Source: Chloroflexota bacterium
GTDB taxonomy: Bacteria; Chloroflexota; Anaerolineae; Anaerolineales; Villigracilaceae
NCBI GenBank assembly: GCA_013388855.1
Contig: JACAEM010000009.1
Location: 1 to 64,000, forward strand
Reading direction: 5' to 3'
DNA: 64,000 bases
Positions 1 to 64,000 of this stretch are shown here, in pieces. The position numbers and the translations under genes are program-made. The notes under the pieces are model-generated. The model was not told the origin of the DNA, did no database searches, and saw only the letters and a program-made list of their open reading frames with translations. Positions within the stretch are counted from its first letter, which is position 1; each line of letters begins with the position of its first letter.

Positions 1-16
1 CCCCCCCCCCCCCCCC
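1..16. other. C homopolymer at window edge
   Basis: Sixteen consecutive C residues open the window, immediately past the stop of the first minus-strand gene. On the opposite strand this is a poly-G run, a common no-signal artefact of two-colour sequencing at contig ends. It is probably not biological. Confidence 0.6.
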
Positions 17-22
17 GCTTCA

Positions 23-676
23 TTACAAACCTGCTTTTTCCTGCAGGAGCTTGATCAGCGCATCGAGCAAAGCGGATGGTATGAATGCCCCGCCTCCGCC
101 GCTACCTTGCTGACGGGCAGCCTGGGCTGTAGCGATCTGTTCAGGAGTTAAATTCTGGCCGCCATCCCCCGGTCCACCCTGGAAACCGCCATCGGGAGGG
201 GTAAACCCACCGCCAGAGGGGAATCCGCCATCGGGAGGAGCGAATCCGCCAGTTGTGGCCGTTCCATCACCATTGCCCATGTTGCTGCGCTGAGAAATGC
301 CCATGCCCTGGTCCTGCATCATGGACATGACATCCTGCTGGGTCAGGTTCATGTCTGTAATGGCGTGCATCTGTTCTGCCGTCATCGTTTCCTGGACCTG
401 TTCGATCAGCGCGTCAATCTCTTCCTGGGCGGCGGTGTCGCTGGCGAGCAGATCCTGGTAGACCTGCCAGAGGGGCAGGAGTGCTTTGGCTTGTTCGGCG
501 GTCACGGCTTGGGCGGTGCCATCGAGTTTGAAAATGCCGACGATGAGTTGAGTCGCGGCGGGGAGAGTCTGAGCCTGGGAGCCGGGACCAGTTTGCGGCG
601 TCGAAGAAGAAGCGGAGCCGCAGGCGGTGAGAATCAAGGTGAGAGTGGTCAGTGTTGCTATAGTTAGTTTTTTCAT
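23..676 (-). CDS. Putative lipoprotein with Gly/Pro-rich C-terminus
   Basis: The 217-residue product starts with a short basic n-region, a hydrophobic stretch and a lipobox ending LTAC (Cys19), so it should be lipid-anchored on the outer face of the membrane. The middle is helical and Gln/Met rich. Residues about 140-175 contain repeated PPDGGF and GGGF units, a flexible linker. The C-terminus returns to a short amphipathic segment. I do not recognise a catalytic domain. It is the last gene after an ABC adaptor/ATPase/permease set on the same strand, separated from the permease by 74 bases that hold a dispersed repeat, so it may be an accessory of that exporter. The start is supported by GGATAA nine bases upstream. 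Confidence 0.75.
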   Translation of the reverse strand: MKKLTIATLTTLTLILTACGSASSSTPQTGPGSQAQTLPAATQLIVGIFKLDGTAQAVTAEQAKALLPLWQVYQDLLASDTAAQEEIDALIEQVQETMTAEQMHAITDMNLTQQDVMSMMQDQGMGISQRSNMGNGDGTATTGGFAPPDGGFPSGGGFTPPDGGFQGGPGDGGQNLTPEQIATAQAARQQGSGGGGAFIPSALLDALIKLLQEKAGL

Positions 677-690
677 GGTTTATCCTGTTA

Positions 691-745
691 TGTCATTGCG
701 AATTTTCGAGGAAATTGCTTCGCCCTTCGGAGTTTGCAATGACGG
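691..745. repeat. Dispersed palindromic repeat A, copy 1
   Basis: The unit begins TGTCATTGCGA and ends TTGCAATGACGG, giving imperfect terminal inverted repeats. It fills most of the gap between the permease and lipoprotein genes. Related copies lie at 36251-36313 and 60168-60306. Confidence 0.65.
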
Positions 746-750
746 AAAAA

Positions 751-1977
751 TTATTCATACCTCAGTGCTTCGATAGGGTCGAGCTGCGATGCCTGGTTGG
801 CGGGGTAGTATCCGAAGAAGACGCCCACCGCAGCGGCGGAACCGAAGGCGAGAAGGATGGATGCGGGCTGAATGACGGTGCGCATATCGCTGACTGAGCC
901 GAAAATGTATGAGCCACCAATGCCGACGACCGCGCCGATCAAGCCACCGACTACGCTGAGCAGGAGCGCCTCCGCCAGAAATTGAATGCGGATGTCTGCC
1001 GGGGTTGCTCCGACCGATTGACGGATGCCGATCTCGCGCGTCCGCTCGGTGACACTGACCAGCATGATGTTCATGATGCCGATGCCGCCTACGATGAGCG
1101 AGACGCCTGCCACCCAGGCCAGTAAATTGCGGAAGGCGGCGGTGGTCGATTCGCGTGTGCTGATGATGTCCTGCTGGGTGGTGACCGAGAAGTCGAGCGA
1201 GTCGAGGGTGACATCATGGCGTTTGGCAAGCAGGAGTTCGATCTGAGTGGTGATATCGTCGAGGTTGGAATCGGGTTCCACCTCCACATAGACCATGCGG
1301 ATGCTGTCGCCCATGAAGCGGGCGAACGGGTTGAAGGTGAACTTTTGGAAAACAACCGTGATCGGCATGTAGATGCGCGAGTCGAAATCGGTGTTGCCTA
1401 CCAGTCCGCGTTCTTCAAATACGCCGATAACCGCCATCTTGGTATTGCCTACCTTGATATATTGACCGACCGGGTTGCTGTCGCCAAAAAGTTCCTCCGC
1501 CACACTGGAGCCAAGCACGACCACTTTGCTCTTCTTTTCCACCTCGTTGTCGTTAAAATAACGACCATCGGCGATGGTCATATCGCGCACAGAGGGGAAA
1601 CCTGTTGTTGTGCCATTGATCTCCACACCTTCGAGCGTCACATCTCCGGCTTTGACGGTCTCGGAGGATTGTTGTTCGACCACCACCGAAACCACTCCGC
1701 TAACGCCTTCCTGAATGGCGGCGGCATCGTCAAAGACGAGTCCGCCCGTAGGCGCCTGGCCAGGTCCGCCACGCATGAAAGAACTTTGCACGAAGACCAG
1801 ATTCGAACCCAAGCTGGTGATCTGTTCCTGGATGGTGGCTTCGGTTCCGGCGCTGATGGCAACCATGATAATGACCGCCGCCACACCGATGATGATGCCC
1901 AGCATGGTCAGGAAGGAACGCACCTTGTTTTTGCGGATCGATTCCCAGGCGATGCGTAATGCTTCGGAGAGTTTCAT
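751..1977 (-). CDS. MacB-like ABC transporter permease
   Basis: The 408-residue protein has the MacB/FtsX layout: one N-terminal membrane helix (about residues 20-43), a large extracytoplasmic MacB-PCD region, then three helices (about 285-310, 335-358, 368-390) in a C-terminal FtsX domain. The conserved stretch [16 protein letters not shown] lies between helices 2 and 3. The start overlaps the end of the ATPase gene by four bases (ATGA), so the two are translationally coupled. With the upstream adaptor it should form a tripartite mechanotransmission exporter. The substrate cannot be read from sequence; macrolides, peptides or lipoproteins are options in the family. Confidence 0.93.
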
Positions 1978-2690
1978 ACATGCACCTTCTTTCCGTTATG
2001 CACAACGGTATCGATCAATCCATCCATCAGGTGAATCGTCCGCTGGGTGTGTTCCGCAATGCGCGGATCGTGCGTAACCATGACAATGGTCGTGCCTTGT
2101 TGATGCAATTTGTGAAGCAGGTTCATGATTTCCACGCCGGAATGGCTGTCGAGATTTCCAGTCGGTTCGTCAGCGATGACCAGTACGGGGTCGTTGATCA
2201 GCGCCCGGGCAATGGCGACGCGTTGCTGCTGCCCGCCGGAGAGTTCCTGTGGCTGATGGTGAATCCGATCCGCCAGTCCGACGAGTTCGAGCATGGTTTT
2301 GGCTTTCTCGTCCCCTTCTTCGGCGGTTTTCGGATTGGCGTGGTTGTAGAGCAGGGGCAGGGTTACATTTCGCAGGGCGGTTGTGCGTGGCAGCAGGTTG
2401 TATGCCTGAAAGACGAAGCCAATCTTCCTATTGCGGATACCTGCCAGTTCGACCTTGTCCATGTTGCTCACGTCTTCACCATCGAGGATGTATTTTCCGC
2501 TGGTGGGCTTCGAGAGGCACCCCAGAATGTGCATCAGCGTGCTCTTACCTGAGCCGGAGGGACCCATGATGGCGATAAATTCACCAGCATGGATTTCGAT
2601 GCTCACGCCTTTTAGTGCCGCGACACTCACATCACCTATGCCATAGATTTTGGTGATATCGATTGTCTCGATGATCTTGCGTGCTTCCAT
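1974..2690 (-). CDS. MacB/LolD-type ABC transporter ATP-binding protein
   Basis: This 238-residue nucleotide-binding domain has Walker [10 protein letters not shown] (residues 43-51), signature LSGGQQQR, Walker B followed by ADEPTGNLD, and the H-loop in MVTHDPR. These are the hallmarks of the MacB/LolD/FtsE branch. Its ATG overlaps the stop of the adaptor gene (TAATG) and its stop overlaps the permease start, so adaptor, ATPase and permease form one tightly coupled operon. It should power the neighbouring FtsX-type permease from the cytoplasm as a homodimer. Confidence 0.95.
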
Positions 2691-4171
2691 TACTGGGTCT
2701 CCGTAATGCCTGTGGTGACGACATCGCCGGGATTCAGCCCGGATTTGACCTCCGCATACAACAGATCCTGGATGCCAACCTCGATCACTCTCAGCCGCGG
2801 CTTGCCGTTTTCAACGACGAAAACCGCGTACTCCCCGGAGTTCGTCTCGTGTAATGCTTCAATCGGGACGAGGACTGCATTCTCGGCGCGTCCGCCGATG
2901 ACGTCCACGGAAGCGGAGGTGCCGAGCGGCAGGTTGAACGAGTCGTTGATATTGTCGATCTTGACCAGGGCTCGTACAACGGAGGTGTTACCGGAGGTGT
3001 ACAGACCCGGGTCCACGCTGGTTACTGCACCGGAGAACGTCCGTTCAGGGAGAATATCGAAGGTAATCTCCACTTCATAGCCGACCTGAATGTTTGTCCA
3101 GTCTGATTCGTCGAGGTAGATCTCGAGATAAGGTTGATCCAGATCAGCGACCGTAATGACAGTTGTCCCACTGCCGACAGTATCCCCAACGCGCGTGTCG
3201 ATGGACATCACCGTACCGGAGATCGGCGCGATGATGGTCGTGCCCTCCAAAGCCTCTTGTGCAGATGCGAGCGCCAGTTTGGCATTTTCGATCTCGGTGA
3301 GTGCCGAGCCGGTCGCATCCTCGGGAATCTCGCCGCCGGTCAGTAAGTCGTAAAGATATTGTGCTTCGATCAAGGCCGCCTTGGCGGATGTTACTCCTGC
3401 ACGTGCATCGAGAATATCCGCGTCGGTGGGAGAATAAGTGTTGTCCTTGCATTTGCGCCCCGGTCCAAACCCCGTGCACTCTGTGACAGTGAACGTGGCG
3501 GGGACATAGGAATTCTCATAGTTATATTGGGCCCTTGCCAATTGGTCATTCGCCTTCTTCAGTTCATCCTGCGCAGTTTCGAGGGCGACCTGCGCCTCTT
3601 TGCTGGATGGATTTGCGTCCACGGCAGTTTGAGAGTCTTTCACTGCTTGCTCCTTTTCAGCAACCAAAAGTTCAGCATTGTAGACAGCCGGGCTGATAAT
3701 GTACTGAAGGTGGCTGATTGCATCCTGAAGGTTTTCCATGGCAGTTGCAATTGTGGTCTGGGCGGTGGCGATGGCGGAGATGGATGTCAGTTCAGCCAGT
3801 GACCGCTTGGCTTGCGTGTATGCAATTTGAGCGTCGGTATCATCCACTTTGGCAAGGACATCGCCTGCCTTGACTTTGTCACCCACCTTGACATTGATCT
3901 CAGTCACTTCTCCGCCGGTTTTAAATGCCAGGTTGACCTCATCCGAAGCAACCAGCGTCCCTGTGCCGCTGGCATAGATAACCAAATCGCCCTGTCGGAC
4001 GGTGGCAGTCTGCAAGGTTGCCGTCTCGGTTGTAGTCTGGCTGGGCAGGTAGATTTGCGTGTAATAAGCATACCCTCCCGTTCCTGCAAGAATGAAAATT
4101 GCGACTAGGATGGAAATCACTCGTGTGGAGCGTTTGGCTCCTGAAAACAAGGTTCTTAATTTGGAGGTCAT
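2690..4171 (-). CDS. HlyD/MacA-family periplasmic adaptor
   Basis: The 493-residue protein has an N-terminal membrane anchor (about residues 17-36), a biotinyl-lipoyl half-motif at [19 protein letters not shown], a long coiled-coil hairpin, the second lipoyl half ([18 protein letters not shown]) and beta-barrel plus membrane-proximal domains. The hairpin is interrupted by an unusual insert with two Cys ([19 protein letters not shown]) that could form a disulfide outside the membrane. I chose the ATG at 4171, not the upstream in-frame ATG codons, because it has AAAGG ten bases ahead and gives a standard anchor. It couples the downstream ATPase/permease to an outer component or substrate. Confidence 0.92.
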
Positions 4172-4274
4172 TACTTCATTGCCTTTCATGGTCGTGATGA
4201 TTTTTGCAGTAGTATAGTAAAACACTATAGTGATCCCGTTATGAAATTGTGAAGAACTTGTGGGGATAATGAGA

Positions 4275-4302
4275 AAAGCCACAAGCAAACGCTTGTGGCT
4301 TT
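4275..4302 (-). terminator. Stem-loop terminator after htrA-like gene
   Basis: A perfect 12-bp stem (AAAGCCACAAGC and its complement) with a four-base loop lies between the HtrA-like stop and the efflux adaptor start. On the minus strand it is followed by a short pyrimidine/T-rich tail. It should separate the two transcription units. Confidence 0.7.
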
Positions 4303-4331
4303 CAAGTTTTGAAATGGAAGATTATGAAACT

Positions 4332-5462
4332 TTATGGTCGCTCGCCCAGCGTGACGGTGATGTCCATGGTCTGCCCATCGCGCAAAACGGTCAACACGAC
4401 CGTATCGCCCGGCGATTTCGTGGTGATCAGATAACTAAGCAATTCATCGAACGTGGCAACCGGTTTACCATCCAGCGCGGTGATGATATCCCCTCCAGCG
4501 TTCAGGTTCGGGAGGCTGGTGGGCCTGTCGCCCGCCTGGATGCCTGCCTGATCCGCCGGACTGCCGGGAGTCACTTCAAGCACATAGGCCCCTGTGTAGG
4601 TGTTCAAGCCAAGCGCCTCATATTGTGCGAGACTTAATTCGCTGGAGGAGGTAATCCCCAAATAGGGATATTTGTAGGAACCTTCCTCGATGAGCACCGG
4701 GACGATTCGCTTTACCAGGTTGATCGAGATGGAAAAACCAACGCCGGAATTTGTTGGTTCCCCCAAGGCATTTGTGGTGTCGGTAAAAATGGACTGGTTA
4801 ATGCCGACCACCTCGCCGTTCAGATTGAACAACGGACCGCCTGAATTGCCGGGGTTGATCGCCGCGTCGGTCTGGATGATGTCGGCGGTACTGAAGAATC
4901 CGCCGCCGTCGGGCGCGGCATGCGCGAACTGTGTGCGTCCCAGCCCGGAGACAATGCCGAGGGTCATCGTTCCATTCAGGCCGAAGGGATTGCCGATAGC
5001 GACCACAGACTGCCCCACTTTGAGGGTGCTCGAGTCGCCGATTGCCAGCGGGTGGATTTCTTCGGCAGGCGCATCCACTTTGATGACGGCAATATCCGCG
5101 TCCGCGTCTGAACCGACCACCGTGCCGCGCGCCTTATAGCCTGATGAGAATGAGATTTCCACCGTGCTTGACCTTTCCACAACATGCTGGTTGGTGATTA
5201 CATGACCTTCATTATCGAACACGAACCCGGAACCGAGCGCCCCCACATCCGTGCGGATGGCAACCACGCCCGGGATGACGCGCTCATACAATGTGACGAG
5301 GGTATCCTGTTGATCCGCAAGGTTGACGGAGGCAGAGTCGAGGGGAGGATTCACCTGTACCTGCGCTGCAGGCGGCGGCTGAGTCGGAGCCGTTCTCAAC
5401 GTCTGATTACAAGCCAGGACAGAGATCATCAAAACAGATAAAACGAGGAATACGCGTTTCAT
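4332..5462 (-). CDS. HtrA/DegP-type serine protease, lipoprotein, one PDZ domain
   Basis: The 376-residue mature frame starts at the ATG at 5462, which has AAAGGA just upstream; longer in-frame starts lack one. Residues 1-18 form a lipoprotein signal ending VLAC. The trypsin-like domain carries the triad His93 (NQHVV), Asp123 (DADIAVIKV) and Ser207 (GNSGGPL). A single PDZ domain occupies about residues 265-370. This is the DegS/DegP-like layout with one PDZ. It should degrade or refold misfolded proteins outside the membrane. It follows the DnaJ-like gene by only ten bases, so the pair looks like a protein-quality-control operon. Confidence 0.95.
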   Translation of the reverse strand: MKRVFLVLSVLMISVLACNQTLRTAPTQPPPAAQVQVNPPLDSASVNLADQQDTLVTLYERVIPGVVAIRTDVGALGSGFVFDNEGHVITNQHVVERSSTVEISFSSGYKARGTVVGSDADADIAVIKVDAPAEEIHPLAIGDSSTLKVGQSVVAIGNPFGLNGTMTLGIVSGLGRTQFAHAAPDGGGFFSTADIIQTDAAINPGNSGGPLFNLNGEVVGINQSIFTDTTNALGEPTNSGVGFSISINLVKRIVPVLIEEGSYKYPYLGITSSSELSLAQYEALGLNTYTGAYVLEVTPGSPADQAGIQAGDRPTSLPNLNAGGDIITALDGKPVATFDELLSYLITTKSPGDTVVLTVLRDGQTMDITVTLGERP

Positions 5463-5472
5463 TTTGTCCTTT

Positions 5473-6366
5473 CTAGAATTTGATGCGTGAGGCGTCTTCC
5501 AATAATTCACGCTGTTTGGTCGAAAGATATTTAGGGATCTGTACCTTCACGCGGACGTACAAGTCGCCTTTTTCTTTGGGGTTCTTGAGATGCGGCATGC
5601 CGCGCCCCGCCAGTCGAAAAACCTGCTCGGGCTGCGTGCCCGCCGGGATGTTGAGTTTGATCCTGCCGTCGAAGGTTTCCACATCTGCTTCGCCGCCGAG
5701 AATGGCTGTGAAAACACTGATTGTGGTGGTGGTGTGCAGGTCATCTCCGCGCCGCTCGAAGCGGCTGTCTTCGGTGATGCCAATGATGAGGTATAAGTCC
5801 AAGCCGTTGAGACCCGCGCCCGCCACGCGCACCTTGGAGCCGTTCCGCACGCCTGCCGGAATGCGTACCTGCTTTTCCCTGCCATCCGATTGGATGCGGC
5901 GCGTGGTACCCCGGTATGCCTCTTCCAGGGTAATCTCGAGGTCCTGCTGATATCCTTGTGGCTGCGAACGGGTTGATCCTCTCCCGCCCATGCCAAAGAT
6001 GGTCTGGAAGAAGTCGGAGAAGCCGCCCATGCCGCTGTTGCCGAACATTTCATTCAGGTCATCCATGCTGACGCGCGTGCCGCCTGGGAAACCGCCATAT
6101 TGACCCCAATCGAAATCTCCCGGAGTGCCGCGCCGCTGCCACTGCGAGTAATCCGAACCCAGCCGGTCATAATGGGCGCGTTTCTTTGAGTCGCTCAACA
6201 CTTCATAGGCCTCGTTGATTTCCTTGAAGCGCTCCTCCGCCTGTTTGTTGTTCGGGTTGTAGTCGGGATGGTATTGCTTTGCCAGTTTACGATATGCCTT
6301 GCGGATATCCTCATCGCTGGCTTTGCGGTCCACGCCCAGAATTTTGTAATAATCCTTGTATTCCAT
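5473..6366 (-). CDS. DnaJ-like co-chaperone without zinc domain (CbpA type)
   Basis: The 297-residue protein has an N-terminal J domain with HPD in KQYHPDYNP, which stimulates DnaK ATPase, then a Gly/Phe-rich linker (about 75-130) and the DnaJ C-terminal substrate-binding domains. The four CxxCxGxG zinc motifs of DnaJ are absent, so this is a type II (CbpA-like) protein. The start is [11 protein letters not shown] at 6366, the usual family start; upstream in-frame codons are not conserved in character. It is cotranscribed with the HtrA-like protease. No DnaK or GrpE gene is in the window. Confidence 0.93.
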
Positions 6367-6515
6367 AGTAATCCAATAATTGTTATCACCGCGCCGGATG
6401 CAAGTCAAGCACCCGAATGGCTATCTAATAATTCTCTAATTCATGCCAGTCGATGGACTATTTTCATTGGATGAGGGAAATACCCCGCTTCTTTCCCCGC
6501 CGGAGGCTGATTCCG

Positions 6516-8183
6516 TTATTTGAGAGTTTTTGTCAGATATAGTTCCCCGCGTTCGAAGCCGCGCTCGAGATAATAACCGCGCGTACCCACCGCCGAAATG
6601 ACCGCCAGACGGTTGAACCCACGCGCCCTGGCAATGGACTCTGCCTCCTCAAGCAGGCGCGTCCCCAGACCCGCATGTTGCGCCGCGCCTTTTTTCTCCG
6701 ACCCCACCGGCAGGGATTGCCCGTAGACGTGCACTTCGCGGATCAATGCCGCGTCATCCAAATCCGTGATTCCTGTCCGCGGCGAGTCCTTTCCCGGAAG
6801 CGATAAGCGGATAAAACCCGCCAGTTTATCATCGGGGGTGACGTACGAAATGAAATGCTCTTCCGCCTCACCTGCCTGGTAGACGATATCGTCCAATTTC
6901 AGCAAATTAGGGTGGATCGATTTCCCTTTCACTTCCCGGCAGCGCACACATTGACAACTTGTCCCGCGCCGTTTCATCTCGTCATGAACATCCTGTCGCA
7001 GGCTGGTGCGCCGGTTTCCCGCCACTACGTTCGTGGACGGGATGTCCCGGATGACGCGGTTCACGCGGCAATATCGCGGGATGGTCGGTTTGATGTCTGC
7101 AATCAGGTCGATGAGTTCCTGCGTTTCGTAGGGCTTGAATTCCCCGCGCTGCCAGTATTCGTAGAGTTCAGCATTTGCCAGCAATTGGTTCGGGTATATC
7201 TTGATCTCATCCGGGCAAAAATCATCCCACAGCCGGGCGAAATCTTCACGATCAGATTGAGGGGATGCGCCCAACAGATTCGGCATCCAGTGCAGGACGA
7301 TTTTGAATCCTGCCGCGCGAAGCAGGGACACAGCCTGCCGCGTCCGCTCTACAGTATGCCCGCGCTTGTTGAGTTCGAGAATGCGGTCATCCAAACTTTG
7401 CGCGCCCATCTGCACTTTGGTCACACCGAGATGACGTAGCCAGCGAATTTCCTCCGGAGTGATCTCATCCGGTCGTGTCTCGATGACCAATCCCACATTG
7501 CGGTGGCGGGCTGTTTCGTTGATGAAGTGATCTTTCTCCAATTCGCCGCTTTCCACTTTATACTCTCCATCACCCGTCCTTCGGACACCCTCTCCCGCTG
7601 GGAGAGGGGCGGAGGTGAGGGAAACATTCATCGCATCGAAGCACCGTTTTATAAACCACTCCTGATAATCGCGCCGATACGAGGACCACGTCCCGCCGAG
7701 GATGAGCAGTTCGATCTTGTCGGTGGGATGACCGAGCGACTCCAGTTGTGTGATGCGCGACCTCACCTGTGAAAACGGGTCGAACTCGTGTTCCACGGCG
7801 CGCATGGCGCCTGGTTCATCGGGGAGGTACGATTTGGGCATCCGCACGTCGGTGGGGCAGAAGATACATTTACCGGGGCATGGATACGGCTTGGTGAGAA
7901 CCGTCACTGTGGTCACACCGGAGAGGGTCCGCATCGGTTTCATTCGGATGCGCTCAAGCAGGTGTGCGTCCTCCTCCAACTCCCCGGCCGCGACCATCTC
8001 GTTGTAAATGGTCACCAGCATGGACTTGTTGAGGTACCCGCCGCTTCGAAGCGGATGACTACGCAGGGTTTTGGTCACATCGCGCCCGCGCCGGATCTCC
8101 TCCAGCACGGTTCGGGCGAGTTCCTTTTTATCGGGGGTGAGGAGATGAGTCGCTCTCCAGCGTTCCTGTCGTTCGGTCTGCAT
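6516..8183 (-). CDS. elp3: Elp3-like tRNA U34 radical SAM/GNAT enzyme
   Basis: The 555-residue protein joins a radical SAM domain (cluster cysteines in PCPGKCIFCP, about residues 100-112) to a C-terminal GNAT domain containing HAGLGTRLLEEAE and the family end RGYYLERGFERGELYLTK. Elp3 uses acetyl-CoA and SAM chemistry to modify wobble uridine in tRNA. A notable oddity lies just after the FDAMN motif: a segment starting LTSAPLPAGEGVRRTG, followed by VESGELEKD, replaces the usual short linker before NETARHRNVGLVIETRPDEI. The DNA there is a palindromic repeat found elsewhere in the window, inserted in frame. Catalytic motifs appear intact, so the enzyme is probably functional. Confidence 0.94.
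   Translation of the reverse strand: MQTERQERWRATHLLTPDKKELARTVLEEIRRGRDVTKTLRSHPLRSGGYLNKSMLVTIYNEMVAAGELEEDAHLLERIRMKPMRTLSGVTTVTVLTKPYPCPGKCIFCPTDVRMPKSYLPDEPGAMRAVEHEFDPFSQVRSRITQLESLGHPTDKIELLILGGTWSSYRRDYQEWFIKRCFDAMNVSLTSAPLPAGEGVRRTGDGEYKVESGELEKDHFINETARHRNVGLVIETRPDEITPEEIRWLRHLGVTKVQMGAQSLDDRILELNKRGHTVERTRQAVSLLRAAGFKIVLHWMPNLLGASPQSDREDFARLWDDFCPDEIKIYPNQLLANAELYEYWQRGEFKPYETQELIDLIADIKPTIPRYCRVNRVIRDIPSTNVVAGNRRTSLRQDVHDEMKRRGTSCQCVRCREVKGKSIHPNLLKLDDIVYQAGEAEEHFISYVTPDDKLAGFIRLSLPGKDSPRTGITDLDDAALIREVHVYGQSLPVGSEKKGAAQHAGLGTRLLEEAESIARARGFNRLAVISAVGTRGYYLERGFERGELYLTKTLK
7573..7621. repeat. Palindromic repeat B, in frame inside elp3
   Basis: The core is TCGGACACCCTCTCCC followed by its near-complement GGGAGAGGGG and GTGAGGG. 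It matches the intergenic copy at 53299-53346 over nearly the whole length. Here it is translated as part of Elp3. Confidence 0.8.
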
Positions 8184-8194
8184 AACCTGTAAAC

Positions 8195-8965
8195 CTATCT
8201 CTCGCTTTTTCTTCTATCCATTTCCGAAATATCAGTCTGAAAATCGTTCTTCAATTTCGAGAAATCTTTTTGTGCGAACATGGTTGTGTGCAAGCCGCAT
8301 TCAGTCTTACCGCGACCCTGCCAGCGACCGGCGCGCTCATCGTCGTTGACGCCGATGGCGACCGTGCATGGGGCGCATCCTACACTGCGATAGCCTTTTT
8401 CGTATAAAGGATGCGACGGCAGGTTGTGTTCTTCCGCGTAGCGCTTTACATCCGCCTTGGTCCAATTCAGGAGCGGGTTGACCTTCAATAATCCATCTTC
8501 CTGTAATTCCAGGATCCTTGCCTTGGCTCGTGTGGCGGTCTGGTCGCGACGGATGCCGCTGATCCAAGCCAGCATGTCTTTTAATGCCGCCTGCATTGGC
8601 TGGACCTTGTGGATGAAGCAACACAGGTTCGGGTCATCCAACGGCAGGGTGCGCGTGCGCTGCCGGACGAAGACATCCCAGCGGGTGTCGCGATACAGGT
8701 CCAGCACATTGAGGTGCCATTCCGAGGCGAGTTGTTCACGAAAGATCGAAGTCTCCCAAAAATGATAACCGGTGTCGATAAAATAGATCAACAGGTTGCG
8801 ATTGATTTGTCCAACCATGTGCAGCAATGGCACGCTCTGCGTTTGGAACGAGGAACTCATCGCGATCTGAGGCCAAAACATGTCGATGGCCCATTTGAGG
8901 ATCTCCTGTGGCGTTTTTGTTTCGAATTCTTCCGATAGTCTTTCAACTTCCTGCGGTGTGAGCAT
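8195..8965 (-). CDS. cysH: APS/PAPS reductase, CysH type with [4Fe-4S] motif
   Basis: The 256-residue protein has the adenylyl-sulfate reductase fold with SSSFQTQS (PP-loop region), FIDTGYHF, and the catalytic tail ECGLHT (Cys223). The paired cysteines CC (115-116) and CAPC (197-200) are the four iron-sulfur ligands that mark the APS-using (assimilatory, plant/bacterial type) branch. It reduces APS to sulfite with thioredoxin. I place the start at 8965, where a perfect TATAAT ends six bases upstream and no Shine-Dalgarno is visible, so the message is probably leaderless. It shares a 63-base divergent promoter region with the methyltransferase gene. No sulfurylase is nearby. Confidence 0.92.
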   Translation of the reverse strand: MLTPQEVERLSEEFETKTPQEILKWAIDMFWPQIAMSSSFQTQSVPLLHMVGQINRNLLIYFIDTGYHFWETSIFREQLASEWHLNVLDLYRDTRWDVFVRQRTRTLPLDDPNLCCFIHKVQPMQAALKDMLAWISGIRRDQTATRAKARILELQEDGLLKVNPLLNWTKADVKRYAEEHNLPSHPLYEKGYRSVGCAPCTVAIGVNDDERAGRWQGRGKTECGLHTTMFAQKDFSKLKNDFQTDISEMDRRKSER

Positions 8966-8971
8966 GGCGGG

Positions 8972-9021
8972 ATTATAACCGGTACGGAATACCTCTGGTT
9001 GCAAGCCGCACTGGGTATAAT
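8972..9021. promoter_or_regulatory. Divergent leaderless promoters for cysH and methyltransferase
   Basis: TATAAT at 8972-8977 on the minus strand ends six bases before the cysH ATG. TATAAT at 9016-9021 on the plus strand ends seven bases before the methyltransferase ATG. Both would start transcription at or beside the initiation codon. Neither gene shows a Shine-Dalgarno sequence. Confidence 0.7.
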
Positions 9022-9028
9022 CTCACTC

Positions 9029-9775
9029 ATGGATTCAATCACCGTTGAGCGCCTGATCGAACTCAACCACGAGTTTTACACCCGTTTTGGGGATTCCTTC
9101 TCTACCACGCGGCATCGTATCCAGCCGGGAGTCCGCCGGGTGCTGGAGATGCTGAAAGGGGATGAGTCCATTTTGGATTTGGGATGTGGCAACGGGGAAT
9201 TTGCGCGCGAACTGGCGAAACGAGGTCACCGCGGAAGGTATCTCGGCATGGACTTCAGCTTGCCTCTGCTCCGAAACGCCGAGTCCATCCCTGCGGGAAC
9301 TTCACAGCCGGGAGGCTTCTCTGCCACTTTCAAACAGGTTGATTTGACACAACTCTCAGTTTTCAGCGGACAGTTATCCTCGGGCGGCGGCTGGTCGTTG
9401 GTCACTGCTTTCGCAGTCTTGCATCACATTCCCAGCCAGGGATTGCGGGTAGACATCCTGAAAACCATTCGCGGATTGCTTCAGCCGAACGGGCGATTCA
9501 TTCACTCCAACTGGCAGTTCTTGAACAGTGAAAGACTCAGGGCAAGAATCCAGCCGTGGGATGCGGCGGCAATTTCCAGTGCGGATGTGGATGCGGGCGA
9601 CTATCTGCTCGATTGGCGCAGCGGGGGAGAGGGGGTGCGCTACGTTCACCACTTCAGCGAATCCGAGTTAACCGAGTTGGCGCTGAGGTCGGGTTTTCGG
9701 GTTAAGGCGGCTTTTTATTCAGATGGTGAGACGGGGGATTTGGGACTTTATCAGGTTTGGGAACCTTCGTTGTAA
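9029..9775 (+). CDS. SAM-dependent class I methyltransferase
   Basis: The 248-residue protein has motif I ILDLGCGNGEFAREL (about residues 47-61), a following acidic residue region GMDFSLPLL, and the post-II/III signature LVTAFAVLHHIPS. This is the Rossmann-fold methyltransferase family; the substrate is not evident. The start at 9029 is supported by the TATAAT seven bases upstream and by the N-terminal length typical of the family. Residues around QLSVFSGQLSSGGG look like an inserted low-complexity segment encoded by a repeat-like DNA stretch (TCAGTTTTCAGCGGACAG). The gene is divergent from cysH. Confidence 0.85.
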   Translation: MDSITVERLIELNHEFYTRFGDSFSTTRHRIQPGVRRVLEMLKGDESILDLGCGNGEFARELAKRGHRGRYLGMDFSLPLLRNAESIPAGTSQPGGFSATFKQVDLTQLSVFSGQLSSGGGWSLVTAFAVLHHIPSQGLRVDILKTIRGLLQPNGRFIHSNWQFLNSERLRARIQPWDAAAISSADVDAGDYLLDWRSGGEGVRYVHHFSESELTELALRSGFRVKAAFYSDGETGDLGLYQVWEPSL

Positions 9776-9787
9776 GAAACCCCCGGC

Positions 9788-9816
9788 TTGACGAGTCTAA
9801 ACATTTGTTCTACTAT
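9788..9816 (+). promoter_or_regulatory. Sigma70-like promoter of the SpoIIE-type phosphatase
   Basis: TTGACG (9788-9793) and TACTAT (9811-9816) are separated by 17 bases. They lie 27 bases upstream of the ATG at 9843. Confidence 0.6.
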
Positions 9817-9842
9817 TGCTGTCAACCTTTATGGAGGATGAG

Positions 9843-10862
9843 ATGGCGCTTGATATTTTTCAGCGAATCCAGACCAGCCTGGAGGAGAAACGTCACCATG
9901 TGACCGAGTTCCTTGAAACGGCTTCGAACGCCGAGAAGGACCTCTGCCTGTGCGATGACGAACATTGTGTGCAGGAGCACCTGCACGTCCTTGAGACGAG
10001 CATCGAGAAGTTGGGAAGTGAAACGCTCGGGTTGTGCGAGATTTGTCACGGTTATGTGGATGCCAGCCGCCTGGAAATGGATTACACCGCGTCCGTTTGT
10101 TTGGATCATTATTCGGAGGCCGAGCGGCGGCGGTTGGAGTCTGAACTGGAGCTTTCGCAGATCGTTCAGCGTGCCCTGTTGCCGCAGCGCGCGCCCGCAA
10201 TCCCAGGTGTGGAGATTGCCGCGTTCAGCCGCCCGGCGGAGATCATCGGAGGCGATTACTTCGATTTCATCCAGTTCCGGGATGGCGCCCACGGGCTGGT
10301 CATCGCCGATGTGAGCGGGCACGGCGTTTCGGCAGGGATGTTGATGAGCAGCCTGCAAACGGCGATCCGCACGATGGCTCCCGATACGGACTCGCCTGCT
10401 GAAATCCTGGAACGCATCAACCGCTTCTATATCCACAACATCAATTTCACCACTTTTGTGACCGTGTTTCTGGCGCGTTTTGATCCGGTTGCGCTGGAGA
10501 TTACCTACGTCAACGCGGGGCACAACCCGCCTGCCGTGCATCGAAGAGACAGCAACGAGGTCAAGTGGTTGATGCCCACCGCGCCGGCAATCGGTTTGGC
10601 GGAGTTTTTCCGTCCGAGGATCGAATCGGTTGCGCTGTCAAAAGGGGATTCTCTGTTGCTGTACACCGACGGCATAACAGAAGTATTGAACGGCGGCATG
10701 GAGCAGTTTGGTCAGGACCGGCTGGGGGAGTTGATCCTGCAAAGCGCGGATCTGCGGGCGTCTGATATGCTTCAGACAGTCCTTCAACGGGCAAGTGCGT
10801 TCGGAGATAACAAGGCTTTGGCTGACGATGTGACGATGGTGGCGCTACGGATTGCAGGGTAG
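9843..10862 (+). CDS. SpoIIE/RsbU-type PP2C phosphatase with N-terminal DksA-like zinc finger
   Basis: The 339-residue protein joins two parts. Residues 1-100 resemble the DksA/TraR family: a helical hairpin, then LCEICHGYVDASRLEM and CLDH, a treble-clef-like metal site. Residues 105-339 are a SpoIIE/PPM phosphatase with the metal-binding motifs IGGDYFDF and ADVSGHGVSAGM and the YTDGITEV motif. Such phosphatases dephosphorylate anti-anti-sigma factors in partner-switching systems. The zinc finger suggests interaction with RNA polymerase or a protein partner, which is inference. GGAGG five bases before the ATG fixes the start. It converges on the diguanylate cyclase gene with two bases between the stops. 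Confidence 0.9.
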   Translation: MALDIFQRIQTSLEEKRHHVTEFLETASNAEKDLCLCDDEHCVQEHLHVLETSIEKLGSETLGLCEICHGYVDASRLEMDYTASVCLDHYSEAERRRLESELELSQIVQRALLPQRAPAIPGVEIAAFSRPAEIIGGDYFDFIQFRDGAHGLVIADVSGHGVSAGMLMSSLQTAIRTMAPDTDSPAEILERINRFYIHNINFTTFVTVFLARFDPVALEITYVNAGHNPPAVHRRDSNEVKWLMPTAPAIGLAEFFRPRIESVALSKGDSLLLYTDGITEVLNGGMEQFGQDRLGELILQSADLRASDMLQTVLQRASAFGDNKALADDVTMVALRIAG

Positions 10863-10864
10863 GT

Positions 10865-13321
10865 TTACCTGCTGATTGCGACCTGATTTCGCCCCCTGTG
10901 CTTGGCGATGTACAATGCCTGATCGGCGCGGGCGATGAGCGTTTCGAATTGAAGGGTGTTATTGTCCTTTTGGGCAACACCGATGCTGACTGTCGCGTTG
11001 ACTTTGTGAGTGCCTGCATCCAGTGGCGTATCTGCGATGCGTTTTCGCAACCGCTCCGCAACGGGCAGGGCGGACTGCAGGTCGGTTTCGGGCATGACGA
11101 TGATCACTTCCTCGCCTCCGTATCTGCCGACAATATCCACTTCCCGCACCGAACTCTTGCACCGTCTTGCGAACTCCTGCAAGACATGATCGCCAGCCTG
11201 GTGTCCATACTTGTCATTGATCGACTTGAAATGGTCGAGGTCGAGCATCATGCAACAAAACGCCCGTTTCATGCGGTGTGCCCGCGAGAATTCGATCTTT
11301 CCCAATTCGAAGATGCTGCGTCGGTTGTGCAGTCCTGTGAGTGGATCGGTCAGGGCGAGGCTTTGCACCTCCTGAAATAGCCGGGCGCGCTCCAGCGAGA
11401 TGCCGACCTGCTTTGCAAAGATGGACATGATCGGCAGGTCCGAGTTTCGGATGCCGGCACCCCATACCCATAAAATTCCCAGCAAGTTGTCCTCGAAAAC
11501 CAGCGGCAGGCGGAGCGATTCCAAATCGGGACCAACACCGAATTTCCCGAGGAGCCGGAGTACGCCTGCTCTCTCGGTTTGGGTGAACAACTTCTGTATT
11601 TCTTCGACGGGGTTAGGTATGGCGGCCGGGTGCAAAAATTCATCTGCGTGTATCGCCTCTTCCAGCATCCGACGAGGAATCGAATATTCGAGCAGTGGAT
11701 ATCCCAATCCATTCTCCACCAATGAGAGAAGACGCGGCTCAAGGGATGTGTAATTGACGGTAAAGAGTTTCTTCTTCTCATCATACACAGCCATGATGCA
11801 GGTCAGTGCGATCTTTTGCAGTTCGTATCCAAGGGTCTGGATAATCTCATCTGTGGTCAGTGCCCTATTAATCTGTGTGGTGATCTGGGTAATCGAATAG
11901 ATCAGGTCATTAGAATGGGCGAGTTGATCCAGCCAGCGCCGTTCAGATTCTTTGGAATGTAATTGCTCGATGGCTGTGGCAAGTTGACCGGCGAGTGTAC
12001 CGAGCAGGTACTCATCGTCCGCGGTGAAGGCATTCGGCTTGGAACTTTCCGTGTTGATCACGCCGAGGACATGATTCCTGATCTTGATCGGCACACACAA
12101 TTCGGAGACGGTACCGGGGTCAATATCCAGATAATTGTCAAGTTCCTTTATATTCCCGATGCGGATCGGTAAGCCAGTCCGGGCGACATGACCGCTTACA
12201 CCGGCTTCGAGCGGAACATCGGGAATTTGCCCGTCCTCTCTGGTGACGAAGCGATAAGAGGGGTGGGGTTTTAGGATGGCGTTTTCATGATCCATCAGCA
12301 GAATTCCGAAATTATCGGGAAACAGATTCTTGCCAATGACCTCGGTGACACGTTCGATCAAATGATCGAGGGTTTCCACTTCGGTGGTGATGATCGCCAC
12401 TTCGTGTAATGCTGTCAGTTGTCTTAACTGCATCTGAGTGTTTTGGAGCAATTGCAGTTTTGTCAAAACGACCGCGGTCTGTTGTGCCACGGTCTCTGCA
12501 TGGGCGATTTCCTGCGGGTTGAACGAACGATGCTGGGTATAGCCAAGGATGACCGCTGCCATGATCTGTCCGTGCACGACCAGAGGAATCCCCAGTATTA
12601 CGCGGCTCGAAAGCCAACATGGAATGCCTTGCAGCAGAGGCGATGTCTTCGGATTTTCAATGATAAGCGGGTGATTTGATTCGAGTACAACGTCAACCAG
12701 CGTTCTTTCTCCCGGCTTGAAGGTCATTTTGGGGAAAGTTTTACTCATCGAACCGTATGCTGCCATCGGAGTTGTGGTCTGACGGGTCTCATCCCAGAAC
12801 GCGAAAAAGCCGTCATCGGCTTTGAAAAGGATTGCGATTTGCTCGGTCAGAATTTCGAGTGTGGTTTGAAGATTTTCTGCCTCAAGCGCTTTGGCGGTGA
12901 TCCTGTTCAATAGTTCCAAAAAATCGGTATGGGAACGACTTTCCCTTTCGTATTGCTCGAGCTTTTTGATCACCTCCAGGCGTTCGCGCGTGATGGAACT
13001 GAGACGTCCGGTCACGACTGCAACCAGGAGGAGTGAAATGGAACGCAGAATGTTGCCAGGGTCGGATAAAAGGGTGGGAACAGGATGGCCTGCAAGTGCC
13101 TCCAAAATCCCGCTTGCACCGATGGAAAGGACGGCGATCATCATCCCGCCTGGAATGCCAAAGTACCAGCTTGCGACAACAACCGGAATGGTGGCAAGGG
13201 AGGCTATCTCGGTCCCGAACTGATTCTGGTAACTTGCAAAAACCACGGTGTAAGCGCCAACTGCAACAGCTACCATGACATAAGGACGGGCACGCTGGCG
13301 TAGTCCGGAGAATTGATTCAT
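10865..13321 (-). CDS. Membrane-anchored GAF-GGDEF diguanylate cyclase
   Basis: The 818-residue sensor starts with several hydrophobic segments (about residues 12-110). Three GAF-like domains follow (roughly 140-300, 300-450, 475-650). A C-terminal GGDEF domain begins near DPLTGLHNRRSIFE and has the active-site loop YGGEEVIIV, a functional GGEE(F)-type variant. It should make cyclic di-GMP from two GTP in response to ligands sensed by the GAF domains. No RxxD inhibitory site is obvious. The start at 13321 has AGAGG nine bases ahead. Cyclic di-GMP is also the ligand of the riboswitches at 54579-54839, so the window carries both a producer and a sensor. Confidence 0.92.
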   Translation of the reverse strand: MNQFSGLRQRARPYVMVAVAVGAYTVVFASYQNQFGTEIASLATIPVVVASWYFGIPGGMMIAVLSIGASGILEALAGHPVPTLLSDPGNILRSISLLLVAVVTGRLSSITRERLEVIKKLEQYERESRSHTDFLELLNRITAKALEAENLQTTLEILTEQIAILFKADDGFFAFWDETRQTTTPMAAYGSMSKTFPKMTFKPGERTLVDVVLESNHPLIIENPKTSPLLQGIPCWLSSRVILGIPLVVHGQIMAAVILGYTQHRSFNPQEIAHAETVAQQTAVVLTKLQLLQNTQMQLRQLTALHEVAIITTEVETLDHLIERVTEVIGKNLFPDNFGILLMDHENAILKPHPSYRFVTREDGQIPDVPLEAGVSGHVARTGLPIRIGNIKELDNYLDIDPGTVSELCVPIKIRNHVLGVINTESSKPNAFTADDEYLLGTLAGQLATAIEQLHSKESERRWLDQLAHSNDLIYSITQITTQINRALTTDEIIQTLGYELQKIALTCIMAVYDEKKKLFTVNYTSLEPRLLSLVENGLGYPLLEYSIPRRMLEEAIHADEFLHPAAIPNPVEEIQKLFTQTERAGVLRLLGKFGVGPDLESLRLPLVFEDNLLGILWVWGAGIRNSDLPIMSIFAKQVGISLERARLFQEVQSLALTDPLTGLHNRRSIFELGKIEFSRAHRMKRAFCCMMLDLDHFKSINDKYGHQAGDHVLQEFARRCKSSVREVDIVGRYGGEEVIIVMPETDLQSALPVAERLRKRIADTPLDAGTHKVNATVSIGVAQKDNNTLQFETLIARADQALYIAKHRGRNQVAISR

Positions 13322-13494
13322 GACCTGCAACCTCTAATCGAAAACCGGAGCAATCGTCCAATCAGATTTCATATTTACATTTACATTTTATTCTTCGAGG
13401 AGCAGAAAAAGGATTGCAACTCCGAAATATCCCGGCGGACAATTTCGTAAATTGCGATGGAAAGATTCATCCATTGCGTCGACGGGACAATTTC

Positions 13495-14496
13495 CTACGC
13501 GCCACTCTGGATGTTCACCTGGTTTGGATTCATGATGTATTGCCACCAGTTGTTATGAATTCCGTTCTTGCGCCCCGCCACTTTGGGGAAATGGCTCATC
13601 CACCATTTATGATGTTCGCGGATATCGCCGTTACCCCAGTCTGCGGCGGTGACCGGTCGGACCACACCCTTGAAATTGGGAAAGTTATCGCGCCAGTCAT
13701 CGCATTCGCTCATCACTCTGGACGGGTTGTTCCAGTCATAGTCCCGTTCGCTGTTCGGCGCGAAATGAACGTTGCCCAGGGCGGCGTGCCCGGGATGTGT
13801 CTGTTCGTACCGTGTGAATCGTTTCCACAGATTGTCGTCGCCGGTCAGTTTTTCGAAAGTCTTTTCCATGATGGATTCGGCGCGATGACCCAGATTTTCG
13901 AGCATTTCGCCCACGCCGCGTTCGTAGGAAAAACCCATGATGACAAAACGCCGTTTTGACGCCTCCGTACCCCGGAGCGGAGGGGCATTGCACCAGAAGG
14001 CGCCGGGTCCGCCCATGATGGATTCGTAAAACCCGGCATGAGGGAAATTGAAGACCCACACCTCATCGATCTCCTCCTTTGCCACGCGTTGCAGAATGTC
14101 GAACCGCTTGATGATGGCATAATAATCGGCTTCCTGCGGTATGTAGGGAGGCGTGATGCCGCGCAGGACATTCAGATATGCCTCCGCGCTATAAACGTAC
14201 CCATCCGCCTTGGCAGGAAAAGCATCCACATCGATGCGCTGAACGATCTGGTGGCGGACGAGTCCGCCGCTGACTTGCAGGACATCGGACATGTATCCCT
14301 TTGCCAGGTCTTCGACCCGGCTCCAGTGCATGTACTCCGACAATTTTTTACCGGATGTCGGTTCGACGACCGGGTCGTAGACGATGACGAGGGTTTTGAG
14401 AGCCGTCAGTTGAGGAGGCTCATCCGGGGAATCGGGAGCAATGACCGGCTGGGTGGGGCTCGAGGTTTTTCGTCGAAAGAAGGGGAAGAGGTTCAT
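13495..14496 (-). CDS. Conserved-looking hypothetical protein
   Basis: I do not recognise the family of this 333-residue protein. It has no signal peptide. After a basic N-terminus (FPFFRRKTSS) comes a Pro-rich stretch, then a compact domain beginning TALKTLVIVYDPVVEP, with motifs VWVFNFPHAGFYESIMGG and DDWRDNFPNFKGVVRPV. The abundance of Trp, His and Asp suggests an extracellular or metal-binding enzyme, but that is a guess. The start chosen, MNLFPFF at 14496, has a weak GGAA ahead. It sits 52 bases downstream of the PP2C-like gene on the same strand, so the two may be cotranscribed. Confidence 0.8.
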   Translation of the reverse strand: MNLFPFFRRKTSSPTQPVIAPDSPDEPPQLTALKTLVIVYDPVVEPTSGKKLSEYMHWSRVEDLAKGYMSDVLQVSGGLVRHQIVQRIDVDAFPAKADGYVYSAEAYLNVLRGITPPYIPQEADYYAIIKRFDILQRVAKEEIDEVWVFNFPHAGFYESIMGGPGAFWCNAPPLRGTEASKRRFVIMGFSYERGVGEMLENLGHRAESIMEKTFEKLTGDDNLWKRFTRYEQTHPGHAALGNVHFAPNSERDYDWNNPSRVMSECDDWRDNFPNFKGVVRPVTAADWGNGDIREHHKWWMSHFPKVAGRKNGIHNNWWQYIMNPNQVNIQSGA

Positions 14497-14548
14497 TTCC
14501 GATAAAACGAAAGATCGAGGATCAATCTCGATCAGTGGCTGATGAAGA

Positions 14549-17050
14549 TTATGGAAGATTGGTCGTAAAGTAGACCTGATCGCCAATGGCAAGGTACAGT
14601 ACGTAATTCGGGCTGACCGCGATCGCGCCGACCGGACTCGATTGGAAGGGATTACCCTTGCCGGAATTGCCGCGTATCTGGTTCAACAATTCGAGCGAAC
14701 GCGGGGAGAAGCGAAAGACGCCCTGGTCTTCGGAGTCGAGCAAAAGGATGACCGGTGTCGGCGGGGCGGTAAGCACCATCTGGGTGAAGTTCGCCTGTGC
14801 GAAAACGTTAATATCCCTGTGAGCGGGGAAGGGGTCCTGGAAGACGAGGGGGTCGATGCAGCGCGTGGGAGTTTCCGCGATACGGCTGAATGTGCAGTTG
14901 GAAATATGCCCGTCGGCATGGAGCAGGTAGAGGTCGTCGCCGCTGACGGCAAGGTCGATGGCGGTATCCATCGTTTCGGGGATCTGGTTGCCAAAGTAGA
15001 AGTACGGGGTATCCACAAATGAGCCGTTCTTTCCGACGAACACCCAGACCGAGCGCGAGGTGGCATCGAGCACATACAGGTTGTCGTTGTCCAGCGCGAA
15101 GGATGTGATACGCTCCCAGTTGGTGTTGGGCAGCGCGGGGAGTGGAAAGGCTTGTGGCACCTGCCCGGGCGAACAGTACAGGAGGTTCCCAGTGGCGTCG
15201 ATGCCGAGCACGGCGGCGCCAAACGCGTTGACCTTCGGCAATGCAAGCAGGTCCACCAGTGTGCCGACCTGATACCCAGCGTAGGTGCCGGGCTGGCAGT
15301 TGAACGCGCCATCGGGTTCGAGGCTTCGTCCGGTGAATGAGGCGTGCAGGATGTTGCCGCCCTCCGCGTTCAGCATGTACAGGTCACTTTCGCTTGCCGC
15401 CATGCGGCTGATTTGCACCGCCCCCCCGAGTCCGTTCGTGAAAGCGGGGATGAATTCGAGACGAATGATCCCCATCAAATTGTCGAGATTTGCCTGCGCC
15501 TCCGCACGCAGGAATTTCGATTCATCCGTTTCGCGATACTTGTCGGCGGCGTCGAGGGTGTCCAGCACATATTGCCAATTTTCCCGTTGACGGACAGGGT
15601 CGGTCTCGCTCACAGCCCGGTCCCGCCCGATGAGCGCCTGCGAGTACAACTCGTCGTATTGCACACTTTGCCCGAACCGCAGGTACACCACCGTGGCGAC
15701 CGTCACCACGAGGACAGGGATGACGACCGCGATGAACGCCATCGCATAGGTCGGCACGGCGAACGTCTTATGCTGGGGATCGCCTTCCACGCCCGGAAGC
15801 AGACGCGGGATAAAACGTTGCAGGAACGTCCCCAACCGCTCGTTCAAACGCCGCCCGCTCTGGATTCCGCTGATCATCACTTTTGCCATCTGGCGCGTCG
15901 CCTCGGCGTGTGCGTTGGATTTTTCCGCTTTGGCTCGGACGGAAACAGGCTTCTCGGTTTCGAGCGTTTCCTCCTCTTCGGGTTCGGTGATGGGCGCTGC
16001 CTCTGCCTTGGGTTCGACCGGTCTTGGCTCCATCGGCTTTGCGCGCGGGATGGACGGCGGGAAACTGCGCGGCGTGGATAGGGAAGCCGCAGTGGCAGAG
16101 ATGGACGCGGAAGGAGTCCCTTCTTTGGGCGGCGGCGGAGCCGCTTCTGCTGGTTGTGGCGGGATGGCGTACGCGGACGGTTGCACGATGTGCGCGGCAA
16201 AATCCGCAAGTCGGTCGAGTTCCTCTTCTGTGATCGAAGTGGATGAGGAGACGGGGGATTTTTCCGGCGCTTCTTCGATGGGGGAGACGAACGTCTCCTC
16301 AGACGCAACTGGCTCCTCCACCACAGAAACAGGTCCCGGCTGGGATGGACGCGAAGCAACCTCTGGGCGCAGGAGGGTGATGGTGCCGTTCCCGCTTTTT
16401 GCCTGAACCAGCGCTGCGTTCAGGTCGCCTTTGGTGAAGGTCAATTTGCGATACGCGGCATCCAATGTGGCAGGCGGACGTTCGCTCAACAGGTCGGCTT
16501 CCCAGTCTCTGGGAAATTTGCCGCACAGCATGAGCAGGTCGTTCGAGTGCAGTTCGACCTGCGAGAAATAGGTCTGGTAACTCTGGCTCGATCCCAGCCC
16601 TTTGCCCGAAAGCGCGGGGTCGTGGATGTGCCGCGCCCCGCCCTCGCCGACCCACACGGCATGGGTCGGTCCGCTTAATAGCAGGGTGCATTGCGAGTCG
16701 CGCAAGGCGGCAAGCGCGAGCAGACCTAGCGCGTATTGTCCGCGCCCGGAGGTGGATAGGTTGCGTTGAAGCAGGGATGAGTTGATGGTCTCTGCGGCTT
16801 TGCGCATGGCGGAGGTCAGCGAACCGGGCGACTGGTAAAAGGCGCTCGCGGCGGAGTTATTCAATTGTTCGAGTTCGGCTGCCGAGAAGATGGCATTGCC
16901 CGACAGCATGAGATAAACGATCAGGCTGTCCTTCTCACGCCCGCGTGCGGTCTTGCGCGGCGGCGTGACAGCCAGCAAACCGGGCAGGTCCGCCGACTCT
17001 TGTCCGTTGATTCTATGAATGGGGAGGATATTGAGGTCGAATGTAGCCAC
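14549..17050 (-). CDS. Large membrane protein: PP2C-like N-domain, linker, TM, propeller-like C-domain
   Basis: The 833-residue protein begins at GTG (17050). Residues 1-225 resemble a degenerate PP2C-type phosphatase fold (KDSLIVYLMLSG, LLALAALRDSQCTLLLSGPT), but the paired Asp metal motifs are not evident, so catalysis is doubtful. Residues 230-420 are a Pro/Glu/Ala-rich disordered linker. One membrane helix lies near 448-470 (MAFIAVVIPVLVVTVATVVY). The extracytoplasmic half has recurring short beta motifs such as DLYMLNAEGG, NLYVLDATSRS and DLYLLHADGH, consistent with a beta-propeller. It could be a transmembrane scaffold linking an outside sensor to an inside pseudo-phosphatase. Function is unknown. 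Confidence 0.75.
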   Translation of the reverse strand: MATFDLNILPIHRINGQESADLPGLLAVTPPRKTARGREKDSLIVYLMLSGNAIFSAAELEQLNNSAASAFYQSPGSLTSAMRKAAETINSSLLQRNLSTSGRGQYALGLLALAALRDSQCTLLLSGPTHAVWVGEGGARHIHDPALSGKGLGSSQSYQTYFSQVELHSNDLLMLCGKFPRDWEADLLSERPPATLDAAYRKLTFTKGDLNAALVQAKSGNGTITLLRPEVASRPSQPGPVSVVEEPVASEETFVSPIEEAPEKSPVSSSTSITEEELDRLADFAAHIVQPSAYAIPPQPAEAAPPPPKEGTPSASISATAASLSTPRSFPPSIPRAKPMEPRPVEPKAEAAPITEPEEEETLETEKPVSVRAKAEKSNAHAEATRQMAKVMISGIQSGRRLNERLGTFLQRFIPRLLPGVEGDPQHKTFAVPTYAMAFIAVVIPVLVVTVATVVYLRFGQSVQYDELYSQALIGRDRAVSETDPVRQRENWQYVLDTLDAADKYRETDESKFLRAEAQANLDNLMGIIRLEFIPAFTNGLGGAVQISRMAASESDLYMLNAEGGNILHASFTGRSLEPDGAFNCQPGTYAGYQVGTLVDLLALPKVNAFGAAVLGIDATGNLLYCSPGQVPQAFPLPALPNTNWERITSFALDNDNLYVLDATSRSVWVFVGKNGSFVDTPYFYFGNQIPETMDTAIDLAVSGDDLYLLHADGHISNCTFSRIAETPTRCIDPLVFQDPFPAHRDINVFAQANFTQMVLTAPPTPVILLLDSEDQGVFRFSPRSLELLNQIRGNSGKGNPFQSSPVGAIAVSPNYVLYLAIGDQVYFTTNLP

Positions 17051-17116
17051 GGCGTAAGAATACTGAAAGGGTTACTATCATTATACTGGTAAAATTTCAA
17101 AGATAAAGGCTGATAG

Positions 17117-18127
17117 ATGAATTTCAAATTGCATAAAGATTTTTCTGAGATCGACTCGAAGTCATGGAATACGCTTGTTGAGCAAAGCATTGCCGATACC
17201 CCGTTCTCACGGTACGAATATCTCAGCGAATGGTGGAAGACCCTCGGCGGCGGCGAGTGGACATCCGCCGAGCTGATCCTTGTTTCCGCCATGGAGAATG
17301 ACCAATTGATCGGAATCGCCCCGCTTTTCATCGCGGAGCATGACGATCAACAGGCATTGATGTTGCTCGGAAGCATTGAAATCTCTGATTACCTGGATTT
17401 GATTGTGTGCGAAGCGGATTTACCGCGCTTCCTCTCCGGGCTGATCGATTTTCTCGGCTCTTCTGAAGCCGGGAATTGGTCCGCCATCGACTGGTATAAC
17501 CTCCCCGATTGCTCTCCCACGCTGGCCGCCCTTAAAACTGAAGCCGGGCGCCGCGGCTGGAACTATCATGAGGAAATGTATCGTCCCACGCCGCGCATCG
17601 CGTTGAACGGTTCATTCGAAGAATATCTCTCCCGCATCGACAAAAAACAACGTCACGAGATCCGCCGCAAGATGCGCCGCGCCGACGAGAGCGGCAGAGT
17701 CAAGTTTGTGGTGGTGGACAAGAACGCCGACATTGGACCCGAATTGGAGTCATTTTTTCATCTGATGGTGCAGGACCCTCACAAAGCCGAGTTTCTGCAT
17801 GAGGTGATGCGCGACCAAATGTCCAACTCCATCCGCGCCGCGCATGAATATGGCTATCTCTGGCTCGCCTTCCTTGAAGTGGACGGAGTCCGTGCGGCGG
17901 CATCGCTCAATTTTGATTACAAAAATAAATTGTGGGGCTACAATTCCGGCGTCAGCCGCGATCACATGGAATTTTCCCCCGGCTGGGTGCTGCTCGGTCA
18001 TACCATTCAGTGGTGCTGCGAAAACGGACGGTACGAATTCGATTTCATGCGCGGCGATGAGGAGTACAAGTATCGCTTTGGCGGAGTGAACAAGTATGTG
18101 ATGAGGGCGAAAGTTGCGAAAAGGTAG
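17117..18127 (+). CDS. BioF2/FemAB-like GNAT acyltransferase
   Basis: The 336-residue protein resembles the CelD/BioF2-like acetyltransferase family, a double-GNAT fold related to FemAB. Supporting motifs are PFSRYEYLSEWWKTLGG at the N-terminus, the basic helix RIDKKQRHEIRRKMRRADE, and the C-terminal GNAT core with FSPGWVLLGHTIQWC and FDFMRGDEEYKYRFG. Members add acyl or aminoacyl groups in cell-envelope polysaccharide or peptide synthesis. The substrate here is unknown. It is transcribed divergently from the PP2C-like membrane protein gene. Confidence 0.85.
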   Translation: MNFKLHKDFSEIDSKSWNTLVEQSIADTPFSRYEYLSEWWKTLGGGEWTSAELILVSAMENDQLIGIAPLFIAEHDDQQALMLLGSIEISDYLDLIVCEADLPRFLSGLIDFLGSSEAGNWSAIDWYNLPDCSPTLAALKTEAGRRGWNYHEEMYRPTPRIALNGSFEEYLSRIDKKQRHEIRRKMRRADESGRVKFVVVDKNADIGPELESFFHLMVQDPHKAEFLHEVMRDQMSNSIRAAHEYGYLWLAFLEVDGVRAAASLNFDYKNKLWGYNSGVSRDHMEFSPGWVLLGHTIQWCCENGRYEFDFMRGDEEYKYRFGGVNKYVMRAKVAKR

Positions 18128-18230
18128 TGCCGAGACACCACACGAGGTCGGAGCATCCATGTTCTTCTGGATTTGTTAATGGCATATTTCCCATTTCGGA
18201 GTATGATTTAACCACCTTACGGAGGTGCCC

Positions 18231-19109
18231 ATGCAAAAAGATATCACCAACGAGATCCTTGAACTGATCCGCCGCACATCGTCCAGCCTGCCGAAGGATG
18301 TGGAGGATCGGTTGAGGGCGTCCATCGAGAAGGAAGAACCCGGATCGGCAGCGCGCGGGGCGCTGGAGACCATCCTGAAGAATATCGAACTTTCCCGCGC
18401 AAATTCCACACCGATCTGCCAGGATACCGGCACGCCGATCTTCTACGTTCATCACCCGGAGGGATGGTCCACGCGGAAGCTCAAGGAACAGATCCGAACC
18501 GCGATGGCGGAAGCCACCAAACGGTCCTATATGCGACCGAACGCCGTGGATGCGATCTACGACAAGAATTCCGGCAATAATCTCGGCGGCGATGAATTTC
18601 CTTCCATCCATTTTGAAGAAGTGGATGCCGATCAGCCTCTGGTCATTGAACTCATGCTCAAGGGTGGTGGATGCGAGAATGTCGGGCGGCAGTATTCCCT
18701 GCCGGATAACAGCCTCGGCGCAGGGCGCGACCTGGCGGGAGTCCGCAAGGTGGTGTTGGACGCAGTGCAGAAAGCGCAGGGGCAGGGCTGTGCACCGGGT
18801 ATTTTGGGTGTGTCGATTGGCGGCGACCGCGGCTCATCTTACATTAAATCGAAGGAAGTCTTGTTCGAGAAGATGGGGACACGCAATGCCGATCCTGAGA
18901 TCGCCAAACTGGAGGAGCGTCTCACGAACGAAGCCAACCAGTTGGGCATTGGTCCGATGGGCTTTGGCGGCAAGACGACCGTGCTCGACACGAAGATCAC
19001 CGGGATGCACCGCCTGCCTGCCAGTTATTTCGTCACCGTTTCGTATATGTGCTGGGCATACCGCCGGCGCAAGATGACGGTGAAGGGCAACGAGGTGGAG
19101 TACGATTAA
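18231..19109 (+). CDS. ttdA: Class I fumarate hydratase, alpha subunit (TtdA-like)
   Basis: The 292-residue subunit carries the three cluster-cysteine contexts of the oxygen-sensitive [4Fe-4S] hydro-lyases: CQDTGTPIFYV, GGGCENVGRQ and GCAPGILGVSIGGDRG. It should hydrate fumarate to malate (or act on tartrate) with the beta subunit encoded next. GGAGG five bases before the ATG at 18231 fixes the start; an upstream in-frame GTG is part of that site. The pair is the two-subunit archaeal/anaerobe type rather than the fused FumA. It supports an anaerobic or microaerobic lifestyle. Confidence 0.94.
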   Translation: MQKDITNEILELIRRTSSSLPKDVEDRLRASIEKEEPGSAARGALETILKNIELSRANSTPICQDTGTPIFYVHHPEGWSTRKLKEQIRTAMAEATKRSYMRPNAVDAIYDKNSGNNLGGDEFPSIHFEEVDADQPLVIELMLKGGGCENVGRQYSLPDNSLGAGRDLAGVRKVVLDAVQKAQGQGCAPGILGVSIGGDRGSSYIKSKEVLFEKMGTRNADPEIAKLEERLTNEANQLGIGPMGFGGKTTVLDTKITGMHRLPASYFVTVSYMCWAYRRRKMTVKGNEVEYD

Positions 19110-19118
19110 ATTGTAGTG

Positions 19119-19134
19119 GCGGACGACCGTCCGC
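19119..19134. repeat. Short GC-rich hairpin between fumarase subunits
   Basis: GCGGAC and GTCCGC flank a four-base loop. It lies in the 44-base gap between the two subunit genes and could tune mRNA processing or be a small dispersed palindrome. Confidence 0.5.
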
Positions 19135-19153
19135 GCCTGTAGGAGATTCAACT

Positions 19154-19786
19154 ATGCGCGAATTATCCATCCCCATCAGCGATGAGTCCATCCGCAGCCT
19201 GCACATCGGCGAACCGGTGACATTGAGCGGCGTTATGATGACCGGACGCGATGCCGTCCACAAGTGGATGAGCGAGACCTTCATCAAGAAGACCCGTCCG
19301 CCGCAGGGCGATGATTTACAAGTGTATGAAGAGATCAAGAAAATTCTGAATCAGGGTGTGTTGTATCACTGCGGACCAGTCGTCAGCGGCGTGGCGACGA
19401 GGGAGTATAAGTTTGTGGCGGCAGGACCAACCACTTCCACGCGTGAGGAGCCGTATCAGGCCGATGTGATGAAGCACTTTAATATCAAAGGTGTGATCGG
19501 CAAGGGCGGCATGGGGGCGAAGACCCTGCAAGGCTGTGTGGATACGCCGGGGGTCTACTTTCATGCTGTGGGAGGCGCGGCGGCGTACCTGGCGCAGACC
19601 GTGCAGAAAGTGTTGGGTGTCTATAAACTCGAGGAATTCGGCGTCCCTGAAGCGATGTGGGTGATCGAAGTGAAGGATTTCCCTGTCGTGGTGACGATGG
19701 ATGCCCACGGACAGTCCAAACATTCCGCGCTGGATGAGGAATCGAAGAAGGTGTTGGACGAATTGCTGGCGCAGCCTTACAAGTAA
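19154..19786 (+). CDS. ttdB: Class I fumarate hydratase, beta subunit (TtdB-like)
   Basis: The 210-residue subunit has the swivelling-domain features of class I fumarase beta chains: SGVMMTGRDAVHKWM near the start, LYHCGPVV, AGPTTSTRE and IGKGGMG. It forms the active site together with the alpha chain encoded just upstream. AGGAG eight bases before the ATG at 19154 supports this start. A strong hairpin follows the stop. Nothing distinguishes fumarate from tartrate as substrate; fumarate is the usual role of the pair in anaerobes. Confidence 0.94.
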   Translation: MRELSIPISDESIRSLHIGEPVTLSGVMMTGRDAVHKWMSETFIKKTRPPQGDDLQVYEEIKKILNQGVLYHCGPVVSGVATREYKFVAAGPTTSTREEPYQADVMKHFNIKGVIGKGGMGAKTLQGCVDTPGVYFHAVGGAAAYLAQTVQKVLGVYKLEEFGVPEAMWVIEVKDFPVVVTMDAHGQSKHSALDEESKKVLDELLAQPYK

Positions 19787-19811
19787 TAAGTGCATGCAGG
19801 CATGATTACCC

Positions 19812-19848
19812 AATAGAGCAGGAGCGAGATACCCGCTCCTGCTCTATT
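19812..19848 (+). terminator. 15-bp stem-loop after fumarase operon
   Basis: Perfect complementary arms of 15 bases (19812-19826 and 19834-19848) surround a seven-base loop. The U tract is weak, so it may act as a processing or attenuating hairpin as well as a terminator. Confidence 0.65.
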
Positions 19849-19880
19849 CTGCTACAATTACGCTCACAACAGGATCGATT

Positions 19881-20396
19881 TTGGATAACCTTCTTCAACT
19901 CTTCCTTATATTTCTAAAAGTAAATTTGCTCAGCACTTCGGGACCCGCCTCGGTGGGATTGTTGTACCATGAAACGGTGGGCAAACTGGTGACCGAGGCG
20001 CAGTTCGTGCAGGCGGTAGGTCTCTCTTCCGTTTTGCCGGGCAGTGACGCGTTGCAATTGGCGATGTACATTGGCTACGCTGTGGCCGGTATCCCCGGCG
20101 GTTTGGTGGCATTGCTGGCGTCCATCCTCCCGCCGACCATCATCATCCTCGGCATCACCTTCATTCTCCATCGGCTTCGGCGTGAAGCTTGGGTCAGCAA
20201 TTTTGTCGAAGGGCTTGCCCCCGCCATCTCGGTGTTGATGCTGTTCACTGCCTGGAAGATCTTTCAGAAGGGCGGGGCAACCGACTGGCGCGGGTGGGCC
20301 ATTGGGATTATCAGCCTGATTTGCATGATCTTCAAAGTCCCTGAACGGCTTGTGGTTGTGGTTGCGGCGGTGGTGGGGGTCTTCCTGTTTTCATGA
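19881..20396 (+). CDS. Short CHR-family (chromate-type) transporter, first half
   Basis: The 171-residue protein is one CHR domain with about five or six membrane helices. The family signature region FLKVNLLSTSGPASVGLLYHE and the LPGSDALQLAMYIGY motif are present. Short-chain CHR genes occur as adjacent pairs that build a transporter equal to one full-length ChrA, exporting chromate or acting on related anions. Initiation is at TTG (19881) with AGGATC upstream. It overlaps the next CHR gene by four bases, so the pair is translated together. Confidence 0.88.
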   Translation: MDNLLQLFLIFLKVNLLSTSGPASVGLLYHETVGKLVTEAQFVQAVGLSSVLPGSDALQLAMYIGYAVAGIPGGLVALLASILPPTIIILGITFILHRLRREAWVSNFVEGLAPAISVLMLFTAWKIFQKGGATDWRGWAIGIISLICMIFKVPERLVVVVAAVVGVFLFS

Positions 20397-20941
20397 ACCA
20401 GTCCAAATTTTCCGTGTGGATGCGTCTGTTGTGGATGTTTCTCAAGGTGAACATCCTATCTCCGTCTGGCCCCGCTTCGATTGGTTTATTATACAAAGAG
20501 GCGGTCGGGAAGATCATGACGGAAGCCCGGTTTGTCGAGGCGGTCGGTTTTTCCAACGTTCTGCCGGGGAGTGAAGCGCTCAAACTGGCCATGTTTGTCG
20601 GTTTTGCCGCAGGCGGGATTCCCGGCGTGTTCACTGCCCTGCTGGGCGCGATCCTGCCGCCGACGGTGATGATGCTGATTGTGGCGTCGGTGCTGCAACG
20701 ATTCCAGCACGAAAATTGGATCAATGGTTTTGTCGCCGGAATGAGTCCGGCTGTGGCGGCGTTGATCCTGGTCGTTTCGTGGGAATTATTGCGCGCCAGC
20801 ACGCGCAGTAAGATTGACCGGCGCGCAGTGCTCATTGGCGCGTTGAGCGCGGTCGCCTTTTGGTTCGAGATCCCTTCTCCTGCTGTATTACTGGGAGCGG
20901 GAATATTGGGTGTTATTTTGTACGGCAAACGGAGCTTTTAA
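20393..20941 (+). CDS. Short CHR-family transporter, second half
   Basis: This 182-residue CHR domain is a clear paralogue of the upstream one: FLKVNILSPSGPASIGLLYKE, LPGSEALKLAMFVGF and a similar helix pattern. The two genes overlap (ATGA) and probably form a heterodimeric transporter with opposite membrane topologies, as is typical of paired short CHR proteins. Its stop overlaps the start of the following USP gene by one base, so all three may be one operon, perhaps linked to anion or oxidative stress. Confidence 0.88.
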   Translation: MNQSKFSVWMRLLWMFLKVNILSPSGPASIGLLYKEAVGKIMTEARFVEAVGFSNVLPGSEALKLAMFVGFAAGGIPGVFTALLGAILPPTVMMLIVASVLQRFQHENWINGFVAGMSPAVAALILVVSWELLRASTRSKIDRRAVLIGALSAVAFWFEIPSPAVLLGAGILGVILYGKRSF

Positions 20942-21795
20942 TGGCATTGGAATTATTGATCGCAACAAACGGTTTCAAGGGGACATGGTCTGCCATTGAG
21001 TATGGCGCATGGCTGGCGCAGGCAATGGGAATGAAGATCACGCTTCTGGGCGTGACCGAGAACCTGAGCCCTGCGGCAATTGACGATCACCACCCTCTGG
21101 AGGATGTCTTCGAACGCGCTGTCAGCTTGTTAAAGTCCAAGAACGTGGAATACAGCCTCGAGGTCCAAAACGGAGACGCGGAGCAGGTCATTCCCGAGAA
21201 GGCCAACTGCGGCGATTATCTCACCATGGTCAGTCCGCTGGGGCGTCCACAATTGAGACGCTTGTTAACCGGGCGTTCCATCCGTTCTCTGATGGAGCAA
21301 ATCCGGGGGCCAATCCTGTATGTGCCTGACCTGCGGCTGCCGTTGAAAAAGTTGCTGGTCAGTGTGGGCGGCTTGGGGTACGAGGTGGCGGCGGAGAATC
21401 TTGCCTTTCAGATGGCAGCGGCCAGCCATGCCGATGTGACGATCCTGCACGTTGTCCCGCCAACCGATCTGGATTATCCGAGCACGCGTGATGTGCGCGA
21501 GCATTTGAAGGACCTGGCAGAAACCGATACCCTACCGGGCCGCAGCATGAAGAAGGGATTGGAGGTTGCCCAAGCATTGGGGTTGACTGCACGGGCAGTC
21601 GTGCGTCAGGGAAAGGTTGTGGAGGAGATTCTGGCGGAGATTAAGGAGGGAGATTATGATCTGGTCTGCATGGGCTCGCCGTACAGCGCCAGCGCGTTGC
21701 GACAGTTATACATGCCCAATGTCACCGCCGAGGTGGCGGAAAGCGCGCACTGCCCGGTATTGACCGCGCGCGCCGGAAAAGAACAGGAAGGTTAA
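20941..21795 (+). CDS. Tandem universal stress protein
   Basis: The 284-residue protein contains two UspA-like domains. The first (about 1-130) is diverged. The second has the beta-alpha pattern starting KKLLVSVGG and the C-terminal region DLVCMGSPYSASALRQLYMPNVTAEVAESAHCPVL. The canonical ATP loop G-x2-G-x9-G(S/T) is altered (GSPYSASALRQLYMPN), so nucleotide binding is uncertain. The start at 20941 has GGAGC ten bases before it and overlaps the stop of the second CHR gene, implying co-translation. Confidence 0.88.
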   Translation: MALELLIATNGFKGTWSAIEYGAWLAQAMGMKITLLGVTENLSPAAIDDHHPLEDVFERAVSLLKSKNVEYSLEVQNGDAEQVIPEKANCGDYLTMVSPLGRPQLRRLLTGRSIRSLMEQIRGPILYVPDLRLPLKKLLVSVGGLGYEVAAENLAFQMAAASHADVTILHVVPPTDLDYPSTRDVREHLKDLAETDTLPGRSMKKGLEVAQALGLTARAVVRQGKVVEEILAEIKEGDYDLVCMGSPYSASALRQLYMPNVTAEVAESAHCPVLTARAGKEQEG

Positions 21796-21803
21796 TGCTT
21801 GGG

Positions 21804-22577
21804 CTATAACCCCGGAGTGTATTTCCGCTCCCATTCGGCGATGGCGGCGCGGATGGCCGTCTTGACCTCTTCGTCGGGGACCGAGTCGATACCTTCGAAT
21901 TTTTTTAGCCCAACATAGACATATACGCCGCCGGTGGGCGATTCGATCATAGTCACGCCCTGCTCGGCAAGCCTTGTATTGACGATGCGGGATTGAAGGA
22001 TGGCATTGATCTGTCCCACCATGGTGGTCGGAGGCGCGGCGGGTGCTTTATCCTTGGCGGGGACGGGGATGGGCGCCGGAGCGGGTTTGACCGAAACAGG
22101 TTGAGGGGCGGGCGAAGCGGCGGTCTGAACGGGGGGAACCTGACGGGAATCGGCGGCAGGCTTTGGTTGCGCCGGAGGCGGGGGCGTCACAGGCGCGGGC
22201 TTGTTTTCCAGCCACGGGCGCATCACGTTCAACATTTCGATCAGGCGTTTGCGCTGCTCCGGCAACAGGGAGGAGGTGTTCACCCGCGCACCGTCGAGAT
22301 CAAGGGTGAGGGCCCCGTTTTCATTTTTAATGCGCATCAGCCCGGGATCGTCCACGGTGACCGGGTCCGCCGCGATGGATGCCAGTTTTGCCTCGGCTTG
22401 CGCGATTTTTTCTTTTGCGTCATTGATGGCGATCTCGGCAGACGCCTCCGCCTGCTTGATCTTTTTTGAACTGTTCCGGTTGGAATCGAAAAAACCGATT
22501 ACCCAGCCGATGATGATTCCGACGATGCCGCCAACGATCAATCCCAATTGTGGCGTAAATGCAAATCCTTCTTCCAT
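21804..22577 (-). CDS. Hypothetical membrane-anchored protein with Pro/Ala linker
   Basis: I do not recognise this 257-residue protein. It has one N-terminal membrane helix (about residues 11-30, LGLIVGGIVGIIIGWVIGFF), a short charged coiled coil (KKIKQAEASAEIAINDAKEK), a helical region, then a Pro/Ala/Lys-rich linker (130-190) and a small C-terminal domain starting TTMVGQINAILQSRI and ending IAEWERKYTPGL. The topology suggests a cytoplasmic soluble part tethered to the membrane. It lies four bases upstream-to-downstream of mutM on the same strand and converges with the USP gene. Confidence 0.75.
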   Translation of the reverse strand: MEEGFAFTPQLGLIVGGIVGIIIGWVIGFFDSNRNSSKKIKQAEASAEIAINDAKEKIAQAEAKLASIAADPVTVDDPGLMRIKNENGALTLDLDGARVNTSSLLPEQRKRLIEMLNVMRPWLENKPAPVTPPPPAQPKPAADSRQVPPVQTAASPAPQPVSVKPAPAPIPVPAKDKAPAAPPTTMVGQINAILQSRIVNTRLAEQGVTMIESPTGGVYVYVGLKKFEGIDSVPDEEVKTAIRAAIAEWERKYTPGL

Positions 22578-22580
22578 ACA

Positions 22581-23384
22581 CTACCTCAGCCGTTGACATT
22601 TCGGGCAAATATGCGTCCCGCGTTGACCGACGACCAGCCTGACGATCTCCGTCCCGCAAACGGGGCAGGGTTTCCCTTCACGGTCATAGACCCGGAAATG
22701 ATTTTGGAATTCGCCGCCGCGATAGACCCAGTCGATGGATGCGCCGTTACGGCGGATGCCTTCCTTCAACACCTTGCGGATCGCCTCATGCAACGCCTCA
22801 GCCTGTTTCGCCGTAATCGAATCGGACGCGGCGAGTGGATGCAGTTTCGCGATGTGAAGCGCCTCATCTGTGTAGATATTGCCCAGTCCCGCGAGAAAGG
22901 TCTGGTCGAGGAGTAGCGGTTTGACTTGACGGCGTTTGCCATGCAACGCGGTATGGAGCCATTGCGGTGTGAACTCCCTGCTCAGAGGCTCGGGTCCGAG
23001 TTTACCGAGCACCTCCTCGAGGGTCGGTGTCAGCCATACCCGTCCGAATTTCCGCGTGTCGTTGAAAACGAGCGATTTATCGGATGATAATTTTAATACA
23101 AGTCGGTCATGTTTCTCTGGTTGGATGGTACTATCCTTAATGAACAAATCCCCGCTCATACGAAGATGGATTAACAGGTAAAAATCTGTCAATTGGATGT
23201 TCAGATATTTGGCGCGGCGACCTACATCCAAAATTTTCTGGCCTTGAATTCGTTCCCTGAATTTTTTCGGCGAGGGAACGGCGAGCGTGCGCGCCCAGCG
23301 CAAATCGGCGGAGAGGATCGTCCTGCCGATGAGGTCGGGTTTCAATTTGCGGGCGATGGTTTCGACTTCGGGGAGTTCAGGCAT
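22581..23384 (-). CDS. mutM: Formamidopyrimidine-DNA glycosylase
   Basis: The 267-residue enzyme begins with the catalytic N-terminus PELPEVE (Pro2 nucleophile, Glu3) and ends with the zinc finger PCPVCGTEI and HICPKCQ. These are diagnostic for Fpg/MutM, a bifunctional glycosylase/AP lyase that removes 8-oxoguanine and formamidopyrimidines. The intercalation-loop region NIYTDEALHIAKLHPLA is present. Length matches the family. It is followed by the membrane-anchored hypothetical gene and preceded by prs on the same strand. Confidence 0.96.
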   Translation of the reverse strand: MPELPEVETIARKLKPDLIGRTILSADLRWARTLAVPSPKKFRERIQGQKILDVGRRAKYLNIQLTDFYLLIHLRMSGDLFIKDSTIQPEKHDRLVLKLSSDKSLVFNDTRKFGRVWLTPTLEEVLGKLGPEPLSREFTPQWLHTALHGKRRQVKPLLLDQTFLAGLGNIYTDEALHIAKLHPLAASDSITAKQAEALHEAIRKVLKEGIRRNGASIDWVYRGGEFQNHFRVYDREGKPCPVCGTEIVRLVVGQRGTHICPKCQRLR

Positions 23385-23394
23385 GACGCTTTAT

Positions 23395-24378
23395 TCATTC
23401 GTTGAACATCTCTCCGACACTTCTTCCCTCGTGCGCGCGTCGGATAACCTCTCCCAGCATGGGAGCAATGGATAATATCGTAACGCGTCCCTCCAATGGC
23501 TTCATCTTCTCCTCCGGGATGGCGACCGTATCGGTGGTAATGATATGCTTGATGGGCAAAGCCGCCAGCCGTTCTGTAGCGTTTTTCGAAAAGATGGGGT
23601 GAATGAACGCGAGGTACACATCGCGCGCGCCGTTGTTCTTGACCACGTTCACAGCCTGCACGATGGAGCCGCCGGTATCCACTTCGTCGTCCACGATGAT
23701 GACATCGCGTCCCTGCACATCGCCGATGAGGGTCAACGCTTCGGCTTTGGCGTCGTTCCCGATGCGCCGCTTCTCGATGAAGGCGATGGGCAGGTTCAGG
23801 TCGAGGGCGTAGTTGCGTCCTTTTTTAGCGAAGCCAAGATCGGTAGCGACCACCACGGGGTTCATCATGCCGCCCAGCATATTTGCCTTGATATGATTGC
23901 TGATCATATGGGAGGCGGTTAGCACATCCCCCGGGATGGAGAAAAAGCCCTGAATCTGCCCGGCATGCGGATCGAAGGTCATGTACCGGTCTGCGCCGGC
24001 GCTCTCGATCATGTCTGCGACCAGCCGCGCTGTGATGGGCACACGCGGCTGGTCTTTTTTATCGGAGCGCCCATAGCACAAATAAGGGACAACCGCCGTG
24101 ATACGCGCAGCAGAATCCAGGCGGATGGTCTGGATCATGATCAACAATTCCATCAGGTTGTAATGCACCGGCGATGATGTGGTCTGGATGACATACACAT
24201 CCTGTCCACGCGTGCTGCTGTTCAATTTGACGAAGATATTCTCGTTGGGGAATTGGATGACTTCTCTGGGGCTAAGTTTTTGTTCGAGGTAATCAGCGAT
24301 CTTCTGGGCGAGGTCTGGCAAACCTGAACCGGCGTACAACTTAATCTCGCCATACATCTTGATCTCGTGGTGTTGCAT
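23395..24378 (-). CDS. prs: Ribose-phosphate pyrophosphokinase (PRPP synthase)
   Basis: The 327-residue enzyme makes PRPP from ribose 5-phosphate and ATP, feeding nucleotide, His and Trp synthesis. It shows the ATP/pyrophosphate region PYLCYGRSDKKDQPR, DPHAGQIQGFF, and the PRPP-binding loop IIVDDEVDTGGSI (usually DDMIDTGGT). I start at ATG 24378, which overlaps the meaB stop (TGATG) and has AAGGAG upstream. The surrounding phosphoribosyl genes upp and pyrimidine phosphorylase are elsewhere in the window, not in this operon. Confidence 0.95.
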   Translation of the reverse strand: MQHHEIKMYGEIKLYAGSGLPDLAQKIADYLEQKLSPREVIQFPNENIFVKLNSSTRGQDVYVIQTTSSPVHYNLMELLIMIQTIRLDSAARITAVVPYLCYGRSDKKDQPRVPITARLVADMIESAGADRYMTFDPHAGQIQGFFSIPGDVLTASHMISNHIKANMLGGMMNPVVVATDLGFAKKGRNYALDLNLPIAFIEKRRIGNDAKAEALTLIGDVQGRDVIIVDDEVDTGGSIVQAVNVVKNNGARDVYLAFIHPIFSKNATERLAALPIKHIITTDTVAIPEEKMKPLEGRVTILSIAPMLGEVIRRAHEGRSVGEMFNE

Positions 24379-25391
24379 CAACTCTTCTCCTTGCCTGTTT
24401 CGCGTCCATTCAAAAGGGATTTCACTGCTTCATAAGGCGATAAGTCTCTGTTCAAGACTTTTTCCATAACCTCTTCATATTTCTCCTGCCGGATGGATTC
24501 AAAGAATCGCGCCATCAAGGTTTCCTGTAACAACGCCTCCATCTCGGACCCAAGCCTGGCGCGGTCACGAGCGGTCCAATCTCCACTTTGACGGAGGTGC
24601 TCTGCGTGTTTCGCGATGGACACAGCCAGCTCCGTAATGCCCTTGCCCTCTGTCGCGACGGTCCTGTTGATGGGCGGAATCCACAACTTGGAATCGGTCA
24701 CGGGCGCCGCGACGGTCATTGCCTGCCCGTGGTGGCGAAACACGCGCGTCGTTGGATGGGCAAGTTCGAGCGTAGTCCGAAGCGCACGCTCGGTGTTTTC
24801 CACACCGGGGTGGTCTGCCTTGTTGATGACGAGTACATCCGCAATTTCCAAAATCCCGGCTTTGATCGCCTGGATGTCGTCGCCAAGCCCGGGCGCCTCC
24901 ACAACAAGAGTTGTATGCGCGAGGCGGGCAATATCCACTTCACTTTGCCCCGCGCCGACCGTTTCGATGATGATGATCTCATATCCCGCCGCGTCGAAAA
25001 CCTGCGCGATCGCAGCAGTGGTTTGCGAGATGCCGCCGAGCGAACCGCGCGATGCCATGGAGCGGATGAAGACGCCGCTATCACCGGAGAGGTCGCGCAT
25101 ACGAACACGGTCGCCGAGCACCGCCCCGCCTGTGAATGGACTCGATGGATCGACAGCAATGATGGCAACTTTCCTGTCGTGATTTTTACGATAATACAGG
25201 GCGAGTTGGTTGACAAGCGACGATTTGCCGGTGCCCGGCGCGCCCGTCACGCCGATGAGATGCGACCTGCCAGTGTAGGGGAAAAGTTCCGTAAGCGCGA
25301 CACGGCTTTCTGGGGAATTATTTTCCACCTGTGTCAACAACCGCGCCAGCGCCAGGCGGTTTCCTTCAAGGACGGCTTGGGTCAAAGACAT
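24378..25391 (-). CDS. meaB: MeaB/ArgK-type G-protein chaperone of B12-dependent mutase
   Basis: The 337-residue GTPase has Walker A GVTGAPGTGKSS, the Mg/switch stretch VDPSSPFTGGAVLGDRVRM, ETVGAGQSEVDIA and the NKAD specificity motif. MeaB protects and reactivates methylmalonyl-CoA mutase and gates cobalamin loading. It lies between prs and a stand-alone B12-binding domain gene on the same strand, which fits this role. The large mutase subunit is not in the window. GGAGAT sits immediately before the ATG. Confidence 0.93.
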   Translation of the reverse strand: MSLTQAVLEGNRLALARLLTQVENNSPESRVALTELFPYTGRSHLIGVTGAPGTGKSSLVNQLALYYRKNHDRKVAIIAVDPSSPFTGGAVLGDRVRMRDLSGDSGVFIRSMASRGSLGGISQTTAAIAQVFDAAGYEIIIIETVGAGQSEVDIARLAHTTLVVEAPGLGDDIQAIKAGILEIADVLVINKADHPGVENTERALRTTLELAHPTTRVFRHHGQAMTVAAPVTDSKLWIPPINRTVATEGKGITELAVSIAKHAEHLRQSGDWTARDRARLGSEMEALLQETLMARFFESIRQEKYEEVMEKVLNRDLSPYEAVKSLLNGRETGKEKS

Positions 25392-25407
25392 ATCTCCATA
25401 ACAACAA

Positions 25408-25446
25408 ATTACGGATTACGATGTGTTTTACGTAACCCGTAATCTG
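25408..25446. repeat. Small inverted repeat between meaB and B12-domain genes
   Basis: ATTACGG and CCGTAAT, with inner TACG and CGTA, form an interrupted hairpin in the 59-base intergenic gap. It resembles a small dispersed palindrome or processing hairpin. Confidence 0.4.
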
Positions 25447-25450
25447 AAAT

Positions 25451-25846
25451 TCACTTTACCGCCTCACGGACATCTTTGATGATATCCTCCGTGGACGCGC
25501 CCGGGCCGTATATGCCGGCGATGCCCATCTCCTTGAGACGCGGCATGTCTTCGTCGGGTATGATGCCTCCGATGAACACACGGACCTTGTCCTGTCCATT
25601 GGCTTTGAGCAATTCCAGAATGCGCGGGGCAAGTGCCATATGCGCGCCGGAGAGAATGGAAAGCCCCACCACATCCACATCCTCCTGAAGAGCGGCTTCT
25701 GCGATCATTTCAGGGGTCTGGCGCAAGCCGGTGTAGATCACTTCCATTCCAGCATCGCGCAAAGCGCGTGCAACCACCTTTGCGCCGCGGTCGTGTCCAT
25801 CCAGCCCGGGCTTGGCTACCAGCACACGGATTTTCTTTTCGGTCAT
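25451..25846 (-). CDS. Stand-alone cobalamin-binding domain of methylmalonyl-CoA mutase
   Basis: The 131-residue protein is a B12-binding Rossmann-like domain with the cobalt-ligand signature LDGHDRG (DxHxxG), followed by [10 protein letters not shown] and the GGIIPDED loop. It matches the C-terminal domain of the mutase large chain as a separate polypeptide. GGAGG four bases before the ATG at 25846 fixes the start. With MeaB it would serve methylmalonyl/succinyl-CoA isomerisation, partnering a catalytic subunit encoded elsewhere. Confidence 0.93.
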
Positions 25847-25874
25847 TGTTCCTCCGTGAATCAATTCTGGCGTC

Positions 25875-25880
25875 ATTATA
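25875..25880 (-). promoter_or_regulatory. -10 element for the B12-domain/meaB/prs operon
   Basis: TATAAT on the minus strand lies 28 bases upstream of the ATG at 25846, giving a short leader that contains the GGAGG site. A matching -35 box is not clear. The 25881-26070 stretch holds no recognised gene. Confidence 0.5.
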
Positions 25881-26075
25881 CTATGAGGGCACCCGCGCTA
25901 AAAATGTGCGAATGTTCTTGAAATGGGATGATTTTTGCCATAAGAACTTTAAAATCCGTTCTGGAAAGCCGATCTGTTTCATCCATCAGGGATATTGACA
26001 TCCTCACATGATGTTTCGCAATGCCCTTGAAACTCATATGACTCTTGGCTGGGAGGATGCACTTGCAAAATATGC

Positions 26076-26081
26076 TATACT
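26076..26081 (+). promoter_or_regulatory. -10 element of the MutL membrane operon
   Basis: TATACT ends six bases before the ATG at 26088, with no Shine-Dalgarno in between. This matches the leaderless arrangement seen at cysH, ruvB and the UDG gene and fixes the first gene of the operon. Confidence 0.6.
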
Positions 26082-26087
26082 TTGCCT

Positions 26088-26327
26088 ATGCAATCGCAAC
26101 CGGCTTGGTCTCAGTGGGCTGACTCCTTACGACGACTCAAATTGGATGGACTTGTCGCATGGTTTCTCGAAGCGGGATCTCCCCTGACTGTGCTTGGCGC
26201 ACAGGCGATTTACATCAGCCAGCCATTTCTCGGTGGGGAAAGAACGAATGCTCTGGCGCACATGCTCGAAGACGAAAATGAAATGCAAGCCTTTGCCCGT
26301 TATTTGCGCGGGGAGGTGTTGCCATGA
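26088..26327 (+). CDS. Small hypothetical protein, first gene of MutL operon
   Basis: The 79-residue protein has no recognised family. It is soluble in character, with an amphipathic start (QWADSLRRLKLDGLVAWFLEAG), a hydrophobic stretch TVLGAQAIYISQPFL and an acidic helix LEDENEMQAFARYL. The Leu/Ala-rich pattern suggests a peripheral subunit or adaptor. It overlaps the next gene by four bases (ATGA). The -10 element six bases upstream supports this ATG. Confidence 0.75.
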   Translation: MQSQPAWSQWADSLRRLKLDGLVAWFLEAGSPLTVLGAQAIYISQPFLGGERTNALAHMLEDENEMQAFARYLRGEVLP

Positions 26328-27064
26328 TCGATTGGATCGGACTTGGATTGCTTGCTCTCGCGGCATTCCTGCTTTTGCTCTTCATCTTCCTGCGCCGCAA
26401 GACGCCGGCGGTCGTTCGGCGAATCGAAGCCTATGAACGCCTTAATCGCGCCGTCGGCCTTGCCGTTGAGAAAGGCACGCGTCTCCATATCTCACTGGGG
26501 CGCGGGAATCTTTTCACTGCACGCGGCGGCTCGGCGCTGGCGGGACTTGCCCTCTTGCGCCGCATTGTTGAAAGAACCTCCGTCAGCGACCGTCCTCCCA
26601 TTGCCACCTCAGGCGACCCTACGCTTGCAATCCTTTCACAGGATACGATGTTATCGGGTTATCGCGCCGCGGGGGCAGAGGAGCAATATCGCTTCACCAC
26701 CGGACGGCTGACGGGACTCGCTCCATTTTCCTATGCCGCCGGGACGATGCCCATCGCACACGATGAAAATGTCTCTGCCAGTGTGGTGATGGGCGACCTC
26801 GGCGCAGAGGCCGCTCTGGTGGCTGAATCCGCGGATCGTGAAGATAACAGCCTGATCGCGGCGAGCGATAATTTGTCCGCGCAGGCGATCTTCTATGCTT
26901 CGGCGCAGGATCCGTTGATTGGCGAGGAGCTGTTTGCGGGCGGCGCTTATACGGGCGCCGGTCCATCTCATGACGCGAGTCTGAATGTTCAGGATATTCT
27001 GCGCTGGCTGGTGATCGTTGCCATCCTCGCGGGTTCGGTTTTGAAATTGATTGGAATGATCTGA
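26324..27064 (+). CDS. Membrane protein of MutL operon (DUF6754-like)
   Basis: The 246-residue protein has an N-terminal membrane helix (about 4-23), a soluble middle region with regular Ala/Gly-rich segments (FTARGGSALAGLALLRR, AAGTMPIAHDENVSASVVMGDLG, SADREDNSLIAASDNLSAQ), and a C-terminal helix (residues 228-245). I believe it corresponds to the uncharacterised DUF6754 family, from memory only. The two-helix frame with a large loop suggests a membrane-held chamber or sensor. It is translationally coupled to both neighbours. Confidence 0.78.
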   Translation: MIDWIGLGLLALAAFLLLLFIFLRRKTPAVVRRIEAYERLNRAVGLAVEKGTRLHISLGRGNLFTARGGSALAGLALLRRIVERTSVSDRPPIATSGDPTLAILSQDTMLSGYRAAGAEEQYRFTTGRLTGLAPFSYAAGTMPIAHDENVSASVVMGDLGAEAALVAESADREDNSLIAASDNLSAQAIFYASAQDPLIGEELFAGGAYTGAGPSHDASLNVQDILRWLVIVAILAGSVLKLIGMI

Positions 27065-27681
27065 TGCGACGAATCGTTTCCGTGTTCTCCGCCATTTTTG
27101 CCATTTCAGCAGGGATTCTTGTTCTGCTGGGGTATTTTGTCCGCATCGATCCTTTGCCTCAGGTTCGCGACCTGTTGATCGACTGGACCGTCATCATCGC
27201 GGGTGCGGCGGTTTTCGTTGGAATTCTCAACCTTATCATGGTCCATATGGAGAAGATACGCACGCGGCAAAAAGGAGCGGGATACGGGGCGTTGCTGGTT
27301 ATCTCCCTGTTCTTCACAGCGGTATACGGCGTCGTTTTCGGGCCGGAAGACCCGCTTATGAGATTATCGGTCGACGCGGTCATCATTCCTGTCGAAGGAA
27401 CCCTCATGGCGCTACTGGCGGTGACTCTGATCTACGCCAGCATCCGCCTCCTGCGCCGCCGTGTGGATATTGCCTCCGTGATTTTCCTGGCAGTCGCGCT
27501 GGCTTTTTTGATTGCTGTCGTTTTAATTCCGATCATCCCTGTCAGTAATTCATTTCTTCAATTTCTGGCGATGTTTTCACGCGGCGGGGCGCGTGGTTTG
27601 TTGATTGGTATTGCTTTGGGGACGCTCCTGACAGGACTGCGCGTGTTGTTCGGCGCAGACCGCCCGTATGGAGGGAACTGA
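27064..27681 (+). CDS. Hypothetical polytopic membrane protein of MutL operon
   Basis: The 205-residue protein has about five hydrophobic helices (residues 5-25, 36-57, 75-95, 110-130, 140-165), a short basic loop HMEKIRTRQKGAG, and a last Gly-rich helix GGARGLLIGIALGTLLTGLRVLFG. I do not recognise its family. It overlaps the previous gene (TGATG) and is followed after two bases by the zinc-ribbon gene. It looks like an integral subunit of a membrane complex. Confidence 0.78.
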   Translation: MRRIVSVFSAIFAISAGILVLLGYFVRIDPLPQVRDLLIDWTVIIAGAAVFVGILNLIMVHMEKIRTRQKGAGYGALLVISLFFTAVYGVVFGPEDPLMRLSVDAVIIPVEGTLMALLAVTLIYASIRLLRRRVDIASVIFLAVALAFLIAVVLIPIIPVSNSFLQFLAMFSRGGARGLLIGIALGTLLTGLRVLFGADRPYGGN

Positions 27682-27683
27682 AC

Positions 27684-30638
27684 ATGGCTGATATTCAGTG
27701 CCCCAGCTGCGGAAAGAATAACCCGGGTTTCCTGGATGTCTGTCAGTTTTGTCAGACGCCATTGACCCCTGATTCAATGGTGCATATCGGCGACAAGCCG
27801 ACAAAGAAGAACACCAGCGAACTGGAACCCATCCTGCCTGAATGGTTGCGGGATGTCCGTCAGCAAGCGCGGGAATCCATGGAGGAGGGCGAGCTTCCAC
27901 CGTCTGCGACCCAGCCCCGGGTCCAGAAAAATGAAGCGCCTGACTTGTTGGCGGGACTTGCCTCCCAGAAGGGGGATGATGAGGAGGATATCCCCGATTG
28001 GCTGAAGAGCATCAACCCGGTTACCAAACCAAAAGAATCCGAACCATCCACCCCCGCGCCTGCCAATGACTTTTTTGCGCAGTTCAGCGAAAGCAAAGCA
28101 CCGCCCGCGCCATCTCAATCGAAAGCGGAAGAACCTGAAGAGGAGATTCCTTCGTGGATGAGCGGACTCTCGCAACCGCAAGAGCCCGCTGAAAAAGACG
28201 AGTTGTCGGAATGGTTCACACACACCTCTGAAGAGACAGGCAGACCCGCTCCGGCAGAGCCATCTGCCCCGGCTGAAGAAAAAGAAGACCTGAGCTGGCT
28301 TCGCGAACTGGAAGCCTCTGCCAAAAAAAGTGAAGAACTGTCTGCTCCAAAGCAGGATGCGGGCTGGGATTTTGGTACACCTCCCGCGTCGTTTGAGCCA
28401 TCCACTTCGCAGGATGACTTGAATTGGCTGAACACTCTTGGCGGTTCCTCCGAGTCGGCACCGCCTCAGGCACAGGAAGATCTCGGTTGGCTCAAGGACT
28501 TCGAAAAATCGGCGGAACAACCTGTTGCACCCTCGTCCGCTCCCGAAGAAAATCTTGACTGGTTGAATGCATTGGGTGGCGCTGCTGAACCTGCACAACC
28601 CTCCCCAGAGTCCCCGGAGAAAAATGATTTGCGCTGGCTGGATACCCTTGGCGGCGCAGTCGAGCCAGCACAACCGACCCCTTCGGCGCCTCCCGCGAAG
28701 GGGGGAACCGGGGATTTGAGCTGGCTCGACGCGCTCAGTGAAACTGCGGAACCGGTCCAGCCTGCTTCGGCCACGCCTGCCGCTCAGGATGATGCTCAAC
28801 CCGCCCAACCTGAACCCGTCCAACCCTCCGCGTCAAACGAATTGGACTGGCTAAAGGAATTTGCCGCGTCGACGTCAGCCGAATCGACCCCGTCCGAGCC
28901 TGAGCAGGCGGTCTCCTCGTCGGGCGACCTGGATTGGCTGGGTTCGCTCGGCGCATCACAAGGATCGCAGCCTGAAGCGGCGGAACCCTCCCCGCAACAG
29001 GATGACCTAAGTTGGTTGAACGATCTGGCAGCAACCTCCGCGCCTCCATCGCCTTCGTATGCGAAACCCTTTGGAACGACGGACGAACTCACACCGCCGC
29101 CCCCACCTCAGGACGAACAGGGCGTCCCCCACGTTTCACCGTTCGTGCCGCGCCGCACCGCTCCGTTAGGCGAAACAAACGCCGATGACACCATGCCCGA
29201 TTGGCTCAAAAGCGCCACGGAGGAGAAGCCTATCCTGCCGCTTGGCGCCAGCGCGCTGGAACAAATTCGCGAGACCTCGCACAAGCCGGCGGACGAAAGC
29301 ACGCCTCCTTCCGCCCTTGGACCTGCTCCCGATGACTGGGGCGTTTTCTCCGCTCCGGCGGAATCCCCGGCGCTGACCAACCAGGATGTGGACTCGCTCT
29401 TCTCAATGGAAATGCCGGATTGGCTCTCGAAGTCCCAGCCAGAAATGAGTGAGACGCCCGGACAAAAAGTCGAAATCGTATCCTCGGACGGGTCTCTTGC
29501 CCCAGTCGAATTGCCTTCATGGGTGCAGGCAATGCGTCCCGTCGAAGCGGTGTTGGCGGAAACCGGCGTATCCGGTACAGAGACACAACCCGTTGAAAAG
29601 GAAGGTCCGCTGGCAGGACTGCGCGGGGTGATTCCCTTTGCTCCCATCGGTTCTTCACGCAGACCAAAGGCATTTTCCCTCAAATTGCAGGCTACAGACG
29701 AACAACAGGCAGGAGCGGCCCTCTTGGATCAGATCCTTGCCGGCGAGACCCAGCCGCGTCCGGTTGCCCCGGCTTCCGCGTTTACTTCCCAAAATGTTCT
29801 GCGTTGGTCCATTGCCGGACTACTTTGGGTGATATTGGGAGCGATCCTTTTCCTGCGTTCGCAATGGATGCCGGTATCCCCCTTCCTGCCGCCCGCGGTG
29901 AGCGCCGTGTCCGAAGCGGTGACCTCCCTTCCGGAGCGTTCCCCGGTGCTTGTGGTCATCGATTACGAACCGTCGCTGGCTGGTGAGATGGAAGCGGTAA
30001 GCGGCCCCTTGCTGGATCAACTGGTACTGGCGAAGGCGCCGCGTCTGGCGTTCCTTTCCACATCGCCGACCAGTTCCGCGTTGGTCGAGCGGCTGCTCGC
30101 CCGTGCGAACATCAACAAATCGCTCGCCGATGGCGGACTTGATTATGTTGCGGGACAAAACTATTCCAATCTGGGTTACCTGCCCGGCGGTTCAACCGGC
30201 ATACTCGGATTTGTCTCGCAGCCTGAAAAATTCATCCCCTCGGAGGCGCTTCAAGTTACGAAATTCTCCGAGTATGCCGCGGTAATCCTCCTGACCGACA
30301 ATGCCGACTCCGGGCGCTCCTGGGTCGAACAACTGGATACCGCGAAGCAGGCTGACCCGGCCTTGGCAGCCCAGACTCTTGTCCTCGTGACAAGCGCCCA
30401 GGCGGGACCGTTGCTCCAGCCGTATGTCGATTCGGGGCAGGCCGCCGGTATGATCAACGGGCTTGTGGATGGGGCGCGGTATGAATATGTCAACGGCAGC
30501 CGACCGGGGACAGCCCGTACCTACTGGGACGCCTTCAGCGTGGGCATTTTCCTGGCAATTACCTTGATTGTGCTGGGCGGCGTCTGGAGCCTCATGACCG
30601 GCATCCGGGCGCGACGCGTGAACAGTGGACAGGAATAG
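27684..30638 (+). CDS. Zinc-ribbon protein with about 16 W-L linear motifs and C-terminal membrane anchor
   Basis: The 984-residue protein starts with a zinc ribbon (CPSCGKNN...CQFCQTPL). Residues 45-640 are a disordered Pro/Ala/Glu/Ser region carrying a repeated short motif: LSWLRELEAS, LNWLNTLGGS, LGWLKDFEKS, LDWLNALGGA, LRWLDTLGGA, LSWLDALSE, LDWLKEFAAS, LDWLGSLGAS, LSWLNDLAAT and variants such as PDWLKS and PSWMSG. Each is acidic before the Trp and separated by 25-45 residues. The C-terminal third has a membrane helix (about 710-727), an extracytoplasmic domain, and a second helix near the end (IFLAITLIVLGGVWSLM). The motifs look like multivalent docking sites for another cytoplasmic protein, possibly the MutL-like product. 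This is inference. Confidence 0.85.
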   Translation: MADIQCPSCGKNNPGFLDVCQFCQTPLTPDSMVHIGDKPTKKNTSELEPILPEWLRDVRQQARESMEEGELPPSATQPRVQKNEAPDLLAGLASQKGDDEEDIPDWLKSINPVTKPKESEPSTPAPANDFFAQFSESKAPPAPSQSKAEEPEEEIPSWMSGLSQPQEPAEKDELSEWFTHTSEETGRPAPAEPSAPAEEKEDLSWLRELEASAKKSEELSAPKQDAGWDFGTPPASFEPSTSQDDLNWLNTLGGSSESAPPQAQEDLGWLKDFEKSAEQPVAPSSAPEENLDWLNALGGAAEPAQPSPESPEKNDLRWLDTLGGAVEPAQPTPSAPPAKGGTGDLSWLDALSETAEPVQPASATPAAQDDAQPAQPEPVQPSASNELDWLKEFAASTSAESTPSEPEQAVSSSGDLDWLGSLGASQGSQPEAAEPSPQQDDLSWLNDLAATSAPPSPSYAKPFGTTDELTPPPPPQDEQGVPHVSPFVPRRTAPLGETNADDTMPDWLKSATEEKPILPLGASALEQIRETSHKPADESTPPSALGPAPDDWGVFSAPAESPALTNQDVDSLFSMEMPDWLSKSQPEMSETPGQKVEIVSSDGSLAPVELPSWVQAMRPVEAVLAETGVSGTETQPVEKEGPLAGLRGVIPFAPIGSSRRPKAFSLKLQATDEQQAGAALLDQILAGETQPRPVAPASAFTSQNVLRWSIAGLLWVILGAILFLRSQWMPVSPFLPPAVSAVSEAVTSLPERSPVLVVIDYEPSLAGEMEAVSGPLLDQLVLAKAPRLAFLSTSPTSSALVERLLARANINKSLADGGLDYVAGQNYSNLGYLPGGSTGILGFVSQPEKFIPSEALQVTKFSEYAAVILLTDNADSGRSWVEQLDTAKQADPALAAQTLVLVTSAQAGPLLQPYVDSGQAAGMINGLVDGARYEYVNGSRPGTARTYWDAFSVGIFLAITLIVLGGVWSLMTGIRARRVNSGQE

Positions 30639-30643
30639 CACCC

Positions 30644-31312
30644 ATGAACATCGAACTCATCTCCGCCATTGTGGGGTTCACCCTGACGCTGTTGGTCTTC
30701 AGTTATCTTTTTGGAGATAACCCCCTTTTCCGCTTTGCCGTGTACCTGTTTATCGGCGTTTCCTCCGGTTATGCCGCGGCGGTCATCTGGCATTACGTGT
30801 TGATGCCCAAACTGATCACGCCGTTGATGAACGACCCGAACCGAAACATATTGTTGATCGTTCCGCTCGTGCTTTCCTTTTCTCTGCTTGCGAAGTTGCT
30901 CCCGCGTATTTCGTGGCTCGGCGCATTTGCCATGGCGATTCTTGTGGGGGTGGGAGCCGCAGCAGCTGTCGGCGGGGCGCTGCTCGGGACGTTGATTCCC
31001 CAGGCTCAGGCTTCGATTGATGCGTTTGGGCTGGGCGGCGCGTCGAATCCGTTCGCGAAATTAGGCGAGGCGGTCGTCATGCTTGCCGGGACGGTTCTGA
31101 CGCTGGCGGCTTTCCATTTCGGCGCAAAACGCGCCCCAGACGGGACTCCCAAACGGAATGTCCTCGTCGAATGGGTGGCGTGGTTCGGGCGACTCTTCAT
31201 TGCCATCACTTTTGGCGTGTTATTCGCCGGCGTGTATCTGGCGGCGCTGGTCGCCATGATCGAGCGGCTGGGCTCCATCATTCAATTCATCTTGCAACTC
31301 ATTGGGTCCTAA
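30644..31312 (+). CDS. Hypothetical membrane protein of MutL operon
   Basis: The 222-residue protein is polytopic, with about six helices (residues 5-22, 28-55, 65-82, 90-115, 145-162, 185-215). The Gly/Ala-rich helix AFAMAILVGVGAAAAVGGALLGTLI suggests tight packing. I do not recognise the family. A short soluble hairpin (GAKRAPDGTPKRN) lies before the last helices. It is separated from the zinc-ribbon gene by five bases and from the MutL gene by three. Confidence 0.78.
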   Translation: MNIELISAIVGFTLTLLVFSYLFGDNPLFRFAVYLFIGVSSGYAAAVIWHYVLMPKLITPLMNDPNRNILLIVPLVLSFSLLAKLLPRISWLGAFAMAILVGVGAAAAVGGALLGTLIPQAQASIDAFGLGGASNPFAKLGEAVVMLAGTVLTLAAFHFGAKRAPDGTPKRNVLVEWVAWFGRLFIAITFGVLFAGVYLAALVAMIERLGSIIQFILQLIGS

Positions 31313-31315
31313 CAT

Positions 31316-33070
31316 ATGCCTGCATCGCTTGTTCAAACCGAATCCATCCTTGCCATCGATGTCGGCGCGGCGGTGACGCGCGCGGTGCTGTTCGACGTGG
31401 TCGAGGGTGTATATCGTTTTGTCGCGGCAGGACAGGCTCCCACCACCGCGGAGGCGCCGTTCAGGGATATTGGGATCGGCGTGCGCGAAGCCATCACCGC
31501 TTTGCAGAACGTCATCGGTGCACGCTTCCTCACACCGGATAACAACCTGATCTCGCCTGCCCAGGCGGATGGTTCCGGGGTGGATGCGGTTGTGGCGACG
31601 ATTTCGGCGGGTCCTGCGGTGAAGACGGTGGTAGTGGGGCTGCTATCGGAAGTTTCGGTGCAGAGCGCCCGCCGTCTGGCGGAAACAACGTACAGCCGCG
31701 TTGTCGAGACGCTTGACCTCTCCGACCACCGCAAGCCGGAACAGCAGTTGGACAGTATTGTCCGTTCCCGCCCGGATCTGGTTCTGCTGGCGGGCGGCAC
31801 AGATGGCGGCGCGTCACGTTCGATCCAGAAAATGCTGGATGCGGTGGGGCTTGCCTGTTACCTGATGCCGATGGAAAAACGCCCGATGATTCTGTATGCA
31901 GGCAATCAGAAACTGGCTGGCGAAGTACAGGAATTACTCGGCGGTCATGCCGGGAAATTGCAGATCAGCCCCAATATCCGTCCATCGCTGGAGACGGAAG
32001 ACCTCGCCCCGGCAAGCCATGAACTGGCTTCGCTTGTGATGCGGCTGCGTGAACGGCAGATCCGAGGTGTGGATGAACTCAACACTTGGTCTGCCGGGAA
32101 TATTCTGCCGACCGCGTACGCGCAGGGGCGGATGATCCGCTTTCTGAGCAAATTATACGAATCGACGCGTGGGTTGTTGAGTGTCAACATTGGCGCCTCA
32201 GCAACGACGGTTGCGGCAGGTTTCGCAGGCGATTTGACTTTGGGGGTCTATCCACAGTTCGGCCTGGGAGAAAGCCTGACCGGGCTCTTGCAACATACCG
32301 ACCTGGACGGCATCCTGCGCTGGTTGCAACTCGACATCGCCCCGAATACCGTGCGCGAATATTTATTCCAAAAATCATTCTATCCATCCTCCATCCCTGC
32401 CACCCGGGATGAACATGCCATCATGCAAGCGATTGCCCGTCAAGCTTTGTATCTTGCCGTGCGCTCTGCTCAAAGGAATTTCCCCGCGAATGGACATTCG
32501 GTGCGAACGGAGCTGATGCCGCCGCTCGATTTGATCCTGGCGGGTGGAGGCGCGGTGAGTGAGGGCGCGTCGCTGGGGCAAAGCCTGTTACTCTTGCTCG
32601 ATGCGATTCAGCCTGTCGGCATCACGCCGCTCCTGCTCGACCAGAATAATCTTCTGCCCTCGCTGGGTGTCGCCGCGACACGCAACAGTTTCCTGCCAGT
32701 GCAGGTGATCGAATCCGGCGCATTCATCGGGTTGGGGACGGTCATCTCGGTGAGCGCTACGGCGGAATATGGCGAGCAGGTCCTGCGCGTCAAGCTGGCG
32801 TATGGCGATGGAACCGAGGCGCGGGCGGATGTCAAATTCGGCGGGTTGGAACTCCTGCCCCTGCCCAGCGGGCAGACAGCCAAACTAAGTCTGCAGCCGC
32901 TTCGGCGCGCGGATGCAGGGTTGGGTCCGGGAAGAAGCGGCTCGGTCACGGTGACGGGCGGCGCGATGGGTGTCGTCATCGACGCGCGCGGACGCCCATT
33001 ATATCTTCCGGCTGATCCCGTGCGGCGGCGCGAACTTATGAAGAAGTGGCATCATACGGTGGGAGGATAG
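31316..33070 (+). CDS. MutL/GlmL-like ASKHA-fold protein
   Basis: The 584-residue protein matches the glutamate mutase MutL (GlmL) family, actin/Hsp70-fold ATPases first seen beside glutamate mutase. Supporting motifs are the phosphate-1 loop AIDVGAAVTRAVLFD, LLAGGTDGGASRSIQ, a second phosphate-like loop VNIGASATTVAAGFAG and the adenosine-type LILAGGGAVSEGASLG. Glutamate mutase subunits (MutS, MutE) are absent from this operon, which instead encodes membrane proteins. So its role here is probably not mutase reactivation. It could be the energising or switching subunit of a membrane assembly. The start at 31316 follows the previous stop by three bases. Confidence 0.88.
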   Translation: MPASLVQTESILAIDVGAAVTRAVLFDVVEGVYRFVAAGQAPTTAEAPFRDIGIGVREAITALQNVIGARFLTPDNNLISPAQADGSGVDAVVATISAGPAVKTVVVGLLSEVSVQSARRLAETTYSRVVETLDLSDHRKPEQQLDSIVRSRPDLVLLAGGTDGGASRSIQKMLDAVGLACYLMPMEKRPMILYAGNQKLAGEVQELLGGHAGKLQISPNIRPSLETEDLAPASHELASLVMRLRERQIRGVDELNTWSAGNILPTAYAQGRMIRFLSKLYESTRGLLSVNIGASATTVAAGFAGDLTLGVYPQFGLGESLTGLLQHTDLDGILRWLQLDIAPNTVREYLFQKSFYPSSIPATRDEHAIMQAIARQALYLAVRSAQRNFPANGHSVRTELMPPLDLILAGGGAVSEGASLGQSLLLLLDAIQPVGITPLLLDQNNLLPSLGVAATRNSFLPVQVIESGAFIGLGTVISVSATAEYGEQVLRVKLAYGDGTEARADVKFGGLELLPLPSGQTAKLSLQPLRRADAGLGPGRSGSVTVTGGAMGVVIDARGRPLYLPADPVRRRELMKKWHHTVGG

Positions 33071-33071
33071 G

Positions 33072-34127
33072 ATGCTGGCTCCAGTGCTCCACGTTTTACC
33101 CATGACGGCGATCGTACGTGAACGCTCCCTGCCCGTTGCCGGGAGGGTGACCGCACACATGAATCAGCGCGTCAACCCGACGGATGTGATCGCGGAGGCA
33201 AGTTTCGCGCGTGAGCATGTCCTGCTGGATGTGGCGCGTACCTTCGGCGTTTCAACGACCGTCGCGGACAAGTTGGTCAAAGTAAAGGAAGGCGATCGGC
33301 TGGCACAGGGCGCGCTGGTCGCGGAGAGCGGCGGCTTCCTGTCGCGTTCGATCCGCGCGCCGCGCCCGGGACGCGTGATGGTGATTGGCGGCGGACAGGT
33401 GTTGATGGAAGTCGGCGATGCGAAGATCGAACTGCGCGCCGGTTTACCCGGCACTGTGGTTCAGGTTCTGCCGGAACGCGGTGTGGTCATCCGCACAGTG
33501 GGGGCGCTGGTGCAGGGTGTGTGGGGGAACGGGCGCATCGACAGCGGCTTGATGCGGGTCTTGCTCGAAAAACCGGACGATGTGCTGATGGCAGACCGCC
33601 TCGATGTGAGCCTGCGCGGCTCGGTCATTCTCGGCGGGCATGTGCGTGACGCCGAAACGCTGCGCGTCGCGGCAGAACTGCCAATCCGCGGCTTGATCGT
33701 GTCGAGCATGGTCTCGCCGTTGATCCAGACCGCCTACCAGATGCGTTACCCGATCCTGGTGCTGGACGGATTTGGCGGAATGCCGATGAACTCCGCCGCA
33801 TTCAAGTTGCTGACCACCAACAAGGAGCGTGAAGTCACGGTGAACGCGGAACACTTCGACCGGTACAGCGGGAACAGGCCTGAGGTGATCATCCCGTTGC
33901 CTTTCACAAACGAACCCGATGAGCCGGAACCCTACGAGACCTTTGCCGTCGGGTTGACGGTGCGGATGCGCCGGCCTCCCTTCGCTGGAATGATCGGTAC
34001 GATCTCGAACCTGCCTGCGGGTCTCAGCCTGTTGCAGAGCGGTCTGCGCGCCCCCGCTGCGGAAGTAAAACTGGAAAATGGCGAGACCGTTACCGTGCCT
34101 TTGGTAAATCTGGAAGTTGTGGGATAA
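33072..34127 (+). CDS. Hypothetical beta-rich protein after MutL
   Basis: The 351-residue protein is mainly beta. Residues 20-140 look like two barrel or hammerhead units (RVTAHMNQRVNPTDVIAEA, VKEGDRLAQGALVAESGG, IRAPRPGRVMVIGGGQV) reminiscent of biotinyl-lipoyl or KOW/SLBB-like folds. Motifs VLPERGVVIRTVGALVQGVWG and ADRLDVSLRGSVILGGHV follow. The C-terminal region GMIGTISNLPAGLSLLQSG recalls small SH3-like barrels. No signal peptide or membrane helix is present. I do not recognise the family. It starts one base after the MutL stop with GGAGG overlapping the MutL end, so it should be made with MutL and may bind it. Confidence 0.78.
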   Translation: MLAPVLHVLPMTAIVRERSLPVAGRVTAHMNQRVNPTDVIAEASFAREHVLLDVARTFGVSTTVADKLVKVKEGDRLAQGALVAESGGFLSRSIRAPRPGRVMVIGGGQVLMEVGDAKIELRAGLPGTVVQVLPERGVVIRTVGALVQGVWGNGRIDSGLMRVLLEKPDDVLMADRLDVSLRGSVILGGHVRDAETLRVAAELPIRGLIVSSMVSPLIQTAYQMRYPILVLDGFGGMPMNSAAFKLLTTNKEREVTVNAEHFDRYSGNRPEVIIPLPFTNEPDEPEPYETFAVGLTVRMRRPPFAGMIGTISNLPAGLSLLQSGLRAPAAEVKLENGETVTVPLVNLEVVG

Positions 34128-34164
34128 TATACTTCGTTAATCGCGACACAGAGGAGAGTGGATC

Positions 34165-34704
34165 ATGACGACAACATACGACGACGATACTGCCTTTGAT
34201 GACGGCGCTCCGCCCGAGGAATCCAACAACCGCACATTCCTGCTCATCGCGGGCGGTCTGGGTCTTCTGGTATTGATCGCTCTGTGTGTGCTGGTGGGAT
34301 ATTTCTTCCTCATGAACAACAACAACCAACAAGCGACGCAAACCGCCATTGCACAACAAACCCAGCAACAAGCCACCATCGCAGCAGGACTCACGAAAAA
34401 CGCGGCAGATCAGGCGCTCACCCAAACGGCGGCGGTGACGAATACGCTTCCGCCCACGAACACCCCGGTCATTGCTGAAGCAACTGCCACCCTCACCGAG
34501 ACCCCGAATCCCGCCACGGCAACCGTCGGCGCGGCCTTCACGCAAATTGCCGTTTCCACGCAGACGGTCATCGCCACCTCCACGGCGCTGCCCAATACCG
34601 GTTTTGTGGATGAATATGGCGCACCCGGCTTGATCATCGCGGCATTGGCCCTTGTGATCGTGATCTTCCTCGTGAGAAGGCTGCGCGCGGCTCCAGTGAG
34701 ATAA
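34165..34704 (+). CDS. Membrane/surface protein with LPxTG-like C-terminus
   Basis: The 179-residue protein has an acidic N-terminus, a membrane helix (about residues 29-50), a Gln/Thr/Ala-rich region (NNNNQQATQTAIAQQTQQ) and a Thr/Pro-rich stalk. The end is LPNTG, then a hydrophobic helix LIIAALALVIVIFLV and a basic tail RRLRAA, which is the layout of a sortase sorting signal. The presence of an internal membrane helix at the N-terminus instead of a cleavable signal is odd. GAGGAG lies before the ATG. It follows the MutL operon by 37 bases and ends in a strong terminator. Confidence 0.8.
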   Translation: MTTTYDDDTAFDDGAPPEESNNRTFLLIAGGLGLLVLIALCVLVGYFFLMNNNNQQATQTAIAQQTQQQATIAAGLTKNAADQALTQTAAVTNTLPPTNTPVIAEATATLTETPNPATATVGAAFTQIAVSTQTVIATSTALPNTGFVDEYGAPGLIIAALALVIVIFLVRRLRAAPVR

Positions 34705-34716
34705 GGTTTAAACATT

Positions 34717-34755
34717 AAGACCCTAAAGGCTTTCAAAACCTTTAGGGTCTTTTTT
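34717..34755 (+). terminator. Rho-independent terminator
   Basis: GACCCTAAAGG and CCTTTAGGGTC form an 11-bp stem with an eight-base loop and are followed by TTTTTT. It ends the transcript of the LPxTG-like gene and probably the MutL operon. Confidence 0.92.
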
Positions 34756-34768
34756 GTTTGTAGAATCT

Positions 34769-36232
34769 TTACACCACGCTTTTTGCCACCTGCTCGCCGT
34801 AGCCCAACAGCGCTTTAACCATCTCATGCGTACGACCTTCAGCATAGACTCGCAGAACGGGCTCCGTGCCGGAAGGGCGGATGAGCAGCCACGAATCATC
34901 GGACATGATGTACTTGATGCCGTCGCGTTGGCTGATTTCGGACACCTTCTCGCCTCCGATCTCAGCCGGCGCCTGCTTCGTGAGAAATTCCGTCATCTCC
35001 GCCTTGGCAACGGGGCGGCTCAGACGCAGGTCCGTGCGTTCGTAGTAGGCAGGACCGACATCTGCCAGCAACTCATCCACCAATCCTTGGAGCGTCTTGC
35101 CTGACGCGGCGATCATCTCCACAAGCAGCAAACCCATGATGGGACCGTCCCCTTCGGGGATGTGCCCCTTGAACGAGATGCCGCCGGATTCTTCACCGCC
35201 AATCAGCACATCTTCCGTCATCATGTAATCAGCGATGTGATTGAAACCGACCGGGGTTTCGTGCAATGTCAGACCATAGCGTTTTGCCAGCCGATCGATC
35301 ATGCGCGTCGTTGAGACCGTCCGCACGACCGAGCCGGTCAGACCGCGTTTTTCCACGAGATATTTCAGCGAGAGCGCCATGATTTTGTGCGGATCGACGA
35401 ACATGCCACGCTCATCCATGGCGCCGATGCGGTCCGCGTCGCCGTCGGTGACCACGCCAAAGTTCCCGATCCCTGAACTGACCGCCGAGGCCAGCGCGCC
35501 GAGATATTTGGCAATCGGCTCCGGGTGGATCGCGCCAAAGCCGGGGTTCATCTCGCCGCGGATTTCGGCGATCTCGCAACCGGTACCCTGCAAAAAGGAC
35601 TTGATCACACCGCGTCCCGAACCGTACATCGCGTCCACGACGAAGCGCTGTGGATTATCGGCGATGATATCGGTGTTGATGAGCGTCCGCAAATGATCGA
35701 AGTAGGCAGGCAGGGGGTTGAATTTCTGGATCAACCCCGCCTCACGCGCCTTCCTGAAATCCATCAGGTTGGGGCCGCGCGCCTGTTCCTCGTTGTCATT
35801 GATATACACTTCCACGCGGCGGCATTGTTCGGGCAGGGCGGAACCGCCGAATGCCCCCTTGAGTTTGACGCCGTTGTAGCGCGGCGCGTTGTGCGAGGCA
35901 GTAATCATCACACCTGCGATGGCATGTTGGTGTTTGACGGCGTAGGAGACGGCAGGAGTGGGCGCATCCGCCTGGGCAAGCAGGACGGTGAATCCGTTGG
36001 CGGCAAGGACACGCGCCACCTCCCCGGCATAGCGATCCGAGAGGAAACGCGTGTCGAATCCGACCACGATCTTTTTCGGATCGGGAGCCAGTTCGCCAAG
36101 CGCGGCTGCCTTGTCCCAGTGTTCCGACGCGACTGCATCAGCGATGGCTTGTGCCACCATGCGCAGATTGCTGAACGTGAACGTATCCGAGATGACGGCT
36201 CTCCAGCCGTCGGTTCCAAAGTGAATGGGCAT
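34769..36232 (-). CDS. Phosphoglucomutase/phosphomannomutase family protein
   Basis: The 487-residue enzyme has the four-domain alpha-D-phosphohexomutase pattern: N-terminal FGTDGWRAVIS, the phosphoserine loop TASHNAPRYNG, metal-binding DGDADRIGAMD, sugar-binding GGEESGGIS and phosphate-binding RPSGTEPVLRVYAEG. It interconverts hexose 1- and 6-phosphates. Substrate choice among glucose, mannose and glucosamine cannot be set from sequence alone. The gene converges with the LPxTG gene at the terminator. Confidence 0.94.
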   Translation of the reverse strand: MPIHFGTDGWRAVISDTFTFSNLRMVAQAIADAVASEHWDKAAALGELAPDPKKIVVGFDTRFLSDRYAGEVARVLAANGFTVLLAQADAPTPAVSYAVKHQHAIAGVMITASHNAPRYNGVKLKGAFGGSALPEQCRRVEVYINDNEEQARGPNLMDFRKAREAGLIQKFNPLPAYFDHLRTLINTDIIADNPQRFVVDAMYGSGRGVIKSFLQGTGCEIAEIRGEMNPGFGAIHPEPIAKYLGALASAVSSGIGNFGVVTDGDADRIGAMDERGMFVDPHKIMALSLKYLVEKRGLTGSVVRTVSTTRMIDRLAKRYGLTLHETPVGFNHIADYMMTEDVLIGGEESGGISFKGHIPEGDGPIMGLLLVEMIAASGKTLQGLVDELLADVGPAYYERTDLRLSRPVAKAEMTEFLTKQAPAEIGGEKVSEISQRDGIKYIMSDDSWLLIRPSGTEPVLRVYAEGRTHEMVKALLGYGEQVAKSVV

Positions 36233-36250
36233 GTTTTCTCCAAATCAAGA

Positions 36251-36313
36251 TGATGTCTTTGCGAGCGACTCTTTCAACAGGCTCAGGGCAACCTCCGGGA
36301 GCGAAGCAATCTC
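36251..36313. repeat. Dispersed repeat A, partial copy
   Basis: TGATGTCTTTGCGAGCGA and GAGCGAAGCAATCTC match the ends of the repeat family at 691-745 and 60168-60306. It lies between the phosphohexomutase and DUF389 genes. Confidence 0.5.
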
Positions 36314-36370
36314 TCGTTGGCAAAAGACTGTTTCAGGCGAAACTCATCGCCGCTTGTGCCGATGTGTTGT

Positions 36371-37678
36371 TTACGGCGTTTCTGTTGTTTCCGGCGTTGA
36401 GGAGGGTTCCCACTCCGCGACCGGGGTGGCGGTTTGCAGTACGGATTGGATCATCCAGCCTTCGACACGGACATCATTGGTGAATGCGATGACATGCACC
36501 CAGACAATGCCGTTGACCTCCTGCAAATCGTCCGGGACAATGGTGACCGTGGAGCCGTTGCCGAGAGTCGCCAATACCTTCCCGCCCGGTTTTTCACGAA
36601 TGAACGCGCCGCCACCCTCCGAAGCGCGAATGATGCCGATGATGGGCGTAGGCTCGGCGGTGATCGTCGAGGTGGGCGTGTCGATTTCAAGGGTGACTTC
36701 GGGCGTGGCTGGTTCGGAACTTGGAGTGCGGGAGGGAGTCCGTGATGGGACACCGATGAACGCATCCGTTTGGGATGGACGCGGCGAAGGCGTGACGGTC
36801 GGAGGCGGTGTCGGAGTGGACTCGGCCTGCATGGCGGGGACAGGCTCCGGCGTGGCAAGACCCGCCTGGATCTGAATCCATTTTACAAATCCTGTTTGCA
36901 GGCTGACGAACGCGATCGCTGCTACGATGACCAGTCCGGTCAGGGTCAATCCACCGGCGGAAGTGGGGTAGAAGCGCAGGAAGAAGAGTGAGAGGATGCC
37001 AAAGAAGGTCGCCCAGGCGATGTGGACGAGGAAGACCTGCAGGCCTTCGGGCCAGATGCCGTCTACGCCGCTTCCCAAGCCGAAACCTGCCGCGCCGATG
37101 GGGAGGATGATGCCGTATGCAAGCAGGGCACTCGGCAGGTAGGGGCGCTCCTCCGAACGGACGAACGAAATGGTGAGGATGATGGCGGCAATGGTAAGGA
37201 TGGCGATGTCGGGCCACCATAGGCGGCTGTGTACGAAGGCTTCGGTAAAGGTGCGTGCCGAGTTGGGCAGTGTGCGCGAGGCGACTCCCGCAAGCAGTCC
37301 GCTGAGGAAGAGTATCAGTGAACTGACGAGGAATGCAATGAGCGTCTGGAGGAAGAAGCGTCCTGCGCCCGCGATGGTGGCAAGCGAAATGCCGATCCAT
37401 GGCGTCATTAACGGCGCGACGAGCACACCAAAGATGAGCAATGCCTGCGAGTTGAGGAAGAATCCCAATCCGATGAACAACCCGCTGACGAGTGAGAAGA
37501 CGAATAGTTCATACGAGGGAAAGGCGCGGTGCGCCAGATGTGTGAAGAGCGCGGCGCGCCCTTCCTCATCGGTGGGGAAGTAGGCACGCCGCCGGGCGCG
37601 CCGCCTGCGGGCACGCGCCGACTCGAATTCGGGGGACTGTCCGGGTGTTGGTTGTGATGTGGGTTCGGAGTAGTTCAT
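36371..37678 (-). CDS. DUF389 membrane protein with C-terminal SH3b-like domain
   Basis: The 435-residue protein has the DUF389 membrane core (FIGLGFFLNSQALLIFGVLVAPLMTPW and about six more helices, residues 48-270), then a Pro/Thr-rich linker (285-350) and a small extracytoplasmic bacterial SH3-like domain (IRASEGGGAFIREKPGGKVLATLGNG split around residues 352-400). SH3b domains often bind peptidoglycan peptides, so it may tether the wall to a membrane protein. Transport function of DUF389 is unproven. It has no neighbour on the same strand closer than 33 bases. Confidence 0.87.
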   Translation of the reverse strand: MNYSEPTSQPTPGQSPEFESARARRRRARRRAYFPTDEEGRAALFTHLAHRAFPSYELFVFSLVSGLFIGLGFFLNSQALLIFGVLVAPLMTPWIGISLATIAGAGRFFLQTLIAFLVSSLILFLSGLLAGVASRTLPNSARTFTEAFVHSRLWWPDIAILTIAAIILTISFVRSEERPYLPSALLAYGIILPIGAAGFGLGSGVDGIWPEGLQVFLVHIAWATFFGILSLFFLRFYPTSAGGLTLTGLVIVAAIAFVSLQTGFVKWIQIQAGLATPEPVPAMQAESTPTPPPTVTPSPRPSQTDAFIGVPSRTPSRTPSSEPATPEVTLEIDTPTSTITAEPTPIIGIIRASEGGGAFIREKPGGKVLATLGNGSTVTIVPDDLQEVNGIVWVHVIAFTNDVRVEGWMIQSVLQTATPVAEWEPSSTPETTETP

Positions 37679-37711
37679 TCAGATTCTATCGAAGGGTGCT
37701 CTTCAAAAAAA

Positions 37712-38182
37712 TTACCTTCTTAAACTGGCAATGATACGCAGCGGTTTGTCGAGCAGTTCGAGCGCGGCGGAAATGCCGGGCATGACGATGTCGGATGCCA
37801 GCAGGGCTTCGGTTGCGGCGCCTTCCTGCGACAGCACACAAATGCCCAGCGCGGCTTCCTTGAGCATGGCCGCATCGTTTGCGCCCTGCCCAATCGCCAC
37901 GACCGATTCGGCGCCGAGGCTGCGGACGTATTTTGCCTTTTGTTCGGACTCATTCCCCGGCTGGATGCGGATCGCCGTGAGGTTCAACTGCTGGTCGATC
38001 AGCGCCTGTCGCCCGTGCGTATCGGCGGTGAGCATGTGGATCGTCAATCTGTCGCTCAGTGCGCCAATCTGTTTTGCCACGCCGGGGATGAGTTGTCCAT
38101 CAATGGCGAGGGTCCCGTTGACGTCTGTCACCAGATGTTCCAATCGCAATTCACCGCGCCCTGGGATGTTGATCTCAATCAT
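37712..38182 (-). CDS. HAD-family phosphatase-like protein (soluble P-type ATPase type)
   Basis: The 156-residue protein is a minimal HAD fold without a cap: motif I TDVNGTLAIDG (nucleophile Asp20), motif II MLTADT, and motif IV IGQGANDAAML. The DxNGT form replaces the usual DxDGT acid/base Asp, as in P-type ATPases and the COG4087-like soluble P-type ATPase group. The substrate is unknown. The ATG has a perfect TATAAT ending six bases upstream and no ribosome site, so the transcript is probably leaderless. Confidence 0.9.
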   Translation of the reverse strand: MIEINIPGRGELRLEHLVTDVNGTLAIDGQLIPGVAKQIGALSDRLTIHMLTADTHGRQALIDQQLNLTAIRIQPGNESEQKAKYVRSLGAESVVAIGQGANDAAMLKEAALGICVLSQEGAATEALLASDIVMPGISAALELLDKPLRIIASLRR

Positions 38183-38188
38183 GCTTCA

Positions 38189-38194
38189 ATTATA
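38189..38194 (-). promoter_or_regulatory. Leaderless -10 of the HAD gene
   Basis: Minus-strand TATAAT is separated from the ATG at 38182 by six bases. Confidence 0.65.
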
Positions 38195-38275
38195 CAGGGA
38201 TACACACGCTGACGGAGGGCGCATCTGCCTGTGGAAATATTTTCGTTTCTCGCTCAACGAGGATTGATTCCGTTA

Positions 38276-38303
38276 TTGACACGTATTTCTCTTCGGGTAT
38301 AAT
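38276..38303 (+). promoter_or_regulatory. Promoter of tRNA-Lys
   Basis: Consensus TTGACA (38276-38281) and TATAAT (38298-38303) are 16 bases apart and lie 17 bases before the tRNA 5-prime end. Confidence 0.85.
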
Positions 38304-38320
38304 ACTCGTCCGCACGCACT

Positions 38321-38392
38321 GGTCGACTAGCTCAATGGCAGAGCAACTGACTCTTAATCAGTGGGTTCAGGGTTCAAGTCCCTGGTCGATCA
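38321..38392 (+). tRNA. trnK: tRNA-Lys (anticodon CTT)
   Basis: The 72-nt sequence folds as a full cloverleaf: acceptor GGTCGAC/GTCGATC (one G-U pair), D arm GCTC...GAGC, anticodon arm ACTGA-CTCTTAA-TCAGT, five-base variable loop and T arm CAGGG-TTCAAGT-CCCTG, with discriminator A. The anticodon at 38353-38355 is CTT. The 3-prime CCA is not encoded. Confidence 0.97.
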
Positions 38393-38398
38393 CAAAAT

Positions 38399-38449
38399 AA
38401 AGCCTGATATAAAATGACTATTTTAAGGTCAGAATGTCAGGCTTTTGTG
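38399..38449 (+). terminator. Terminator after tRNA-Lys
   Basis: AAAGCCTGA (38399-38407) pairs with TCAGGCTTT (38437-38445), with a 29-base loop, and is followed by a short T-rich tract. Confidence 0.6.
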
Positions 38450-38466
38450 TTTTAAACGGGGATTGC

Positions 38467-38575
38467 TTTCTAGAAGTCATCTCAAAAATAGTAAAATTGT
38501 TTCAAACTGCCAGATTTTCCTCGTAATTTGAGGACCGTCGCCAAGCAAGGGTATTTTTGAGACAAGTTCTAGAAA
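38467..38575. repeat. 109-bp element with 24-nt imperfect terminal inverted repeats
   Basis: The ends TTTCTAGAAGTCATCTCAAA and the complement of its partner TTTCTAGAACTTGTCTCAAA match at most positions. The inner 61 bases code for nothing. It looks like a MITE or an IS remnant without transposase. No target duplication is clear. The rest of 38393-38752 is AT-rich and contains no recognised gene. Confidence 0.6.
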
Positions 38576-38752
38576 CATTTTAGGCGGCACTTAATGACAA
38601 ATAGTACATGACATCAAACGGGGAAATCCGTACAATATCAATTACTGGCTGATTTCCATGTCTACCTGAACAGTTGATTAGGCGGATCAAAATTGAATAA
38701 GAAATTGTCTGCAAGTGGCTGTGTTCATGAATAAGCAGAATCGAGATGGATA

Positions 38753-40438
38753 ATGGACGAAGAAATCGAACTTGAAGAATGGGCGCCCGGATTGGTGCTC
38801 ATCATTACATTGCTTGGCGGCTTTCTGCGGGTATTGCTACTTGATACGAAAGGGATGTGGTTGGATGAAACGTTCAGCGTATGGCTGGCAAACCAGAGCA
38901 TCTCTGATATATTGCATTGGATTACCAGGATTGACCAACATCCCCCTTTTTATTATCTGTTGCTCCATATCTGGATAGCTCGTTTTGGGAATACTCCCTA
39001 CTATGCTCGCCTGCTTTCTGCGCTATTCGGCACAATCACGATCCCAATCATTTACCTGATTGGCAAACGCATGTCTGGTGCAGTGGTGGGATTGGCTGCC
39101 GCAGTAATCCTGGCTTTTTCACTTTTCAACATCTACTTTGCTCAGGAGACACGCATGTACACCCTCCTGACGTTCAATGCGACCGTAGCGATCTATGCCT
39201 TGGTGAGGCTGCTTACAGATTCGCGCTCCGTCATGCCTATTGGAATTCAATTTCGGGAATATCTGCACGCCAGAAGTGCCTCTGGAATGGTTAAACCAGG
39301 CTCGAAAAGCGATTTCAGCTATCAGGATGAGACCCATGGTCAAGCTGGATGGAGAGCATGGATTTTCCACCATCGTTGGTTACACCTCCAGACTATTGAG
39401 ACGGATCTGGCATGGATCGTATTTATAGTGTTCTCAGCTGCGACCCTGCTCACCCACAATACGGCTGTCCTGTTCCCTCTAGCTACCAACCTCTTTGTCC
39501 TTGGTCTGATGCTTTATCAATGGATAAGGAAACCGGAGACTTCCCCTGCTTTCCAGGCTCCCTCTTTGGGAAACTGGGTAAAGGCTCAGATGGGCATCCT
39601 CTTCCTATGGAGTCCATGGATGGTTGCGTTCATCAAGCAAGCGAGCAGAGTCTATCAAGAATTTTGGATACCTAAACCGACCTGGGACGCTGTGATCCAG
39701 GTCCTAAAGTCCTTTTTGAACCCTTCTGCGCCACTTCCAGCCAGCTACGCTATGATAATTTGGAGTCTGTATGTGTTGGTGCTTTGTTTGGGATTGGTGT
39801 ATTTTAGGAAAAAAATTTCGCAATTCCTATTTTTGACCGCCCTGTTCGTTGTCCCCTTCCTGGGTGAATTGCTCGTGAGCATCCGCCGGCCCATTTTTTT
39901 TGATCGAACGTTGATTTGGATAACGATTCCCTTATTCCTGGTGTTGGCGGCTGGTATTGCACAACTAAAATTTCGGCACCTCATGATCCTGGTGCTGGGG
40001 ATTCTGAGTGCCATCAACCTGTTTTCTGCCAGTGATTATTACAGATTTTATCAAAAAGAGGATTGGAACACTGCCGCCGGTTATATTGCGCTTTTCGCTG
40101 AAAAAGATGATTTGGTCCTTTTCAATTCAAATTTTGTGGAAATCCCGTTCAACTATTATTTTGAAGGATACGAAGAATACTATTCCATCCAGGTAGAGAA
40201 ACGTGGAGTGCCCATGGATCTGTTCGACAGTGGTGTCTTGGAACCCAGAATGACGACCAAGGATATACCTGGGCTAATTTCATTGTTGCGCGGACACGAC
40301 AGAGTCTGGCTGGTTTACAGCCATAACTCGTATACAGACCCACTGGGGCTGATTCCGCAAACGCTCGCATCGCAGATGAAATTGACCCGGATGCGCGATT
40401 TTTATGGAGGGCAGGTTCAATTATATGTGACTCCCTGA
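38753..40438 (+). CDS. GT39/ArnT-like membrane glycosyltransferase
   Basis: The 561-residue protein has the GT-C layout: a first helix, then the catalytic loop with the acidic motif LDETFSVWL, a conserved LHIWIARFGNTPYYARLLSAL region, about ten membrane helices and a C-terminal extracytoplasmic domain. It likely transfers a sugar from a polyprenyl-phosphate donor to a lipid or protein on the outer face. The start ATG has GGATA close upstream. The gene and its 5-prime flank are visibly richer in A and T than most of the window, which hints at acquisition by transfer. Confidence 0.88.
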   Translation: MDEEIELEEWAPGLVLIITLLGGFLRVLLLDTKGMWLDETFSVWLANQSISDILHWITRIDQHPPFYYLLLHIWIARFGNTPYYARLLSALFGTITIPIIYLIGKRMSGAVVGLAAAVILAFSLFNIYFAQETRMYTLLTFNATVAIYALVRLLTDSRSVMPIGIQFREYLHARSASGMVKPGSKSDFSYQDETHGQAGWRAWIFHHRWLHLQTIETDLAWIVFIVFSAATLLTHNTAVLFPLATNLFVLGLMLYQWIRKPETSPAFQAPSLGNWVKAQMGILFLWSPWMVAFIKQASRVYQEFWIPKPTWDAVIQVLKSFLNPSAPLPASYAMIIWSLYVLVLCLGLVYFRKKISQFLFLTALFVVPFLGELLVSIRRPIFFDRTLIWITIPLFLVLAAGIAQLKFRHLMILVLGILSAINLFSASDYYRFYQKEDWNTAAGYIALFAEKDDLVLFNSNFVEIPFNYYFEGYEEYYSIQVEKRGVPMDLFDSGVLEPRMTTKDIPGLISLLRGHDRVWLVYSHNSYTDPLGLIPQTLASQMKLTRMRDFYGGQVQLYVTP

Positions 40439-40639
40439 GCCGAATTCTACTTATGGACTTGCAGAGACACCAATGTAGATCCAACGCCCAGCCTAACTCT
40501 AGCGGTACTTGAATTTGTTTCAGGCAACCTTATGAAGATCCTTGCCGAATTTGAACGCTAACTGTTTGGTGTTATTTTCTTATGGCTATCAACATTAAGT
40601 TCGAGCTTTAATTCAAACTTGTTTGGGCATGATCAACAA

Positions 40640-41023
40640 TCACCTCTTCCGCTTTTTCCCTGCCGATTTTGCCAGATTTTCCTTTACTCTGAATTTCACG
40701 ATTTTCTCAATCAATACATAGGGAATTGGTTTATCCAGCGGAAACTTCACCGAACCTTTTGCTGCTTCATATTTGGATAACTCTTTCTTGAACTTCTCGA
40801 TACCCGATGGCGTGGGGTAAAACCCAATGTGCGTTTTGAACGCTGAAAAATGCACCAGATTCCCATTCAGTATAAAGGTCGGGATGCCATAGTTGATCGT
40901 CTCCTCCGCCCCCGGTGCAGCGTTTCGGATCGTCTCTCGTATCTTGTTCAGAATCATCTGCACGTCTTTGGGATACTTTGCGATAAACGCATCGATTTCA
41001 CTGGAGGTCGGTTTCCTCATCAT
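40640..41023 (-). CDS. DUF1801 (YdhG-like) protein
   Basis: The 127-residue protein matches the DUF1801 family (YdhG/frataxin-like fold): EIDAFIAKYPKDVQMILNKIRETIRNAAPGAEETI at the start, then ISYGIPTF-like NYGIPTFILNG, HIGFYPTPSGIEKF and a basic tail. The function of the family is uncertain; iron handling has been suggested. The start at 41023 has AGGAG six bases upstream. The 200 bases between this gene and the glycosyltransferase hold nothing recognisable. Confidence 0.87.
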   Translation of the reverse strand: MMRKPTSSEIDAFIAKYPKDVQMILNKIRETIRNAAPGAEETINYGIPTFILNGNLVHFSAFKTHIGFYPTPSGIEKFKKELSKYEAAKGSVKFPLDKPIPYVLIEKIVKFRVKENLAKSAGKKRKR

Positions 41024-41062
41024 GGCTGACTCCTTTTCGCATACCAATAACTTTGGAAGTTC

Positions 41063-41620
41063 CTATATCTTTCTCACCACGTCACCCACACGGATCATCC
41101 CGCCTCGGACGACCCGTGCGTTGATCCCACGCAAGCGCAGCCGTTTCCCTTCGGCCGAGTTGACAAACTTCGTCGCGGCTGTGCCATAACGCTCGGCGAA
41201 CTTGGCGCATCCTGTGTGCGGCTGTGCTGTGACCTCGATCACCGCCGAACCAATGGCAAGCTGTGTTCCCGGCGGAAGATTATCCTCGCTTAGATCGAGG
41301 TCCACGTACAGTTGATCCCCCGCCAGTGACCAGCGTTCTTTGCTCTGCGCCAACAATTCGACCACCCGCGCACTCATGATTGCAATCTGCGCATTGATGT
41401 TTGCCGAACCGTCGGGTGTATGCCTGCTGTAGCGCTGTTTCCATGTGTCGCCGACCAGTCCCTCCTCCAGGTTGAGTTCGCCTTCAGTAAGTACCTCCCG
41501 TTCATCTACTCTGGGTCGGCGCACAATCATCCTCACAACGCCGTTATCCTCTGGCGAGCGGCGGATGGTCTCTATGCCTGCTTCGAGTTTTGCCAGCGAT
41601 ACGTGACTTACATTCAACAT
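41063..41620 (-). CDS. MOSC-domain protein
   Basis: The 185-residue protein has the MOSC beta-barrel with the invariant Cys in PHTGCAKFAERYG and RLRGINARVVRGGMIRVGD near the end. MOSC proteins (molybdenum cofactor sulfurase C-terminal domain) move sulfur or reduce N-hydroxylated compounds; the stand-alone YiiM-like forms bind molybdenum cofactor. I start at ATG 41620, eight bases downstream of the DinB stop; the longer frame overlaps DinB and lacks conservation. The two genes are probably cotranscribed. Confidence 0.88.
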   Translation of the reverse strand: MLNVSHVSLAKLEAGIETIRRSPEDNGVVRMIVRRPRVDEREVLTEGELNLEEGLVGDTWKQRYSRHTPDGSANINAQIAIMSARVVELLAQSKERWSLAGDQLYVDLDLSEDNLPPGTQLAIGSAVIEVTAQPHTGCAKFAERYGTAATKFVNSAEGKRLRLRGINARVVRGGMIRVGDVVRKI

Positions 41621-41627
41621 ATCTGCA

Positions 41628-42134
41628 TCACTTATAAGATTTTTGCAGTTTATTGGCCAGGTCGAGTAAATGTTCCAGTTCATGGAGCGCCTGTCCACGC
41701 GCCCGCCAATACACGGACTCTTTACGCCGTTTTTCCTCCTCCCGCACACACCTCGACCATTGTTTATCATCCAGCGAATTCAGCACACACAGTAAAATCT
41801 TCCGGCGCAGAATGAAATAATTCGACAGCTCCGGGAAAGGTAACAGGTCAAGCCGGAGCAATTTCCCCAAATCCCGTTCGGCATGGATGCCCGCCAGAAG
41901 CGGCTCATCCTTGAGCAAAGCCAGTTGGATCGACTCGGTGATGATAGCTTCGCAATGTAGCAAGTGCGCCAACACCTCCGTAAACGAGCGTTCTCCGGCT
42001 CCAAGCGGACGGTGAAGCTGCTCCTCCGATAACCCCCGGCTCAGCCTCTCCAGTTTTTCGGGCGTTTCGGCAAGCAGACGGATCACCTCCTTGATGTTCG
42101 CATCCGTTTGCTCGGTGGAGACCTGTTTCTTCAT
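41628..42134 (-). CDS. DinB-family protein
   Basis: The 168-residue protein is a four-helix bundle of the DinB/YfiT type. His residues in EVLAHLLHCEAI and ALHELEHLLDL are placed like the metal-binding His triad. Members include thiol-dependent S-transferases. The substrate is not known. It shares an operon with the MOSC gene, which would fit a thiol or sulfur-related detoxification role by inference. Confidence 0.88.
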   Translation of the reverse strand: MKKQVSTEQTDANIKEVIRLLAETPEKLERLSRGLSEEQLHRPLGAGERSFTEVLAHLLHCEAIITESIQLALLKDEPLLAGIHAERDLGKLLRLDLLPFPELSNYFILRRKILLCVLNSLDDKQWSRCVREEEKRRKESVYWRARGQALHELEHLLDLANKLQKSYK

Positions 42135-42219
42135 AATTGTGTCGTATTTTACCCTCTATCAAGACGGCAACTGTAACTTTTTCCGGGAACTCCCAAATTG
42201 AAAATCATTTGACTAACGA

Positions 42220-43155
42220 TTATTTGCCGATATGTTGCACGGTATCACCGGTTAGTATGACAGTCTCGCCTTCCATTCTAACCCCTCCGACTGGCATGGG
42301 CGGACCATCATGGTCTCTGAAATAGAGGGGAAGCCCCTCTGCAAAGTTGATCGGGAAAAAGTTGGGGTTCTGCCGTTGGTGGTGGATATGGATGTGCGGC
42401 TCGCTGGTGTTGCCGGAGTTGCCACACGCGCCGATGACTTGTCCCTCGGCAACAGTATCGCCGGTTTTCACAGTGACACTTCCCAGTTTGAGGTGGGCGA
42501 TAAGTAGGTATGTGTCTGTTTCATCCAGTTGAATCGCGACATGATTTCCTTCAGGCGCGGTGAAGTTGTTCGAGACCACGCCCGGCACCTCATCCGGTTC
42601 GCCGTCATGGGCTTTGACCACGGTCCCCTTCGCTGGCGCGACGACGGGTACACCGTAACAACCATACTCCTCCAGTTGATCACTTCCGTGTGCGTACGGC
42701 TCCACGAGAAGATCGTATGCCCAGCGTTGGTCAGGAGCGATGGCATGGTAATTGGTCTCGATCTTGTCGCCGCCCCATGCCACCTTGAGCGGAACATCTG
42801 CCGGCAGGCGCACGGTTGTAGATGGCTTGGTGTTTTCCAGTGACGCCGGATAGGCGACCGGTTTAACTATTGTTATGGCGGGTAACAGGGAGATTACCGC
42901 AATGACGAGCGTGGCTGACATGAGCCTGTTGATTTTTCTCTTTACGAATGCATAGATAATGAGCGCGATCAGCGAAACCAATCCCAGCAGGGGTGGAATC
43001 AATTGCAACATATACCAGGCTGAAACTCTGATCATGCCTCCCATCAGAAACATGATCAGGATGGTGCCCAGGCTGAGAAGCATAAGCGAAATCGGGATCA
43101 GGCGCAGGGCCCGCCAGATGCGGGAGGGGGCAGGTCGTGAATCCTTTTGGTCCAT
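42220..43155 (-). CDS. M23-like peptidase domain protein with N-terminal membrane helices
   Basis: The 311-residue protein has about three membrane helices (residues 13-105) followed by an LytM/M23 fold: VPVVAPAKGTVVKAHDG, the LIAHLKLGSVTVKTGDTV block and HIHIHHQ with the HxH metal pair. The first ligand motif (HxxxD) is altered to QRWAYD, so the zinc site may be incomplete. It could be a peptidoglycan hydrolase or an inactive wall-binding module. It is a single gene. Confidence 0.85.
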   Translation of the reverse strand: MDQKDSRPAPSRIWRALRLIPISLMLLSLGTILIMFLMGGMIRVSAWYMLQLIPPLLGLVSLIALIIYAFVKRKINRLMSATLVIAVISLLPAITIVKPVAYPASLENTKPSTTVRLPADVPLKVAWGGDKIETNYHAIAPDQRWAYDLLVEPYAHGSDQLEEYGCYGVPVVAPAKGTVVKAHDGEPDEVPGVVSNNFTAPEGNHVAIQLDETDTYLLIAHLKLGSVTVKTGDTVAEGQVIGACGNSGNTSEPHIHIHHQRQNPNFFPINFAEGLPLYFRDHDGPPMPVGGVRMEGETVILTGDTVQHIGK

Positions 43156-43247
43156 GGCACCTCACTTTCAGTTGAGGATACGTGCCAGTAATGGCAAAGT
43201 TGCGTCATTAATGTACTGTTTACAAAAATTGCGGAATTGATTCCAAA

Positions 43248-43706
43248 TTAACCGATCTTCTTTTCGAAGTATCTACTCAATGGGTCATCACTGTATTCAC
43301 CAAAAGGCGGGCGACTGTGATAGCCCATGCGCTCATACAAGCCAATGGCTTCTTTTTGATGTATCCCCGTTTCGAGCCGAAGGAGGGGGATGGCATGCTG
43401 ACGTGTATACTTTTCCAGATGTTCGAGCATTAATTTGGCGAGACCCAGTCCGCGAAATTGCGGACGGACGAACATGCGTTTGAGTTCCCCGTATTCCCCG
43501 CCGTAAAATTGCACGCCGCCGCATCCCGCCGGGACCCCGTCCTGGCGCGTGACAAAGAACGCGACTCTCTGCCGGATGAGCTTTTCCACACTATATCCGT
43601 GCCGGCTTGTCACGGGATAGAACGGAGCAAGATGAGATTCGAGTTCTTCTATCAACATGCGCGCGTCGGCTGTATCAGGGCGTTCGCGAGTGATGGTAGT
43701 TGTCAT
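43248..43706 (-). CDS. GNAT family N-acetyltransferase
   Basis: The 152-residue protein has the GNAT acetyl-CoA loop in QFRGLGLAKLMLEHLEKYT and the C-terminal EAIGLYERMGYHSRPPFGEY. The N-terminus contains an alpha1-2 region ELESHLAPFYPVTSRHGYSVEKL. The substrate is unknown. It stands alone with 183 bases of non-coding DNA on its upstream side. Confidence 0.9.
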   Translation of the reverse strand: MTTTITRERPDTADARMLIEELESHLAPFYPVTSRHGYSVEKLIRQRVAFFVTRQDGVPAGCGGVQFYGGEYGELKRMFVRPQFRGLGLAKLMLEHLEKYTRQHAIPLLRLETGIHQKEAIGLYERMGYHSRPPFGEYSDDPLSRYFEKKIG

Positions 43707-43889
43707 TTGTGGTTATCCATTTTCGTTGTGAATGATGTCAGGGTAAAGTTCCTTTGGAATCATCGCAAGTTGACCGTTCAGTGACCAATTGATGGAATAA
43801 CTCTCTTGAATCCTAACATTCTTTGATTGCTCTAGGGTGGCGCATCCAGTTCACAACCGTAAATATAACATCGGTTTTCATTCATGTTT

Positions 43890-44627
43890 TTATGTTCTTT
43901 TTCTCCACCTTGTGATCAGCATCTTTACCTTCACGCGCACTTGACTATCTGCATTGGCCAGCGCCCAGGCGGAACGCGTGGCGCGACGCGTCTCTTCGTC
44001 AAGGCTGACGAAGTTTTCCCATTCTTCATCGATCCATTCCTCCATTTTGCTGGCTGAATCCCATGCGTAGTGAATGGAAAAGAATTCCTCGTGCTCGCGA
44101 AGGAACCAACCATGCGCTTCGGCATTTGCCATTGCCTGGTTGGCGGCGGTATCATCTGCCAGCCCAAGTGGCAGGTCGGTGACGCGACCCGTCTCTCGCG
44201 TTTCTCGGGCAGAGATCACTTCCACGCGCCACTGGTCAACAATGGGGCGCAGGTCGATCAGGAAACCGTCTGGTACGAGCACTCTTCGAATTTCATTCAG
44301 GGCATGGACCATGCCCTCGTGCTGAATTCATCAGAACGACCAGGCAAAGATCGCCATGTCAAAAGTCGCTTTTTGGAACGGTAAATTCTCGGATTCTGCG
44401 TTCACAAAATGGACTTTGGTTTCCAGCCTGGCGGGTCGATCCACGGTTGCGACGCGTAATGCGTTACGATCCAGATCGATACCGATGGTCACAGCAGATG
44501 ATTTTGCATAACGTCGGGTCAGCCTCCCCTCGCCACAGCCAATCTCCAACACGCGCCTGTCAGTGAAATCTGCGAAACTGTGTAGGTGTTTTGTTTCGTT
44601 CTGTTCCGGGTCTTTTTGAACGGTCAT
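43890..44627 (-). CDS. SAM methyltransferase with two consecutive in-frame TGA codons (selenoprotein candidate or pseudogene)
   Basis: The frame reads as one 245-codon methyltransferase if codons 99 and 100 (TGA TGA, 44333-44328) are read through. Upstream are motif I VLEIGCGEGRLTRRYA, motif II-like IGIDLDRNAL and FDMAIFAWSF. After the two TGA codons the frame continues without a shift as IQHEGMVHALNEIRRVLVPDG, the expected post-III motif. No other damage is visible. Ten bases after the second TGA a 7-bp stem with a GGTCC loop resembles a bacterial SECIS. So the gene could insert two selenocysteines, or be newly inactivated. A start at the internal ATG (44312) would lack the SAM-binding half. 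Start ATG 44627 is preceded by a weak ribosome site. Confidence 0.75.
44299..44317 (-). promoter_or_regulatory. SECIS-like hairpin in methyltransferase
   Basis: AGGGCAT, loop GGTCC and ATGCCCT form a perfect 7-bp hairpin. Its stem begins ten bases after the second TGA and its loop opens with G, in line with bacterial SECIS rules. Confidence 0.55.
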
Positions 44628-44879
44628 GGCTATTCCGGCAAGTTGCAATGCGCCCGCGGCATTTTCCGTTCGACGACGGGAGGGAAGATGGCGGGATGTC
44701 TCATCATGTTGGCAGTGATGGACAGGATGACCGTGTCCACTTGCTGGAAGGTGTCGTGGTAGTGACGTATCATACGTGTGCGGTCTCGGTGACGCGTTGA
44801 TCGTTATTGTTCACAATATCCACTGTCAGCCAAACAAAGCGTTTTTGCAAACTTCGGATCATAGAATCTATGTTGTGCC

Positions 44880-45890
44880 TCATTGAATCGTCAGCACTTT
44901 TGCGCCCCGGATTTTGCCTTGTTTGATTTCAGTCAGTGCTCGATTGGCATCCTTCAATTCATATTCTTGATACTCTGGCTTGATATTCGCTTCTGCCGCC
45001 AATTGTAAGAGTTCGCGCACATCCTGCCTCGTCACATTTGCCACACTCTTAATTTCCTTCTCCATCCATAATTGCGACGGATAATCCAATTTGAGGAATA
45101 CATCCTTGTCCGTATCCTCTTTACGGATCGCATTCACAACCAATCTGCCTCCTGCTCTCAGACGTTTCAACGCTTCACTGACCGGAGCCCAAGCTGGCGT
45201 CGTGTCAATGACCGCATCCAACCCCTCGAGCGGACTCTGCTCGAGGCCCCCTGCCCAATCCGCTCCCAGCGATAAAGCAAACTCCTGCTCAGACTTGTTC
45301 CGGCTGAACACAAAGACCTTCGTGCTCGGATATTTGTGCTTGACCATCTTCAACACCAAATGATTCGACCCACCGAACCCCATCAAACCCAGGTTCTGCC
45401 CATCTTGAATGTTGCTCAGTCGCAGTGATCGATATCCAATCGCCCCGGCACATAGCAACGGCGCAGCTTCCGAGTCCGCAAACGTATCAGGAATTGGGTA
45501 CACAAAATCACCGCAGACTTTCGTATACTCGGCATACCCGCCATTGACATCTCTTCCTGTAGCTTTGAACTCGCTGCATAAATTTTCGTTGCCCGTTAAA
45601 CAATGATGACACTTCCCGCAGGCAGACGCGATCCATGCCACACCGACTCGTTGACCTTTGTTCCCTCCCTCTTCAATTATTCCCACCACCTGATGTCCCA
45701 AAACCATCGGCAAACGGGAAGGCGGGGTTCGCCCCTCGATTTCGTCCAATTCTGTGTGGCAGACCCCGCATCGCGTGACGCGTATTAAGACTTCGCCTTC
45801 GTTGAGATTGAGTTCATCCATATCCTCATATGAAAGCGGAGTTGTATTTTGTTTGAGAGACGTGATCTCTCGCAGGAGCATGGCTTTCAT
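44880..45890 (-). CDS. Zinc-dependent alcohol dehydrogenase family protein
   Basis: The 336-residue protein is a medium-chain dehydrogenase. Catalytic zinc ligands are in CGVCHTELDE and GHQVVG; the structural zinc site is CGKCHHCLTGNENLC. The Rossmann domain shows GLMGFGGSNHLVLKM, where the usual GxGxxG is GFGGSNH. It should oxidise an alcohol with NAD(P). The 230 bases on the methyltransferase side hold no recognised gene. The gene is divergent from nothing on the same strand and appears monocistronic. Confidence 0.92.
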   Translation of the reverse strand: MKAMLLREITSLKQNTTPLSYEDMDELNLNEGEVLIRVTRCGVCHTELDEIEGRTPPSRLPMVLGHQVVGIIEEGGNKGQRVGVAWIASACGKCHHCLTGNENLCSEFKATGRDVNGGYAEYTKVCGDFVYPIPDTFADSEAAPLLCAGAIGYRSLRLSNIQDGQNLGLMGFGGSNHLVLKMVKHKYPSTKVFVFSRNKSEQEFALSLGADWAGGLEQSPLEGLDAVIDTTPAWAPVSEALKRLRAGGRLVVNAIRKEDTDKDVFLKLDYPSQLWMEKEIKSVANVTRQDVRELLQLAAEANIKPEYQEYELKDANRALTEIKQGKIRGAKVLTIQ

Positions 45891-45985
45891 GGTCTTTGTT
45901 TTAGTCTCCGATCAAACCGCCACGATATACCAACTCATATGCAACTTCCTGCTCACAACGGACTTATTAATTGCTACTTACTGAC

Positions 45986-46612
45986 CTATCCTGTCCCAAA
46001 CTGTCTATCCCCCGCATCACCCAGCCCAGGGACAATGTAGGCACGGTCGTTGAGGTGATCATCAATGGCGGCGATGTGAATATCGATATCGGGGTGCTGG
46101 TCCTGCATGGCTTTGATGCCTTCCGGCGCGGCGATGAGTCCGACGAATTTGATGCGCTTGGCGCCCCATTTCTTCAATACATCGGCAGTGGCAGTGGCCG
46201 ATCCGCCGGTGGCAAGCATCGGGTCCAGGATCAAACACACCGATACTCTCGGCTCCAAGGGGAGTTTGTTGTAATACTCCACCGGGCGCAGGGTGTGTTC
46301 ATCACGGTATAAACCGATATGCCAGACTTCGGCGCTGGGCATCAATTCCCAGAAACCTTCCACCAGCCCCAGCCCGGCGCGCAGGATGGGGACAAGACCG
46401 ATCTTCTCTTTTAGCTCTTGCCCAACCATGTGAGCAAGCGGGGTATCTAATTCACGAGGCATGGTTGCCAGATCGGCAGTCGCTTCGTAGGCAAGCAGCC
46501 CGGCAATTTCGCGCACAAGTTCTCGGAACTTCTTGGGTTCGGTTTTGATGTCTCTTAATCGGGAAAGTTTATGGGCAACGAGCGGGTGTTTTGACGCATA
46601 CACATTGGACAT
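45986..46612 (-). CDS. upp: Uracil phosphoribosyltransferase
   Basis: The 208-residue enzyme makes UMP from uracil and PRPP. Hallmarks are [14 protein letters not shown], the PRPP loop [19 protein letters not shown], and the C-terminal [18 protein letters not shown]-like sequence ([19 protein letters not shown]). GGAGG upstream of the ATG at 46612 fixes the start. Length is normal. It salvages uracil that the nucleoside phosphorylase at 62692 could release. Confidence 0.97.
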
Positions 46613-46718
46613 GGTCGCCTCCAAAAATGGGTTACTTTATTATAGCCCGCAAGGTGATTTTTGACCCGTGACTTCCCCTGGCTTTTTTCGTACATTTAAA
46701 ATGAGCAAGGAGACCATC

Positions 46719-47609
46719 ATGAAACTTGAAGGTTTGCACATTCTGTTGACTTATCAGTGCAATTACGAGTGTGACCATTGCTTCGTATGGGGAAGTCCGC
46801 GCCAGACCGGGACGCTTACGCTGGGGCAGATCGAAGACATCCTGCGTCAGGCAAAGGATGCAGGTGTCACTTCCATTTACTTTGAAGGCGGGGAACCGTT
46901 TTTGTATTATGCAATTCTCAAAGCGGCGGTACACAAGGCGGCAGAGATGGGGTTTTCCATCGGCATTGTCTCGAATGCGTACTGGGCGACTTCTGTGGCG
47001 GATGCCGAAGAATGGCTGCGTCCGCTGGTGGGGCGGGTGAGCGACCTAGCCGTGAGCAGCGATTTGTATCACTGCGAGAAATGTTTGGGCGAGAATCCGC
47101 AGAATGCAATGGTCGCCGCCAAATGGTTGGGAATCCCCACGGGCGTCATTACGGTTGCTCAGCCGGAAGAGAAGTCAAAAGAGTCGTATGATCAACTGGC
47201 AGAGGAGAGCGCGGTCATGTATCGCGGTCGGGCGGCGGAAAAACTTTCCATAGCGGCGAGCAAATATCCCTGGGAAGGATTCGATTCCTGTCCGCACGAA
47301 GATCTCCGGGAGCCGGGGCGCGTCCATCTCGATCCATTGGGAAACGTCCACATCTGTCAGGGCATCGTCATCGGTAATCTGTTCGAGAAATCATTGAAGC
47401 AGATCTGTGAAGAATATGATGCGGATACCCACCCGATTTGCGGACCTTTGCTCTCAGGTGGACCTGCCGCCTTGGTGATGGAATATAACCTGCCGCACGC
47501 TTCTTCCTACGCCGACGCTTGTCATCTGTGTTACCGGGCGCGTGACAATCTAAGGTTGCGCTTCCCTAACCTGCTTGCGCCCAATCAAATGTATGGAGCG
47601 CTTGGATGA
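46719..47609 (+). CDS. Radical SAM protein
   Basis: The 296-residue protein has the cluster motif CNYECDHC (CxxxCxxC) near residue 14 and the GGEP SAM-binding motif in IYFEGGEPFLYY. The C-terminal part has additional Cys residues (CPHEDLR, ICQGIV, CHLCYRARDN), which may hold an auxiliary cluster, SPASM-like. The substrate is unknown. The start at 46719 has AAGGAG six bases before it; an upstream ATG is less well placed. It overlaps the next gene by four bases (ATGA). Confidence 0.9.
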   Translation: MKLEGLHILLTYQCNYECDHCFVWGSPRQTGTLTLGQIEDILRQAKDAGVTSIYFEGGEPFLYYAILKAAVHKAAEMGFSIGIVSNAYWATSVADAEEWLRPLVGRVSDLAVSSDLYHCEKCLGENPQNAMVAAKWLGIPTGVITVAQPEEKSKESYDQLAEESAVMYRGRAAEKLSIAASKYPWEGFDSCPHEDLREPGRVHLDPLGNVHICQGIVIGNLFEKSLKQICEEYDADTHPICGPLLSGGPAALVMEYNLPHASSYADACHLCYRARDNLRLRFPNLLAPNQMYGALG

Positions 47610-48025
47610 ACGGGAATGATTTCATGAGCTGGGTCTTGCGCTCACCATTTCATAGACTCTTGAGTAACGGCATGATGCTCATTACAGTGACCGGTCGCAA
47701 AACGGGAAAGAAATACACCACGCCGGTTGGATATTATGAAGAGGGCGGGTATCTTTGGGTTATCACCAGCCGTGACCGTACCTGGTGGAAAAATTTGCGC
47801 GATGGGGCAGAAGTGGACTTATTGTTGAGACGCAAGCCTGTGAAGGCATTCGCTGAGATTGACCTGGATGAGAAGGCTGTGGAGACGCGTATATACGAAT
47901 ATCTGCGCCATGTACCGCAGGCGGCGAAACCGATGAGGGTGCGCATGGAGGGCGAAGAACCCAACCCGCAAGATATCATCAACACCGCAAGACACAGATT
48001 ATTTGTCAGAATAAAAATCCCCTGA
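47606..48025 (+). CDS. Deazaflavin-dependent nitroreductase-like oxidoreductase
   Basis: The 139-residue protein matches the split-barrel DDN/F420-type family: MLITVTGRKTGKKYTTPVGY, YLWVITSRDRTWWKNLRDG. Such proteins bind F420 or heme/flavin and act on small molecules. It is translationally coupled to the radical SAM gene. Whether the host makes F420 is not shown here. A terminator follows the stop. Confidence 0.87.
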   Translation: MNGNDFMSWVLRSPFHRLLSNGMMLITVTGRKTGKKYTTPVGYYEEGGYLWVITSRDRTWWKNLRDGAEVDLLLRRKPVKAFAEIDLDEKAVETRIYEYLRHVPQAAKPMRVRMEGEEPNPQDIINTARHRLFVRIKIP

Positions 48026-48033
48026 ACCGACAG

Positions 48034-48067
48034 GCGCTCCGTATAATGACCGGAGCGCTTGCTTTTT
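48034..48067 (+). terminator. Rho-independent terminator
   Basis: GCGCTCCG (48034-48041) pairs with CGGAGCGC (48051-48058) and is followed by TTGCTTTTT. It ends the radical SAM operon. Confidence 0.88.
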
Positions 48068-48084
48068 GATCCTGTCAATCTGGA

Positions 48085-48750
48085 CTATTCGGCTTCGATG
48101 TTGGTGGAAAAGCCGATGGTCTCCTTTGCTCCGCGGAAAAAGAGACTGCGGAACATAACGGTTAATTCCTCGGGCGTGTAATGCATCCCTTCTTCGAGCC
48201 ACCAATCCACAGTGCTTAACAGCGCTCCACTGAAGTAGGCGGCAAAAAAATCGACAGGTACTTTGAACAGGATGGGAATCGGATCGGTAGCAAGCTTGGT
48301 TTCCACAAATTTGACGATGGCTTCCGTGCTGATCTTGCGGATGCGTTCGACATTTCGACTGGATTTCGAGCTTTTTAAGAGGATGTAATACAGGTCTGAA
48401 TGTTCCTTGATATGTTGAAAAACCATAAGGAGCGGGCGGGGGGAAACGCTTTTCTGTGCTTTGCTTTCCGAGAAGTCATCCATTGGAAACCAGGCAGAAA
48501 AGGGAATCTCTGAAAGGGTCAGCGCTCTTTCATTTGCCATCTCGCTGAACTCTTCCAATAACAGGTCTTCCTTATCTTTGTAGTGCAAATAGAAAGTGGC
48601 TCGACCCACATTGGCACGTTCTGTGATCTCCTCAATGGAAATGTCATCGTAGTTTTTCTGTTTGAGGAGTTCAAGCAGAGCGGTGCGTAATGCCAGACGT
48701 GTGCGCTGAATACGTCGGTCGATTTTGTTTTTTCTATCAGATTGGAGCAT
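48085..48750 (-). CDS. TetR family transcriptional regulator
   Basis: The 221-residue protein has the TetR DNA-binding domain at its N-terminus: TALLELLKQKNYDDISIEEITERANVGRATFYLHYKDKEDLL. The C-terminal domain looks like a ligand/dimer domain with DUF-type helices (TetR_C_33-like). I start at ATG 48750 with AAAAGG seven bases upstream, discarding a longer frame. It is divergent from the ABC export operon, and a symmetric operator-like site overlaps the region just after the operon -10 element, so it most likely represses that operon. Confidence 0.9.
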   Translation of the reverse strand: MLQSDRKNKIDRRIQRTRLALRTALLELLKQKNYDDISIEEITERANVGRATFYLHYKDKEDLLLEEFSEMANERALTLSEIPFSAWFPMDDFSESKAQKSVSPRPLLMVFQHIKEHSDLYYILLKSSKSSRNVERIRKISTEAIVKFVETKLATDPIPILFKVPVDFFAAYFSGALLSTVDWWLEEGMHYTPEELTVMFRSLFFRGAKETIGFSTNIEAE

Positions 48751-48772
48751 GATTAGACCTTTTCCTTTGCCA

Positions 48773-48800
48773 TTGACAAGGCATAATTCACAATTATAAT
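48773..48800 (+). promoter_or_regulatory. Sigma70-like promoter of ABC export operon
   Basis: TTGACA (48773-48778) and TATAAT (48795-48800) are 16 bases apart and drive transcription toward the GTG start at 48883. Confidence 0.85.
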
Positions 48801-48801
48801 G

Positions 48802-48827
48802 GACAATATACAATAATGTACATAGTC
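48802..48827. promoter_or_regulatory. Putative TetR operator
   Basis: GACAATATACA and TGTACATAGTC are inverted half-sites (9 of 11 positions symmetric) around a four-base centre. The site starts two bases after the -10 box, a location where binding would block initiation. Confidence 0.6.
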
Positions 48828-48882
48828 TATTATCATTAATAAATTTTAATCTTTCCATTGAAATAAAAAAATTGAGGAATTC

Positions 48883-49662
48883 GTGCCAGCCTCTCGTTTA
48901 GGTCAAAGCAAAAACAATCTTCAGGCCGGGTCACCACCCCTGATTGAACTACGCAATGTTGTGAAAGTCTATTCCACCGCAGCGGGCGATTTCAGCGCGC
49001 TCAAGGGGATCAACATGCAAATTGGTGCAGGTGAGTTTGTCGGCATTGTCGGTAAATCGGGCGCGGGAAAATCGACGCTTCTCAACATGATCACCGGTGT
49101 GGATACTCTCACCTCCGGCGAGGTGATTGTCAGATCCAATGGTTCGTCTGTATCCGTTCACAAAATGAGCGAAGATGAGATCGCCCTGTGGCGCGGAAAA
49201 ACATTGGGCGTCGTCTTCCAATCCTTCCAATTGCTGCCCATGCTCACGCTTGTCGAAAATATCACCCTGCCAATGGATTTGGTCGGTAATTTCAACCCCA
49301 GACAATCGCGTGAACGCGCGCTCGAATTATTACGCCTCGTAGAAATCGAAGAACACGCCGACAAACTTCCAGCGTTTATCTCAGGCGGGCAACAGCAACG
49401 CGTCGCCATCGCGCGCGCCCTGGCAAATGATCCGCCTGTCCTTGTGGCGGATGAGCCGACGGGCAGTCTCGATTCGGTCACCGCGGATCATATCTTCGAG
49501 GTGTTCGAACATCTTGTCACCGACCAGGGCAAGACCATTGTGATGGTGACTCACGACCAATCCTTGATGCCGCGTTTTTCGCGCGCGATGCGTATTGTGG
49601 ATGGAGAGTTGGATACCGCCTATGAGCCGGAGCCACAGTCCAGTGGGAGGCAGATGAAATGA
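48883..49662 (+). CDS. ABC transporter ATP-binding protein (MacB/LolD type)
   Basis: The 259-residue protein has Walker [11 protein letters not shown]-loop [11 protein letters not shown], signature [15 protein letters not shown] and Walker B followed by ADEPTGSLD. It initiates at GTG with GAGG five bases upstream. It overlaps the second ATPase gene by four bases. It carries a canonical signature, unlike its partner, so the two probably form an asymmetric heterodimer for the large FtsX permease that follows. Confidence 0.94.
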
Positions 49663-50849
49663 AAACGCGTCAAACCAAGCGGAAGTCTGTTGCCGATATA
49701 CACGAAATGTCCACGCCCGACGCGATGATCGACATGCACGGGGTCGTCAAGAAGTTCAAGAACGCGGCGGGCGAATTCACCGTGCTCAAGGGTATCGACC
49801 TGACCATCAATCGGGGCGAGTTTGTTTCGATTGTGGGAAAATCCGGCAGTGGTAAATCCACATTGTTGAACATGATCACAGGCATCGACCATCCCACCGA
49901 GGGGCGCGTGGTTATTGGCGGCACTGATATTTACACCAACGTGACCGAAAGCCAGCGCTCAAAATGGCGCGGGCGGAACCTGGGGATTGTCTTTCAGTTC
50001 TTTCAACTACTGCCGATGCTTACTCTGCTAGAGAATGTGATGCTCTCAATGGATTATGCCGACATGTATGATTTCGATGAGCGCCCGGCGCGTGCCATGG
50101 AGATGCTTAAGCTGGTGGGCCTCGAAAAATTTGCGAATAAATTGCCCGCGCTTGTTTCAACCGGACAACAACAACTCGCCGCCATCGCTCGTGCCTTGGC
50201 ATGTGATCCGCCTTTGTTAGTCGCCGACGAACCGACCGGGAACCTTGACACAAAATCCGCAAACACGATCATCGATCTGTTCGAAAATCTGGCGCGCAGC
50301 GGTAAAACGGTATTAATGGTGACGCATGATCCTTCGCTGACATCTCGTACAACGCGTAACATCATCATTGCCGACGGCGAGTTGATTAATGAAACGATCG
50401 CCAAAGCTTTGCCATGGCTCAGGCATCGTCACATGATGGAGTTCACAAAATTGGCGGAGGAATGGGTGTATGAACCGAAAGCCACGATCATCTCGCGCGA
50501 CGAGCATGTGGAATATTTCTTTATGATTCGCAAGGGCGAGGTGGAAGTTGTTTTGCAGGATCGCAAACAGAATGAAACGGTCATTTCACGACTCAAGCCC
50601 GGCGAGTTTTTTGGGGATATTGAACTCATGCGCGGCGGCAAATCCATTGCAAATGTGCGCGCCGCAGCAGATGCACCAGTGGAACTGCTGACCATCAAAC
50701 GCGAAGATTTCAAACGAGTCATGGATCAATCTCCCCTTACTGCCGAAGCGGTGGGCAAGATCGTCCAACAGCGGCTGGATGAGCATCGTGCCGCGGATAG
50801 CCGCGCCAATCGTCCGTTTTTCTCCTTGTTCCGAAGGAAACAATCGTAA
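49659..50849 (+). CDS. ABC ATPase fused to C-terminal cyclic-nucleotide-binding domain
   Basis: The 396-residue protein has an ATPase (about 20-250) with Walker [10 protein letters not shown] and ADEPTGNLD, but its signature region reads [17 protein letters not shown] instead of LSGGQQQR, so this ATP site may be weak. A cNMP-type domain follows (residues 270-385: [33 protein letters not shown]). The usual cyclic-nucleotide Arg in the phosphate cassette is not evident, so the ligand may differ. It could gate export in response to a nucleotide or act as a docking module. It sits between the canonical ATPase and the permease. Confidence 0.92.
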
Positions 50850-50858
50850 ATCAAAAAT

Positions 50859-53288
50859 ATGAAACCTCGCTGGCGAAAAGTATTACACGACCTTATTGAC
50901 AATATCGGACGTACCCTGTTGGTGGTCTTTTCCATTGCGGTGGGTGTGTTTTCCATCGGCGTGATCGCGGGGGCATACCAGATCATCTCGAACGATATGA
51001 GCGTTTCCTACTCAGCGAACAACCCATCGAATATCGAATTCCGTATGACGAATTTTGATGAAAATGTGTTGACATCCATCCATAATCAGCGCGGTGTGAA
51101 AGATGCTGAAGGGCGACGCGTGTTCAATATGCGCGTCCGTGTACCCGGCACTGAAAAATGGACCACCCTGGATATGGTCGCTTTTGAGAGTTTTGAGAAA
51201 AATGCAATCAATCTGTTGACCCCCATCGAAGGCGCTGTGGAGCCTGGGAAACGTCAGGTGCTGTTGGAAAAGGGCGCGCTTGATCATCTGGATGTCGGTG
51301 TGGGCGGGCTCCTTGAGTTCCAATTGCCGGATGGCTCGACCAAGACCATGCCGGTTGCGGGTATTGTTCAGGATACTGCGGCGGGAGCGGCAGATTTTCT
51401 GGCGTCGCCGTTCGGATATATCACAATGGATACCCTGCAGTATATGGGACAGCCCAAATTGTACAATCGTGTCTACATAACCGTCGCCGACGATGGAGAT
51501 GACATTTTACATATCCGCGAAGTGGGTGGAGTGGTTAAGGACAAGCTGGAGAAGAGCGGCAATGTGATTCTGCGTACGCGCTTCTCGTTGACTCATGAGC
51601 ATCCACTGGCAAGTACAGTCAATGCCATTCTGGGTATCCTGCTGGCGTTGGGGATCTTGATCGTATTCCTTTCCAGTTCACTGATTGCCAACACATTGAA
51701 TGCGTTGCTCAATCAGCACTTACGGCATATCGGCGTCATCAAATTGGTGGGCGGGCAGCGCAAGCAGGTCTTCCGCATGTATATCACGCTCATTATGGCG
51801 TTTGGAGTCATCGCGCTTGCCATTGCTGTTCCTTTTGGTGGAATCGGCGCCTATGCCCTTGCAGAATTTATTGCTGTGAAATTGAATTTCAATCTGCTTG
51901 GATACCGTATTGTGCCGATGGCATTTTTCGTCCAGATTGCAGTAGGATTGTTTGTCCCATTGGTTGCCGGGCTTGCACCGGTCATTAATGGGTCGCGCAT
52001 CACGGTCCTGCGGGCTCTCAGCGGGGACCTGGCTGAGGAGAAGGTGCAGATCAAAGATGGTGAGAAGCGGCTTTCCTGGTTTGACTGGATGCAGGTCAAG
52101 GTGACGCATCTGCTGGCATTGCGCGGAATCCACATACCGCGTCCGTTCGTCATCTCGCTGAGAAACACGTTTAGAAGGAAGAGCCGACTGATGCTGACGT
52201 TGTTCACGCTCACGATGGGCGGGGCGATCTTCATCTCGGTTTTCAATGTGCGCGTCACGCTGCATGATTACATCAATCAGATCGGGAAATATTTCCGTGC
52301 GGATGTGACGCTCGATTTCGACCAACCCTATCGGCTGCGGGAAATCGAGAATGCTGTTATGAGCGTGGATGGCGTGACCCATGTGGAGGGGTGGCAATTC
52401 CTCAGCGGCGAATTGTTGGATGACCATGAGAATGTCATCGAAAATATCACGCTGTTGAGTCCGCCGGCGGATAGCACGCTGGTCCAGCCGATTTTGATCG
52501 AAGGACGCTGGATGCGTCCCGATGATGTGAGAAAAATGGCGGTCAGCGAAGGGTTGCGAAAGACGTATCCGGGATTGAAGGCTGGCGATTACATCAAGAT
52601 GCGGGTCGATGGGCGGGATGAAATCTGGCAGGTGATTGGACTTTTCAAATTCGTGGATCAGGAAGGATTGCTGGGATATACACCCTTCGAATATGTTTCG
52701 GAAATGAATAACCTGGCGAATCGTTCTTTTTCGTACAGGGTCGTAACTGAATCTCATGAGCGCGCCTATCAGGATGCGAAAGCCGAAGAATTGGATAAAT
52801 ATCTGCGTGACAAAGGGTTCAAGGTCCGCGTGGCTCAGGCGGGCAGCGCTTCGTTGGATACTGCCGTTGAAAGTCTGGACATCCTGGTTGTGTTCCTGCT
52901 CATCATGGCGATCCTGACCGCCATTGTGGGCTCGATGGGGCTGGCTGGCACAATGGGTATGAATGTGCTGGAGCGCACGCGCGAGATCGGTATTACCCGC
53001 GCCATCGGCGCGGACGACCGCGCCCGTATTCGTACCGTTATTGCGGAGGGGGTTGTAATCGGTTTGATCTCGTTCGCGTTGGCGATTGTCTTGTCGGTGC
53101 CGTTCACGTATGGACTCTCCTATATTGTCAGCAGCGCGGTATTTCAAACCCCCATCGCTGTGGTGTTCACCTATCTTGGATATGCCATCTGGCTGGGTCT
53201 TGTCCTGGCCCTGTCCACAGTGGCGAGTATTTTGCCCGCGCGGAATGCGGCGCGGCTCACGATCCGTGAGGTGTTGGCGTACGAATAA
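50859..53288 (+). CDS. Large FtsX-like ABC permease (double module)
   Basis: The 809-residue permease has an N-terminal helix (about 19-45), an extracytoplasmic domain, three helices (260-370), a second helix-domain unit starting near 430 (LMLTLFTLTMGGAIFISVFN), another extracytoplasmic domain and final helices ending EVLAYE. The central GVIKLVGGQRKQVFRM and [21 protein letters not shown] regions are the two FtsX cores. So one chain equals two MacB-like units, matching the two different ATPases encoded before it. The substrate is unknown. Confidence 0.93.
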   Translation: MKPRWRKVLHDLIDNIGRTLLVVFSIAVGVFSIGVIAGAYQIISNDMSVSYSANNPSNIEFRMTNFDENVLTSIHNQRGVKDAEGRRVFNMRVRVPGTEKWTTLDMVAFESFEKNAINLLTPIEGAVEPGKRQVLLEKGALDHLDVGVGGLLEFQLPDGSTKTMPVAGIVQDTAAGAADFLASPFGYITMDTLQYMGQPKLYNRVYITVADDGDDILHIREVGGVVKDKLEKSGNVILRTRFSLTHEHPLASTVNAILGILLALGILIVFLSSSLIANTLNALLNQHLRHIGVIKLVGGQRKQVFRMYITLIMAFGVIALAIAVPFGGIGAYALAEFIAVKLNFNLLGYRIVPMAFFVQIAVGLFVPLVAGLAPVINGSRITVLRALSGDLAEEKVQIKDGEKRLSWFDWMQVKVTHLLALRGIHIPRPFVISLRNTFRRKSRLMLTLFTLTMGGAIFISVFNVRVTLHDYINQIGKYFRADVTLDFDQPYRLREIENAVMSVDGVTHVEGWQFLSGELLDDHENVIENITLLSPPADSTLVQPILIEGRWMRPDDVRKMAVSEGLRKTYPGLKAGDYIKMRVDGRDEIWQVIGLFKFVDQEGLLGYTPFEYVSEMNNLANRSFSYRVVTESHERAYQDAKAEELDKYLRDKGFKVRVAQAGSASLDTAVESLDILVVFLLIMAILTAIVGSMGLAGTMGMNVLERTREIGITRAIGADDRARIRTVIAEGVVIGLISFALAIVLSVPFTYGLSYIVSSAVFQTPIAVVFTYLGYAIWLGLVLALSTVASILPARNAARLTIREVLAYE

Positions 53289-53298
53289 ATTTTCCTTA

Positions 53299-53346
53299 CC
53301 CTGTCCTTTGGACACCCTCTCCCAGCCGGAGAGGGCGGGGAGTGAG
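53299..53346. repeat. Palindromic repeat B, intergenic copy
   Basis: It has the same core as the element inside elp3 (GGACACCCTCTCCC and its near-complement). It lies between the permease stop and the adaptor gene. Confidence 0.8.
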
Positions 53347-53363
53347 GATCGAAAGAGGAAACA

Positions 53364-54527
53364 ATGAAAAAAACAACAAATACCCTGCTCGTAATCATCA
53401 TTCTTATCCTGGCGCTGACAGCTTGCGCCAATCAACAACCGGAAACACAGGAACCCGAACCGACCGTTGTTCCGTCGAATGCCGTGGTGGCGGAGGGAAA
53501 TCTCAAGCCTGTGCAGGCGGTTAACCTGTCTTTTCAGGCGCGCGGGATGGTGGAATCCGTTGATGTGAAGATCGGCGATCGTGTGAGCAAAGGCGATGTA
53601 CTTGCCCGGCTAGCGAACGCCAGCCAGGCGGAGGCGCAGCTTGCCGCCGCTCGCCTGGAATTGGTCAACGCGCAACAGGCGCTCGACACTCTCCTCCGCA
53701 CGGGACCGGCGAACCTTGCCGCGGCATGGGACGCCTATATGCGGGCACAGGAGGTCCGGGCGGAGGCCGAACGCGACTGGGAAAACCTGAATCTCGATGA
53801 CATCGAAGACAATATCGAAGACGACAAGGCGGATGTGGAAGACCGCGCCGAGGACTTGAAGGATGCGCAGGAGGAGTTCGATAAGTACAAGGACCTCGAC
53901 GAAGATAATTCCAAGCGCAAGAATGCCGAGGATGATCTCGAGAACGCGCAGGAGGATTACAACGAAGCCATCCGCAAACTGGAGGAGGATACGCGCGAAC
54001 GCGACGCCGTCCGTGCCGCGCTGGATGCCGCGCTCGCCGCAGAAGCCGAGGCCAGGTACCAATACGAACTCTCCGCCGAGGGAGCGAACAAAGACCAGCT
54101 CGAATTGGCGCAGGCTCGTTTGGCGAACGCCCAGGCCCAGGTCGCTTCGGCTGAGTCGAATTTGTCCAACTACATTCTCACCGCGCCGTTTGACGGCGTC
54201 GTGCTGGATGTCGCCATTCATATCGGCGAACAGGTTGGGGCGGAGTCCCGAGCCGTGAGCGTCGCCGACACGTCCTCCTGGATTGTCGAGACCACCGACA
54301 TCACCGAACTGGAAGTCGTCGATGTGGCGGTCGGTCAGAAGGTCACATTCACTGCCGATGCGCTGAGCGATGTCACGATGGACGGCGTCGTCGCCGAAAT
54401 CAGCCAGTCGTCGTTTACGCAGGGCGGCGATGTCATCTACACCGTCCGCATCCGGGCGGAAGAGGTCGACCCGCGCATCAAATGGGGCATGACCGTCGAA
54501 GTGACGTTTGAGCCGCTCGATTCGTAG
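53364..54527 (+). CDS. HlyD-family adaptor, lipoprotein
   Basis: The 387-residue protein has a lipoprotein signal ending LTAC, a split lipoyl domain (LSFQARGMVESVDVKIGDRV and LTAPFDGVVLDVAIHIGEQV), and a very long acidic coiled coil (about residues 135-245, rich in ED and K repeats). A beta-barrel domain follows. It should link the permease to an exterior component, as in MacA. It is the last gene of the ABC operon before the riboswitch array. Confidence 0.92.
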   Translation: MKKTTNTLLVIIILILALTACANQQPETQEPEPTVVPSNAVVAEGNLKPVQAVNLSFQARGMVESVDVKIGDRVSKGDVLARLANASQAEAQLAAARLELVNAQQALDTLLRTGPANLAAAWDAYMRAQEVRAEAERDWENLNLDDIEDNIEDDKADVEDRAEDLKDAQEEFDKYKDLDEDNSKRKNAEDDLENAQEDYNEAIRKLEEDTRERDAVRAALDAALAAEAEARYQYELSAEGANKDQLELAQARLANAQAQVASAESNLSNYILTAPFDGVVLDVAIHIGEQVGAESRAVSVADTSSWIVETTDITELEVVDVAVGQKVTFTADALSDVTMDGVVAEISQSSFTQGGDVIYTVRIRAEEVDPRIKWGMTVEVTFEPLDS

Positions 54528-54540
54528 AACATTTGTTGGC

Positions 54541-54569
54541 TTGAAATCGGATTTTGAAAGCGCGATAAT
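54541..54569 (+). promoter_or_regulatory. Promoter ahead of c-di-GMP riboswitch array
   Basis: TTGAAA (54541-54546) and GATAAT (54564-54569) are 17 bases apart. Transcription would begin just before the first aptamer. Confidence 0.6.
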
Positions 54570-54578
54570 ACAATTGCT

Positions 54579-54661
54579 CCGATAAAAGGCAAAATCACGC
54601 GAAAGTGTGACGACGCAAAGCCTTGGGTCTAAAGCTGAACTGAGCCATGATTGCCAGGCTG
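54579..54661 (+). ncRNA. c-di-GMP-I (GEMM) riboswitch aptamer 1
   Basis: The unit reads GGCAAA, then a GAAA-capped stem TCACGC/GTGTGA, then ACGCAAAGCC, GGGTCTAAAG and GCCAGGCTGCCGA. These match the GEMM-I consensus in order and spacing (83 nt). It is the first of three. Confidence 0.88.
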
Positions 54662-54749
54662 CCGATAAAAGCAAAATCCCCGAAAGGGGACGGCACAGAG
54701 TTCGGCATCTAAAATCGACGCACGTTGTCGATCAAGATCGACCAACCAA
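54662..54749 (+). ncRNA. c-di-GMP-I riboswitch aptamer 2 (diverged)
   Basis: The same order is kept: GCAAA, a perfect TCCCC-GAAA-GGGGA stem, then a changed ACGGCACAGAG in place of ACGCAAAGCC, CATCTAAAAT, a long P3-type hairpin ATCGACG/CGATC region, and CCAACCAACCGA. Binding may be weaker or altered. Confidence 0.7.
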
Positions 54750-54839
54750 CCGAAACGCAAATCCGGGAAAACCCGGAGACGCAAAGTCATGGGTCTACAG
54801 TCACGATCATTATTGTGACCACGATTGCCAGACTGCCGA
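54750..54839 (+). ncRNA. c-di-GMP-I riboswitch aptamer 3
   Basis: CGCAAA, stem TCCGGG/CCCGGA with an AAAA loop, GACGCAAAGTC, GGGTCTACAG, a GTCACGAT/ATTGTGAC hairpin and GCCAGACTGCCGA match the GEMM-I consensus closely. Confidence 0.88.
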
Positions 54840-54848
54840 AGAGCATTT

Positions 54849-54887
54849 GCAGGGACGGCTGTTTATAGGCTGTCCCTGCTTTTCTTT
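54849..54887 (+). terminator. Terminator of riboswitch array
   Basis: GCAGGGAC and GTCCCTGC form the base of a 12-pair stem with a seven-base loop, followed by a T-rich tail. It lies 10 bases after aptamer 3 and is the likely expression platform. Confidence 0.85.
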
Positions 54888-54936
54888 GGATGAAGGCGTT
54901 TCCTTCCCGGCCGGGAATTGATTCCGTTTTATTTGC

Positions 54937-54942
54937 TATAAT
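54937..54942 (+). promoter_or_regulatory. Leaderless -10 of ruvB
   Basis: TATAAT ends seven bases before the ruvB ATG at 54950. It suggests that ruvB can be transcribed independently of the riboswitch transcript. Confidence 0.6.
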
Positions 54943-54949
54943 CTCCCTC

Positions 54950-55969
<1,020 letters not shown>

Positions 55970-55970
55970 G

Positions 55971-56052
55971 TTGGCAAGTTGGAACGTTTGCAAGTTAACC
56001 TGCCAACCTCTGAACCTTCCAACTTGTCAACATCCCAACCTTCAAACCTGGA
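55971..56052. repeat. AAGTTGG/CCAACTT low-complexity repeat stretch
   Basis: Alternating forms of GGCAAGTTGGAACGTTTGC and CCAACTTGTC, CCTTCAAACC fill the gap between ruvB and the DUF2905 gene. It looks like a dispersed intergenic repeat. Confidence 0.5.
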
Positions 56053-56058
56053 AACCCG

Positions 56059-56292
56059 ATGAATATGGAAACCCTTGCTCGTTATCTCATGATTGGCGGT
56101 GTGATACTATTCCTGGTGGGTGGAGGACTCTATCTTGCCGCCAGGTTCGGCCTCCCGCTGGGAAGACTGCCCGGCGACATCCGCATCGAAGGGGAGAATG
56201 GCTCGTTCTATTTTCCGATCACAACTTCGATTTTGATTTCGGTGGTGCTGACGATTGTGCTGAATGTGATTGCAAGATTGCTGAAGAAATGA
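56059..56292 (+). CDS. DUF2905 small membrane protein
   Basis: The 77-residue protein has two membrane helices (about residues 8-30 and 53-73) separated by a loop with the family sequence LGRLPGDIRIEGENGSFYFPI. It matches DUF2905, often found near ruv genes in many bacteria. The function is unknown. It lies between ruvB and the KAP NTPase gene on the same strand. Confidence 0.9.
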   Translation: MNMETLARYLMIGGVILFLVGGGLYLAARFGLPLGRLPGDIRIEGENGSFYFPITTSILISVVLTIVLNVIARLLKK

Positions 56293-56312
56293 GGCGGAAA
56301 GGAGCGTCCCGT

Positions 56313-58517
56313 ATGTCGCCCTCCAAAACGTATATTCTCGACGACCTGCCCACCGACAGAGACACGCTCGACTTTACTCCTTATGTTGCGACGCTGGCAG
56401 ATATTTGCAAAACCGCCAGCACGCCGCTGACCATCGGCGTGTTCGGCACGTGGGGTTCCGGCAAGACCTCGCTGATGCGGATGGTAAAGAAGAAACTGCC
56501 GAAGAACTATACAGCGGCCTGGTTCGACGCCTGGAAGTACGACAACGAAGAGACGCTCTGGCGCGCTTTCCTGTTGACCGTGCTGCTGGCAGTGGAGGAG
56601 AAGAGCGGCGAGACCGAGGAACTCAAGACCCTAAAGACCATGCTGTATCGCGGGCTGGAACTGGAAAAGACCGGCGGCGTGACCATTGACCTGGCGAAAC
56701 TCGGCGCGAAGGTGGCGCAGGGCGCAGTGCAGATTGGACTCTCGTTCATCCCGCCGCTGGCGCAATTAACCAAACTGGTCGAGGAACTGCAAAAGGCGGG
56801 GTTGCAAAATATCGGCGAAGAATCCGTGGATGCCATCCGCCGCGAGCGGACGAAGATCTACATCGAGCAGGTGCGCTCGCTGGAGCAGTTTCAGGAAAAG
56901 TTCAAGACGCTGATTGAGTCCTACGTTGCGCCGGGGCGGCTGGTGGTCTTCGTGGACGACCTCGACCGCTGCCTGCCCGAAAAAGCCGTTGAAGTTCTCG
57001 AAGCCATCAAACTCTTCGTGGACGTGCCAGGCTGCGTCTTCCTGCTGGGTCTCGACCAGGAGGTGATCGCGCGCGGCGTGGAAATCCGCTACAAGGAATT
57101 CAGCAAGACCGAAGACGGAGAAACGCGCAACCCGATTGACGGCGCGAAGTATCTCGAAAAAATCATCCAACTGCCGTTCCAAATTCCACCCATCGAATCC
57201 GGCGACATGGGCGATTTCGTTTCGGGCCTGGTGGCGGAGTGGCCGCGTCCCGAATGCCCCGAAGTGTTCGCCAGGGGCCTGGGCGGGAACCCGCGCCAGG
57301 TGAAGCGCACGGTCAACACCTTCCTCATGTTGTGGGGATTGGCGGAGAAACGCCGCCTGCGGGAAATGGTCCAGCCCATCCGCCTGGCGAAGGTGGTCGC
57401 CATTCAGACCGCCGCGCCGCGCTTTTACGAACTGCTCAAGCGGAATCACGCGCTCTTGCGCGACGTGGAAGCCTATTACCGCGCCGAGGGAACGGCGCGT
57501 GGCGAGGGGCTGGCGGAGGAAAGCGCGGCTCGAGGCGGCAAGAGGACCGCGCCGCAGGAAACTCCCTCGGTGCAATTGCCGCAGGACTTGCTCACCCTGT
57601 TGAATCGGACGCCGGCGGTGGCGCAAATCGTCAAACTCTTTCCTGATTTGCCCGAAGCGAATTTCACGGACATTTCCTACGACGAACTGGAAGCCTATTT
57701 CACGCTCACCCGGCGCGCCGAGGCGCCTCAGCCGGTTCAAGCGCAGGCCGCGCCGCTGCTGCCCTTCGAGCCGCAGATGGTGAAAATCCTGGCGGGACCC
57801 TTCCTCATGGGCTCCACGCCCGAGCAGGCACAGCGCGCCATTAAGGACGGCGCAGATAAAGATTGGGTGAAGGATGAACAGCCCCAGCACACGGTGGAAC
57901 TCGCCGAGTACTTCATCGGCAAATATCCCGTCACCAACCAGCAGTACCAGGCCTTTGTCAAAGAGGGCGGAAAGCCGCCCTCAGGCTGGGACGGCGACCA
58001 GTTCCCGCAGGGCAAAGACGCGCAACCGGTGGTCAACGTTTCGTGGGAAGATGCAGTCGCCTATTGCAAATGGCTGAACGAAAAGACGAAGAAGAAGTAC
58101 CGCCTGCCGACCGAAGCCGAATGGGAAAAGGCGGCGCGCGGCGAGGATGGGCGCATCTGGAGTTGGGGGAACGAGTTCGGCGAGAAGAATGCCAATACCC
58201 TGGAAGCGGGCATCCGCGATACCACCCCGGTGGGGCAGTTTTCGCCGCAGGGCGATTCCCCTTATGGTTGTGCCGATATGGTTGGTAACGTTTGGGAATG
58301 GACGCATTCACTCTATGAGCCCTATCCTTACAAGGCGGATGACGGGCGTGAAGATGAAAGCGCTTCTGGGTCACGCGTCCTGCGTGGCGGGTCGTTCAAC
58401 AACAATAGTAGGAATGCCCGCGGTGCGTGCCGTTACAGGTACCTCCCAGACAGCCTCTACTACGGCATTGGGTTTCGGGTGGCGGCGTCCCTCGCGGAGC
58501 GACCGCAGGGAGCGTAG
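56313..58517 (+). CDS. KAP NTPase fused to FGE/C-type-lectin-fold domain; DGR target protein
   Basis: The 734-residue protein starts at ATG 56313 with AAAGGAG eight bases upstream. Residues 20-400 are a KAP P-loop NTPase: Walker A GTWGSGKTS (45-53), AWFDAWKYDNEETLWRAF, Walker B LVVFVDDLDRC and VFLLGLDQEVIARG. A helical linker follows (to about 480). Residues 485-734 are an FGE/SUMF1-type domain ([64 protein letters not shown]). Residues about 688-726 are the DGR variable repeat. NTPases with a diversified lectin-fold sensor resemble conflict/defence ATPases in which the variable domain recognises ligands. That role is inference. Confidence 0.94.
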   Translation: MSPSKTYILDDLPTDRDTLDFTPYVATLADICKTASTPLTIGVFGTWGSGKTSLMRMVKKKLPKNYTAAWFDAWKYDNEETLWRAFLLTVLLAVEEKSGETEELKTLKTMLYRGLELEKTGGVTIDLAKLGAKVAQGAVQIGLSFIPPLAQLTKLVEELQKAGLQNIGEESVDAIRRERTKIYIEQVRSLEQFQEKFKTLIESYVAPGRLVVFVDDLDRCLPEKAVEVLEAIKLFVDVPGCVFLLGLDQEVIARGVEIRYKEFSKTEDGETRNPIDGAKYLEKIIQLPFQIPPIESGDMGDFVSGLVAEWPRPECPEVFARGLGGNPRQVKRTVNTFLMLWGLAEKRRLREMVQPIRLAKVVAIQTAAPRFYELLKRNHALLRDVEAYYRAEGTARGEGLAEESAARGGKRTAPQETPSVQLPQDLLTLLNRTPAVAQIVKLFPDLPEANFTDISYDELEAYFTLTRRAEAPQPVQAQAAPLLPFEPQMVKILAGPFLMGSTPEQAQRAIKDGADKDWVKDEQPQHTVELAEYFIGKYPVTNQQYQAFVKEGGKPPSGWDGDQFPQGKDAQPVVNVSWEDAVAYCKWLNEKTKKKYRLPTEAEWEKAARGEDGRIWSWGNEFGEKNANTLEAGIRDTTPVGQFSPQGDSPYGCADMVGNVWEWTHSLYEPYPYKADDGREDESASGSRVLRGGSFNNNSRNARGACRYRYLPDSLYYGIGFRVAASLAERPQGA
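58374..58491 (+). repeat. DGR variable repeat (VR)
   Basis: The 118-nt stretch encodes the FGE-domain C-terminus. It aligns to the template at 58718-58835 without gaps. Eleven positions differ; nine of these are adenines in the template. AAC codons of the template become TAC, CTC, AGC and GGC here, changing Asn to Tyr, Leu, Ser and Gly. Confidence 0.95.
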
Positions 58518-58519
58518 CA

Positions 58520-58532
58520 CCCCCGAAGGGGG
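58520..58532 (+). other. GC hairpin after VR
   Basis: CCCCC and GGGGG surround GAA, 29 bases after the VR and just past the stop codon. DGR targets often carry such a hairpin, which helps target homing. Confidence 0.55.
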
Positions 58533-58674
58533 CTTTCTCTCCTGAAAGTTCTTGAGTTTCTGTTTTCTGCCTGCACTGTGCCGCAGGCACACGTGAATCT
58601 CTGATTTCTGTGGGGATGGGGTCTGGGAAAGGGGCATAGCCCATTCCCCAGCGCGAATTGTGGAGTACAATATG

Positions 58675-58700
58675 CCTGCCGCTGAACGTTTGGCGGCAGG
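58675..58700 (+). other. Hairpin before TR
   Basis: CCTGCCGC and GCGGCAGG form an 8-bp stem with a ten-base loop, 17 bases before the template repeat. A TACAAT box at 58666-58671 could be a promoter for the template RNA. The whole 58518-59120 region holds no gene; it contains the TR and its structured flanks. Confidence 0.55.
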
Positions 58701-58717
58701 GCCAGCCGATACAACGC

Positions 58718-58835
58718 CGCGTCCTGCGTGGCGGGTCGTTCAACAACAATAGTAGGAATGCCCGCTGTGCGTGCCGCAACAGGAACAACCCAGACAACCT
58801 CAACAACAACATTGGGTTTCGGGTGGCGGCGTCCC
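58718..58835 (+). repeat. DGR template repeat (TR)
   Basis: The non-coding 118-nt template lies 226 bases downstream of the VR in the same orientation. It is Asn-codon (AAC) rich where the VR is diversified. Both copies end in an identical 25-base GC-richer stretch (ATTGGGTTTCGGGTGGCGGC and five more), the place expected for IMH and IMH*. Confidence 0.95.
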
Positions 58836-58854
58836 ATTTCTCCCCAGTGCAAGT

Positions 58855-58877
58855 AACGCAAGACATAGTCTTGCGTT
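58855..58877 (+). other. Perfect 10-bp hairpin after TR
   Basis: AACGCAAGAC, loop ATA and GTCTTGCGTT lie 19 bases after the TR. In characterised DGRs the spacer RNA after the TR is structured and primes cDNA synthesis. Confidence 0.65.
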
Positions 58878-59014
58878 GCGACTTCCGCCGGAAATGCTCT
58901 ACGCCCACGAGACGTAAGCCGAGGCAAAACAGGAGAGAAAGCGCGGTTGCGCCCTGGCTGGGCGTTTTCCGTCTTCATCAATGGGCGGTGGAGGCGCTCA
59001 GGCAAATACAAAGA

Positions 59015-59062
59015 GACTCACGCTTTGGTGGCTCGGCCATCCCAGCGTGAGTCGCCTTTTTT
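59015..59062 (+). terminator. Terminator of TR transcript
   Basis: GACTCACGCT and AGCGTGAGTC form a 10-bp stem with a 19-base loop, followed by GCC and a run of six or more T. It would end a template RNA of about 340-390 nt. Confidence 0.8.
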
Positions 59063-59063
59063 A

Positions 59064-59092
59064 ATCGCCAATTACCAGTTACCAATTACCAG
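59064..59092. repeat. ATTACCA-type repeat, intergenic copy
   Basis: It consists of AATCGCCAATTACCAGTTAC and CAATTACC units. A similar stretch lies inside queA at 59931-59960. Confidence 0.55.
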
Positions 59093-59120
59093 CTGCCTGA
59101 TACAATTCGCTCAATACGGT

Positions 59121-60167
59121 ATGCACACCTCCTCCTTCGACTACGACCTGCCTCCCGAACGCATCGCGCAGACTCCCGCCGAGCCGCGCGATTCATCGCG
59201 TCTCCTCGTCCTGAAACGTGACACCGGAACACTGGAACACAGAATTTTCCGCGAAATAGGGGAGTATCTCAACCCCAATGACCTGCTCGTTTTGAATCAA
59301 ACGCGCGTCATCCCGGCGCGCATCTATGCCAGAAAACCGACCGGCGGCCGCGTGGAACTGCTTCTTCTGCGCCACCGCGACCTGGTCACATGGGAGGCGC
59401 TGGTGGGGGGAAAGGGCTTGCGTGTAGGAAAACTGGTGATCGTGGAAGTCATGGATACTGAAACTTCAACCAAAAATCATTCAAAAATGATAACGGCTGA
59501 AATCGTTGAAATCCTCGAAGGTTCCGAGCGCCTCATTCGTTTCTCAGAGCCCATCGAGCCGTACTTCCCCAAGGTGGGACATGTGCCGCTCCCGCCGTAC
59601 ATCCACGAAGAACTCAAAGACCCCGAACGCTATCAGACGGTCTATGCCAAAAAGCCCGGCTCCGCCGCCGCGCCCACGGCTGGACTCCATTTCACGCCGC
59701 GTTTACTGGAAGAATTGCAGGTCAAAGGCGTGAGGATTGCCTACGTCACGTTGCATGTGGGACTCGACACCTTCGCCCCCGTGACCGAGGAACACCCCGA
59801 AGAACACAAAATCCACACCGAATGGTGCGAACTGCCGCAGGAAACCGCCGACCTCATCAACCAGACCCGCGCCGCCGGCGGGCGCGTCATTGCGGTTGGC
59901 ACAACCTCCGTCCGCACACTCGAAACCGCCGCCAATCGCCAATCACCAATTACCAATTACTCTGGACCTACCTCCCTCTACATCCTCCCCGGTTATCAAT
60001 TCAAAATCGTTAACGCCATGATTACCAATTTTCATCTACCCAAATCCACGCTGTTAATGTTGGTCAGCGCCTTTGCCGGGCGCGAGACCATCCTGCGAAC
60101 CTATGAAACCGCCATTCGGGAAGGGTATCGTTTTTATTCCTTTGGGGACGCGATGTTCATACTCTGA
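59121..60167 (+). CDS. queA: S-adenosylmethionine:tRNA ribosyltransferase-isomerase
   Basis: The 348-residue enzyme makes epoxyqueuosine from preQ1-tRNA and SAM. It has FDYDLPPERIAQTPAEPRDSSRLL, VLNQTRVIPARI, AAPTAGLHFTP, and MITNFHLPKSTLLMLVSAFAG. I start at ATG 59121; a longer frame reaches into the DGR spacer. Near residue 270 the usual GG/SGWT-type loop is replaced by ANRQSPITNYSGPTSLYIL, encoded by a copy of the ATTACCA repeat. Catalytic motifs are intact. Confidence 0.95.
   Translation: MHTSSFDYDLPPERIAQTPAEPRDSSRLLVLKRDTGTLEHRIFREIGEYLNPNDLLVLNQTRVIPARIYARKPTGGRVELLLLRHRDLVTWEALVGGKGLRVGKLVIVEVMDTETSTKNHSKMITAEIVEILEGSERLIRFSEPIEPYFPKVGHVPLPPYIHEELKDPERYQTVYAKKPGSAAAPTAGLHFTPRLLEELQVKGVRIAYVTLHVGLDTFAPVTEEHPEEHKIHTEWCELPQETADLINQTRAAGGRVIAVGTTSVRTLETAANRQSPITNYSGPTSLYILPGYQFKIVNAMITNFHLPKSTLLMLVSAFAGRETILRTYETAIREGYRFYSFGDAMFIL
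59931..59960. repeat. ATTACCA-type repeat inside queA
   Basis: GCCAATCGCCAATCACCAAT and TACCAATTAC form an in-frame insertion, coding NRQSPITN. It matches the intergenic repeat at 59064-59092. Confidence 0.6.
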
Positions 60168-60306
60168 TGTCATTGCGAGGAGGGCTGGCGGTTGAGCAGG
60201 GCGAGTGTTTTTCTCGCCTGTATCGAAACCTAGCCCGACGCGGCAATCTCAAGTACCCTCTCTACAAGAGATTGCCACACTCGCTAATGCTCGCTTGCAA
60301 TGACGG
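60168..60306. repeat. Dispersed repeat A, long copy
   Basis: It starts directly after the queA stop with TGTCATTGCGAGG and ends TTGCAATGACGG, next to the TACAAT of the UDG gene. Internal segments GGCAATCTC and GAGATTGCC are inverted, giving a cruciform-like structure. Confidence 0.75.
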
Positions 60307-60312
60307 TACAAT
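60307..60312 (+). promoter_or_regulatory. Leaderless -10 of UDG gene
   Basis: TACAAT ends six bases before ATG 60319 with no ribosome site between. Confidence 0.55.
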
Positions 60313-60318
60313 ATTGTC

Positions 60319-60993
60319 ATGCAATCCCAACTTGAAAAACTAAACAGAGAGATCATTGCCTGCCGGAAATGTCCGCGGCTGGTGGCGTGGCGCGGGGAAG
60401 TGGCGCGCGTCAAGCGCAAGGCGTATATCGACCAGGATTACTGGGGCAAACCTGTGCCGGGATTCGGCGACCCTCAGGCGCGTGTCTTGGTCGTTGGTCT
60501 TGCCCCCGGCGCGCACGGCTCGAACCGGACGGGGCGTCAATTCACGGGCGATGCGTCGGGGAATTTCCTGTTCCCGGCGCTGCACCGCGCCGGGTTCGCG
60601 AACCAGCCCACGGCTGAGTCTCGAAGCGATGGTCTTCTATTGAAGGACATGTACATCACGGCGTCCGGGCGTTGCGCCCCGCCCGATAACAAGCCAACCC
60701 CTGATGAGTTGAACAACTGTCAGCTGTATTTGGAGCGGGAAATCCAGGTTTTGAGTCCAAAGGTGATCGTCTGTCTTGGCCGGATAGCTTTTGAGAGAAT
60801 CTTGCGGATATATTCTGCCCGCAACCCCGCATGGAAGTTCGGTCATGGTGCGTCCTTCCGGCTGGCGAACGGTGTTTGGGTGCTGTGCTCATATCATCCC
60901 AGCCAGCAGAATACATCCACCGGGAAGCTGACCGTGAGGATGTTCGACGATATCTGGAAGAAAGCGAAAGACCTTCTGGATGTAAGCGATTAA
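60319..60993 (+). CDS. Family 5 uracil-DNA glycosylase (UdgB type)
   Basis: The 224-residue enzyme has CRKCPRLVAW (cluster Cys), motif A GLAPGAHGSNRTGRQFTGD, CAPPDNKPTPDE and motif B SYHPSQQNTSTGKLT. Motif A lacks the usual catalytic Asp/Asn of families 1-4 and has Ala/Gly, the feature of family 5 (UDGb). It removes uracil and other deaminated bases from DNA. With MutM it gives the window two base-excision enzymes. Confidence 0.93.
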   Translation: MQSQLEKLNREIIACRKCPRLVAWRGEVARVKRKAYIDQDYWGKPVPGFGDPQARVLVVGLAPGAHGSNRTGRQFTGDASGNFLFPALHRAGFANQPTAESRSDGLLLKDMYITASGRCAPPDNKPTPDELNNCQLYLEREIQVLSPKVIVCLGRIAFERILRIYSARNPAWKFGHGASFRLANGVWVLCSYHPSQQNTSTGKLTVRMFDDIWKKAKDLLDVSD

Positions 60994-61046
60994 GTTTGTA
61001 CCCGATTGGCATTCTGCGGCGGGGAGGCTGCCGAACGCTTTTTGAG

Positions 61047-61544
61047 ATGGAAAACACTTCGATGAAGAATAAATTGATCACGCCGGGGGAACTCGCGCCC
61101 GATTTCGAGGCAGAGGATGTTCAGGGAAACCATATCCGGTTGTCTGATTATCGCGGCGGCAAGCCGGTGGTCCTGGCTTTCCTGCGCGGATTCATGTGAC
61201 CGTATTGCCGCGCGCAGTTAGCGCGCCTGCGTGATGACCATGAAAAATTTACCAGCCGCGGCGTGGAGATATTGGCGGTCGGTCCGAACTCGCCCGCGGC
61301 ATTCGAGCAATACTGGAGAAATGAGAATATTCCCTTTGTCGGTCTGCCCGATCCCGACCACACCATTGCGCGCATGTACCGGCAGCAGGTCAACCTGTTT
61401 AAAATGGGGCGCATGCCCCTGAGCTGCATCGTGGATAAAAAGGGTTACATCCGGTTTGCGCATTATGGCGTCTCGATGCAGGATATTCCGTCCAATGAAG
61501 AACTCCTGCACGTAATAGATGAATTGAACGCGTCATCCAGATAG
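61047..61544 (+). CDS. Peroxiredoxin-like protein with in-frame UGA at the active site (selenoprotein candidate)
   Basis: The frame codes for a 165-residue AhpC/TSA-type redoxin if TGA at 61197-61199 (codon 51) is read as selenocysteine. Context is VVLAFLRGFM-U-PYCRAQLARL, where the UGA sits exactly at the peroxidatic Cys of the RGxxCPxCR motif, giving UxxC. Before it lie APDFEAEDVQGNHIRLSDYRGG; after it come VGPNSPAAFEQYW and MPLSCIVDKKGYIRFAHYG, all typical of the family. No frameshift or other damage is present. A 6-bp GCGCGC hairpin begins ten bases after the UGA. The start could also be the next Met at 61062. Stop is TAG. Confidence 0.88.
61210..61226 (+). promoter_or_regulatory. SECIS-like hairpin in peroxiredoxin-like gene
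   Basis: GCGCGC, loop AGTTA and GCGCGC form a stem starting ten bases after the UGA. G is the second loop base and the loop opens 17 bases after the UGA, as in bacterial SECIS elements. Confidence 0.65.
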
Positions 61545-61545
61545 T

Positions 61546-62580
61546 ATGACGCTCGGACAAATAGCCTTTCTCGGTTCCGGGGAGACCTCTCTCGCCGGAG
61601 GCCGCATCTTCGAATCGTTGGCCCGTCGTTTCCCCCAGCCGCTCCGTATTGCGATCCTCGAGACGCCTGCAGGATTCGAGTTGAATGCGGACCTGGTCGC
61701 CGGGCGTGTCGCTAATTTCCTTGAGACCCGCCTGCAAAATTACAAGCCGATTGTCGACGTCATTCCCGCCCGCAAACGCGGCACCGAATTCAGCCCCGAC
61801 AACCCCGATATCCTCGGTCCCCTGCTCCATGCGGACATGATCTTCATGGGACCTGGAAGCCCGACGTATGCCGTACGTCAATTGCAAGGCTCGCTTGCCT
61901 GGGACATCATCCGTGCGAAACACCGCCTCGGCGCGACGCTGATATTTGCCTCCGCGGCGACGATTGCCATCGGCGCCTGGGCGTTGCCCGTCTACGAGAT
62001 CTACAAAGTTGGCGAGGACGTCCATGCCAAACCGGGACTCAACCTCTTCCAGGATTACGGCGTGATGCTCTCCTTCATCCCGCACTGGAACAATGCCGAA
62101 GGCGGCGCCGACCTCGATACCAGCCGCTGTTTCGTGGGCATGGATCGTTTTGCCCACTGGTGCAACCTGCTCCCGGCTGAAAATACCACCCTTGGGCTCG
62201 ATGAACATACCGGCATCGTCATGGATTTTGAGTCGGGTATGTGTGAAATCCTGGGCGTGAGCAGCGTGTCGCTGGTGCGTGACTGTGACCCGGTCATCCA
62301 TCCTGCGGGGGTCAAATTTCCGCTGAGCGAGATCGGCGAATTGCGGGCGCCCGACCCGCTTGATGATGGGCTTTCCAAACAGGCATGGGATATGGTGGTG
62401 AATGCGCCGCGGCTGGGTGAGGATACCCCGCCTGCCGAGGTGCTTTCCCTCGCTGAGCAGCGCATCACCGCCCGCGCGAACAAGAACTGGGCCGAATCCG
62501 ACAGATTGCGCGAGCAAATCTCTGCCCTTGGTTGGACGGTGCAGGATGGCAGGGACGGGTATACGCTGGTTAGGAATTGA
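61546..62580 (+). CDS. GATase1/S51-like protein with CysRS-like C-terminal tail
   Basis: The 344-residue protein begins with a class I glutamine-amidotransferase-like fold resembling peptidase S51/cyanophycinase: IAFLGSGETSLAGGRIFE, HADMIFMGPGSPTYAVRQL, TLIFASAATIAIGAWALP. In place of the nucleophile Ser/Cys elbow there is FASAAT, so the activity is unclear. Residues 300-344 (RITARANKNWAESDRLREQI...GWTVQDGRDGYTLVRN) resemble the C-terminal anticodon-side tail of cysteinyl-tRNA synthetase. It starts one base after the stop of the peroxiredoxin-like gene, so the two are cotranscribed. The role is unknown. Confidence 0.82.
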   Translation: MTLGQIAFLGSGETSLAGGRIFESLARRFPQPLRIAILETPAGFELNADLVAGRVANFLETRLQNYKPIVDVIPARKRGTEFSPDNPDILGPLLHADMIFMGPGSPTYAVRQLQGSLAWDIIRAKHRLGATLIFASAATIAIGAWALPVYEIYKVGEDVHAKPGLNLFQDYGVMLSFIPHWNNAEGGADLDTSRCFVGMDRFAHWCNLLPAENTTLGLDEHTGIVMDFESGMCEILGVSSVSLVRDCDPVIHPAGVKFPLSEIGELRAPDPLDDGLSKQAWDMVVNAPRLGEDTPPAEVLSLAEQRITARANKNWAESDRLREQISALGWTVQDGRDGYTLVRN

Positions 62581-62601
62581 CGGCGTGTGATGGACAACAG
62601 G

Positions 62602-62627
62602 CCGCAGGCAATCGCCTGCGGTTTTTT
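62602..62627 (+). terminator. Rho-independent terminator
   Basis: CCGCAGGC, loop AATC and GCCTGCGG are followed by TTTTTT. It ends the peroxiredoxin/S51-like transcript. Confidence 0.95.
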
Positions 62628-62662
62628 GTCGGTATTTTGCGTGTTTCTGTGATCATTTGCGA

Positions 62663-62668
62663 TACAAT
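62663..62668 (+). promoter_or_regulatory. -10 element of pyrimidine phosphorylase gene
   Basis: TACAAT lies 23 bases before ATG 62692, leaving a leader that contains AGGAG. Confidence 0.5.
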
Positions 62669-62691
62669 AGAATCAGTTTCAGGAGCAGAAT

Positions 62692-63987
62692 ATGCGTGCA
62701 GTAGACATCATCATCAAAAAACGCGATAAAGGCGAACTCACTCGGGAAGAGATCGAATTCTTCATCAACGGCTTTGTATCGGGCGATGTGCCCGATTACC
62801 AGGCTTCCGCTTTTGCGATGGCGGTTGTGCTCAACGGCATGACACCGCGCGAAACAACCGACCTCACCATTGCCATGGCGCATTCGGGGCAAATCCTGGA
62901 CTTGAGCGACGCGGTGGACATTGCCGTGGACAAGCACTCCTCCGGCGGCGTGGGTGACAAGACGACCCTCACCGTCCTGCCAACAGTTGCAGCGTGCGGG
63001 CTTTCGGTGGGGAAGATGTCTGGGCGCGGACTTGGCTTCAGCGGCGGCACGCTCGATAAACTCGAGTCCATCCCCGGCTATCGCGTGGACCTGACCACCG
63101 AAGAATTCAAGCGACAACTCAAGGAAAAGGGCGTGGTGCTGACGGGTCAATCGCTTGACCTGGCTCCCGCCGATGGGAAGATGTACGCCCTGCGCGATGT
63201 GACGGGGACGGTGCAATCCATCCCGCTGATTGCCTCCTCGATCATGTGCAAGAAGATTGCGGCGGGGGCGCAAGCCATCGTACTGGATGTCAAAACGGGA
63301 CTCGGCGCCTTCATGGAAACGCTTGATGAGGCACGCATCCTTGCCAACCTGATGGTGGACATCGGCAAACTGGCAGGGCGCGAAGTGGTCGCGCTGCTTT
63401 CGGATATGAACCAGCCGCTCGGCTGTGCCGTTGGCAATTCGTTGGAGGTCGTCGAAGCCATTGATACACTCAAAGGCGGCGGCCCGGCGGACTTCCGTGA
63501 GCATTGTCTGCATGTCAGCGCGCACATGCTGATACTGGGAAAACGCGCCAAGACTCTGAAAGAAGGCCGCAGAATGGCGGAGAAAGCCATTGCAGATGGT
63601 TCCGCCTTCGAGAAATTCCGCGTGCTGGTGCAGGCGCAAGGCGGCGATGTTTCCTACGTGGACAATGTGTCGAAATTCCCGCGCGCGAAATTTGTGGAGG
63701 TGGTGGCCTCTCCTCGAAACGGGAGCGTCTCTCAGGTCCAAGCGAGAAGCGTAGGTGAGGCGGCGGTGACACTTGGCGCCGGGCGCGCAAAAAAGTCCGA
63801 TCCGGTGGATCACTCGGTCGGTTTCGTCCTCCATAAAAAAGTTGGCGACAGGGTCGAACCGGGTGAGCCGTTGTTTACCGTCCATGCCAACGATGAAGCG
63901 AAACTGGCGGAGGCGCGCGAAAAGGTGCTGGGCGCGTATTCCTTTAGTGATACTGATGTACCTCCGTTGCCGCTTTTTTATGATTAA
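62692..63987 (+). CDS. pdp: Pyrimidine-nucleoside phosphorylase
   Basis: The 431-residue enzyme splits thymidine, uridine or deoxyuridine with phosphate. Family motifs are DKHSSGGVGDKTTL, the SGRGLGFSGGTLDKLESIPG signature, VKTGLGAFM and the C-terminal barrel-sandwich domain HKKVGDRVEPGEPL. Residue differences between thymidine-specific (DeoA) and broad-range (Pdp) forms were not resolved; the length fits both, and Pdp is usual in this type of bacterium. AGGAG lies six bases before the ATG. Confidence 0.94.
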   Translation: MRAVDIIIKKRDKGELTREEIEFFINGFVSGDVPDYQASAFAMAVVLNGMTPRETTDLTIAMAHSGQILDLSDAVDIAVDKHSSGGVGDKTTLTVLPTVAACGLSVGKMSGRGLGFSGGTLDKLESIPGYRVDLTTEEFKRQLKEKGVVLTGQSLDLAPADGKMYALRDVTGTVQSIPLIASSIMCKKIAAGAQAIVLDVKTGLGAFMETLDEARILANLMVDIGKLAGREVVALLSDMNQPLGCAVGNSLEVVEAIDTLKGGGPADFREHCLHVSAHMLILGKRAKTLKEGRRMAEKAIADGSAFEKFRVLVQAQGGDVSYVDNVSKFPRAKFVEVVASPRNGSVSQVQARSVGEAAVTLGAGRAKKSDPVDHSVGFVLHKKVGDRVEPGEPLFTVHANDEAKLAEAREKVLGAYSFSDTDVPPLPLFYD

Positions 63988-64000
63988 AAAGGTGCGTTAT

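What the first reader, a model, noticed from the sequence alone, without database searches (positions are those of the whole stretch)
43890..44627. Methyltransferase with adjacent UGA-UGA codons and a GGUC-loop hairpin
Two consecutive TGA codons interrupt an otherwise intact methyltransferase frame. Ten bases after the second lies a perfect 7-bp stem with a GGTCC loop, very like the upper stem-loop of the fdhF SECIS. If real, it is a di-selenocysteine (U-U) motif in a small-molecule methyltransferase, perhaps for metal or metalloid substrates.
Basis: partly seen in the sequence, partly recalled or inferred. Interest (0 to 1): 0.88.

Follow-up and report, generated by a model that had tools for sequence, protein, structure and literature searches.

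The report
Methyltransferase with paired selenocysteines
A bacterial gene that looks broken by two stop codons in a row is a conserved enzyme that almost certainly carries two neighbouring selenium-containing amino acids at the site where it hands on a methyl group, a pairing not listed in the catalogue of bacterial selenium proteins we read.

Summary
Window 43890-44627 (-) is a class I SAM methyltransferase with TGA-TGA at codons 99-100 and a SECIS-like hairpin 10 nt downstream. It is not a pseudogene. In 150 related genomes all 55 hits (48 genomes) carry one or two in-frame TGAs, all at this dyad (35 UU, 14 UC, 6 CU). A wider non-redundant set of 112 gives 76 UU, 27 UC, 8 CU, 1 CC. Cys-Cys homologues (three of 87 matching relatives) occupy the same site and lack the perfect stem and the GMVHAL peptide it encodes. 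The hairpin shows compensatory changes and far exceeds synonymous recoding. The genome has SelA, SelB, a TGA-containing SelD and tRNA-Sec. By profile alignment the dyad falls on a His-His pair of RebM; in WbdD such a pair surrounds the SAM methyl. Listed NCBIfam matches all fall below cut-off, and a 2026 catalogue of 119 prokaryotic families lists no adjacent Sec-Sec motif. Adjacent Sec-Sec is reported in an algal PDI. The substrate is unknown; methylation of a soft metal, metalloid or chalcogen is inferred only.

The parts
43890..44627 (-). Methyltransferase gene, 245 codons read through TGA-TGA, stop TAA at 43892-43890
   Evidence: Pfam Methyltransf_25 66.6 bits (cut-off 27) and Methyltransf_11 63.7 bits (cut-off 21.2); AlphaFold model pLDDT 95.3
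44331..44333 (-). First in-frame UGA (codon 99), Sec 1 of the dyad
   Evidence: this column is TGA or a Cys codon in all 112 non-redundant homologues
44328..44330 (-). Second in-frame UGA (codon 100), Sec 2 of the dyad
   Evidence: this column is TGA or a Cys codon in all 112 non-redundant homologues
44299..44317 (-). SECIS-like hairpin: 8-bp stem, GUC apical loop at 44309-44307; loop begins 21 nt after UGA 1 and 18 nt after UGA 2; encodes EGMVHAL
   Evidence: conserved and covarying; not kept in the three Cys-Cys genomes
44520..44552 (-). SAM-binding motif I (VLEIGCGEGRL, residues 26-36)
   Evidence: Translation; Pfam match begins at residue 26; E28, G30, G32, G34 nearly invariant

Best explanation
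The gene encodes a functional bacterial selenoprotein, a class I SAM-dependent methyltransferase in which two adjacent UGA codons are both read as selenocysteine. Shown by sequence: the dyad, its U/C variants, the covarying hairpin and the Sec machinery. Inferred: SelB uses one hairpin for two successive Sec insertions, since natural UC and CU genes keep this hairpin with a single UGA 21 or 18 nt from the loop. Inferred from alignment: the Sec-Sec pair, in the turn after strand beta-4, takes the place of a vicinal His-His pair of RebM; the like pair of WbdD surrounds the SAM methyl. Because single-Sec variants put Sec in either position, the pair most likely acts as a unit: a vicinal bis-selenolate that holds a soft acceptor (metal, metalloid or chalcogen compound) for methylation. 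I put that last step alone at about 0.4; the confidence below is for the selenoprotein reading with both UGAs as Sec.
For: All 55 hits in 48 of 150 relatives have 1-2 TGA, all at the dyad. All 51 hits in 46 of 400 phylum genomes at E<=1e-25 have 1-2 TGA (the place of the TGA was looked at in fetched loci only). Non-redundant 112: UU 76, UC 27, CU 8, CC 1. Cys-Cys at the site in G575, G573 and G124, where GMVHAL and the perfect stem are gone. Hairpin: 101 of 111 with >=5 bp versus at most 54 in 1000 recodings; MFE <= -7.5 in 110 of 111; five of eight pairs with changes on both sides in nine chosen rows. SelA 544.6, SelB 343.3 and SelD 348.2 bits, all over cut-off; tRNA-Sec 68.4 bits against 47. 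SelB at E<=1e-60 in 43 of 46 gene-bearing and 268 of 354 other genomes, Fisher p=0.004. Dyad aligned with RebM His-His by hhalign; the WbdD His pair is at the methyl. dN 0.19-0.27 against dS 1.6-2.2.
Against: No protein data. SelB at E<=1e-60 is missing in 3 of 46 gene-bearing genomes: G190 has a contig-end fragment, G236 a partial match with two TAA, G414 only weaker partial matches. One member (L145) folds poorly (-4.6 kcal/mol), nine lack the loop-closing pair and one has only two contiguous pairs. The Cys-Cys homologue of G124 can still fold a shorter bulged stem there (-12.2 kcal/mol for 40 nt; 4 of 8 pairs in register). A single-sequence alignment (phmmer) shifts the RebM His pair by three columns against the dyad. 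The Cys-Cys genomes G575 and G573 still have SelB, so Cys replacement there did not follow loss of the Sec system. No gene-neighbourhood link to metals was found.
Confidence: 0.9

Rival explanations
1. A rival for the function, not for the Sec reading: the dyad is a redox device. It cycles between bis-selenol and diselenide or selenylsulfide and switches the enzyme on or off, or reduces a disulfide or oxidised substrate before methylation.
For: Either position may be Sec (UC and CU variants), as a dichalcogenide pair would allow; the review read says the majority of uncharacterised selenoproteins likely serve redox functions.
Against: The motif is not CxxC-like, the fold is a methyltransferase and not a thioredoxin fold, and the dyad lies at the probable methyl-transfer site.
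Confidence: 0.25
2. Only one of the two UGAs is decoded as Sec; the other is read by a near-cognate tRNA or mostly ends translation, so the main products are single-Sec or truncated.
For: Recoding of a UGA-SECIS in vivo is reported at 30-40% (PMC4513850, abstract seen in the listing), so two in a row would be costly; single-Sec variants exist.
Against: UU is the commonest state in the set (76 of 112) and occurs across the tree; each position is Sec in one class of single-Sec variants; in the members examined the only other residue at either site is Cys.
Confidence: 0.07
3. A decaying pseudogene with two stops.
For: Two in-frame stops in the standard reading.
Against: In the 55 hits the only in-frame stops are the TGAs of the dyad; purifying selection; conserved hairpin.
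Confidence: 0.01
4. UGA is reassigned genome-wide to an ordinary amino acid such as Trp or Cys.
For: None beyond the open frame.
Against: The other residue at these sites is Cys, not Trp; a full Sec system is present; the hairpin goes with UGA, and Cys-Cys members use TGT or TGC without the perfect stem. Genome-wide use of TGA as a stop was not counted.
Confidence: 0.01

Closest known systems
Selenoprotein methyltransferases MduS (NF045649), ArsM/AhpD (NF041537), ArsM/DUF2284 (NF041536), MTase/UXPK-star (NF047649)
   Same: Methyltransferase domain and Sec; ArsM acts on a soft element
   Different: Motifs listed for them are CxxU or UxxG, not adjacent Sec. The window protein scores 26.6-34.1 bits against cut-offs of 380-575. 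MduS found in 0 of 350 Chloroflexota genomes at E<=1e-30. The paper describing MduS was not held, so its Sec positions were not checked
Algal PDI_e with a GUGUU motif (PMC7539508, passages read)
   Same: Two consecutive Sec residues; the paper calls it the first such case
   Different: Eukaryotic protein disulfide isomerase family, not a methyltransferase
RebM and WbdD group-1 methyltransferases
   Same: Same fold class; vicinal residue pair aligned with Sec-Sec (RebM); the pair is at the SAM methyl in WbdD
   Different: His-His in place of Sec-Sec; RebM acts on a sugar, WbdD on a sugar phosphate
CU-motif selenoproteins SaoL, SaoC, HgcA, MbdU (Table 1 of PMC13188914)
   Same: Adjacent Cys-Sec pair in families tied by name or system to organometals or metals
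   Different: Other proteins, one Sec per pair; CU is also listed for a 2Fe-2S protein and the KCU-star family
CpaM corrinoid-associated methyltransferase (NF043040)
   Same: Best NCBIfam match by sequence
   Different: 60.7 bits against a cut-off of 180

Membership tests
Bacterial selenoproteins | In-frame UGA aligned with UGA or Cys in homologues | tested here: met
Bacterial selenoproteins | bSECIS: apical loop 3-9 nt, stem 4-16 bp, G in the first two loop positions, 16-37 nt from UGA to loop, MFE <= -7.5 (constraints) | tested here: met
   Window gene: GUC loop, 8 bp, 21 and 18 nt, -14.8 kcal/mol on a 40-nt stretch; 110 of 111 members <= -7.5
Bacterial selenoproteins | SelA, SelB, SelD and tRNA-Sec in the genome | tested here: met
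Bacterial selenoproteins | Selenium present in the protein | not testable with these tools
   Needs mass spectrometry or 75Se labelling
Class I SAM-dependent methyltransferases | Rossmann-like methyltransferase fold with motif I | tested here: met
   Pfam over cut-off; model pLDDT 95.3; VIA Z up to 22.2 with 1xxl
Arsenite methyltransferase selenoproteins (NF041536, NF041537) | Score over the curated cut-off | tested here: not met
   28.4 of 575 and 34.1 of 510 bits
MduS (NF045649) | Score over the curated cut-off | tested here: not met
   33.7 of 380 bits
MTase/UXPK-star double selenoprotein (NF047649) | Score over the curated cut-off | tested here: not met
   26.6 of 460 bits
CpaM (NF043040) | Score over the curated cut-off | tested here: not met
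   60.7 of 180 bits
Metal or metalloid methyltransferases | Methylates a metal or metalloid | not testable with these tools
   No biochemical data; no supporting neighbours found

The most novel reading that the evidence does not exclude
One hairpin directs two successive Sec insertions to build a natural Sec-Sec active site in bacteria, and a selenolate of the dyad is itself methylated by SAM (a Se-methyl-selenocysteine intermediate), relaying the methyl to a soft acceptor held by its neighbour: a ping-pong methyltransferase of a kind not known to me.
Probability: 0.1. Interest if true: 0.95.

Novelty: new variant of a known kind. Interest (0 to 1): 0.82.

Why it matters
It adds a selenoprotein family that is nearly always Sec-containing in the genomes examined and usually has Sec-Sec at a probable methyl-transfer site. 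It poses two direct questions: how one SECIS serves two adjacent UGAs, and why chemistry next to SAM needs one or two selenols. The UU, UC, CU and CC natural series is a ready-made experiment. A standard gene call that stops at UGA splits the gene into two ORFs, as the ORF list here did.

Tried and rejected
Pseudogene and code reassignment were rejected. Gene neighbourhood: ORFs of 80 named loci plus the window were clustered. A gene like the window's UPRTase recurs upstream on the same strand in 31 of 81 loci, and an alcohol dehydrogenase in 20; this looks like shared chromosomal order and gave no function (Pfam was run on the window's genes only). Neighbours within 1.5 kb of 18 loci, mostly on deeper branches, were read by eye: apart from L141 and L149, which share neighbours, I saw no recurring gene. 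Viral contigs gave only 7 weak methyltransferase matches (20-39% identity over part of the query). A protein-only scan of genome contigs found nothing; the alignment scan worked. A Cys-Cys query (L197) matched 7 of 380 genomes, all 9 matches with TGA, so Cys-Cys forms look rare. MduS was found in 0 of 350 genomes at E<=1e-30. Paper searches bearing on novelty, none of which showed this family: (one search gave the review; the one paper was looked at by find only). Searches were for RebM and SECIS spacing and gave little beyond the WbdD paper. Only openly licensed papers are held.

One alignment row (a second segment of L148) was dropped for a gap at the dyad. The nine rows were chosen for variety, which favours covariation; the 111-member count was not so chosen. 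In the recoding null codon use came from the windows themselves, and G-U pairs counted as pairs. The dyad was masked for the tree (an earlier tree, also gave 21 changes). NCBIfam listed 25 of 52 matches for the window protein; cut-offs of the other 27 were not seen. A remark on an N-terminal extension of L197, made in a draft, was dropped: it came from reading through an upstream TGA.

Full report
What is there. On the minus strand, 44627-43890 is a single 245-codon frame interrupted only by TGA at 44333-44331 and TGA at 44330-44328 and ended by TAA. The protein is a class I SAM methyltransferase: Methyltransf_25 66.6 bits against a cut-off of 27. The AlphaFold model has pLDDT 95.3 and pTM 0.89, and the top structural matches are YcgJ, BH2331 and TleD (VIA Z 21-22).

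It is conserved. A search of 150 related genomes with the read-through protein gave 55 hits in 48 genomes at E<=1e-20. The search counted one or two TGA and no other stop in each: 35 with two and 20 with one. In all 55 they lie in the dyad after a Ser-Leu or Ser-Phe: 35 UU, 14 UC, 6 CU. A profile search of 400 genomes drawn from the phylum gave 51 hits in 46 genomes at E<=1e-25, all with one or two TGA; where the TGA lies was checked only in the loci fetched. Most are labelled Chloroflexota lineages, but contigs labelled Acidobacteria, Gemmatimonadales, KSB1, Phycisphaerae, Binatia, Armatimonadetes and Acidimicrobiia also appear. These are MAG labels and binning errors are possible; L090, labelled Solirubrobacterales, sits beside an Anaerolineales sequence in the tree. 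In 112 non-redundant members the dyad is UU 76, UC 27, CU 8, CC 1. On a tree built with the dyad masked, the states change at least 21 times, against a mean of 33 and a minimum of 29 for 200 shuffles: inherited, but often switched.

Cys-Cys controls. Searching 300 relatives with a Cys-Cys member gave matches in 87 genomes; only G575 (the genome of the query L117, 100% identical), G573 and G124 (28% identity) matched without TGA. All three have Cys-Cys at the dyad, and their downstream peptides are EDKIDAL, EDKLDAL and PDQAMAL instead of GMVHAL. In register only 4, 5 and 4 of the 8 stem pairs remain, none of them next to the loop. The 40-nt folds are -1.1 and -2.0 kcal/mol in the first two. G124 differs: a shorter, bulged stem can still fold there (-12.2 kcal/mol). 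So the strictly conserved MVHAL of the 54-member alignment appears to be imposed at least in part by the RNA. In support, Sec members with another peptide (for example GVVHAL, SVGDTL, SVVDAL) keep a hairpin by compensating changes. G575 and G573 still carry SelB. G124 (86% complete) has no match over the SelB cut-off but an 81-bit fragment at a contig end, so absence there is not certain.

The hairpin. Over the 111 Sec-encoding members, ungapped from the dyad, the six pairs at columns 23-29 out to 18-34 form standard pairs in 109-111 of 111; the loop-closing pair 24-28 does so in 102 and the outermost pair 17-35 in 83. Column pair 19-33 is GC 64, AT 44, GT 2, unpaired 1. 101 of 111 have at least 5 contiguous bp from the loop; 1000 random synonymous recodings gave a mean of 38.5 and a maximum of 54. 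MFE is at or below -7.5 in 110 of 111; L145 is the exception at -4.6. Nine members lack the loop-closing pair, and L136 has only two contiguous pairs. In nine rows picked for variety, 98.6% of cells are paired and five of eight pairs show changes on both sides (34 of 500 shuffles reach five); cells with such changes number 15 (0 of 500 shuffles), and slid controls reach 52.8% paired at most. The loop starts with G and lies 21 nt after the first and 18 nt after the second UGA, inside the 16-37 nt window of the published model (section read). Natural UC and CU genes use each spacing alone.

Machinery. The genome (99.24% complete) has SelA 544.6 bits, SelB 343.3 bits on the same contig as the window (C27:76811-78694), SelD 348.2 bits, itself with one in-frame TGA in SACAGU, and tRNA-Sec 68.4 bits. 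In the phylum sample SelB at E<=1e-60 occurs in 311 of 400 genomes. It occurs in 43 of the 46 with this gene and 268 of the 354 others (Fisher p=0.004). Of the three exceptions, G190 has a contig-end SelB fragment, G236 a partial match with two TAA, and G414 only weaker partial matches, one at a contig end.

Where the dyad sits. Residues 99-100 follow strand beta-4 (89-95) in a short helical turn. hhalign of the family profile with the RebM fragment aligns the dyad without gaps to a His-His of RebM, residues 140-141 when I count from the chain position given. The profile alignment to TleD likewise puts Cys-His there. A single-sequence phmmer alignment puts a 3-residue gap in this strand and disagrees. 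[quoted passage not shown] So the Sec pair is probably at the methyl-transfer site. Since single-Sec variants place Sec at either position, I infer that the pair works as a unit, as a chelate or dichalcogenide, rather than one residue being the sole nucleophile. Adjacent Cys-Sec motifs in the 2026 catalogue include SaoL, SaoC, HgcA and MbdU, linked by name to metals or organometals, but also a 2Fe-2S protein and KCU-star. This favours a soft acceptor, but nothing here shows the substrate.

What is known. The catalogue of 119 prokaryotic selenoprotein families (PMC13188914; sections 5 and 7 read) lists Sec methyltransferases with UxxG or CxxU motifs, or with none given, and no adjacent Sec-Sec; for some two-Sec families it gives no motif. 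Its main text does not mention Chloroflexi. NCBIfam release 20.0 gives the window protein 52 matches; the 25 shown are all below cut-off. In the 54-member alignment the commonest matches are CpaM (49 members), UbiE (41) and DVU_1556 (39), with MduS in 12; scores against cut-off were not shown for the other members. The paper describing MduS was not held, so its Sec positions were not checked; a find in the deep-Sep paper shows no mention of methyltransferase. Consecutive Sec-Sec was first claimed in algal PDI_e (passages). Hence: a known kind (a bacterial selenoprotein, a class I methyltransferase) in a new variant, with an adjacent Sec dyad served, by inference, by one hairpin.

Noticed in passing
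window 54578-54666 and 54746-54840 (+): Two tandem c-di-GMP-I riboswitches, 70.8 and 68.4 bits, 79 nt apart.
   Followed up: no
L193 1501 onward (G000:C20:63611-64543 +): The genome's selenophosphate synthetase SelD itself carries an in-frame TGA in SACAGU.
   Followed up: partly
window 45986-46624 (-): A uracil phosphoribosyltransferase gene; a gene like it lies upstream on the same strand in 31 of 81 loci examined, probably shared chromosome order.
   Followed up: partly
G004, G005, G019, G022, G026, G046, G091: Seven of the 150 genomes carry two members of the family; in G004, G005, G026 and G046 one is a UU copy nearer to the window protein and the other a distant CU copy.
   Followed up: no
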